Source: a virus. From it: a stretch of 30,033 bases of DNA. This document shows positions 1 to 30,033 of the stretch, piece after piece. The stretch spans positions 1-30,033 of IMG/VR virus record IMGVR_UViG_3300022937_000105. One strand, 5' to 3'. The notes beneath the pieces are model-generated. The model was not told the origin of the DNA, did not search any database, and was given only the letters and a program-made list of their open reading frames with translations. Position 1 is the first letter of the stretch, and each line of letters begins with the position of its first letter. A program made the position numbers and the translations under genes.

Positions 1-2
1 TC

Positions 3-1475
3 CGAGTACTCATCGGCTCAATCAGCCAAACATTGGCGAAACAATACTCCCGACGCATCCGCGAAACCTTAGAACGACCCGTCAGGTTCTCCCCCGACCC
101 AGAACAAGTACGCAAAGGACTTGTCATGGAACCAGAGGGCTGTTTGGCGCAGGATTACGGGCGGTTCAAACCGTTAGCGTCCGGTTCGTTGTGGCGCGCC
201 GAAGAATTCGTGGTTGAACAGTACATTCCTGGCGGGTTGGACAACAAAGAACCGACCGTGTCGGCGTACGGCATCGATTCAGAGTTCATCGGTCACCGTG
301 CCGACCTCTGCCTGTTCGATGACGTGGCGTCACCGGAGAACGCGAAGGAATCTGTTGCCCGTGACCGTCTGTTGGAACGCTGGGATTCGATGGCCGAGGC
401 ACGTTGCGACCCTGGCGGTGTCGTCGCAGTAGTCGGGCAGCGGCTCGGCCCCGGCGACCTGTACAAACATTGCCTCAACAAAGTCACCTACGAAGACGTA
501 GACGACGACGATGACGGTGAAGACATGACTGTCGAAGAAGCACTCGCCGATCCGGTCATGGTGCCCAAATATCATCATCTGATCTACAAGGCGTACTACG
601 AGGAACTTGACACCGGCAAAAATTCGCGTAAGAAAACCGCTCCACCGTGGCCTGACGGCCCAATGCTCGACCCCGTGCGCCTCCCGTACAAAGACCTGTC
701 GTTCATAAAACACAACCAGCCCCAGAAATTCCGTGTCGTCTACCAACAAGAAGACATTGATCTTGATTACCAGCTCGTAGAACGACCTATGTTGACAGGC
801 GGGATCGCGTCGGACGGCATCCAGTACACCGGCTGCATTGACAGGGAACGCCAACCAGGGTTCCTGCCACGCGGACTGTCAGCACCGTGGGTCAGCATCG
901 TGTCAGTCGACCCGTCACCCGCGAACTTTTGGGGTGTCATCTGGACTGTCATCCAACCCGATCTCGGCCTTTACCATGTGATCGACATTCTCAGGGTCAA
1001 ACTGACCGCCGAAGAACTGTTGGGCTACACGATGGCAACAGGCACCTACTCCGGTGTCCTAGAAGACCTGATCGAACGCGGCGAAGACCTCGGCTACCCG
1101 ATCTCCCACATCGTTGTCGAGGTGAACGCGGCACAGCGGTTCCTGCTCGCACACGACTTTGTGCGTCGCTGGCAGGCGTTACGCGGCGTCCAAATCGTTC
1201 CGCACACCACAGCCCGCAACAAGATCGACCAGAACCTTGGTTTGGAAGCGTTGATCCCACCTGTTGTCCGTTCCGGTTCCCTACGTCTACCCACCCTGTC
1301 AGGGAACTGGAAGACGTTGGCGTTGGTGGACGAACTTGTCACCTGGACACGCGACAAAAAGAAAGGTACTGACCTTGCGATGGCGTTGTGGTTCATGCTG
1401 TTGAACGCACCCAAGTTCACGCAGGCGAAACCGCCGCCCCGGTTGTGGCGACCATCATTCCTTTTGGATGGATAA
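3..1475 (+). CDS. Terminase large subunit, C-terminal part (5' end outside window)
   Basis: This is the DNA-packaging motor ATPase/nuclease that cuts and translocates phage DNA into the prohead through the portal. The frame is open to the left edge, and the residues ahead of the TTG at 33 (RVLIGSISQTLAKQY) look like the conserved strand after Walker A, so TTG 33 is not the real start. Seen: a Walker B-like LCLFDD with DVASPENAKE (about codons 92-105 counted from 33), then an RNase H-fold nuclease domain with SVDPS (first Asp, near nt 909), VEVNAAQR (Glu, near nt 1119) and DLAMALWF (last Asp, near nt 1372). The Walker A P-loop must lie upstream. The TAA overlaps the ATG of the next small gene. 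The terminase family call is firm; the packaging type (cos or pac) cannot be read. Confidence 0.92.
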   Translation, partial: RVLIGSISQTLAKQYSRRIRETLERPVRFSPDPEQVRKGLVMEPEGCLAQDYGRFKPLASGSLWRAEEFVVEQYIPGGLDNKEPTVSAYGIDSEFIGHRADLCLFDDVASPENAKESVARDRLLERWDSMAEARCDPGGVVAVVGQRLGPGDLYKHCLNKVTYEDVDDDDDGEDMTVEEALADPVMVPKYHHLIYKAYYEELDTGKNSRKKTAPPWPDGPMLDPVRLPYKDLSFIKHNQPQKFRVVYQQEDIDLDYQLVERPMLTGGIASDGIQYTGCIDRERQPGFLPRGLSAPWVSIVSVDPSPANFWGVIWTVIQPDLGLYHVIDILRVKLTAEELLGYTMATGTYSGVLEDLIERGEDLGYPISHIVVEVNAAQRFLLAHDFVRRWQALRGVQIVPHTTARNKIDQNLGLEALIPPVVRSGSLRLPTLSGNWKTLALVDELVTWTRDKKKGTDLAMALWFMLLNAPKFTQAKPPPRLWRPSFLLDG

Positions 1476-1567
1476 TGATTTGCGAAAACTGTGAAACCGT
1501 GTTTGATCCGGTGGCGACACGATGGAGATGCCCGTCGTGCGGTCTCAAACATCATTGCTGCGGATAA
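1475..1567 (+). CDS. 30-aa zinc-ribbon micro-protein
   Basis: A 30-codon ORF starts on the terminase stop (TAATG, 1-base overlap). It encodes MICENCETVFDPV followed by RWRCPSCGLKHHCCG. Two CxxC knuckles (C3/C6 and C19/C22) about 12 residues apart, plus a terminal HHCC, make a plausible one-zinc ribbon. It fills most of the gap between terminase and portal, and the start/stop overlap suggests translational coupling. Function is unknown. Zinc ribbons of this size usually bind nucleic acid or a protein partner. It is one of five similar miniature Cys-rich ORFs in this window, which raises my confidence that it is a gene and not chance. Confidence 0.6.
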   Translation: MICENCETVFDPVATRWRCPSCGLKHHCCG

Positions 1568-1576
1568 TGCTATCCT
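1566..1576 (+). promoter_or_regulatory. Weak extended -10-like element before portal
   Basis: AATGCTATCCT has a TGC extension before the hexamer TATCCT (1571-1576), the same TGC spacing as the TGCTACAAT elements at 12701 and 14297. No -35 is evident. A start near 1583 would give a roughly 26-base leader for the portal gene. This is a motif match only. Confidence 0.22.
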
Positions 1577-1608
1577 AGAGGCGAGAATGTCGGACGTTCG
1601 GAGCCTGT

Positions 1609-3369
1609 ATGCGGACTATTGAAGAAATCGTCGCCTTATATAACCATCGGCGTCGTATCCTTGGCCCAGTCCATGACCAGATGCAAGCGGTTCGTGAACT
1701 TGCACGCGGCGACGTGATCGTCCCTCTCAACGAGTTAGACGCGAACGCCCGCGCCTCCGTCGCTAACCTGCTGTCCATCGGCCTCGACCAAATGTCGATG
1801 CGGGTCGCATCCACCATGCCAACCCCGTATTTCCCGCCGATGAAAGAAGCATCGCAACGATCCAAAGACCTCGCGTCGCTTCGAAAAAAGACAATGATCT
1901 CATTCTGGGATCACAACCGGATGAACATGAAGTTGCGTCGCCGCAGCCGACATCTGCTCGGCTACAGCACGTCACCTGTCATCGTGAAACCGTGTTTCCG
2001 TACAAACATGCCGAAATGGCATCTCCGCAACCCGCTCGACACCTACCCTGCACCGTCCGACGATCTTGACAATCCGGTGCCGGACGATGTGATCTTCACC
2101 TACCGCAAACCGTACCAATGGTTGGTCGCCATGTACGGCCCGATGATTGACGGCAAACTGCGTGTCGGCGACCCCGATCCCGATACCATGTTCACCCTTA
2201 TCGAATACGTTGACGCGGAACACATGGTGATCGGTGTGCTGGGCGCACCCGACGACCCGATGCTTCCACCCGCGCAACGCGCCGGCATGGAAGTAATGGA
2301 GTTGGAACGTGTCAACAACCGGACTGGGATGCCGATGGCGGTCGTTCCGCAACGCATCACGATCGATCAGCCACGCGGACAGTTCGATGACATGCTCGGC
2401 ATGTTCTACACGCGGGCACGTTTGCAGGCACTCACCGAAATCGCTATCGAACGAGGAATCTTCCCTGACGAGTATCTTGTTGCACGTCCTGGCGAGAACC
2501 CCGAACTAATCCAGATCGCGGACGGCAAGACAGGTCAGCTCGGTATCGTCAAGGGCGGCGACCTTCAGATTCAGCAGGTCAACCCCGGTTACAAGACTGA
2601 GCAGGCGTTGGACAGGATTGAACGCCAGGAGCGTTTGGAAGGTGCGATCCCTGCCGAGTTCGGCGGCGAGTCAGGCACGAACATTCGTACTGGCCGGCGA
2701 GGTGAGAACGTGCTGTCCGCAACGGTTGATTTCCGTGTGCAGGAAGCACAGGAGATTTTGGCGTCGTCGCTGCTCGAGGAAGACAAAGTTGCTATCGCTG
2801 TCGATAAAGCGTATTTCGGTAACCAGCAGAAGTCGTTCTTCATTCCTGGTCGCGCCAATGTTGACAAAGCGGATTATACGCCGAACAAACTGTGGGAAAC
2901 CGATTTCCACCATGTGTCGTACTCCGCTGCCGGTTCCGACGTGAACAACCTCATTATCGGTTTGGGTCAGCGGATGGGCACCGGCATGATGTCGAAAGAG
3001 TCGGCACGCGAAGCCGACCCGTTGATTGACGATCCAGAGATGGAACACGACCGGATCACCTCCGAAGGTGTCGAGGCCGCGCTGCTCGCATCAATCCAGC
3101 AGCAGGCGTCACAGCCAGACGGCCCATACCAGCCTGCCGATCTTGCATCTCTTGTCCGCAAGGTAATGGTTGAAAACAAATCATTGTTTGACGCTGTCGC
3201 AGAGGTTGACCAGGAGGCACGCGAACGTCAAGCCACCGAAGCCGAAGCGATGGCACCGGAAACGATGCCTGGTTTGGCAATGCCCGGTATGGGCGCGGAA
3301 CAACCGATGGCTGCACCTCCCCCCGGTGCTGGTGGCATCGAAGGTTTGCTTGCACAGTTGGGAGCGTAA
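1609..3369 (+). CDS. Portal protein
   Basis: The 586-aa product has the size and position, just after terminase, expected of the dodecameric portal, the vertex channel for DNA entry and exit and the docking site for terminase and tail. The N-terminus is helical and basic (IEEIVALYNHRRRI), followed by a mixed alpha/beta body. The last ~120 residues are Gln/Glu-rich coiled helices ending in a Met/Pro/Gly-rich tail (ETMPGLAMPGMGAEQPM, then GLLAQLGA), typical of portal C-termini. ATG 1609 is the only reasonable start in frame and has GGAG at 1600-1603 at good spacing. The TAA directly abuts the next ATG. No single catalytic motif exists for this family, so the call rests on order, length and overall character. 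Confidence 0.8.
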   Translation: MRTIEEIVALYNHRRRILGPVHDQMQAVRELARGDVIVPLNELDANARASVANLLSIGLDQMSMRVASTMPTPYFPPMKEASQRSKDLASLRKKTMISFWDHNRMNMKLRRRSRHLLGYSTSPVIVKPCFRTNMPKWHLRNPLDTYPAPSDDLDNPVPDDVIFTYRKPYQWLVAMYGPMIDGKLRVGDPDPDTMFTLIEYVDAEHMVIGVLGAPDDPMLPPAQRAGMEVMELERVNNRTGMPMAVVPQRITIDQPRGQFDDMLGMFYTRARLQALTEIAIERGIFPDEYLVARPGENPELIQIADGKTGQLGIVKGGDLQIQQVNPGYKTEQALDRIERQERLEGAIPAEFGGESGTNIRTGRRGENVLSATVDFRVQEAQEILASSLLEEDKVAIAVDKAYFGNQQKSFFIPGRANVDKADYTPNKLWETDFHHVSYSAAGSDVNNLIIGLGQRMGTGMMSKESAREADPLIDDPEMEHDRITSEGVEAALLASIQQQASQPDGPYQPADLASLVRKVMVENKSLFDAVAEVDQEARERQATEAEAMAPETMPGLAMPGMGAEQPMAAPPPGAGGIEGLLAQLGA

Positions 3370-3777
3370 ATGTCTGACACAGGCTCATACCCGAATCGCA
3401 GCGATCTTCGTGATGCCGCTACCCGTCAGGTGCGGTTCACCGGCCAAACCTACGGCGAGGGTGCGTCGCAGGCACGCTCACAGCAGGCTGTCCCACCGGG
3501 GGCACCTCCTGCTGTCGTGCAGGGTCAGCAGATGGGTGCACAGGCTCGTCCTCGCCCTGGCGGTAACGGCGCGTTGGGACGCCCAACGGAACGCCCAGAC
3601 GAACCGATCACCGCTGGCGCAGATTTCGGGCCCGGCCCTAACTCGATGCAGGCTGGTATCCGACCGCGTTTCATCCGTGAAGATGAGGTTCAGCAACGGT
3701 TGATCCAGTTGTATCGCAAACACCCAAATGAAGGGCTGCGTCTTCTGTTGCGCCGATACACGGATATGCAGTTCTGA
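3370..3777 (+). CDS. Small disordered virion-module protein, unknown
   Basis: This 135-aa protein lies between portal and the giant virion protein, with no space on the left (TAAATG) and a TGATG overlap on the right. Residues ~1-95 are rich in Gln, Gly, Pro and Arg and look intrinsically disordered. The last ~40 residues (RPRFIREDEVQQRLIQLY through LRLLLRRYTDMQF) should form an amphipathic basic helix. I do not recognise the family. A disordered arm plus one helix fits a small portal-associated or assembly factor. That is inference from position and composition only. Confidence 0.7.
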   Translation: MSDTGSYPNRSDLRDAATRQVRFTGQTYGEGASQARSQQAVPPGAPPAVVQGQQMGAQARPRPGGNGALGRPTERPDEPITAGADFGPGPNSMQAGIRPRFIREDEVQQRLIQLYRKHPNEGLRLLLRRYTDMQF

Positions 3778-6700
3778 TGGGTGTTGAGGACTCGCTGTAC
3801 GACGACGAGCAGCAGTTACGTCGCGAACTCGTTGAAGAAGAATACGACGTTTTGCGGTATGTCCGCGAAGCGAACGAACAGCAAGCTCAGATCATTGATG
3901 ACATTGTCGCGTTCGCCCCGAATGCACCAGGAGAACTGATTTATCCGTTGGCGATGGAGGTGCAGCAGGGCACCATGTCGTTGGAGGACGCAAGCCAGAT
4001 GGCTGTGGACAGCGTCCAGTTCATGGGGCAAACCGCGATCGAACGTCAACCAGAACCTAAGAACTGGTGGGACAAGATCACCGAAACAGGTTTTGAAGCG
4101 TTGAAGACCGGCACCAAGTGGGGTCTTGCCGGTTTAGAGTTTGTGCCTCAGACGTTGACGAACTTGGCGTCTCGCCAATATCAAGGGTTGCAAGCGGGTG
4201 TGAGCCAGATCCCCGGCCAAGATGGTTTCGGGTATGGCGACTACGAAGCACCAACTAAAGGTGTGTTCGATGGTTTGTTCGCTTCAACCGATCTGGGTGC
4301 GTTGTTGTCTGGCGCAGAGTCCGGCAACGGATATTTCATCGGTGAAGCAGCGAAAGAGTTCCAAGAGGAAAACGCCCGCGCATACCGTGGCACGATCAAC
4401 GGTGAAGCATGGACGTTAGGGCGCGGGTTCGCAAACAACTTCTTCAACCCAGATTCGCAGGCGTACAACATCACATCTGGGCTACTTGATGCTGCCGCTG
4501 CTATCGCTGTCCCGTCAATCCCCGGTTCTAAAGCGGTAACGAAAACTGCTCGCGGTGTTGGCCGTACGGTCGGCAAAGCTGATGAGGCTGCTGCCGCGAC
4601 GGAACGTGTGTTGCGTGCCGGTCGTGGCATAGTCGCAATTCCGGGTTCTCGACGTGCCCGTCTAGCTGGCGTCACTTATTCCAGCCGTCCGCACATTGAT
4701 CGTTCTTCTGTTGGCCGTTGGTTGACTTCACGCCAAGGCGAGGCTGTCAAAGAACGCCTCGTCAACGTCAACAGCATCGAAGAAGCCAAAGACATGTTCC
4801 GCAACGCAGACGCCGACTTCTGGCTGCGTGTTGTCGAAGCCGACACCGTTGACAAAGTTGACGACTTGCTGAAAGACCGCCTCGGCCTAGAAGGTCTAGC
4901 ACGCACCGACGACATCCGTATTGGACGTATGGCCGACCGCAGCCGCGCACGCCTCGGCATCCAAGACTCTCGCAGCATCGCCGGCAAAATCTTGCCTTCC
5001 CGAATCAAACAGGGCTACCAGTCGTGGTGGGCACGAAACTTTGCACCTGTCGCAGGCCGCGAAATGGTTGTCGTTTCGGACGACATCCGTGACCTAACAC
5101 AAACCATCGAGAACGCCAGCAACTATCTCCGCACGTTGCGTGTCGGCACCGCAGAACGCGACCAGATCCTTCGCACAATGACCCGCGCTTTGCTGTCACG
5201 CGGCGTTGACGGCAACATCCAAGACGCAATGAAAGCGTTAGACGACGCTGTGATCCGCGAACTCAGTTTGAAACGAGTTGGTCGTCGGGCACGCAAACGT
5301 ATTCAAGACGGCACAGCGACAGCAGAGGACACGGCTGCTCTGGCAGCGCAACAAAAGTTCCATCGTGACGTGTTCGGCAAGTTTCGTAGCGATGTCGGCG
5401 AATACGACCTGTTCGGCACCATTGACGAATCCGGCAACACCGCTGTCATCAAAGGTTTGAACTTCACCGAAGACGGCGCAGTCATTATCGACGCTAAAGG
5501 CGATCTGATATCTGCAACAGCACACCTCCCGTCAGAGATGCGTAAATTCGCTGGTTACATGCCTGACGCCCGTGCTGTCCGTCGCGCCAGCGCACGCTAC
5601 GAATTTCTTTGGCAACGACGCATGAAAGACCCTGAGAAGTGGGGCGACCCGTACTTGTTGACAGCGTTGATGGACAAAATCCAGCAAGACATTTGGCGTC
5701 CCGCAACGCTGATGACCGGCGGGTACATGTTCCGCAACATGATCGAGTCCGTCATCCGGTCAATGGCAACACCTGGTATCAAGTCCGGCCCGTTGCACCC
5801 GCTGCAATGGATGCGTGCCGTGTCCGGTCGCACATTCGCTGGTGATGTCAACGGTGCAGGATTCGCAGAAAACGCTGCTTTCGCAGGACGCCGAACCAAC
5901 CTCGACTTCATCGAAGCGACAAACGCGAAACCCCGTGAAGCCGTTGACATTGCCGACGTTGAAAAAGCAGGGTTCCGCAGCGGCCATTACCGTCTGATCG
6001 CCCGCCCACGCGAAGCAGCACAAAACATGGATTATGTGCGTGGTGTCGCTAACGAACTTCGGTTGATGGCGAACACCCCGCTTGGACGCATCGCAGCAGA
6101 CATCATGGAAATGGGTGGCAGCCGCGAAGAAGCCGTTGACGCGATGCGCCGCTGGCTGACCGGAGACGCCGCCACCGACTCCGATTTCGTGTTTCGTTAC
6201 GGCACCCGCCCCGGTCAAGGCAAAGAAGAACTGAAACGCATCAACTCGCTGTGGCAAAACAAACGCATACGTCGCCAAGACACAGACGAAGTGGTACGAG
6301 GCAGCATCAACTTTGTAGATGAAGCAGGCAACGTCGATCTGGAAAACCTGTCGGTGTACCTCAACGACGTGATCGTCACCCGTCTGGAGCAGGTGACTGG
6401 CGGCAACAACGCGCTCATGTCGATGATCGCTAATTCGGTTCGTAATGGAACATTCTTGGATGAGGCCGGCGAAGTCAAGCCAGGGTTCTTGGACAGCACC
6501 GGCATCGGCGCGCTAGATGTGGACTCGTTCGACTATTCCGACGAAATGCTTGCCGAGATCGGCCGGCTCGTCAACGACCCCGACGCTGTCCTACCAAATC
6601 TGGTCAAAGCACCTGTCCCTGTTGACCAAGTGCGATTCGGGAAAACCGGAACAGTTGTTGGAGATGCATGGCGCAAAACGATTGACCATTTTTTTGGAAA

Positions 6701-8825
6701 CGTGTTCGGCAAGAAAGAAGCGTTCCTCAACCGTTCCCCTGTGTTCCGCAAGTATTACTACCTGCGTATCAACGATCTGATCGGCGATAAGGGCGCGTGG
6801 GGCATCAAACAGGGCACCGCACGCGACATCATCGCCAATGTCCGTCAAGGAACTGTTGATCTTGCAGAACGCCGTGTCTACGCGTTGAAAGCAGCGAAGA
6901 AAAACAAGGAAGGTAAGCGTTTCTGGAACGGTGTCGAAATTGACGATGCCGAGTACAAACGCCTAGTTGACGAAGCCAACGATGAGCTTGCCAAAGCGGA
7001 AAAAATCTTTGACGATGAATATGCCGCAAGGTACGTCGGGTCGCGTGAACTGTGGGAAAAAATCAAAGCCCGTGCCGAAGACAACACCATTTTTGACGAC
7101 GCCCTCGACAACGACCAACTTGACATCGCAGCAAAAGCGTTCGCCCTAGAAGAAACCAAGAGTGTGTTCTTCAATGCTGCCGACAAAAACAACTTCGCGG
7201 ACATCCTCCGCATCGCCGTACCGTTCGGCCCCGCATGGGCTGAAATGACAAAGTTGTACTACAAGCAGGTTCTGTTGAAACCGAACCGCATCAAGAACAT
7301 GGGTGTGTCAGCTCAAGGGTTCCGCGACATGGATCCCGACGGTGACGGCAAAGGTTTCGTGTACCCAGATCCTGTGACCGGCGAACTTGTGTTCAACTAT
7401 CCGTTCTCCGATTGGATGATCCCGTTTGTCGGCGCAGGTGCCGGCGCGGTTCTCGGCGAAACATTCTTGGGTCGTGCCAGCCCGGTACGAGGCGCGTTGG
7501 CTGGCGCAGCGATAGTCGGCGGTGCCGGTTTGCTGGCACGCGAACGCATCTCCGAGAACCTTGGTGATATCAAACCGGAACTTGTTGCTCCTGTCCGGTC
7601 GCTGTCAATGTCGTTCAACGTGCTGCCAGGGTTCGGGCCTGCTGTGCAGATCCCCGCCAAAGAATGGTTGGGCAACAAACCTCAATACGACCAGTTGATG
7701 GAACTTGTTTCGCCGTTCGGTACGGAAGACCTCGGCATCGGCACCATCGCCCCTGCCTGGTTGGAGAAAGTGTACGAAGCGTTCTCAGCTGACCCTGACA
7801 ACGACCGTTTGTACCTCGACCTGAAAATGGACGCATACCGCGCCTTGTTCACGTCCGGTGATTACGACAACACCAACGAAGAAGACATGGCACGCCTCGA
7901 CGCTGACGCCGACTCAGTCGCTGCGTACCTGCTCGCATACCGTGGTTTCGCCCAATACCTTGGCCCTGTGCGAGGCAGCATCCAGTTCAACATCCCCACC
8001 GAATTCGATGGAACGATCACCGTTGAAGATAAGCAGTACGACATCGAGGGTGATTACATCCCGAACGCGCTGCTTTCTGCGACGTTCCGCGCCATGCAGG
8101 AATCCGACTACGAAAACGCGGTAGTTGACTTCCTGCGGACGTTCGGCCCTGACATGATGATGTACACCGTCGGTAAAACCCGCACTAAAACCCAAGGTCT
8201 TGATGCTTCTGCACAGTTCGGCGACTGGGAACGACGCAACGGTGACATCATGCGGGCGCACAAAGACGTGTACGGGTACTTCGCTCCAATCGGCACCGAG
8301 TTCGACCTGCAAACGTATCTGCGCCAAATCGAGAGCGGGACACGCGAGAAGATCACCGACCCAGCAGAAATCCGGCAAGATGCAGAAGCAGTCGTCGGCA
8401 AAGCCCTTTACATGGACGCCGTCCGCAACCTGCCCCAAAACCTGTCCGATGCAGCAGAAATCGAACTCGGCTTGTACCGCGACATGCTGGAACGCAACCT
8501 TCCTGGTTTCGAGTTCGCCCCGATCAACATTCGGGAACGCGCACAAATCCTTGACCAAGTCATCAACGCAGCCCGAAGCCCTCTGCTTGACGGCAACGAA
8601 GTCGCAGAACCCGCCCGCCTATACATCAACTACCGTGAACAAGTCCTCGCGGAAGCAATTCTGCGTAATAATGGTGTAGAGACACAAGGCTTGCTCGGAC
8701 GTAAAGCAAATGCAGACCTCCGACAAGTTCTTAGACAATACGGCGATCAACTCGCCGGGAAATACCCAGAGTTCCAGCGCGTCTATACGCGAGTGTTCTA
8801 CGACGAAGTGGATGTACTGCAATGA
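3777..8825 (+). CDS. Giant 1682-aa virion protein, probable internal/ejection protein
   Basis: At 1682 residues this is the largest gene in the window. It is mostly charged alpha-helical sequence with a few hydrophobic Gly/Ala stretches: about 232-248 (GLLDAAAAIAVPSIPG), about 646-665, and a strong one at about 1213-1250 (IPFVGAGAGAVLG, then GALAGAAIVGGAGLL) that could insert in a membrane. The block IAVPFGPAWAEMTKLYYK followed by DPDGDGKGF and GELVFNYPF (about 1145-1210) resembles a block I recall from large uncharacterised virion proteins of environmental podovirus-like phages. I see no RNA polymerase, transglycosylase or protease motif. Lying between portal and scaffold, it is inferred to be packaged near the portal and ejected with the DNA, possibly spanning the inner membrane. 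A tape-measure role is the main alternative. Confidence 0.6.
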   Translation: MGVEDSLYDDEQQLRRELVEEEYDVLRYVREANEQQAQIIDDIVAFAPNAPGELIYPLAMEVQQGTMSLEDASQMAVDSVQFMGQTAIERQPEPKNWWDKITETGFEALKTGTKWGLAGLEFVPQTLTNLASRQYQGLQAGVSQIPGQDGFGYGDYEAPTKGVFDGLFASTDLGALLSGAESGNGYFIGEAAKEFQEENARAYRGTINGEAWTLGRGFANNFFNPDSQAYNITSGLLDAAAAIAVPSIPGSKAVTKTARGVGRTVGKADEAAAATERVLRAGRGIVAIPGSRRARLAGVTYSSRPHIDRSSVGRWLTSRQGEAVKERLVNVNSIEEAKDMFRNADADFWLRVVEADTVDKVDDLLKDRLGLEGLARTDDIRIGRMADRSRARLGIQDSRSIAGKILPSRIKQGYQSWWARNFAPVAGREMVVVSDDIRDLTQTIENASNYLRTLRVGTAERDQILRTMTRALLSRGVDGNIQDAMKALDDAVIRELSLKRVGRRARKRIQDGTATAEDTAALAAQQKFHRDVFGKFRSDVGEYDLFGTIDESGNTAVIKGLNFTEDGAVIIDAKGDLISATAHLPSEMRKFAGYMPDARAVRRASARYEFLWQRRMKDPEKWGDPYLLTALMDKIQQDIWRPATLMTGGYMFRNMIESVIRSMATPGIKSGPLHPLQWMRAVSGRTFAGDVNGAGFAENAAFAGRRTNLDFIEATNAKPREAVDIADVEKAGFRSGHYRLIARPREAAQNMDYVRGVANELRLMANTPLGRIAADIMEMGGSREEAVDAMRRWLTGDAATDSDFVFRYGTRPGQGKEELKRINSLWQNKRIRRQDTDEVVRGSINFVDEAGNVDLENLSVYLNDVIVTRLEQVTGGNNALMSMIANSVRNGTFLDEAGEVKPGFLDSTGIGALDVDSFDYSDEMLAEIGRLVNDPDAVLPNLVKAPVPVDQVRFGKTGTVVGDAWRKTIDHFFGNVFGKKEAFLNRSPVFRKYYYLRINDLIGDKGAWGIKQGTARDIIANVRQGTVDLAERRVYALKAAKKNKEGKRFWNGVEIDDAEYKRLVDEANDELAKAEKIFDDEYAARYVGSRELWEKIKARAEDNTIFDDALDNDQLDIAAKAFALEETKSVFFNAADKNNFADILRIAVPFGPAWAEMTKLYYKQVLLKPNRIKNMGVSAQGFRDMDPDGDGKGFVYPDPVTGELVFNYPFSDWMIPFVGAGAGAVLGETFLGRASPVRGALAGAAIVGGAGLLARERISENLGDIKPELVAPVRSLSMSFNVLPGFGPAVQIPAKEWLGNKPQYDQLMELVSPFGTEDLGIGTIAPAWLEKVYEAFSADPDNDRLYLDLKMDAYRALFTSGDYDNTNEEDMARLDADADSVAAYLLAYRGFAQYLGPVRGSIQFNIPTEFDGTITVEDKQYDIEGDYIPNALLSATFRAMQESDYENAVVDFLRTFGPDMMMYTVGKTRTKTQGLDASAQFGDWERRNGDIMRAHKDVYGYFAPIGTEFDLQTYLRQIESGTREKITDPAEIRQDAEAVVGKALYMDAVRNLPQNLSDAAEIELGLYRDMLERNLPGFEFAPINIRERAQILDQVINAARSPLLDGNEVAEPARLYINYREQVLAEAILRNNGVETQGLLGRKANADLRQVLRQYGDQLAGKYPEFQRVYTRVFYDEVDVLQ

Positions 8826-9580
8826 GTAACGACGACACCAACATCCCAGTAATCCAAACCGACGGCGAGCAGCCAGAAGAAGACATTCTTGCGCCGCCGT
8901 CAGTCCCGTCCGCGTACATCCAAGAAGATCCGTACAACCCCGATCCGCGTCCCGCATACGTCAACGGTGTGTACAACGCGTCGTACTCCGGCCCAGGCAT
9001 TGTTGACCGCAACGGCCAACTTGTGATCGGCCCCGGCAACCAGCCGTACTACTACAACTTGAACAACGACCCGACGAAGACGTTTTTCGGAATGAGTGAG
9101 CAGCAACGCGCCACCATCCAAGACCGTATGGATGCACGCGGCATTTCGGTCAACACCCCCACCCAATACATCAACGCTCTCGGGTTCCTCATGGAACTCG
9201 GCAACAACATCGGTCGTGACTGGGAAACCGCGTTGACGAAACTGGAATCGATGACGCCGTTGCAGGAAGAAAAGGTGTACGCGCCCCGTTATCGGGTTAC
9301 GTCACCGGACGATATCCGTGCGGTCGCGGACGAATCAGCTCGGCGTGTGCTGGGACGCAAATTCACCGCCGACGAACTCAACCAGTTTGTCCAGTCGTAT
9401 CAGCAGCAAGAAGTCGCATACCAGCAGGCGATGGAAGGTTCTGGTGTGGTCACTTCCGCACCGAGTGTTGGCACGGCAGCGCAGACGTTCGCGGAACGTG
9501 TCGATCCGTCACAGGCGAACGCTTACCGTTTCCTTGGTTTCTTTGACCAGTTGGCCGGCAGTCTTAGGAGCAGAATCTGA
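8822..9580 (+). CDS. Virion-type protein with actinophage-like helical domain, unknown
   Basis: This 252-aa product starts on the giant gene's stop (ATGA overlap). Residues 1-30 are acidic and disordered, 30-90 are rich in Asn, Pro and Tyr, and 90-220 are helical. The segment YRVTSPDDIRAVADESARR with LGRKFTADELNQFV (~160-195) has the character of a small helical domain I associate with actinobacteriophage structural proteins of unknown function. The protein ends in a helix and a basic tip (SLRSRI). It is the first of three consecutive genes (8822, 9580, 11850) with this flavour, and all three are inferred to belong to one internal-virion or ejection complex with the 1682-aa protein. No catalytic motif is seen. 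Confidence 0.6.
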   Translation: MSNDDTNIPVIQTDGEQPEEDILAPPSVPSAYIQEDPYNPDPRPAYVNGVYNASYSGPGIVDRNGQLVIGPGNQPYYYNLNNDPTKTFFGMSEQQRATIQDRMDARGISVNTPTQYINALGFLMELGNNIGRDWETALTKLESMTPLQEEKVYAPRYRVTSPDDIRAVADESARRVLGRKFTADELNQFVQSYQQQEVAYQQAMEGSGVVTSAPSVGTAAQTFAERVDPSQANAYRFLGFFDQLAGSLRSRI

Positions 9581-11847
9581 TGACCGACATTGAATACCTT
9601 CGCCAGATAGCCAATCTTCTAAACGAAGACGCTGCCGCATACCTGCTGAACCCGCAAAATTTCGACAGAAACGATCTGCCGTTTACAAACGCTGTCCGCG
9701 ACGCTCTCGACGCTGTCCGCAACAATCTTGGTGGCGCAGACCGTCAACGGCTAGGGCAACTTCGTTATGTCGTCAAAAACCCCAACGATTACGGCGACGA
9801 TCTCCGGGCTATCTATGGCATCCAAGGCGACGCCAAACAGAATCCTGAGCCGTCGCAACCCGAAGTTGCTGGGTTGCCAACCTACGCGCAGTATTCTCCG
9901 AACAATGCAGTCGGCACCGGAGCAGTTGGTGGCGGCCCAAGTTCCACCAATGACATCCCGCCGCGCCCCGGCAATAACTACCCAGACATTCTTCCACCGG
10001 CTGACGGCTCCGCTATGCCAGTCGTCAGCCCCGCGATCGGCGCAACACTCAGCCTGTTCAACCAGCAATTCCAACGGTTTTACCGGACTGGCGGCGGTGG
10101 CCTCAATGAAGCCGACCGCAAAATCATCATGGACGCGCTCCGTGACCCGAACTCGCCAGATTTCACAGCGTTAGCAAAGTTTTCCGCAACCACCACAGAC
10201 CCGAGCAGGTTCGCAGCTCGCGCAGAACAAATCATCCAGCAACAAGGTTTGCTACCAGCAGAAGATTTCGGTCTTGACGAAGTCCGCGAATATACCGAGT
10301 TCGCAGAAGACATTTCTGTTTTCGAGGATTACAACTACAACCGGCGGTTGCGTCCTTACTACGACCCTGTCCAATCAACGATCATTTACATCTCAAAGGC
10401 TGAAGCGGAACGTCGCGGCCTCGCAGATGTGGAACTTGACGAAGACAAAGTTGACCAGTACGTCAAAAACTGGAGTGTGGTTCCACAGCAGATCACGCCC
10501 GCACCGAAACCCGGCCAATATGCGGGTGCTGCCGGCGTAACAGGTGTTCCAGGTGCGACGGGCACGCGACCCAGTACCGATCCCGATTACAGCGCATACG
10601 CAGGTGCAGCAGGAGTAGCCGGTGCAGCAGCAGCCCCTGCTGGAGCGACTTCTCCGTTCTTCATGGCCGCTGGTGTCGCTGGAATCCCTGGTAACACGAA
10701 CCTTCGGTACACCGCACCGCAGCAACCCCAGCAGGCTACACAAGCAGAACCCACAGCCATTCCTGTCGGCCTCAACGCCGTGTTCGCCTTGTTGCGCGAA
10801 GGCATAACCGGCATCGTTGACGAAGAAGCCGTAATGGAATACTACGGCGACAATCCTCCAGACGACCCAACGGTGCAGACAGACGGGTCTGTGACAGGTG
10901 GCGGTGTCACCGGAGGTTCCGTGTCGGGTGGTTTGGGCAGCGGGGTGCAGGCACCAACCGCGCTCGACCAGGCAATCCCCGAAGATTGGCGAGACGCAGC
11001 ACGCGAGGCATACCCCGGCTACTACGCCATTGTCCGCAACATCCCCGAAATCGCCGAACTACTAGAAGACGCGATCGCTGAAGGATTCACCGAACAAGAA
11101 TTCCAAGCACGGCTAGAACAAACAAACTGGTGGAAACAAACCACCGCATCAGCCCGCGAATGGGACATCAACGGTGAACGTGACCCCGCGTCACAACAAA
11201 CCCAGATTGACAACCGTGTCGCCCTCATCCGACAAGTCGCCCTCGACTCGTTCGGGGTACGGCTCGGCGCAGACTCCCTCAACGAACTCGCCAACGACAG
11301 CCTCCGACTCGGATGGACACAACAGTTCCTACTCAACGCCATCGGCGACGTAGCAACCCAATCCACCGCAGGCGTATCCCAGCTCCGCGCCGGTTACATC
11401 GGGCAACAACTACGTCAAACCGCGAACGACTACGGCATCGCCATATCTGACAACACGTTCAACAAATTCGTCAACCAGATCGCTGTCGGCCAAGAAACAC
11501 AAGATACGTTCCAACAGTACGCACTCACCCAAGCGAAAAACCTGTTCCCGTCTGTGTCTGATCGTCTCGACGCCGGCGAAACCTTCCAACAGATCGTTGA
11601 CCCGTACCGTGAACAGGCGGCACGACTGCTGGAAATCGACCCTGACGAAATCGATTTCACCCAGTCCGAGTACGTCAAAGCGTTGACCTACCAGGATGAA
11701 CGCGGCGAGCAACGCCCGATGTCGTTCACAGAGTTCGGTGATTACATTCGGCAAACACGTTCGTTTGGTTACGAGTACACCGATCAAGCACGAAACAAGG
11801 CGTACCAGGTTGCTAACGATCTGGCGAACTTGTTCGGGAAGGCGTAA
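9580..11847 (+). CDS. 755-aa modular virion protein with Gly-rich linkers
   Basis: It overlaps the upstream stop by one base (TGATG). Visible modules: an N-terminal helical part (~1-70); a Pro-rich linker; a helical part (~150-310); a collagen-like low-complexity region (~311-385) with YAGAAGVTGVPGATG and YAGAAGVAGAAAAPAG; a second Gly/Ser linker (GGGVTGGSVSGGLGSG, ~443-460); and a C-terminal domain (~465-755). The C-terminal domain contains WWKQTTASAREW, FGVRLGADSLNELANDSL and DYGIAISDNTFNKFVNQI. This pattern recurs in large structural proteins of actinobacteriophages, usually annotated only as hypothetical or minor structural. It is inferred to be a partner of the 1682-aa protein. Enzymatic function cannot be supported. 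Confidence 0.62.
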   Translation: MTDIEYLRQIANLLNEDAAAYLLNPQNFDRNDLPFTNAVRDALDAVRNNLGGADRQRLGQLRYVVKNPNDYGDDLRAIYGIQGDAKQNPEPSQPEVAGLPTYAQYSPNNAVGTGAVGGGPSSTNDIPPRPGNNYPDILPPADGSAMPVVSPAIGATLSLFNQQFQRFYRTGGGGLNEADRKIIMDALRDPNSPDFTALAKFSATTTDPSRFAARAEQIIQQQGLLPAEDFGLDEVREYTEFAEDISVFEDYNYNRRLRPYYDPVQSTIIYISKAEAERRGLADVELDEDKVDQYVKNWSVVPQQITPAPKPGQYAGAAGVTGVPGATGTRPSTDPDYSAYAGAAGVAGAAAAPAGATSPFFMAAGVAGIPGNTNLRYTAPQQPQQATQAEPTAIPVGLNAVFALLREGITGIVDEEAVMEYYGDNPPDDPTVQTDGSVTGGGVTGGSVSGGLGSGVQAPTALDQAIPEDWRDAAREAYPGYYAIVRNIPEIAELLEDAIAEGFTEQEFQARLEQTNWWKQTTASAREWDINGERDPASQQTQIDNRVALIRQVALDSFGVRLGADSLNELANDSLRLGWTQQFLLNAIGDVATQSTAGVSQLRAGYIGQQLRQTANDYGIAISDNTFNKFVNQIAVGQETQDTFQQYALTQAKNLFPSVSDRLDAGETFQQIVDPYREQAARLLEIDPDEIDFTQSEYVKALTYQDERGEQRPMSFTEFGDYIRQTRSFGYEYTDQARNKAYQVANDLANLFGKA

Positions 11848-11849
11848 CA

Positions 11850-12683
11850 ATGAGCATGACAGAAACTCAACAGTCCGCGTACGACGTAATCAACGATCTG
11901 CTCCGCATGTACGGGCTGGAAGAACTCACGACGTTTGTTGGGAACATCATCACTCAAAGGGATGTGGTTGACACGAACGTGTTGCTTGGCGAGATCCGTC
12001 AACAGCCCGAATACGAGCAACGGTTCTATGCGAACAAACTCCGACGTGACGCAGGACTCAACGTGTTGTCGGAACCTCAATACCTTCAACTAGAAAACGA
12101 CTACCGGCAGTACATGCGTGCGTCCGGTCTTCCGGCAGGTTTCTACGACAGTTACGAAGATTTCCAAAATCTGATCGCTGGCGACGTATCACGCGCAGAA
12201 CTCGCTGAACGAGTCAACCAAGGCTACGAAGCTGTACGTTTCGCCGATCCGACCGTCATCGCCCAAATGCAAGAACTGTACGGGGTCAGCGAAGGCGACC
12301 TCGCCGCATACTTCCTCGACCCAGAGAAGGCCACCCCTGTTCTGCTGCAACGCGCACAAGCCGCTCAGACAGCCGCAGGAGCCGCACAGGCCGGTATGCA
12401 ACTCACAACCGAAGAAGCCGAACGCCTCGCCCAAGAAGGCATCACAGAGCAGCAGGCACGCGCAGGAGCAGCAGCAATCACCCAAGCCGAAGAACTGTTC
12501 CAACCCACCACAGGCGAACAAGACGGCGCGTTCACCCGCGAAGAACAATTAGGTGCCGTGTTCGGAACAGATCCGGCAGCAGCACAACGTCTCCGTCAAC
12601 GCCAACGACGCCGGCAAGCAGAGTTCGAAGGTGGCGGCGGGTTCGCCCAAGGTGCCGGTGGACAAGTCACAGGGTTGCAATAA
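11850..12683 (+). CDS. 277-aa conserved actinophage virion-module protein
   Basis: It begins two bases after the previous stop; GGGAAGG lies ~10 bases upstream. Residues ~45-150 hold a recognisable conserved block (EYEQRFYANKLRRDAGL, LSEPQYLQLENDYRQYM, ASGLPAGFYDSYEDF, DVSRAELAERVNQGY). I recall this block from structural gene modules of many actinobacteriophages, with no assigned function. Residues ~165-235 are Ala/Gln/Glu-rich helices likely to coil, and the end is a basic stretch (RLRQRQRRRQAEFEGG) plus a Gly-rich tail. The long helices and basic C-terminus could suit a DNA- or portal-facing ejection component, or an assembly factor. The family resemblance is from memory; the role is inference. 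Confidence 0.65.
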   Translation: MSMTETQQSAYDVINDLLRMYGLEELTTFVGNIITQRDVVDTNVLLGEIRQQPEYEQRFYANKLRRDAGLNVLSEPQYLQLENDYRQYMRASGLPAGFYDSYEDFQNLIAGDVSRAELAERVNQGYEAVRFADPTVIAQMQELYGVSEGDLAAYFLDPEKATPVLLQRAQAAQTAAGAAQAGMQLTTEEAERLAQEGITEQQARAGAAAITQAEELFQPTTGEQDGAFTREEQLGAVFGTDPAAAQRLRQRQRRRQAEFEGGGGFAQGAGGQVTGLQ

Positions 12684-12690
12684 CACACAA

Positions 12691-12706
12691 CATCTTGTGC
12701 TACAAT
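12691..12706 (+). promoter_or_regulatory. Promoter candidate for the capsid unit
   Basis: CATCTTGTGCTACAAT contains an extended -10 (TGC + TACAAT, hexamer 12701-12706). Fourteen of its 16 bases match the element at 18495-18510, and the TGCTACAAT core recurs at 14294-14302. No clear TTGACA-like -35 lies 16-18 bases upstream (TTGCAA at 12675 is 20 away), so it is either an extended -10 promoter or one read by a phage-modified polymerase. It sits just after the 277-aa gene and before scaffold and capsid. Confidence 0.55.
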
Positions 12707-12714
12707 TTCTGACG

Positions 12715-12783
12715 ATGCCAAGATATGGCAGGAACCCCGCACAGCGGGAGAAATATGCAGCACCGTCATCTGCCTCCGGGTGA
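12715..12783 (+). CDS. Possible 22-aa leader peptide upstream of scaffold
   Basis: The ORF MPRYGRNPAQREKY + AAPSSASG starts 8 bases after the -10 hexamer at 12701-12706, so its ATG would be at or almost at the mRNA 5' end. Its TGA overlaps an in-frame GTG (12780) of the scaffold gene as GTGA. Both predicted leader hairpins (12736-12748 and 12762-12787) lie within or across it. It could be a translated leader controlling capsid expression or a chance ORF. No Shine-Dalgarno is visible. Confidence 0.3.
   Translation: MPRYGRNPAQREKYAAPSSASG
12736..12748 (+). promoter_or_regulatory. Leader hairpin 1 (CCCGC-ACA-GCGGG)
   Basis: A perfect 5-bp GC stem with a 3-base loop lies in the 5' leader of the capsid transcript, ~30 bases after the predicted start. 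It is not followed by a T tract, so it is not an intrinsic terminator. It may stabilise the mRNA 5' region. Confidence 0.4.
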
Positions 12784-12787
12784 CGGT
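12762..12787 (+). promoter_or_regulatory. Leader hairpin 2 just upstream of scaffold RBS
   Basis: ACCGTCA (12762-12768) pairs perfectly with TGACGGT (12781-12787) around a 12-base loop. The 3' arm ends six bases before the AAGGAG ribosome-binding site (12794-12799) and covers the alternative GTG start at 12780, so folding would favour initiation at ATG 12807. It could isolate or expose the RBS. This is the sequence complementarity as read; the function is inferred. Confidence 0.45.
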
Positions 12788-12806
12788 TGGGCGAAGGAGT
12801 GTACAT

Positions 12807-13235
12807 ATGGACAGCGACATCGACCGCGATGACGAGGCAGGCCGCAATCCGCTACGCGACCGGATGAAGCAGCTAGAAGCCGAAAACGCTGAACTGAAAG
12901 CGCGAGCCGACGAGGCATCCGCAGCAGCCCGCGAACTGGCGTTCGTGAAGGCCGGAGTAGATCCGAACCTTCCGATCTCCAAGTACTTTATGAAGGGCTA
13001 CGACGGCGACCTCACCGCAGACGCGATCAGAGAAGCAGCGATCGAAGCGCAAATCGTGAAAGACGCACAGGCCGAGCAGGTCAAGTCTGAAGCCCAAACG
13101 TGGGATCGTTCCACGCAGATGGCAGCAGACTCGTCAAGCGAAGCCCCAGTCGATTTCGTGACGCGCATCAGCCAAGCCAAAACACCGGCAGAGGTTGACC
13201 AGTTGCTGGCCGAAGCAAAAGCCCAAGCACTCTAG
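12807..13235 (+). CDS. Capsid scaffolding protein
   Basis: A 142-aa acidic, helical protein immediately precedes the major capsid gene, the usual place for the scaffold that shapes the prohead and leaves before packaging. Residues ~10-40 (NPLRDRMKQLEAENAELKAR) form a coiled coil. The middle block (AFVKAGVDPNLP, KYFMKGYDGDLTADAIREAA) is characteristic of scaffold-type proteins of actinobacteriophages. The C-terminus is helical (TPAEVDQLLAEAKAQAL). ATG 12807 is chosen over GTG 12780 because AAGGAG sits 7 bases before it. It is short for a scaffold, but this is common when no fused protease is present. Confidence 0.75.
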   Translation: MDSDIDRDDEAGRNPLRDRMKQLEAENAELKARADEASAAARELAFVKAGVDPNLPISKYFMKGYDGDLTADAIREAAIEAQIVKDAQAEQVKSEAQTWDRSTQMAADSSSEAPVDFVTRISQAKTPAEVDQLLAEAKAQAL

Positions 13236-13252
13236 CCCCCTAACCGGGGCTA
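13233..13252 (+). promoter_or_regulatory. Intercistronic hairpin between scaffold and capsid genes
   Basis: TAGCCCC (13233-13239) pairs perfectly with GGGGCTA (13246-13252) around a 6-base loop. The stem starts in the scaffold stop codon. No T tract follows, so full termination is unlikely. It is better read as a processing or stability element, or a partial attenuator, that sets the scaffold:capsid ratio. Confidence 0.5.
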
Positions 13253-13273
13253 CCATCCCGGAAGGACTCCATC

Positions 13274-14224
13274 ATGGCCTATACTCAGGCTTCATCCCTC
13301 TCCGTCGACCAGGCGGCATTTGATCGTATCGCGTTCTTCGCGCTGCGTTCAGAGCTGTTGTTCGACGCTGTCGCCGACGTGCAGCCGACCAACCAGTCGA
13401 TGCCCGGTTCCACGGTGACTTTCACCATTTTCAACGACCTCGCAGCCGCAACTACGGCTCTGACCGAGACGAGCGATGTGACCGCCGTCGCCATGAGCGA
13501 CAGCCAGGTCAGCGTGACCCTCGCTGAGTACGGCAACGCGGTGCTGACCACCGCCAAGCTGCGTGGCACCTCGTTCCTCGATGTCGATACCGTTGCCGCC
13601 AACGTCGTTGGTTACAACGCTGGTATCTCGATTGACAGCGTGGTTCGTAGTGTTCTTGAAGCAGGCAGCAACGTCAACTACGCGACGGGCGGCGCAACCG
13701 ACCCGACTTCGCGTGCGACCATCGCCGCTGAAGACATCATTGCAGCTGACGACCTCCGTAAGGTGACCGCACAACTTCGTGGCGACAACGTCCCGACGTT
13801 CAACGGTTTGTACATGGGTTACATCCACCCGGATGTGTCCTATGACCTGCGTTCGGAGACTGGTGCTGCCGCATGGCGCGACCCGCATGTGTACGTTGAC
13901 ACCGACATGATTTACAACGGTGAGATCGGCGCGTTTGAGGGTATCCGTTTCATTGAGACGCCTCGCGCCCCGCTGTTCGTTGATGGCGGTGCATCCAACG
14001 TGGACGCATACGGCACCCTGGTCATGGGCCGTCAGGCTCTCGCCAAGGCCCACTCGATCACCGATGGCAACGGCCCGAACCCTTCGATCGTGCGCGGCCC
14101 CGTCGTTGACACGTTGGAGCGTTTCCAGCCGATCGGTTGGTACTGGCTCGGTGGCTACGGCCGGTTCCGCGAGGCTTCGCTTCGCCGGATTGAGTCGTCG
14201 TCCTCGATCGGTGCGAACGCCTGA
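13274..14224 (+). CDS. Major capsid protein, N4-gp56 family
   Basis: This 316-aa protein has an HK97-type fold and forms the icosahedral shell. It shows the features of the N4-gp56 family: QAAFDRIAFFALRSELLFD near the start, PGSTVTFTIFNDL (~residues 44-57), LAEYGNAVLTTAKLR (~83-97), a helix of TIAAEDIIAADDLRKVTAQL, NGLYMGYIHPDVSYDLR (~180-196), GEIGAFEGIRFIETPRAP (~216-233), and a C-terminal GRQALAKAHS. The length is ordinary for the short members of the family. An excellent RBS (GAAGGA, 7-base spacer) and flanking hairpin and terminator suggest very high expression from the promoter at 12691. Codon use here is visibly more regular than in neighbours, as expected for the most abundant virion protein. 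Confidence 0.92.
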   Translation: MAYTQASSLSVDQAAFDRIAFFALRSELLFDAVADVQPTNQSMPGSTVTFTIFNDLAAATTALTETSDVTAVAMSDSQVSVTLAEYGNAVLTTAKLRGTSFLDVDTVAANVVGYNAGISIDSVVRSVLEAGSNVNYATGGATDPTSRATIAAEDIIAADDLRKVTAQLRGDNVPTFNGLYMGYIHPDVSYDLRSETGAAAWRDPHVYVDTDMIYNGEIGAFEGIRFIETPRAPLFVDGGASNVDAYGTLVMGRQALAKAHSITDGNGPNPSIVRGPVVDTLERFQPIGWYWLGGYGRFREASLRRIESSSSIGANA

Positions 14225-14244
14225 TCCGAGTTCCCTCAGGCATC

Positions 14245-14271
14245 AGCCCCCTGCTTCGGCGGGGGGCTTTT
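14245..14271 (+). terminator. Intrinsic terminator after the capsid gene
   Basis: A 10-bp stem (14245-14254 with 14259-14268: AGCCCCCTGC / GCGGGGGGCT, one G-U pair) closes on a TTCG tetraloop and is followed by a T run (TTTT, 14268-14271). It lies 20 bases after the capsid stop. This is the strongest terminator in the window and closes the scaffold-capsid transcript. Confidence 0.92.
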
Positions 14272-14286
14272 GCCGTTGTGGGGGTC

Positions 14287-14302
14287 GGTTTGGTGCTACA
14301 AT
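14287..14302 (+). promoter_or_regulatory. Promoter candidate for the tail-fibre module
   Basis: GGTTTGGTGCTACAAT has an extended -10, TGC + TACAAT (hexamer 14297-14302), sharing 12 of 16 positions with the 12691 element. It stands just downstream of the capsid terminator, where a new start is needed. A weak TTGTGG (14276-14281) at 15-base spacing is the only -35 candidate. The predicted start is near 14309. Confidence 0.55.
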
Positions 14303-14311
14303 GACGGGTGC

Positions 14312-14321
14312 GGTCTAGACC
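14312..14321 (+). promoter_or_regulatory. 10-bp perfect palindrome at the promoter start site
   Basis: GGTCTAGACC is perfectly self-complementary and lies 10 bases after the -10 hexamer, at or just after the predicted +1. This is a typical place for a dimeric repressor's operator half-sites or for a start-site structure. Ten bases could occur by chance, so support is positional only. Confidence 0.35.
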
Positions 14322-14336
14322 ACCTGGAGTGATTTG

Positions 14337-14699
14337 ATGAGCATTTCAAACTATTTGGAAAACAAGTTGCTGGATGCCACATCTGGCACGTCGTATGCGT
14401 CTGCTGGCACTTATTTGCAGTTGCATACTGGTGATCCTGGTGAGGATGGTACGGCTAACGCTGCGACGGAGACGGCGCGGAAGGCTGTGTCGTTTTCTGC
14501 TGCGTCTGGCGGGTCGATGGCGTCGTCTGGGACTGTTGAGTGGACGAGTGTTGCTGCGACTGAGACGTATACGCATTGGTCGTTGTGGGATGCGTTGTCT
14601 TCTGGTAATGCGTTGTGGTCGGGGGCGTTGGCGTCGTCGGCTGCGGTGGTTGCGGGGGACACGTTCCAGATCACTTCGTTGACTTTGACTCTGGACTGA
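14337..14699 (+). CDS. Tail appendage/fibre-associated protein, Gp80-like
   Basis: This 120-aa protein starts at ATG 14337 (GGAG at 14326-14329, 7-base spacer); the TTG three bases earlier is less suitable. The pattern NYLENKLLDATSG, TYLQLHTGDPGEDG (~25-38), ARKAVSFSAASGG (~47-60), then beta strands with THWSLWDALSSGNALWSG and a final TFQITSLTLTLD is shared by a family of small phage proteins annotated as minor tail or fibre protein (Gp80-like). It is mainly beta and probably forms part of a tail or fibre attachment. The third-position composition is T/G-rich, unlike the C/A-rich genes at 9580-12683. It is the first gene after the 14287 promoter and overlaps the next by TGATG. Confidence 0.68.
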   Translation: MSISNYLENKLLDATSGTSYASAGTYLQLHTGDPGEDGTANAATETARKAVSFSAASGGSMASSGTVEWTSVAATETYTHWSLWDALSSGNALWSGALASSAAVVAGDTFQITSLTLTLD

Positions 14700-15265
14700 T
14701 GGCGACTAATTTCCCTTCTTCGTTGGATTCGTTTACGAATCCGTCTGCTTCTGATGCGTTGGATTCTGTGTCGGTGCCTCATGCGGATCAGCACGCGAAT
14801 TTGAATGATGCGATGGAAGCGGTGCAGGCGAAGTTGGGTGTGGGTGCGGGCACTATCGGTGACACCTCGACGACATACACGCCGACTTGGACAAGTAGTG
14901 GAACCGCTCCGACGTTAGGAAACTCAACGCTTAGTGGCCGCTACATCAAAATGAACAAACTTGTATGGGTGCAAATTTTGTTCATACGCGGGTCGACCGC
15001 CACCAACGGAACAGGCATCTATTATTGGTCGCTGCCATCAGGTATTACAGCACGGGCAGGTCTTTACGGTTTCATGTCCCAAGGAGTCGCTCGTTTGTAC
15101 GACGCAAGTCCTGCCACCGTATACATAGGCCAAGCCTCGTTTTATGGCGGCGCGACCGATAAAATTATGGCTTACACATCAAGCAATGCCGTCGGTGCGA
15201 CAAGCCCATTTACATTCGCTACTAATGATGAAGTCGTTATGACCTTCACCTACGAGGCGGCATGA
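14699..15265 (+). CDS. Tail fibre / receptor-binding protein, paralogue 1
   Basis: A 188-aa protein and the first of three paralogues sharing a ~50-residue N-terminus. Residues 1-51 contain ATNFPSSLDSFTNPSASD, then HADQHANLNDAMEAVQAKLG. This probably attaches the fibre to the tail. The C-terminus (~60-188) is beta-rich (SGRYIKMNKLVWVQILFIRG, GTGIYYWSLP) and ends in VVMTFTYEAA, as expected for a receptor-binding tip. ATG 14699 overlaps the upstream stop (TGATG), and its N-terminal sequence matches the other paralogues' starts, which fixes the start. Codon third positions change from T/G-rich in the shared part to mixed in the tip. Fibre role is inferred from domain type and neighbours. Confidence 0.72.
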   Translation: MATNFPSSLDSFTNPSASDALDSVSVPHADQHANLNDAMEAVQAKLGVGAGTIGDTSTTYTPTWTSSGTAPTLGNSTLSGRYIKMNKLVWVQILFIRGSTATNGTGIYYWSLPSGITARAGLYGFMSQGVARLYDASPATVYIGQASFYGGATDKIMAYTSSNAVGATSPFTFATNDEVVMTFTYEAA

Positions 15266-15266
15266 C

Positions 15267-15428
15267 ATGGTTACCGTGACCTGTACAGACGACGACTGCC
15301 CGAACGGTGGCATTGACTACAACGTGCTTGGCACGCACGATTTCGTGGAGTGTGGTGGTTGTGGTGTCCATCTGGAACCGTACGATCTGCGTGATGACCC
15401 GCCGATGCCTGACATGGGGGTGAGCTGA
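15267..15428 (+). CDS. 53-aa zinc-ribbon protein paired with fibre 1
   Basis: ATG 15267 is one base after the fibre stop, and its TGA overlaps the next fibre's ATG (TGATG). The protein reads MVTVTCTDDDCPNGG, then HDFVECGGCGVHLEPYD: a Cx4C and a CxxC knuckle about 18 residues apart, with acidic surroundings. This is typical of a small zinc ribbon. It is placed exactly where fibres 2 and 3 have their small partner genes, so a role in fibre folding or attachment is possible, but nothing in the sequence proves it. Confidence 0.62.
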   Translation: MVTVTCTDDDCPNGGIDYNVLGTHDFVECGGCGVHLEPYDLRDDPPMPDMGVS

Positions 15429-16306
15429 TGGCTACTAATTTTCCTGGTTCGTTGGATGCGTTCACGAATCCTACGTCGGGGGACACGTTGGATAATCCTC
15501 CGCATGACCAGCAGCACGCCGATATCAATGATGCTGTGGAGGCGATTGAGACGGCCCTGTTAGATGGTGCGCCTCTGCATATTGACGACGCGAACGAGCG
15601 GGTCGGCATCGGCACAGCGACACCTGCCCACCCTCTGCATGTAACTGGTTCGGATAACCGACCAATCCGTGCTGAATCATCGGTGTCTGGTTCATACATT
15701 GACATTCAGGACTCAGCAACCACAGGCGAGGGTTATGTGGCTATCGGTGCTGTTGGCAACGAGGCGCGAATCATTGCTGGTGGCAGTACTAGAGTGACGG
15801 TTGACTCGTCTGGCAATGTCGGTATCAATGACACTACGCCGTCGTACACGTTGGATGTCAACGGTGACATCAACGCCACCGGCGACCTACGCATCGGCGG
15901 TGCTGCAATCGGGACATACACCGACTATTCCTCGTCGGTCACGTTTGGAGGTTTCACCAAAGGAACGTCAACTGTCGTCGCAAAATATGCCCGAGTCGGA
16001 AAGTTCGTGCATTATTGGGGTTATGTCATTACACATAGTGGTTTCTCTATGACAGGGCCGCTAGATGTGTCGCTGCCAATCGCCGCAACTGGAGGAATTC
16101 TCACAACCAACTCTCCGTGTTCGTTTTACGACGGCTCAACCATCACTTGGGGAACCGCGATCAATCTGGGTGGGAGCACGATGAGGCTCGTTACTCATGC
16201 AGCGGGTGGCACATATGCGTTCAACGCTGATGTTGCCTCCAATGTTCCCTTCACATGGGCGACCGGCGACGCTTTCTACTGGAACCATTACTACGAGGCA
16301 GCATGA
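15428..16306 (+). CDS. Tail fibre / receptor-binding protein, paralogue 2
   Basis: This 292-aa product has an N-terminus (ATNFPGSLDAFTNPTSGD, DQQHADINDAVEAIETAL) matching fibres 1 and 3. Residues ~56-160 carry repeats of the type RVGIGTATPAHPLHVTG and NVGINDTTPSYTLDVNGD, which form stalks in many trimeric phage fibres. The C-terminal ~130 residues resemble the tip of fibre 1 (KYARVGKFVHYWGYVI compared with RYIKMNKLVWVQILFI) and end in YYEAA. So fibre 2 looks like fibre 1 with an inserted stalk. No S74 peptidase chaperone domain follows the repeats, although this repeat type often precedes one. The final codons overlap the next gene. Confidence 0.75.
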   Translation: MATNFPGSLDAFTNPTSGDTLDNPPHDQQHADINDAVEAIETALLDGAPLHIDDANERVGIGTATPAHPLHVTGSDNRPIRAESSVSGSYIDIQDSATTGEGYVAIGAVGNEARIIAGGSTRVTVDSSGNVGINDTTPSYTLDVNGDINATGDLRIGGAAIGTYTDYSSSVTFGGFTKGTSTVVAKYARVGKFVHYWGYVITHSGFSMTGPLDVSLPIAATGGILTTNSPCSFYDGSTITWGTAINLGGSTMRLVTHAAGGTYAFNADVASNVPFTWATGDAFYWNHYYEAA

Positions 16307-16545
16307 TGAGACTAAACATCACCCCGTATCTCACCGCTGATGGCGCGCCCGTAGAGCATTGGATTTCACAGATGCGTCTGCACCGTGATCGTTTGTTGGC
16401 GCAGTCGGATTGGACACAGGCTCATGACGACCCGACGGGTAGGCGTGACGAGTGGGCAACCTATCGGCAGGCTCTCCGTGATTTCCCTGCGACATGGACT
16501 CCCGGCCCTGAAGCAAACTTTCCTGAGCCTCCGGGGGGTGTGTGA
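16303..16545 (+). CDS. Phage tail assembly chaperone-like protein (APC type)
   Basis: An 80-aa protein overlaps the fibre 2 stop (ATGATGA; ATG 16303 or 16306). The core MRLHRDRLLAQSDWTQAHDD, DEWATYRQALRDFPATW, NFPEPP matches the pattern of the small phage tail assembly chaperone (APC) family: RxxRDxLLxxSDWtq, WxxYRqaLRd, wPxxP. Such genes typically sit directly downstream of a fibre and help fold or attach it, so this may be the cognate helper for fibre 2 or for all three fibres. No frameshift signal of the tape-measure chaperone type is involved. The family match is from memory of its conserved residues. Confidence 0.72.
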   Translation: MMRLNITPYLTADGAPVEHWISQMRLHRDRLLAQSDWTQAHDDPTGRRDEWATYRQALRDFPATWTPGPEANFPEPPGGV

Positions 16546-17204
16546 TGGCTACGAATTTTCCTACCAGTCTGGATAGTTTGACGAATCCGGCTGCTGGTGA
16601 CAGTTTGTCGTCGCCGTCGCATAGCGCGCAGCACGCGAATGTGAATGATGCTGTGGAAGCCCTTCAGGCGAAGGTAGGTGTGGATGGTTCCGCTGTCACG
16701 TCGTCGTTAGATTACAAGGTTGCCAACCAGGGTTTGACGTTGGTGAAGGCGCAGACGATTGGTAGCGGTGTGTCATCGGTGACCGTCACGGATGCGTTCT
16801 CATCGACGTTTGATAACTACCGCATCGTGTTCGACATTGACAGCGGTAGCACATCGTCCGGGTTGCAGTTTCTTTTAGGGTCTGCAACAACCGGTTACTA
16901 TTGGTTCGAACTGCAAATAACGACGGGTGGAACTATTGGCGGTACTGGTGGGAGTAATGACTCGTCTGCGAAGATAGGCACGGTGCGATCTTATGGCGGC
17001 GGCGGCGTTATGGAAGTTTTACAGCCCAACAAGGCACTTCGGACAAGTTTTGCGTGTATTGGCACAGACAAATCTGGTGACCCATTTCGTGACAGCCGTG
17101 GCTACAAGGCCGATACGACGGCGTACACATCGTTCACCATCCAGCCCAACGTGGGAACTATGACGGGTGGGAAGATCAGAGTTTATGGGTACAACGATGG
17201 CTGA
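16545..17204 (+). CDS. Tail fibre / receptor-binding protein, paralogue 3
   Basis: A 219-aa product with the same N-terminus as fibres 1 and 2 (ATNFPTSLDSLTNPAAGD, AQHANVNDAVEALQAKVG). Its C-terminus is unrelated to theirs: GLTLVKAQTIGSGVSSV, DAFSSTFDNYRIVFDIDSG, a Gly/Ser-rich middle, then TSFTIQPNVGTMTGGKIRV and YGYNDG. This is a beta-sandwich-like tip of a kind common in environmental phage fibres. ATG 16545 overlaps the chaperone stop (TGATG); a GTG three bases earlier is ignored because the paralogue alignment starts at ATG. A different tip suggests different receptor specificity. Confidence 0.74.
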   Translation: MATNFPTSLDSLTNPAAGDSLSSPSHSAQHANVNDAVEALQAKVGVDGSAVTSSLDYKVANQGLTLVKAQTIGSGVSSVTVTDAFSSTFDNYRIVFDIDSGSTSSGLQFLLGSATTGYYWFELQITTGGTIGGTGGSNDSSAKIGTVRSYGGGGVMEVLQPNKALRTSFACIGTDKSGDPFRDSRGYKADTTAYTSFTIQPNVGTMTGGKIRVYGYNDG

Positions 17205-17364
17205 GTATTGGACACGCGACGAACTAGTAGCCCTGTACCCTGACGGCACCGTGTCGGTGCAGGTCGATGACGACGTACGTCCGATGACGACCGACGAATG
17301 GTCAGCATGGATCGACGGCCAAGTCGGCATGGAGAAAACCGTGGACGGTGAGGGAGCCATCTAA
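17197..17364 (+). CDS. 55-aa small protein paired with fibre 3, unknown
   Basis: ATG 17197 overlaps the end of fibre 3 by 8 bases, and its TAA overlaps the next ATG (TAATG). The protein MAEYWTRDELVALYPDG, TVSVQVDDDVRPMTTDEW, SAWIDGQVGMEK is acidic and Trp-rich. The MTTDEWSAWIDGQ end is somewhat like the Trp/Tyr-rich helix of the chaperone at 16303, but I cannot show homology. Position as the third member of a fibre/small-gene pattern suggests a helper role. In-frame upstream starts (ATG 17167) would lie deeper inside the fibre gene and are less likely. Confidence 0.58.
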   Translation: MAEYWTRDELVALYPDGTVSVQVDDDVRPMTTDEWSAWIDGQVGMEKTVDGEGAI

Positions 17365-18227
17365 TGGCACGCCTCTACGAATCCTCCACCGACTACGAAG
17401 AACACATCACCTACGCCGGTGCGACCATCGCCGACGACTACGACAACCCCGACTACCTATACGACCGGGAACAACTCGCATACGACGGCGGCACCACCGA
17501 CATCCAAGGCGGCTACTCGTCCACCGCAATCACCTACGCCAGCGCAGTCAACGGATACAACGGTTCCAAAACTGTCACCTCGACAGCAACAGGCACAGGC
17601 ACAGGTGCAGGAACCGGCACCGAAGTAGTTGTCAAACTCCGCACCGCCACAGGAACCGGAACAGGCACCTCAACAAACGTACGAGTCATCGTCAGGTTCC
17701 GCACCGCCACAGGCACAGGAACAGGCACCAGCCTCAACGCGATCCTGCACGAACATTTACGCACCGGCACAGGTGCAGGATCAGCAACTACCGGCGACCA
17801 AGCAACCGGCCTCCACATTCATCCACGCACCGGCACAGGATCTGGCACCGGCACAGCGGCGACCACATCACGCCGCCTCTACCGACGCCTCGCCACCGGC
17901 ACCGGCACAGGAACCAGCAACGTCGAATACGTCCGTCTCTACCTGTTCCGCACACCCACCGACAACCAGGTGGATTTCACCGGCAGCGACTACTACCACG
18001 GCAACATGATCCCCGCCAACCGGCTGATCTGGCAGCTGTACCGGCATTACACCCCCGGCCCACGCGGACGTAACGTGTGGAAACTTACTGACGGCACCTA
18101 CACCGAGAACCAGCCACCAGACGATACCGATATCGATATCATCTACCTCGGCGGTCACGACCATCATGTTGACGAGACAGAACGCGCAGCGTTGATCGCA
18201 GCAGGCTACGGCGACTACGTCAACTAA
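17364..18227 (+). CDS. Thr-Gly repeat fibre-like protein
   Basis: In this 287-aa protein, residues 74-196 are six tandem units of 19-22 aa. Each unit starts with alternating Thr-Gly (TATGTGTGTS and variants), continues with a beta-type stretch (NVRVIVRFR, EVVVKLR) and ends mainly in Arg. Such regular units suggest a beta-solenoid or extended fibre shaft. The N-terminus (RLYESSTDYEEHITYAGATI) and C-terminus (~197-287; DNQVDFTGSDYYHGNMIPANR, IIYLGGHDHHVDETERAALI) are unique and non-repetitive. The His/Asp-rich GGHDHHVDETE could bind metal. Codons are strongly C/A-ending, unlike the T/G-rich gene just before it, suggesting a different origin. A structural role is inferred from location and repeats. 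Confidence 0.65.
   Translation: MARLYESSTDYEEHITYAGATIADDYDNPDYLYDREQLAYDGGTTDIQGGYSSTAITYASAVNGYNGSKTVTSTATGTGTGAGTGTEVVVKLRTATGTGTGTSTNVRVIVRFRTATGTGTGTSLNAILHEHLRTGTGAGSATTGDQATGLHIHPRTGTGSGTGTAATTSRRLYRRLATGTGTGTSNVEYVRLYLFRTPTDNQVDFTGSDYYHGNMIPANRLIWQLYRHYTPGPRGRNVWKLTDGTYTENQPPDDTDIDIIYLGGHDHHVDETERAALIAAGYGDYVN
17583..17951 (+). repeat. Six tandem ~60-bp coding repeats (Thr-Gly units)
   Basis: Units start at codons 74, 94, 114, 134, 156 and 178 of the 17364 gene, i.e. 60, 60, 60, 66, 66 and 57 bases. The 5' part of each (ACMGSMACAGG-like) is highly similar at the DNA level, for example GCACCGCCACAGGAACCGG at 17641 and GCACCGCCACAGGCACAGG at 17701. The DNA repeats could allow unit gain or loss by recombination or slippage. 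Confidence 0.85.
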
Positions 18228-18237
18228 ACTGTTCCAC

Positions 18238-18504
18238 ATGAAACATCGTGAAACCCACCCTGGTCTTGACGTTGACGGCTGTTTCGGTTGCAGGATCGCA
18301 GGGGTCGCGTTCTCCGCGTCCTCGATGCCGTCCCGTAAGATCGCCAGTAACGACATTGATGCGACGGAGCGTCGCTGGTCGAAAGACATGGACGCATACA
18401 AACGGTTGAAACAGGACGGTTTACAGCCCGCAAAGATTGACGGTGCTGCCGAGATCGAGAAGAAGGCCGATCATCCGTCACAGGTCGTTACAGGCATCTT
18501 GTAG
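18238..18504 (+). CDS. Conserved phage hypothetical protein with CxxC (88 aa)
   Basis: ATG 18238 lies 10 bases after the previous stop. The N-terminus HPGLDVDGCFGCRIAGVAF contains a single CxxC; the rest is helical and charged (ATERRWSKDMDAYKRLKQDG, LQPAKIDGAAEIEKKA). I recall the combination of a DVxGCFGCK-type start and a KDxDAYKRLxxDGLQP middle as a recurring small phage protein near structural genes, with no assigned function. One CxxC alone cannot make a full zinc site, so dimerisation or a redox role is possible. It ends just before the third promoter, and may close the fibre-module transcript. Confidence 0.6.
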   Translation: MKHRETHPGLDVDGCFGCRIAGVAFSASSMPSRKIASNDIDATERRWSKDMDAYKRLKQDGLQPAKIDGAAEIEKKADHPSQVVTGIL

Positions 18505-18510
18505 TACAAT
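18495..18510 (+). promoter_or_regulatory. Promoter candidate giving a leaderless mRNA
   Basis: CATCTTGTAGTACAAT matches 14 of 16 bases of the capsid-unit element at 12691. The -10 hexamer TACAAT is at 18505-18510, and the next gene's ATG is at 18517, six bases later, where transcription would be expected to begin. Almost no Shine-Dalgarno is present (only AGG at 18511-18513). Leaderless translation is common in Actinobacteria. It overlaps the last codons of the 18238 gene. Confidence 0.55.
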
Positions 18511-18516
18511 AGGCGC

Positions 18517-18774
18517 ATGGCTGTGTACCGTGGCAAGCAGGTTGAGTTGAACTCGCCTCGCCGTATCCGCAAGGGTGAACCGGGCTACGGCCGTAAGAAA
18601 TCTGTCGTCTATGTGAAGGACGGCGCGAACGTGAAACGGGTGACGTTCGGTGATCCGAACATGAAGATCAAGAAACAAGATCCTGCCCGCCGTAAGAACT
18701 TTCGTGCCCGTCATAACTGTGACACTCCTGGCCCGAAAACGAAGGCACGTTACTGGTCGTGCAAGGCGTGGTGA
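18517..18774 (+). CDS. Basic conserved phage protein (85 aa)
   Basis: The protein reads MAVYRGKQVELNSPRRIRKG, KKSVVYVKDGANVKRVTFGD, PNMKIKKQDPARRKNFRARH, then NCDTPGPKTKARYWSCKAW. I recognise this FGDPNMxIKxxDPxRRKxFRARHNCDxPGPKxKARYWSCKxW pattern from marine and actinobacterial phages. There it occurs as a stand-alone protein or as a C-terminal appendage of capsid-region proteins; the function is not established. The conserved H, two C and W near the end may bind a metal. It is strongly basic and may contact DNA or the capsid interior. It is predicted to be translated from a leaderless transcript (see 18495) and begins a trio of tiny Lys/Arg-rich genes. Confidence 0.72.
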   Translation: MAVYRGKQVELNSPRRIRKGEPGYGRKKSVVYVKDGANVKRVTFGDPNMKIKKQDPARRKNFRARHNCDTPGPKTKARYWSCKAW

Positions 18775-18778
18775 GCTG

Positions 18779-18946
18779 ATGCCGGCGAAGAAGAAAGCGT
18801 TCTGGGATACGAAGAACCCGAAGAAGAAGTCGTCGTCGTTGTCGCCTGCTCAGAAACGTGCTGCGAAGGCGCGTGCGAAGAAGGCGGGTCGCCCGTATCC
18901 GAACCTTGTCGATAACGCCGCTATGGCGAGAAAGAAGAAGAAGTGA
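18779..18946 (+). CDS. Lys-rich small phage protein (55 aa)
   Basis: ATG 18779 is four bases after the preceding stop. The sequence MPAKKKAFWDTKNPKKKSSS, LSPAQKRAAKARAKKAG, RPYPNLVDNAAMARKKKK is over one third Lys/Arg. The LSPAQKxxAKARAKKAGRPYPNLVDN block is a motif I recall from many short phage proteins of unknown role located near capsid or connector genes. The C-terminus is helical and basic, suggesting binding to DNA or to an acidic protein surface. It is inferred to be a virion or assembly component. Confidence 0.62.
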   Translation: MPAKKKAFWDTKNPKKKSSSLSPAQKRAAKARAKKAGRPYPNLVDNAAMARKKKK

Positions 18947-18947
18947 C

Positions 18948-19088
18948 ATGGCTATGTACGGTGGCATGAAGTACAAGAAGGGCCGCAAGGGCGGTTCAAC
19001 CCAGTCAAATGGCCCCGGTTCGTGGTCGTTCGGCCCTGCTTTGTCCAGCGCAGAATCTAACTTCAAGGCGAAGAAGCGCAGGAAGTGA
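18948..19088 (+). CDS. Basic 46-aa protein, unknown
   Basis: The ATG is two bases after the previous stop. MAMYGGMKYKKGRKGGSTQS, NGPGSWSFGPALSSAESN, FKAKKRRK has basic ends around a neutral middle. Its TGA overlaps the GTG of the next gene (GTGA), showing tight packing of this trio. I do not recognise a family. Composition resembles the two preceding basic proteins, and a linked function is inferred. Confidence 0.52.
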   Translation: MAMYGGMKYKKGRKGGSTQSNGPGSWSFGPALSSAESNFKAKKRRK

Positions 19089-19966
19089 CGACCGCAGGCC
19101 AACTCATTGACCGCGTCTCTGGCGAACTGCTAGCGGGGACGGTCGAGGAACGCAACAAGCTTGCGTCCGGTATCGACGCTTCAGCCACGTCGATCACTTT
19201 GACGTACTCGTTGCAAGGTGTCCGCGAAGGCGGTGTCTTTGAGATCGGCCAAGAGTTGTTCTACGTTTGGACAACGAACAGCACATCGAAGACCGCTGTT
19301 GTGGAGCGCGGTTTCGGCGGCACTACTGCTTCAACGCATGATGCCGGTGCGATTGTGACGGTGAACCCACGGTTCCCTCGGCATCGGGTGATGAACCAGT
19401 TGAACGCCGATCTTGCTGATCTGTCGTCGCCGATGAACGGCCTGTTCCAAATGAAGACGTTGGATGTGAACTACAACGGCTCTGACCGTATGGTGAACCT
19501 GACGGACACCACCGACATCATCGATCTGTATGACGTGCGTCTCCGCTATCTGAGCGACGATTACCCGGTGATCCGTTCGGTGCGTTTGCTGCGTGACATG
19601 CCAACCTCAGATTTCGCGTCCGGTAACGTGCTGGTGTTTGATTCGCCTGTGCGTGCCGGGAGTGTCCGTGTGATCTATAAGGCACCGTACGGCCAGTTCT
19701 CGGCCGAGTCGGACACGGTCGCCTCGGTCGGTGGCACCGACACGTTGGATGATCTGTTGGCTATCGGAGCGCAGATGCGTCTTGTTGCCCCGCGTGAGGT
19801 GAAACGGAACTTCACCGAGTCGCAGGGTGACACTCGTCGTGCGGAAGAAGTGCCGTCTGGTGCGGTTGCTAACTCGATGATTCAGTTGCAGCGTTTGCGT
19901 CGTGACCGCATCCAAGCCGAGGCGGCACGGTTGAACCGTCAACACCCGATCCGTATTCGGAAGTAG
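19085..19966 (+). CDS. Head-tail connector / tail adaptor candidate
   Basis: A 293-aa product starting at GTG 19085, overlapping the upstream stop (GTGA). The N-terminus TTAGQLIDRVSGELL is helical. Residues ~30-98 form a beta domain (SITLTYSLQGVREGGVFEIG, QELFYVW, VVERGFGGTTASTHDAGAIV) of a kind seen repeatedly in phage tail proteins. The N-terminus of the fibre at 21818 has a similar motif (SRGADGTTDVSHADN). The middle is beta-rich, and the C-terminus is a basic helix (MIQLQRLRRDRIQAEAARL, then NRQHPIRIRK). Sitting after small head-region genes and before the propeller-like tail protein, it fits an adaptor or neck protein. A specific family assignment is not possible by eye. Confidence 0.55.
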   Translation: MTTAGQLIDRVSGELLAGTVEERNKLASGIDASATSITLTYSLQGVREGGVFEIGQELFYVWTTNSTSKTAVVERGFGGTTASTHDAGAIVTVNPRFPRHRVMNQLNADLADLSSPMNGLFQMKTLDVNYNGSDRMVNLTDTTDIIDLYDVRLRYLSDDYPVIRSVRLLRDMPTSDFASGNVLVFDSPVRAGSVRVIYKAPYGQFSAESDTVASVGGTDTLDDLLAIGAQMRLVAPREVKRNFTESQGDTRRAEEVPSGAVANSMIQLQRLRRDRIQAEAARLNRQHPIRIRK

Positions 19967-19972
19967 GCGGCT

Positions 19973-21814
19973 ATGTCGCTGACCACGTTCACCACCGCTT
20001 ATACGGGTGGCCCGACGTTTTACACAGGTAACCCTGGTAACTCGGATCTGGTGCCGGACATTTTCCCGGTTGCTATTGCGGGTCGTGCGTACGCTTTAGA
20101 TATGGCGTCTGGCAGGTATGCCCGCACGTTTGAGGCGCGTCTGCGTGAGTCCAGCGACTTCTCTGATATTCCTGGTGAGGCTGCGATCAACCCGCAGGGG
20201 TTGTGGCGTCGAGGCCAGTCGTCGTGGCATTTCGGTATGAATCAGCCGTATGGTGATTTGCCGGATTCGTTCCCGCAACGGTTCTATCAGTCGTTGGGTG
20301 TGGACGTGTGGACAGACGGCGAAGTGTCGTTGTTGAAGAACACGTTCCTCGCGCAGACACATACCGGCACGAACATGTATCTAGAGCTGGCTGGCGGGGA
20401 ACTGTGGTACACGGACGGCAGCAACATCTATTACACCGACGACCCGTTCGCCGGCACCCCTACCGCGATTTCGTTGGGTGCGACAGTCCGGCATACCACT
20501 TCTGACGGCGTCAACGTGTACGCCACGGTTGCCGGCACGGGAGCGACACAAGGTTTGTTGAAGGTGTCATCTGCGACGCATACGTCATCGGTTGCCAGTT
20601 ACGGACATGAGTACGGTGTGGTCGAGTTTGTGAAAGGCCGGCTGTTTGTCGGCGGAAACTCCACGAACGAACTGTGGGTTGACCCGACTGGGAACAGCCC
20701 GCCCGCCGACTACGACTCTTTCCCTGACGATCTCCGCTGGGTTGATTTCGCTGCCGGCCAGAACGCGATCTACTGTGCCGCGAACATCGGCGACAAAGCC
20801 CTCATCTACAAAATCACTATCGCGTCTGACGGCACTCTCGACACGCCTGTCGTCGCAGCAGAACTACCTAAGGGCGAAACGATCTACTCGATGTCCGCAT
20901 ACCTCGGGTATGTGCTGATCGGCACGAACGAAGGACTTCGGTACGCGACATCTGACACGCAAGCGAACCTGGTGCTTGGCCCGACAATCCCGTCGCCGAA
21001 CCCGATTCTGTGCGCCCACGGCTACGACCAGTATGTTTGGGTGGGGGTCACCGATTACACCAGCGAGTACACCGGCACCGGACGTGTTGATCTTGGTCAG
21101 CTCGTAGATGCCGGTCTTCCCGCGCACGCACCCGATCTGATGTATGCCGGTCAGGGCGACGTGCTGTCAATCATCACGTTCAACGGTCGCCGGCTGTTCA
21201 CCGTGTCAGGCGTCGGCATTGTTGCCGAACATGCGAGCGAACTGATGCCATCCGGTTACATCGATACGGGTGTGTGGCGGTGGGGTATCCCCGACAACAA
21301 ATTCTTGGCGTTCTTCGACCTTGACTTTGAACCGTTGAAAGGCACCATCGAAGCCGAATTTGAGTTCGATTCCGGCACACGCACCTCGTTGGGCACAGCG
21401 AACCGTCAAGGCACCACCTCGTTCACAATGACAGGTGTTGACGATTCGTTCCGTGAGGCGCGTTTCATTGTGACGTTGAACCGTGACGCCGATACCGCGT
21501 CTGAAGGGCCGGTGTTGTGGCGTTGGCAAGCCCGCGCTGTGCCTGCCCCGACACGGTCAGAACTGTTCCAAATCCCGATCCTGTTGCACTCCCGGTTGTA
21601 TTGGAAACACCGCGAATACTTCTTCGATGTGGATAACGAACTGGAGTTCTTGCGTGGCCTTATCCACAACCCTCGGATTGTTACGTTTCAGGAAGGCCCA
21701 CGCACCTACAAGGTGATTGCTGAGAGTGTAGAATGGGTTCCTGTAGATTCGCCGAATGACAGTTATGTGTTCGATGGCACCGCCACCGTCACGTTACGGT
21801 CGCTAGTGGAGTAA
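19973..21814 (+). CDS. Propeller-like tail (nozzle/minor tail) protein
   Basis: A 613-aa, mostly beta protein. Residues ~85-400 show repeated short strands separated by turns (LWYTDGSNIYYTDDP, NVYATVAGTGATQGLL, GRLFVGGNSTNELWVDP, QYVWVGVTDYTSEYTG), suggesting a beta propeller. The C-terminal ~170 residues (IEAEFEFDSGTRTSLG, LLHSRLYWKHREYFF, TYKVIAESVEWVPVD, DGTATVTLRSL) resemble the beta domains at the end of minor tail proteins. In a short-tailed phage, a large propeller protein after the adaptor would be the nozzle at the tail tip; in a siphovirus it would be a distal minor tail protein. It starts six bases after the upstream stop. The tail assignment is fairly sure, the exact role less so. 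Confidence 0.65.
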   Translation: MSLTTFTTAYTGGPTFYTGNPGNSDLVPDIFPVAIAGRAYALDMASGRYARTFEARLRESSDFSDIPGEAAINPQGLWRRGQSSWHFGMNQPYGDLPDSFPQRFYQSLGVDVWTDGEVSLLKNTFLAQTHTGTNMYLELAGGELWYTDGSNIYYTDDPFAGTPTAISLGATVRHTTSDGVNVYATVAGTGATQGLLKVSSATHTSSVASYGHEYGVVEFVKGRLFVGGNSTNELWVDPTGNSPPADYDSFPDDLRWVDFAAGQNAIYCAANIGDKALIYKITIASDGTLDTPVVAAELPKGETIYSMSAYLGYVLIGTNEGLRYATSDTQANLVLGPTIPSPNPILCAHGYDQYVWVGVTDYTSEYTGTGRVDLGQLVDAGLPAHAPDLMYAGQGDVLSIITFNGRRLFTVSGVGIVAEHASELMPSGYIDTGVWRWGIPDNKFLAFFDLDFEPLKGTIEAEFEFDSGTRTSLGTANRQGTTSFTMTGVDDSFREARFIVTLNRDADTASEGPVLWRWQARAVPAPTRSELFQIPILLHSRLYWKHREYFFDVDNELEFLRGLIHNPRIVTFQEGPRTYKVIAESVEWVPVDSPNDSYVFDGTATVTLRSLVE

Positions 21815-21817
21815 ACG

Positions 21818-23296
21818 ATGGCTAAGACCCGCAGAGCATATGAAGGCGCAGGCGCGTCAACGACGTTGGACGGCGATTTCGTTGCCGGTGCTACGAATTT
21901 GACGGTTGCTGCTGCTACCGGCTGGCCGTACGGTTCTGACCCGTTCTTCATTGTTGTTGAGCCGGGAACGGCGAACGAGGAAAAGATTCTCGTTACCCGC
22001 ACTAACTCAGGTGATTTGTCTTTGTCGGTGTCTGGTTCGCGTGGCGCGGACGGCACGACAGATGTGAGTCATGCTGATAATTCAACTGTGTATCCGGTGT
22101 TCACCGCTGCTGACGCTGATGAGGCGAACGAACTGGCGTCGACGTGGACAACGAAGGGCGACATTGTTACGCATGGCGCATCCACGTTTGAGCGTTTGGC
22201 TGTCGGCACCGATGGCTACGTTTTGACTGCCGATTCTGCTGCTTCTGGCGGTTTGGCGTGGGGTTTGGTGGATGACGCTATCGCGGACGGGGCGATCACG
22301 GCAGCGAAGATCGCTACTGGTGCTGTCGGAACTTCTGAACTTGCTGATGATGCGGTCACGAACGAGAAGATTGGTGTTGGCGCGGTTGGCACAACGGAAC
22401 TTGCTGATGATGCGGTCACGAACGAGAAGATAGGTGTTGGCGCGGTTGGCACAACGGAACTTGCTGCTGACGCGGTCAATGGCGACAAGATCGCTGATGA
22501 TGCGATCGGTAGCGAACACATCGCCTCTGGCGCAGTCGGCACCGCAGAGATAGCGACCGGGGCGGTCGGTAGCGACGAGATTGGTACTGACGCGGTTAGC
22601 ACAGACAAAATCGCTGACAATGCGGTTACTTATGCGAAACTTGAAAACGCTGCTGGGCATACCGTGTTGGCGCGTGTCGGCGGGACGGCTGGTGATCTAT
22701 CAGAAATTGTTGCGGGTACGAACAGCGTTCTGCGGAGGGACGGGACAGGCAACTTAGCGTTCGGCACAATCGACGGCGGTCACATCGCTAACAATTCTAT
22801 TGACTCCGGTCATTACGTTGACGGCTCAATCGACCGGGAGCATCTCGCAGCCGACATTGTCAATGGCGACAAGATTGCTGACAACTCGATCAACTCTGAG
22901 CATTACGTTGACGGATCAATTGATGCCGAGCATCTGTCTAGCAACTCTGTGGAGACAGCAAAAATTGCCGACAACGCGGTCACTACAGACAAGCTGGCGT
23001 CTGGGCAGCGTTTGAAAACCGGATATCAGAACGTCACTTTGGACGGCCAAGGAGAAGCCAGCATCGCGCACGGTCTTGGTTCCGCAGCGTTGAGCAAACC
23101 TGTTTTCGTCAACACTTATGGGGAACAATCAAACAGCAACGACACGCTTCTCGTCGCTGTCGTCCATAGTGTTGATTCAAACTACATCAACATCCGCATG
23201 TATGAAACGGACGGCTCCACAACGAGCAACAGCGGGCACACCGTCAGCAGCGTCACAAGCGCGATCGCGGCTGTTAGTTGGATGATTATTTACTGA
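21818..23296 (+). CDS. Long tail fibre with tandem pentapeptide-like repeats
   Basis: This 492-aa fibre is in three parts. Residues ~1-110 are a tail-attachment-like beta domain (NLTVAAATGWPYGSDPFFIV, SGSRGADGTTDVSHAD). Residues ~150-395 are shaft repeats of the type GAVGTTELADDAVTNEKIG and SINSEHYVDGSIDAEHL, with a short interruption (HTVLARVGGTAGDLSEIVAG). The C-terminal ~100 residues are a beta tip (YQNVTLDGQGEASIAHGLG, NYINIRMYETDG, AIAAVSWMIIY). The DAVxxxKIxxxAVGxxEL repeats are known from many phage fibres. It starts three bases after the previous stop and overlaps the endolysin by TGATG. It is likely the main or a second host-recognition fibre, beside those at 14699-17204. Confidence 0.8.
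   Translation: MAKTRRAYEGAGASTTLDGDFVAGATNLTVAAATGWPYGSDPFFIVVEPGTANEEKILVTRTNSGDLSLSVSGSRGADGTTDVSHADNSTVYPVFTAADADEANELASTWTTKGDIVTHGASTFERLAVGTDGYVLTADSAASGGLAWGLVDDAIADGAITAAKIATGAVGTSELADDAVTNEKIGVGAVGTTELADDAVTNEKIGVGAVGTTELAADAVNGDKIADDAIGSEHIASGAVGTAEIATGAVGSDEIGTDAVSTDKIADNAVTYAKLENAAGHTVLARVGGTAGDLSEIVAGTNSVLRRDGTGNLAFGTIDGGHIANNSIDSGHYVDGSIDREHLAADIVNGDKIADNSINSEHYVDGSIDAEHLSSNSVETAKIADNAVTTDKLASGQRLKTGYQNVTLDGQGEASIAHGLGSAALSKPVFVNTYGEQSNSNDTLLVAVVHSVDSNYINIRMYETDGSTTSNSGHTVSSVTSAIAAVSWMIIY
22321..22465 (+). repeat. Near-perfect 60-bp direct repeats in the fibre gene
   Basis: The 60-base blocks beginning at 22321, 22381 and 22441 are copies. Positions 22341-22380 and 22401-22440 differ only at 22372/22432 (T/A), and 22381-22405 equals 22441-22465. 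The encoded unit is 20 aa (GTTELADDAVTNEKIGVGAV). Diverged units extend to about 22650, and a second repeat type spans about 22777-22999. The high identity indicates a recent duplication. Confidence 0.9.
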
Positions 23297-24162
23297 TGGC
23301 TACCTACAAGTACGGGTACGGATCGGCACGTCGCAGCCTCGCCGAACTAGAAACCAACCCCAAATGGAACAAACTGCACCCCGAGTTCCGTCGTCGTCTC
23401 GTCGCCCTGTTCGACACAGCCCGCGAAGAAGGCACCGACGTAGGGATCGGCGGCGGCTACCGCTCCAGCGAACGCCAGAAAGCCATGTTCCTCTCACGGT
23501 ACGTCCAAGACCCAAACGGACGCACCCGATGGGACGGCAAACGGTGGACAAAGAAACGCGGAGTCGCATCCGCTGCCCCTCCTGGCCGTTCCTACCATGA
23601 ACCCACCGACAGCAAAGGCTGGTGCTACGCAGCAGACCTCGTCGGCGACCTCAAATGGGCGAACGCGAACGCACATCGTTTCGACCTGCTGCATTTCGCC
23701 AACGTCAACTCGGAGCCGTGGCATTTCCAACCGATCGAACTACCCAAGTCACGGTTCCGGTACACCGGCCAAGTTCTAGAAGTGTGGAACCCGCCGGCAC
23801 CCCCGAACAATTTCACCCCCGACCCCGTCCGACACATCACGAAGGATCTCGACATGCGTCTTGTCAAGCCTGCCCGACTTTACGACTCCCGCCAGAAAGA
23901 CGGCCCGTTCAAAGCGAACGAGACACGTCGTATCCGTATCGCCGATGTGTCAGCAGCGTTCGTGAACATCACAGTTGTTCCGTACGGCGGTGGTCATGTG
24001 ACAGCGTGGGATGGTGGCGACATGCCGAACGTCAGCAACGTCAACTTCTGCGACGAGGCTGTGTGTAACACGTCGTGGGTGCCGGTGTCCGACGGGCACA
24101 TCATGGTGCATGTTGCCAACGCGAAAGCCGACGTAATCATCGACCTTCAAGCGACCGCGTAG
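23296..24162 (+). CDS. Endolysin: M15-type peptidase with actinobacterial cell-surface-like C-terminal domain
   Basis: A 288-aa product. Residues ~20-150 are a zinc peptidase of the M15 (VanY/L-Ala-D-Glu or D-Ala-D-Ala peptidase) type that cuts peptidoglycan stem peptides. Seen: GIGGGYRSSERQ (R56), SYH (H101) with AAD (D114), and EPWHF (H143), the expected His/Asp/His zinc set. The H-to-D distance is 13 instead of the usual 7, because of an insertion (EPTDSKGW). After a Pro-rich linker, residues ~183-288 (MRLVKPARLYDSRQKDG, FVNITVVPYGGGHVTAWDGG, MPNVSNVNF, HIMVHVANAKADVIIDLQA) match a beta domain I know from secreted actinobacterial proteins, probably the wall-binding part. No signal peptide is present, so export depends on a holin, for which 24171 is a candidate. 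Confidence 0.85.
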   Translation: MATYKYGYGSARRSLAELETNPKWNKLHPEFRRRLVALFDTAREEGTDVGIGGGYRSSERQKAMFLSRYVQDPNGRTRWDGKRWTKKRGVASAAPPGRSYHEPTDSKGWCYAADLVGDLKWANANAHRFDLLHFANVNSEPWHFQPIELPKSRFRYTGQVLEVWNPPAPPNNFTPDPVRHITKDLDMRLVKPARLYDSRQKDGPFKANETRRIRIADVSAAFVNITVVPYGGGHVTAWDGGDMPNVSNVNFCDEAVCNTSWVPVSDGHIMVHVANAKADVIIDLQATA

Positions 24163-24170
24163 GAGCTGCC

Positions 24171-24389
24171 ATGAACCCCACCAAAATTGTTGCCCGTCTC
24201 GCCGCCACCTTCGTTGCAGCGTGCATCCCGAACGGTGCTGTCGGCATCGCCCTCGACGTGGAACTGTGGAAGGCTGCTGCCATGTCCGGCGCGGTCGCTG
24301 TCCTCGGTGTCGTGCAGGCTCTCGCCCAGTCATACCGTGACGGCGACCTGACGATCGAAGAAATCGAACAGGCTTTCGGAGAAAAGTGA
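24171..24389 (+). CDS. Holin candidate, r1t-like (72 aa)
   Basis: A TAGGAG that doubles as the endolysin stop serves as RBS, 6 bases before ATG 24171. Two hydrophobic segments are visible: IVARLAATFVAACIPNGAVG (~6-27) and AAAMSGAVAVLGVVQALAQ (~35-53), separated by a short acidic turn (LDVELW). The end is acidic (DGDLTIEEIEQAFGEK). This matches r1t-type holins, which form inner-membrane holes that release the endolysin. Position right after the endolysin supports it. A general small membrane protein is the alternative. Confidence 0.72.
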   Translation: MNPTKIVARLAATFVAACIPNGAVGIALDVELWKAAAMSGAVAVLGVVQALAQSYRDGDLTIEEIEQAFGEK

Positions 24390-24396
24390 GTCTCCG

Positions 24397-24594
24397 ATGC
24401 CAGTTTGGCTGACGATCATCCTCGCCATACTGGCACCCGGTGGTATCCTTGTCACCCTTGTTCAGTTGAAGAAGGAAAACGCGAGGGATCACGCCGCGAA
24501 CTCTGCGAAGCTGGATCGAGTCATTGAGGTTTCCGAAGACACTCGGGAACGACTCAACGATCACATCGATTACCACTTGAAGCACGGCCGCTGA
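24397..24594 (+). CDS. Small membrane protein with coiled coil, lysis-associated
   Basis: 65 aa: an N-terminal membrane segment (VWLTIILAILAPGGILVTLVQL, residues ~3-24), then a charged amphipathic helix (KENARDHAANSAKLDRVIEV, ~26-45) and a His-rich end (LNDHIDYHLKHGR). This one-TM plus coiled-coil layout beside an endolysin/holin pair is common for second holins, holin regulators or small phage membrane proteins of unknown role. It starts 7 bases after the holin-like gene. A specific function cannot be assigned. Confidence 0.6.
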   Translation: MPVWLTIILAILAPGGILVTLVQLKKENARDHAANSAKLDRVIEVSEDTRERLNDHIDYHLKHGR

Positions 24595-24611
24595 TTCCTC
24601 CCAAAGAGGAA
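24595..24611 (+). promoter_or_regulatory. Hairpin occluding the Shine-Dalgarno of the next gene
   Basis: TTCCTC (24595-24600) pairs perfectly with GAGGAA (24606-24611) around a 5-base loop. The 3' arm is most of the ribosome-binding site GAGGAAGG (24606-24613) for ATG 24620. If formed it would block initiation, so translation may depend on coupling or on an RNA-binding factor. It begins directly after the stop of the upstream gene. Confidence 0.42.
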
Positions 24612-24619
24612 GGCGACCC

Positions 24620-24805
24620 ATGCCCCAAGATGTATACCTTGACGCAGCCCATTTCTTGACTAGAGTTGTGCCCAGAGGCGCAGACGAAGCGCAGCGTCTC
24701 TGTCACATCATCAAGATATTGGAGGGACATGGGACTCGCGGAAGCACTACAGGCCGTACCGGAACCAGAACCGCTGGTGCGGTGCAGGATCTACTATCTG
24801 CGTGA
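24620..24805 (+). CDS. 61-aa hypothetical protein, overlaps the next gene
   Basis: ATG 24620 has a strong RBS (GAGGAAGG, 6-base spacer), itself in a hairpin. The first ~35 residues (YLDAAHFLTRVVPRGADEA, QRLCHIIKILEGHG) look like a genuine folded helical segment. The remainder is Thr/Gly/Arg-rich, as expected where it shares DNA with the HTH-like gene in another frame (24729-24805, 77 bases). Function unknown. The overlap is long for this compact genome, so either the gene is real with an overprinted tail or only its start is used for coupling. Confidence 0.42.
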   Translation: MPQDVYLDAAHFLTRVVPRGADEAQRLCHIIKILEGHGTRGSTTGRTGTRTAGAVQDLLSA

Positions 24806-25007
24806 AACGCTAGAAGGCGAAGACCTTCAGGTTTTCAACGACACACTCACCAAACTGGTGTCTATTCCTGGCAATGACCGTAAGAACGGCAAGTCGGGTT
24901 TGACGGCACGCTGGTTGTCGGACGTGTTGAAAGCGAACGGGCACGACATTTCGTCGTCCACGATTCAACGCCACACCGCTGGGAGGTGTACTTGTGGCGT
25001 TATCTGA
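24729..25007 (+). CDS. Small HTH-like DNA-binding protein candidate (92 aa)
   Basis: ATG 24729 follows GGAGGG at good spacing. The C-terminal part, LTARWLSDVLKANGHDISSS + TIQRHTAGRCTC (~58-90), fits a short helix-turn-helix (turn near NGH, recognition helix SSSTIQRH) ending in a CxC. I recall a similar pattern, LxxxGHxIsxxtVxRHxxGxCxC, in small actinobacteriophage proteins annotated as HTH proteins. The N-terminal ~50 residues are helical (IYYLRETLEGEDLQVFND). It may regulate transcription of the following operon, which it overlaps by 14 bases. Confidence 0.55.
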   Translation: MGLAEALQAVPEPEPLVRCRIYYLRETLEGEDLQVFNDTLTKLVSIPGNDRKNGKSGLTARWLSDVLKANGHDISSSTIQRHTAGRCTCGVI

Positions 25008-26166
25008 CGACATGAAAGCCGGCCCTCCCCCTCCGAAGAAAGAGGTGTTGGGGAAGATCGCTCACCTGTTGGAACGCAACGGGATCGATGTCGAGGAAGT
25101 CGGCAAGATTCAACGTGTCAACGTGTGGCAGGGTTTCTACAAAGATGACGAGGGGGAGGCGCACACGGTCGATATGGCTGGGTTGTCGTTCTCTCCGTCG
25201 TGGGAGGACGGCCCCGAGTGGAACCCAGTGTCCCAGTCACCGCCTGTCAAATGCTCTGTAAGGCCTCTGAAAGGCGTTGTACGCCCCGAAGGCTACAAGA
25301 CCGCTGTGATTGTCCCCGACGTACAGATCGGCTATTACAGGGCTACTGACGGCGAACTTGTCCCAACCCACGACGAGGCAGCGGTGTCGCTCTGCCTGTC
25401 AGTAATGCGGGATATCAGCCCTGACCTTGTTGTTCTTGTCGGCGACAACATCGACCTACCCGAGTTAGGTAAATACCGTACAAGCCCCGCGTTCTCTCTC
25501 ACCACCCAAGCGTCCATTGACCGGGCTGCTGTCTTCGCTGCTGAACTGCGTGCCTGCGCCCCAAACGCCGAAATCGTCTGGCTAGCCGGCAACCATGAAG
25601 AAAGGCTAGTCAACTATGTACTCGACAACGCGAAAGCTGCGTTCGGTATCCGTCGAGGCAACACTCCAGATTCTTGGCCTGTTATTAGTGTGCCTTATCT
25701 CTGCCGTTTTGACGATCATGGCATCGAGTATCTGGCTGGCTACCCTGCATCCAGCTTTTGGATCAACAACAAACTCAAAGTCATCCACGGCAACCGTGTC
25801 AAATCGAACGGGTCAACGGCGCATCAGTATCTCAACAGCGAAAGCAAGGTATCTGTTATCTACGGTCATATCCATCGCCGTGAGTGGGCTGAGAAAACCC
25901 GTGAAGATTGGGATGGCCCCAAGACGATCCTTGCGGCGTCGCCTGGAACCCTTGCCCGAACGGACGGGGCTGTCCCTTCGACTCGCGGCGGGATTGACCT
26001 CGACGGTCGCCCGTTGACGGTGGTGGAGGACTGGCAGCAAGGTTTCGCTGTCGTGTCGTATGGGGAAGGCGACGGCCAGTTCTGGTACGAACAGATCCCA
26101 ATTCACCACGGACAGACCTTCTGGCGTGGCAAACTATATAACTATGGCCCCACCGAAGGTTCCTAA
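24994..26166 (+). CDS. Calcineurin-like metallophosphoesterase
   Basis: A 390-aa product starting at GTG 24994 with GGGAGG upstream. It has the di-metal phosphoesterase motif order: PDVQ (D109, Q111), GDNID (D151, D154), AGNHEE (N200, H201, E202), VIHG (H265) and GHIH (H292, H294). Motif I has Gln where the family normally has His (DxH), a replacement seen in some subgroups and likely to change one metal site. Residues 1-100 are a separate N-terminal region (VLGKIAHLLERNGID) that could bind nucleic acid. Substrates could be DNA ends, RNA or nucleotides; nothing decides between them. Location between lysis and recombination genes suggests nucleic-acid processing. Confidence 0.85.
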   Translation: MALSDDMKAGPPPPKKEVLGKIAHLLERNGIDVEEVGKIQRVNVWQGFYKDDEGEAHTVDMAGLSFSPSWEDGPEWNPVSQSPPVKCSVRPLKGVVRPEGYKTAVIVPDVQIGYYRATDGELVPTHDEAAVSLCLSVMRDISPDLVVLVGDNIDLPELGKYRTSPAFSLTTQASIDRAAVFAAELRACAPNAEIVWLAGNHEERLVNYVLDNAKAAFGIRRGNTPDSWPVISVPYLCRFDDHGIEYLAGYPASSFWINNKLKVIHGNRVKSNGSTAHQYLNSESKVSVIYGHIHRREWAEKTREDWDGPKTILAASPGTLARTDGAVPSTRGGIDLDGRPLTVVEDWQQGFAVVSYGEGDGQFWYEQIPIHHGQTFWRGKLYNYGPTEGS

Positions 26167-26407
26167 GCCGAAACGCTCCGCGAAGTACTACCGGGACAAC
26201 CCAGAAGCACGACGTAAGAAAGCGGAGTACGACACAAAGTTCCAGTCGAAGCCGTCTCAGAAGAAGGCGAAACGGGAACGCGCCAAGTTCCGTCGCGAGA
26301 AGGGTGTGATGGGCAAGGGCGGTAAGGATGCGTCGCATACACGATCCGGTGGGATGGTGTTGGAGAACGCATCGAAGAACCGTGCCCGCAACAGGGGGAA
26401 GAAATGA
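26144..26407 (+). CDS. Highly basic conserved phage protein (87 aa)
   Basis: ATG 26144 overlaps the phosphoesterase by 23 bases. MAPPKVPKPKRSAKYYRDNP, EARRKKAEYDTKFQSKPSQK, KAKRERAKFRREKGVMGKGG, KDASHTRSGGMVLENASKNR, ARNRGKK: more than a third of residues are Lys/Arg. The combination YYRxNPEARxKKxxYDxxF, GKDxSHTxxG and SKNRxRNRG is one I recognise from many phage genomes as a conserved small protein of unknown function. The high positive charge suggests nucleic-acid contact. It has a different sequence from the basic trio at 18517-19088. Confidence 0.65.
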   Translation: MAPPKVPKPKRSAKYYRDNPEARRKKAEYDTKFQSKPSQKKAKRERAKFRREKGVMGKGGKDASHTRSGGMVLENASKNRARNRGKK

Positions 26408-26508
26408 GCGAGGCTGTGTACGAGTGCGTGCGGTGCGGTGCCATCGTTGTTGGTGGCCGTAAATGCTCTGCGTGTGGCGGCAAACTGATCCCGTACGAGC
26501 CGTTCTGA
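26404..26508 (+). CDS. 34-aa zinc-ribbon micro-protein
   Basis: This ORF starts in the previous stop (ATGA) and ends in the next start (TGATG). MSEAVYECVRCGAIVVGGRK + CSACGGKLIPYEPF is a minimal CxxC-x10-CxxC zinc ribbon with almost no other sequence. The gapless overlaps on both sides and the intact knuckles support a real gene. Function unknown; perhaps a subunit of a larger nucleic-acid or protease complex. Confidence 0.65.
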   Translation: MSEAVYECVRCGAIVVGGRKCSACGGKLIPYEPF

Positions 26509-26825
26509 TGGGCGAATCTGTCTACGACGAAGACGACGAGACGTGGCCGATTGTCGTTTGTCAATGGCGTGACGCTGCATCGGGTGGCGAGGGTGGCTGG
26601 GTCGACACCGCTACCTACGACCCCCAAGAAACCCATGTGTTGACGGTCGGCTGGGTGTGGCCTCAATGCTTAGAAGGTCACCTGACGATCGTGTCGTCCG
26701 TTATCGGCATCCCGAACGATCCTGACACCGTCGGCGAGATCACCCATGTGCCGCTGGAGAACGTCTGCTCGGTGTACTCGCTCGCAGCTCACCTGCCGGT
26801 CAACTGGTTTGACGAGAACTTTTAG
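26508..26825 (+). CDS. Small hypothetical phage protein (105 aa)
   Basis: ATG 26508 overlaps the zinc-ribbon stop. The sequence is acidic and beta-rich: ETWPIVVCQWRDAASGG, EGGWVDTATYDP, HVLTVGWVWPQCLEGHLTIV, GEITHVPLENVCSVYSL. This arrangement (WxDAxxxGGWVD, VGWV, ITxxPxxxV) looks like a family of small beta-barrel-like phage proteins found among early genes, without known role. It is the last gene before the promoter at 26828. Confidence 0.58.
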   Translation: MGESVYDEDDETWPIVVCQWRDAASGGEGGWVDTATYDPQETHVLTVGWVWPQCLEGHLTIVSSVIGIPNDPDTVGEITHVPLENVCSVYSLAAHLPVNWFDENF

Positions 26826-26827
26826 AC

Positions 26828-26857
26828 TTGACACGCTGTCACACCCTCCTGTAATAC
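26828..26857 (+). promoter_or_regulatory. Sigma70-type promoter for the recombination operon
   Basis: TTGACA (26828-26833) is a perfect -35, followed after 18 bases by TAATAC (26852-26857) as -10, preceded by TG. The predicted start is near 26864, giving a ~24-base leader with a strong RBS (AGGAGG at 26877-26882, 5 bases before ATG 26888). It is the only consensus-like host promoter in the window, consistent with early or middle expression by unmodified host polymerase. Confidence 0.75.
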
Positions 26858-26887
26858 TGTAGCCAACCCGCTACACAGGAGGAACCT

Positions 26888-27853
26888 ATGGGTGCAACCA
26901 TCATCAAACCGCTGCACGGCAGCATGGAATGGCTGAAGCTCCGCCACCGGGACGACACCGGCTGGCCGGTCGTGTCCGCATCAGACGCAGCAGCAGTCCA
27001 CGGCGAGCACCGTTTCAAAACGAAATACGGCCTCGGCATCGACAAGCTGGCCGACGAACCAACGGTCACCGAAACGAACCGTGCGATGGAACGCGGCAAC
27101 CGCCTAGAAGCCACCCTGCTGAACTGGGTTGGCGACGAAATCGGCGAACGAGTGTTCCACCCTGACCGCATGTACGTCTTCCAAGAACGCGGCGCGTCAA
27201 TGGTCGCCACCCTCGACGGGTACATCGGCAACAACCCGTTCCTACCCGACGCCATCGTAGAAATCAAAACCTACTCCGGTGTGTTCGACCCTGACGGCGA
27301 CTACGGCGACGGATACGGCCCCCTGCCGGCCTACTGGCATTGGCAAGGCGTACAGCAGTCGTTGTGCTGCGACACCGACGAGGTGATCTGGGGCGTGTTC
27401 GACAGCACCCTCGATCTAAAGATCTACCGTCAGTACGTCACCGAGGTAGATCGTGGACGGCACATCGCAGCGGTCGCAGATTTCTGCCGGAACATCGCTG
27501 TCGGGTTCCTTCCCGATGATTGGCAGGCGAACTACAACGACTTCGCATCGAAGCCTGTCAGCGAACATGTTGCTGATCTAACCGATCTGTCATCGGTAAT
27601 CGCCCAGTTGCGCGAGGTACAGGCAGAGAAGCGTGAACTCAACGAACGTGAGGACGAGCTGAAAGCCAATTTGGCGGCAGCGATGGATGGTGCTACTGTT
27701 GGCACCGTAGACGGCCAGGAGGTGGTCACATGGAAGCAACAGTCACGGATCTCCTTCGACGCGAAGCGGTTCGCCTCGGAGCATCCCGATCTACACAAGC
27801 AATACCAAACCAGCAGCACCTACAGGGTGATGCGAACGAAAGGAACCAAGTAA
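26888..27853 (+). CDS. YqaJ-type / lambda Exo-like recombination exonuclease
   Basis: A 321-aa product with a PD-(D/E)xK nuclease core in the YqaJ arrangement: WLKLRHRDDTGWPVVSASDA (~15-34), AMERGNRLEATLLNWV (~66-81), VATLDGYI (D110), VEIKTYSG (E125, K127), then WHWQGVQQSLCC (Q153, Q156) and VIWGVFDS. These enzymes resect one strand of linear duplex DNA and hand it to an annealing protein. Residues ~225-275 are a coiled coil (REVQAEKRELNEREDELKAN), followed by a short domain (GTVDGQEVVTWKQQ), both usual at the C-terminus of this family. The next gene overlaps it by one base and is the expected annealing partner. Confidence 0.88.
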   Translation: MGATIIKPLHGSMEWLKLRHRDDTGWPVVSASDAAAVHGEHRFKTKYGLGIDKLADEPTVTETNRAMERGNRLEATLLNWVGDEIGERVFHPDRMYVFQERGASMVATLDGYIGNNPFLPDAIVEIKTYSGVFDPDGDYGDGYGPLPAYWHWQGVQQSLCCDTDEVIWGVFDSTLDLKIYRQYVTEVDRGRHIAAVADFCRNIAVGFLPDDWQANYNDFASKPVSEHVADLTDLSSVIAQLREVQAEKRELNEREDELKANLAAAMDGATVGTVDGQEVVTWKQQSRISFDAKRFASEHPDLHKQYQTSSTYRVMRTKGTK

Positions 27854-28494
27854 TGGAAGACAAACTGGCAACCATCTTCGACAAGTACGGGTCACCTGAC
27901 CCGAAGTACATCGAACATCTGCCGAAGGGCGGCACAACCCTGGACTTCATCGGTCATGCGCGTATCACGCAATGGCTGTTGGAGATCGACCCGCTGTGGA
28001 CTATCGAGCCGGTCGCGTTCGATGAGGGCGGTCTGCCTGCCCGTGTGAAGCACGGCAACATGGTGCAAGCAGGGTTCTGGATGACTGTGTGCGGTCACCG
28101 CCGATACTGTGTCGGCTCTGTCGAGGATCGCAAACCAGACATCGGTAAAGAACTGTTGTCGGACGCGATCCGTAACGGCGCGATGCGTTTCGGACTGGCA
28201 CTCGACCTATGGTCAAAGCTTCCTCTCGGTGAGGAACCTGCACAGCCCGCACCCGTCAAGAAGACCGTGAAGAAGACCGCAGCGAAGAAGACTGCTGCAC
28301 CAGCACCCGAGGTGTCCGACGACGAACTTGTCGATCCGGCCACCATCGGAAAATTCAAGGCAGCGTGTGACCTCAACGGTCTGTCACAAGATGAGGTCGC
28401 CCAACACGCCGGCGTGAACCTCAACCACGTCACCCTCGGCGACATGGATGCCCTCCGTGCGTCGTTCAAAACCCTGAAGGAGCAACTGTCATGA
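27853..28494 (+). CDS. Single-strand annealing protein, Rad52/ERF-like
   Basis: A 213-aa product; ATG 27853 overlaps the exonuclease stop (TAATG) with AAAGGAA upstream. Residues ~20-122 (LPKGGTTLDFIGHARITQWL, EIDPLWTIEPVAF, FWMTVCGHRRYCVGSVED, KELLSDAIRNGAMRFGLALD, LWSK) match the annealing core found in actinobacteriophage Rad52/ERF-like recombinases. The DAxRNxAMRFGxALDLW helix is the clearest signature. Then come a Lys/Ala/Pro linker (VKKTVKKTAAKKTAA, ~135-150), probably DNA-binding, and a small helical C-terminal domain. It would anneal strands produced by the exonuclease during recombination and repair. Confidence 0.8.
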   Translation: MEDKLATIFDKYGSPDPKYIEHLPKGGTTLDFIGHARITQWLLEIDPLWTIEPVAFDEGGLPARVKHGNMVQAGFWMTVCGHRRYCVGSVEDRKPDIGKELLSDAIRNGAMRFGLALDLWSKLPLGEEPAQPAPVKKTVKKTAAKKTAAPAPEVSDDELVDPATIGKFKAACDLNGLSQDEVAQHAGVNLNHVTLGDMDALRASFKTLKEQLS

Positions 28495-28886
28495 ACAACA
28501 TCACGGTCACAGGCAACGTGGGGCGCGACCCCGAACTGAAGTACAGCAACGCCGGTATGGCAATCCTCAAGTTCTCTGTTGCGGACACCCGCAACAAGGG
28601 CGACGAGAAAGTCACCCAATGGTGGAATATTGTCTGTTTCAAGGAACTCGCAGAGAATGTTGCTGCGTCGATTGGTAAGGGCACCCGTGTCCAGGTGATC
28701 GGCAAGGTGCAACGCGAGAAGTACGAAGACAAGGAAGGTAACGAGCGTGAGCGCATCGAGATCCTTGCTGACGATGTTGGCATCTCGTTGCGTTGGGAAC
28801 CTGCCGGCGAGTCCGCTCCTGTGCGGGGCGAGCCTGTGCTGCGTGGCGCACTCATCGTGACAGACCCGAGCGAGGAACCATTCTGA
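28491..28886 (+). CDS. ssb: Single-stranded DNA-binding protein
   Basis: 131 aa, starting with an ATGA overlap and AAGGAG eight bases upstream. The classic bacterial-type OB fold is visible: NNITVTGNVGRDPELKYSNA (1-21), AILKFSVADTRN, VTQWWNIVCFKELAENVAAS, KGTRVQVIGKVQREKYEDKE, and a C-terminal tail ending DPSEEPF, the acidic tip that recruits partner proteins. It coats ssDNA and works with the exonuclease/annealing pair just upstream. The length is short for SSB because the Gly-rich linker is reduced. Confidence 0.93.
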   Translation: MNNITVTGNVGRDPELKYSNAGMAILKFSVADTRNKGDEKVTQWWNIVCFKELAENVAASIGKGTRVQVIGKVQREKYEDKEGNERERIEILADDVGISLRWEPAGESAPVRGEPVLRGALIVTDPSEEPF

Positions 28887-28889
28887 GCG

Positions 28890-29036
28890 ATGGGCAAAGA
28901 CACCAAAGAATGGCATTGCGCCGTCTGCGGGCAACGCCTCACAACCCACCGCAAAATCATCGGCAAACCAGTCCACACCTGCGCGGCACGACCGGGGAAA
29001 CGCCGATGGGAACTTGATGAGGTGACCCATGTCTAA
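28890..29036 (+). CDS. 48-aa zinc-finger protein
   Basis: ATG 28890 is four bases after the SSB stop; the ORF overlaps the next gene by eight bases. MGKDTKEWHCAVCGQRL, TTHRKIIGKPVHTCAARPG, KRRWELDEVTHV contains CxxC (C10, C13) with H20, H29 and C31 as further ligands, followed by a basic RPGKRRW. This looks like a small treble-clef or zinc-finger domain that could bind DNA. Its place between SSB and a junction nuclease suggests a role in recombination. Confidence 0.62.
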   Translation: MGKDTKEWHCAVCGQRLTTHRKIIGKPVHTCAARPGKRRWELDEVTHV

Positions 29037-29373
29037 GAACAAGGCCAAAGGCACAGCGTTTGAAACAGACATCGTCCGTTACCTGCGCGAGTTCGGGTTC
29101 CCGTATGCGGAACGTCGTGCCCTCTCGGGAGTCCACGATTTGGGTGACATCACGGGCACACCAGGACTCGTCTGGGAGTGCAAGAACCATCAGACCCTGA
29201 AACTGTCTGAATGGCTCACCGAAACAGAAGTGGAACGCTTCAACGCAGGAGCCGACTACGGGATACTTGTGGCGAAACGGCGTGGTAAAAGCTACCCCGG
29301 CGAACAGTATGCGATAATGACACTCAGTTCATTAGTCCAACTGTTAGTCGAGGCCGGCTATGGCGTACCGTGA
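29029..29373 (+). CDS. Holliday-junction-resolvase-like PD-(D/E)xK nuclease
   Basis: A 114-aa product. KGTAFETDIVRYLREFG (E12), AERRALSGVHDLGDI (D40) and GLVWECKNHQTLKLSEWL (E50, K52) give the E-D-ExK order of archaeal-Hjc/RecB-like small nucleases. In phages these cleave branched recombination or replication intermediates before packaging. The fold length is normal. RBS GAGGTGA lies just before ATG 29029. It ends in an unusual junction: its last 14 bases also hold the starts of two further ORFs in the other two frames (29360 and 29370). Confidence 0.8.
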   Translation: MSKNKAKGTAFETDIVRYLREFGFPYAERRALSGVHDLGDITGTPGLVWECKNHQTLKLSEWLTETEVERFNAGADYGILVAKRRGKSYPGEQYAIMTLSSLVQLLVEAGYGVP

Positions 29374-29581
29374 AACCTATTACCCTGCTGGTGAGCATGG
29401 TCTCCATGTTTACCGTGGGTTGCGGTCAGGCTACGACGATCCCCTCATCGGCACCTGTGTGGACGCTCCCCGCGACGGAAGCAACTACGACTACCTCTGC
29501 CCCACCTGTGGACGTTACAAACCCTGTAAACATCATTGCCCCAAGTGCGGTAGAAGACTCCCCTGCGTCTTCCACAACTAG
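29360..29581 (+). CDS. 73-aa double-zinc-knuckle protein, overprinted with the lipoprotein gene
   Basis: ATG 29360 has GAGG at 29350-29353 at good spacing. The N-terminus YRETYYPAGEHGLHVYRGLR, then DPLIGTCVDAPRDGSNYDYL, is followed by CPTCGRYKPCKHHCPKCGRR + LPCVFHN: three CxxC/CxC-type clusters with His, enough for one or two zinc ions. Such a dense, well-spaced ligand set is unlikely in a random frame. It shares 212 bases (29370-29581) with the start of the lipoprotein gene in another frame. Function unknown; nucleic-acid binding or a ribbon subunit is most likely. Confidence 0.58.
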   Translation: MAYRETYYPAGEHGLHVYRGLRSGYDDPLIGTCVDAPRDGSNYDYLCPTCGRYKPCKHHCPKCGRRLPCVFHN

Positions 29582-29933
29582 CACCACAACGATTCCCGGT
29601 ATCGACAATGCGCGATACCCGAGGCTACTCACCCTCGCGCACAGCATCGGCTGGCCTGCCGAATGGCTCCCCACCCTCGACACCATCATCCACGGCGAAT
29701 CCCGAGGCATCGCCGGACTCAACGGGTCAGGCGGGCTAGGCATCACCCAAGTCGAATGGATCATCTGGGGTGACCTCGCCAACGAACTCGGCCACAGCCG
29801 TGCCGACGTGCGCGACAACAACGCAGCCAATTTGGAGGTGGCACTCGCCATCGCCTACATTGCGTTAGACCATTACGACCATTGGTGCCAACCCTGGTAC
29901 CCATCACTTGGAAACTACAGGAACTACTGTTGA
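29370..29933 (+). CDS. Lysozyme/SLT-like lipoprotein
   Basis: A 187-aa product starting at GTG 29370, overlapping the resolvase stop as GTGA. Residues 1-18 look like a lipoprotein signal (MKPITLLVSMVSMFTVGC; Cys18, with Thr at -3 instead of the usual Leu). Residues ~20-80 are a Thr/Ser/Pro linker typical of secreted actinobacterial proteins. Residues ~83-187 are lysozyme/transglycosylase-like: SIGWPAEWLPTLDTIIHGES (E110 as candidate acid), GSGGLGITQVEWIIWG, DNNAANLEVALAIAYI, then WCQPWYP and a terminal Cys. It would be anchored outside the cell, so roles in superinfection exclusion or wall modification are possible. The linker shares DNA with the zinc-ribbon frame. The gene is certain in its 3' half; the start is less so. 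Confidence 0.7.
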   Translation: MKPITLLVSMVSMFTVGCGQATTIPSSAPVWTLPATEATTTTSAPPVDVTNPVNIIAPSAVEDSPASSTTSTTTIPGIDNARYPRLLTLAHSIGWPAEWLPTLDTIIHGESRGIAGLNGSGGLGITQVEWIIWGDLANELGHSRADVRDNNAANLEVALAIAYIALDHYDHWCQPWYPSLGNYRNYC

Positions 29934-30033
29934 ACGAACATCAAGTAACTCTGCCCTCTGCCCCTGAATACGACGAAAAAAATCAAGAGTGGCGAACCCG
30001 TGCAGCTTGCAAAGGTATGGACACCGAACTGTG
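29930..30033 (+). CDS. WhiB-family transcriptional regulator, N-terminal part (runs off window)
   Basis: The frame starts at TTG 29930, overlapping the lipoprotein stop (TTGA), and is open to the right edge: MNEHQVTLPSAPEYDEKNQE, then WRTRAACKGMDTEL. WxxxAACxGxDxEL is the N-terminal signature of WhiB proteins, with the first of four iron-sulfur cysteines (Cys27). The others lie beyond the window. WhiB regulators are confined to Actinobacteria and their phages, where they bind the main sigma factor and can redirect host transcription. This is the best single marker for the host. Confidence 0.85.
   Translation, partial: MNEHQVTLPSAPEYDEKNQEWRTRAACKGMDTEL

Follow-up and report, generated by a model that had tools for sequence, protein, structure and literature searches.

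By the window we mean the whole 30,033-base IMG/VR virus record that was analysed. A recombination module made up of genes for an annealing protein, an SSB, a 48-aa Cys-containing ORF and a RusA-like resolvase stands at the right end of the window, and the overlap locus described here follows directly (Table 1). The match of the resolvase to the Pfam family PDDEXK_15 is weak and below the cut-off. The 48-aa ORF (28890-29036, WHCAVCGQRLTTHR) ends inside the start of the resolvase gene, and a counterpart of it is present even in the distant relative L015. Positions 29934-30033 of the window belong to a WhiB-like gene within which the record ends; a close relative carries a tandem pair of WhiB genes downstream, along with a gene for a C5 DNA methylase. 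WhiB is an actinobacterial family, and its presence in 19 of the 19 related records tested points to actinobacterial hosts, so the hosts are probably actinobacteria.

The end of the resolvase gene, the ATG of a Cys-rich ORF and the GTG start of a lysozyme-like gene, which overlaps the resolvase stop as GTGA, fall together in three different frames, as an earlier note on this DNA had it; the coordinates given there hold, but coding in all three frames is confined to 4 nt (29370-29373), and 29360-29369 is double coding. The Cys-rich ORF and the lysozyme-like gene then share 212 nt (29370-29581) in different frames. The clade to which the window belongs is represented by seven contigs that form four full haplotypes, and in addition by one partial haplotype (L016), and both frames are open in all of these. 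A same-strand overlap of this length is indeed exceptional here, since no other pair of neighbours shares more than about 20 nt (as judged from the ORF list, with likely starts picked by eye). By direct reading no Shine-Dalgarno sequence lies at a usual distance from GTG 29370, a promoter and terminator scan found nothing, and Rfam gave no match.

Table 1. Features of the overlap locus, in window coordinates
Feature	Position	Strand	Basis or remark
RusA-like Holliday junction resolvase gene (114 aa)	29029..29373	+	phrog_244, E 7.3e-31; TGA stop 29371-29373
Invariant 79-nt block, resolvase 3' end	29287..29365	+	0 variable sites in five haplotypes
Shine-Dalgarno-like GAGG for the ribbon ORF	29350..29353	+	Direct reading; 6-nt spacing to ATG 29360
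Cys-rich putative zinc-ribbon ORF (73 aa, 7 Cys), probable overprinted gene	29360..29581	+	ORF list, comparison of relatives
Zinc-ribbon part, C47-x2-C50-x5-C56-x3-C60-x2-C63-x5-C69	29498..29566	+	All Cys invariant in window clade
Lysozyme-like protein (187 aa), predicted to be secreted, lipid anchor putative	29370..29933	+	GTG start
Signal peptide with lipobox-like TVGC (Cys18)	29370..29423	+	Direct reading
Thr/Ser/Pro linker, mostly double coding	29424..29609	+	30-relative alignment; low structure confidence, residues 1-71
Predicted lysozyme-fold domain	29610..29930	+	EtgA profile match, structure alignment; likely catalytic Glu110 at 29697-29699

As judged from profile and model comparisons, the protein of the 29370 frame is most probably an exported enzyme of lysozyme fold that hydrolyses the cell wall. 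A profile built from 30 relatives matched EtgA in the PDB (E 2.6e-7), and the predicted model, in which residues 81-187 form a high-confidence domain and most of residues 81-180 have a pLDDT above 90, aligns with lysozyme 2fbd (VIA-align of residues 81-186; Z 12.6, rmsd 2.2, 96 residues). The triplet E110-S111-R112 is invariant in the 30 sequences. The window protein thereby has the fold, the EtgA profile match and the invariant Glu-Ser in common with the EtgA/SLT and C-type lysozyme superfamily; it differs in having its own signal peptide and linker and in lying below Pfam detection, since it matched no Pfam family, SLT included (SLT is matched by 13 of the 30 relatives, best E 1.4e-5). The earlier note had called this protein a lipoprotein with a signal peptide, and the export signal is there on direct reading. 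The lipobox region of the window clade is FTVGC, with Thr at -3 and an invariant Cys18, and that of the L027 group is LLAGC, but there is no Cys at this place in L057 or L046, and lipid anchoring is consequently uncertain. A tblastn search of the phage collection with both overlap proteins gave no match, and the genome collection contained no relative of either.

The product of the 29360 frame contains two CPxCG knuckles, C47-P-T-C50-G and C60-P-K-C63-G, that are unchanged throughout the window clade. Their C-x2-C-x9-C-x2-C spacing is that of bL32-type and other short zinc ribbons, from which the window ORF differs by its extra Cys33, Cys56 and Cys69 and by its having no significant family match: the best PDB match is bL32 at a non-significant E of 0.21, Zn_ribbon_6 reaches 14 bits against a cut-off of 25, and all other Pfam families likewise stay below theirs. 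AlphaFold gave no confident model of the ORF (pLDDT 38), and direct reading of the 73 residues found no hydrophobic helix.

The length of an open frame was rejected as evidence for a gene, for such frames are frequent by chance: 23% of synonymous recodings of the lysozyme-like protein keep the 73 codons open, and 60-136 open codons occur at several homologous loci that lack the ribbon. The Cys-rich ORF might be open across the Thr/Ser/Pro linker by chance and not be a gene, its Cys codons and their conservation being by-products, and that only four full haplotypes are at hand favours such a reading as well. The pattern of change within the window clade argues against it. All seven Cys are kept in every sequence of the clade (in L016 over its available length), and at least seven Cys appear in just 0.8% of the synonymous recodings. 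The ribbon part (29489-29578) has nine variable sites, seven of which are silent in the ribbon frame, where a silent share of 20-27% is expected (P about 0.0003-0.004 for at least 7 of 9). Six of these seven alter the linker, and the seventh (29552) is silent in both frames; of the two others, 29558 changes both proteins, and 29531 alters the ribbon and is linker-silent once its neighbour 29530 has changed. When evolution under the lysozyme-like frame only was simulated with the observed number of changes under nine settings, the absence of a stop, the seven Cys and no more than two ribbon-part changes occurred jointly in 0-0.17% of runs. Variable sites are distributed over the three codon positions of the lysozyme-like frame as 6/9/9 in the overlap versus 9/5/27 downstream (Fisher P 0.04 and 0.03), so that the third-position excess of that frame is lost within the overlap. 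Codons 1-43, the N-terminal half of the ribbon ORF, show no excess of silent changes. These comparisons support purifying selection on the ribbon frame, and place it in the ribbon part.

A second lineage, L056/L057, has a resolvase about 71% identical to that of the window and, in the same place and phase, an open 65-codon frame with YLCTICGRTKPCRRH where the window has YLCPTCGRYKPCKHH. The core YLCxxCGRxKPCxxH is kept, and the frame scores 67 against the window ORF; the 23 other homologous loci score at most 41, and only 1 of 4000 recodings that preserve the L057 lysozyme-like protein reached 67. This core is unexplained by the lysozyme-like sequence, and together with the silent bias, the simulation and the Cys count it makes a chance ORF quite improbable. 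The L057 protein is without the second CPxCG pair, and relative to bL32-type ribbons it has the first pair and C-x2-H only; its metal site would then be C-x2-C-x5-C-x2-H, with ligands differing from those of the window protein.

The lysozyme-like gene follows the resolvase gene in many related phage loci, and the ribbon ORF is confined to the window clade and L056/L057. In L015/L046, L040, L053, L048 and others the lysozyme-like gene is kept and the ribbon frame is interrupted by stops, and the linkers of ribbon-free loci are largely poly-Thr. Stops of this kind had been named as what would speak against the gene; they do occur, but in sister clades only and never in the window clade, so they date the ribbon ORF rather than refute it. 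The suggestion that ribbon homologues be sought outside the overlap was followed in the phage collection, the genome collection and 16 related virus records without the overlap, and none was found. A search of viral contigs with the pattern CxxCGRxKPC gave 52 matches, mostly in unrelated frames, and only the loci already known belong to the family. We also note open frames of 120-136 codons in L027, L035 and L037 that overlap the lysozyme-like gene at its start and share the phase of the ribbon ORF.

In a concatenated FastTree tree the window clade and L057 are joined with support 0.97, which is compatible with one origin of the ribbon; single-gene IQ-TREE analyses gave a single origin in 65% of bootstraps for the enzyme domain and 16% for the resolvase. 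The earlier note had left open whether the ribbon was overprinted on the linker or the reverse. The wide occurrence of the lysozyme-like gene, the poly-Thr linkers whose ribbon frame is broken, the lack of a ribbon elsewhere in the collections searched and the FastTree grouping all favour the former with fair confidence, and on these comparisons the ribbon most likely arose by overprinting of a poly-Thr linker. The reverse order, with an ancestral ribbon gene that the sister clades lost and a window-clade linker shaped around this old gene, appears rather unlikely. It would agree with the resolvase tree, in which by itself the two lineages that bear the ribbon do not group, and with codon usage, which is not unusual in the ribbon frame (r 0.47 versus the genome, compared with 0.35 for the linker frame) and does not mark the ribbon as younger; it needs several independent losses, however, for all other clades examined have the lysozyme-like gene but no ribbon.

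Immediately upstream, the invariant block at the 3' end of the resolvase gene is the longest variation-free stretch in the 3.5 kb compared (longest invariant run, P 0.03 over 3.5 kb). None of the last 26 informative resolvase codons varies synonymously versus 39 of 78 upstream (P 7e-7, for a region chosen post hoc). The block folds into a hairpin (29290-29359) that includes the GAGG and ends just before the ribbon ATG, and just 1.7% of the synonymous recodings, and 0.4% when codons were permuted, were at least as stable. A similar hairpin was not found in L057, L046, L053, L040 or L027, and there was no covariation, so that 29287-29365 is no more than a candidate RNA or translational control element, on moderate evidence.

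The ribbon-free sister loci have a nucleotide feature of their own in the same linker, an exactly conserved 26-nt string (CAGACCCCCCTAGATTGCGTTCTAAG) present in 21 contigs (the locus L046:2849-3382 and its homologues in L053, L048, L062, L040, L032, L047, L058, L063 and others). The nine conserved codons at this string never vary, and the enzyme domain varies freely. Within the string, C CCC CCT precedes a TAG of the -1 frame, an arrangement that resembles a frameshift site. Just upstream of it a putative small stem, GAGGT...ACCTC, can be seen by eye in L046 and L053, and L063 has GTGGT...ACCAC instead, a compensatory-looking change, also by eye. A MAFFT alignment that equated the knuckle DNA with this element was set aside; in the phase of the lysozyme-like protein the element corresponds to SDPPIWTL of L057, which lies further upstream.

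The upstream block with its hairpin and the strictly conserved string of the sister clades both lend something to the idea that the constraint on the overlap acts at the nucleotide level, through an RNA or DNA element, and that the protection of the ribbon frame is only apparent. We regard this as very improbable: the ribbon part changes often, and it does so at the wobble position of the ribbon frame, a codon signature that a nucleotide element would not be expected to leave, and the invariant block lies almost entirely upstream of the ORF, with 6 nt inside it.

Selection on the ribbon frame, a core kept in two lineages, a linker frame free to change and a restricted distribution together make it quite likely, in our judgement, that the 29360 ORF is a real, selected and lineage-restricted gene, overprinted where an older gene, for a secreted muralytic protein of lysozyme fold, encodes its signal peptide and disordered linker. 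We would expect one transcript to span the resolvase, the ribbon and lysozyme-like genes and the WhiB genes. Ribosomes would start the ribbon at ATG 29360, served by the GAGG that lies within the resolvase gene; the lysozyme-like protein would start at GTG 29370 by termination-reinitiation at the GTGA of the resolvase stop. Because these starts lie 10 nt from each other, two ribosomes could not use them at once, and the ratio of the products would be set locally, possibly under the control of the 29290-29359 hairpin. The ribbon protein would fold around one zinc ion held by CPxCG-x8-CPxCG, and because its gene sits in a recombination and regulator module (annealing protein, SSB, resolvase, WhiB), it may act in the cytoplasm on nucleic acid or on a host protein. 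More tentatively, and with somewhat less than an even chance in our estimation, the zinc-ribbon protein may have been born de novo when a poly-Thr linker lost its out-of-frame stops and gained Cys codons, and the linker of this one gene may repeatedly carry a second layer of information, one lineage encoding a protein there and the sister lineage keeping a strictly conserved nucleotide element.

Overlapping genes of this kind are known, and the present pair is, at the level of sequence comparison, a new and well-supported case. In the Rz/Rz1 spanin of phage lambda, a lipoprotein gene and another gene occupy the same DNA in different frames. The likeness is that a putative phage lipoprotein gene and a second gene in another frame share DNA; here, however, the place of the inner-membrane spanin is taken by a partner that is Cys-rich, presumably cytoplasmic and without a transmembrane helix, the protein predicted to be exported is an apparent enzyme of lysozyme fold, and the hosts are probably actinobacteria. 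The locus also shares with viral overprinted genes at large (PMC8227390) the two frames on one strand, the restricted younger frame and the disorder in one partner that relieves constraint. For most proteins of de novo origin a bias toward disorder is reported (PMC8227390); at this locus it is the older frame that encodes the disordered linker and the younger one that is Cys-rich and presumably ordered. The pair would thus present a clear asymmetry between a tolerant old linker frame and a constrained young frame whose Cys-rich module is apparently ordered. A gene of this sort would probably be dropped by ordinary gene callers, and with ribbon-free relatives at hand, the birth of a small metal-binding protein would be open to stepwise study.
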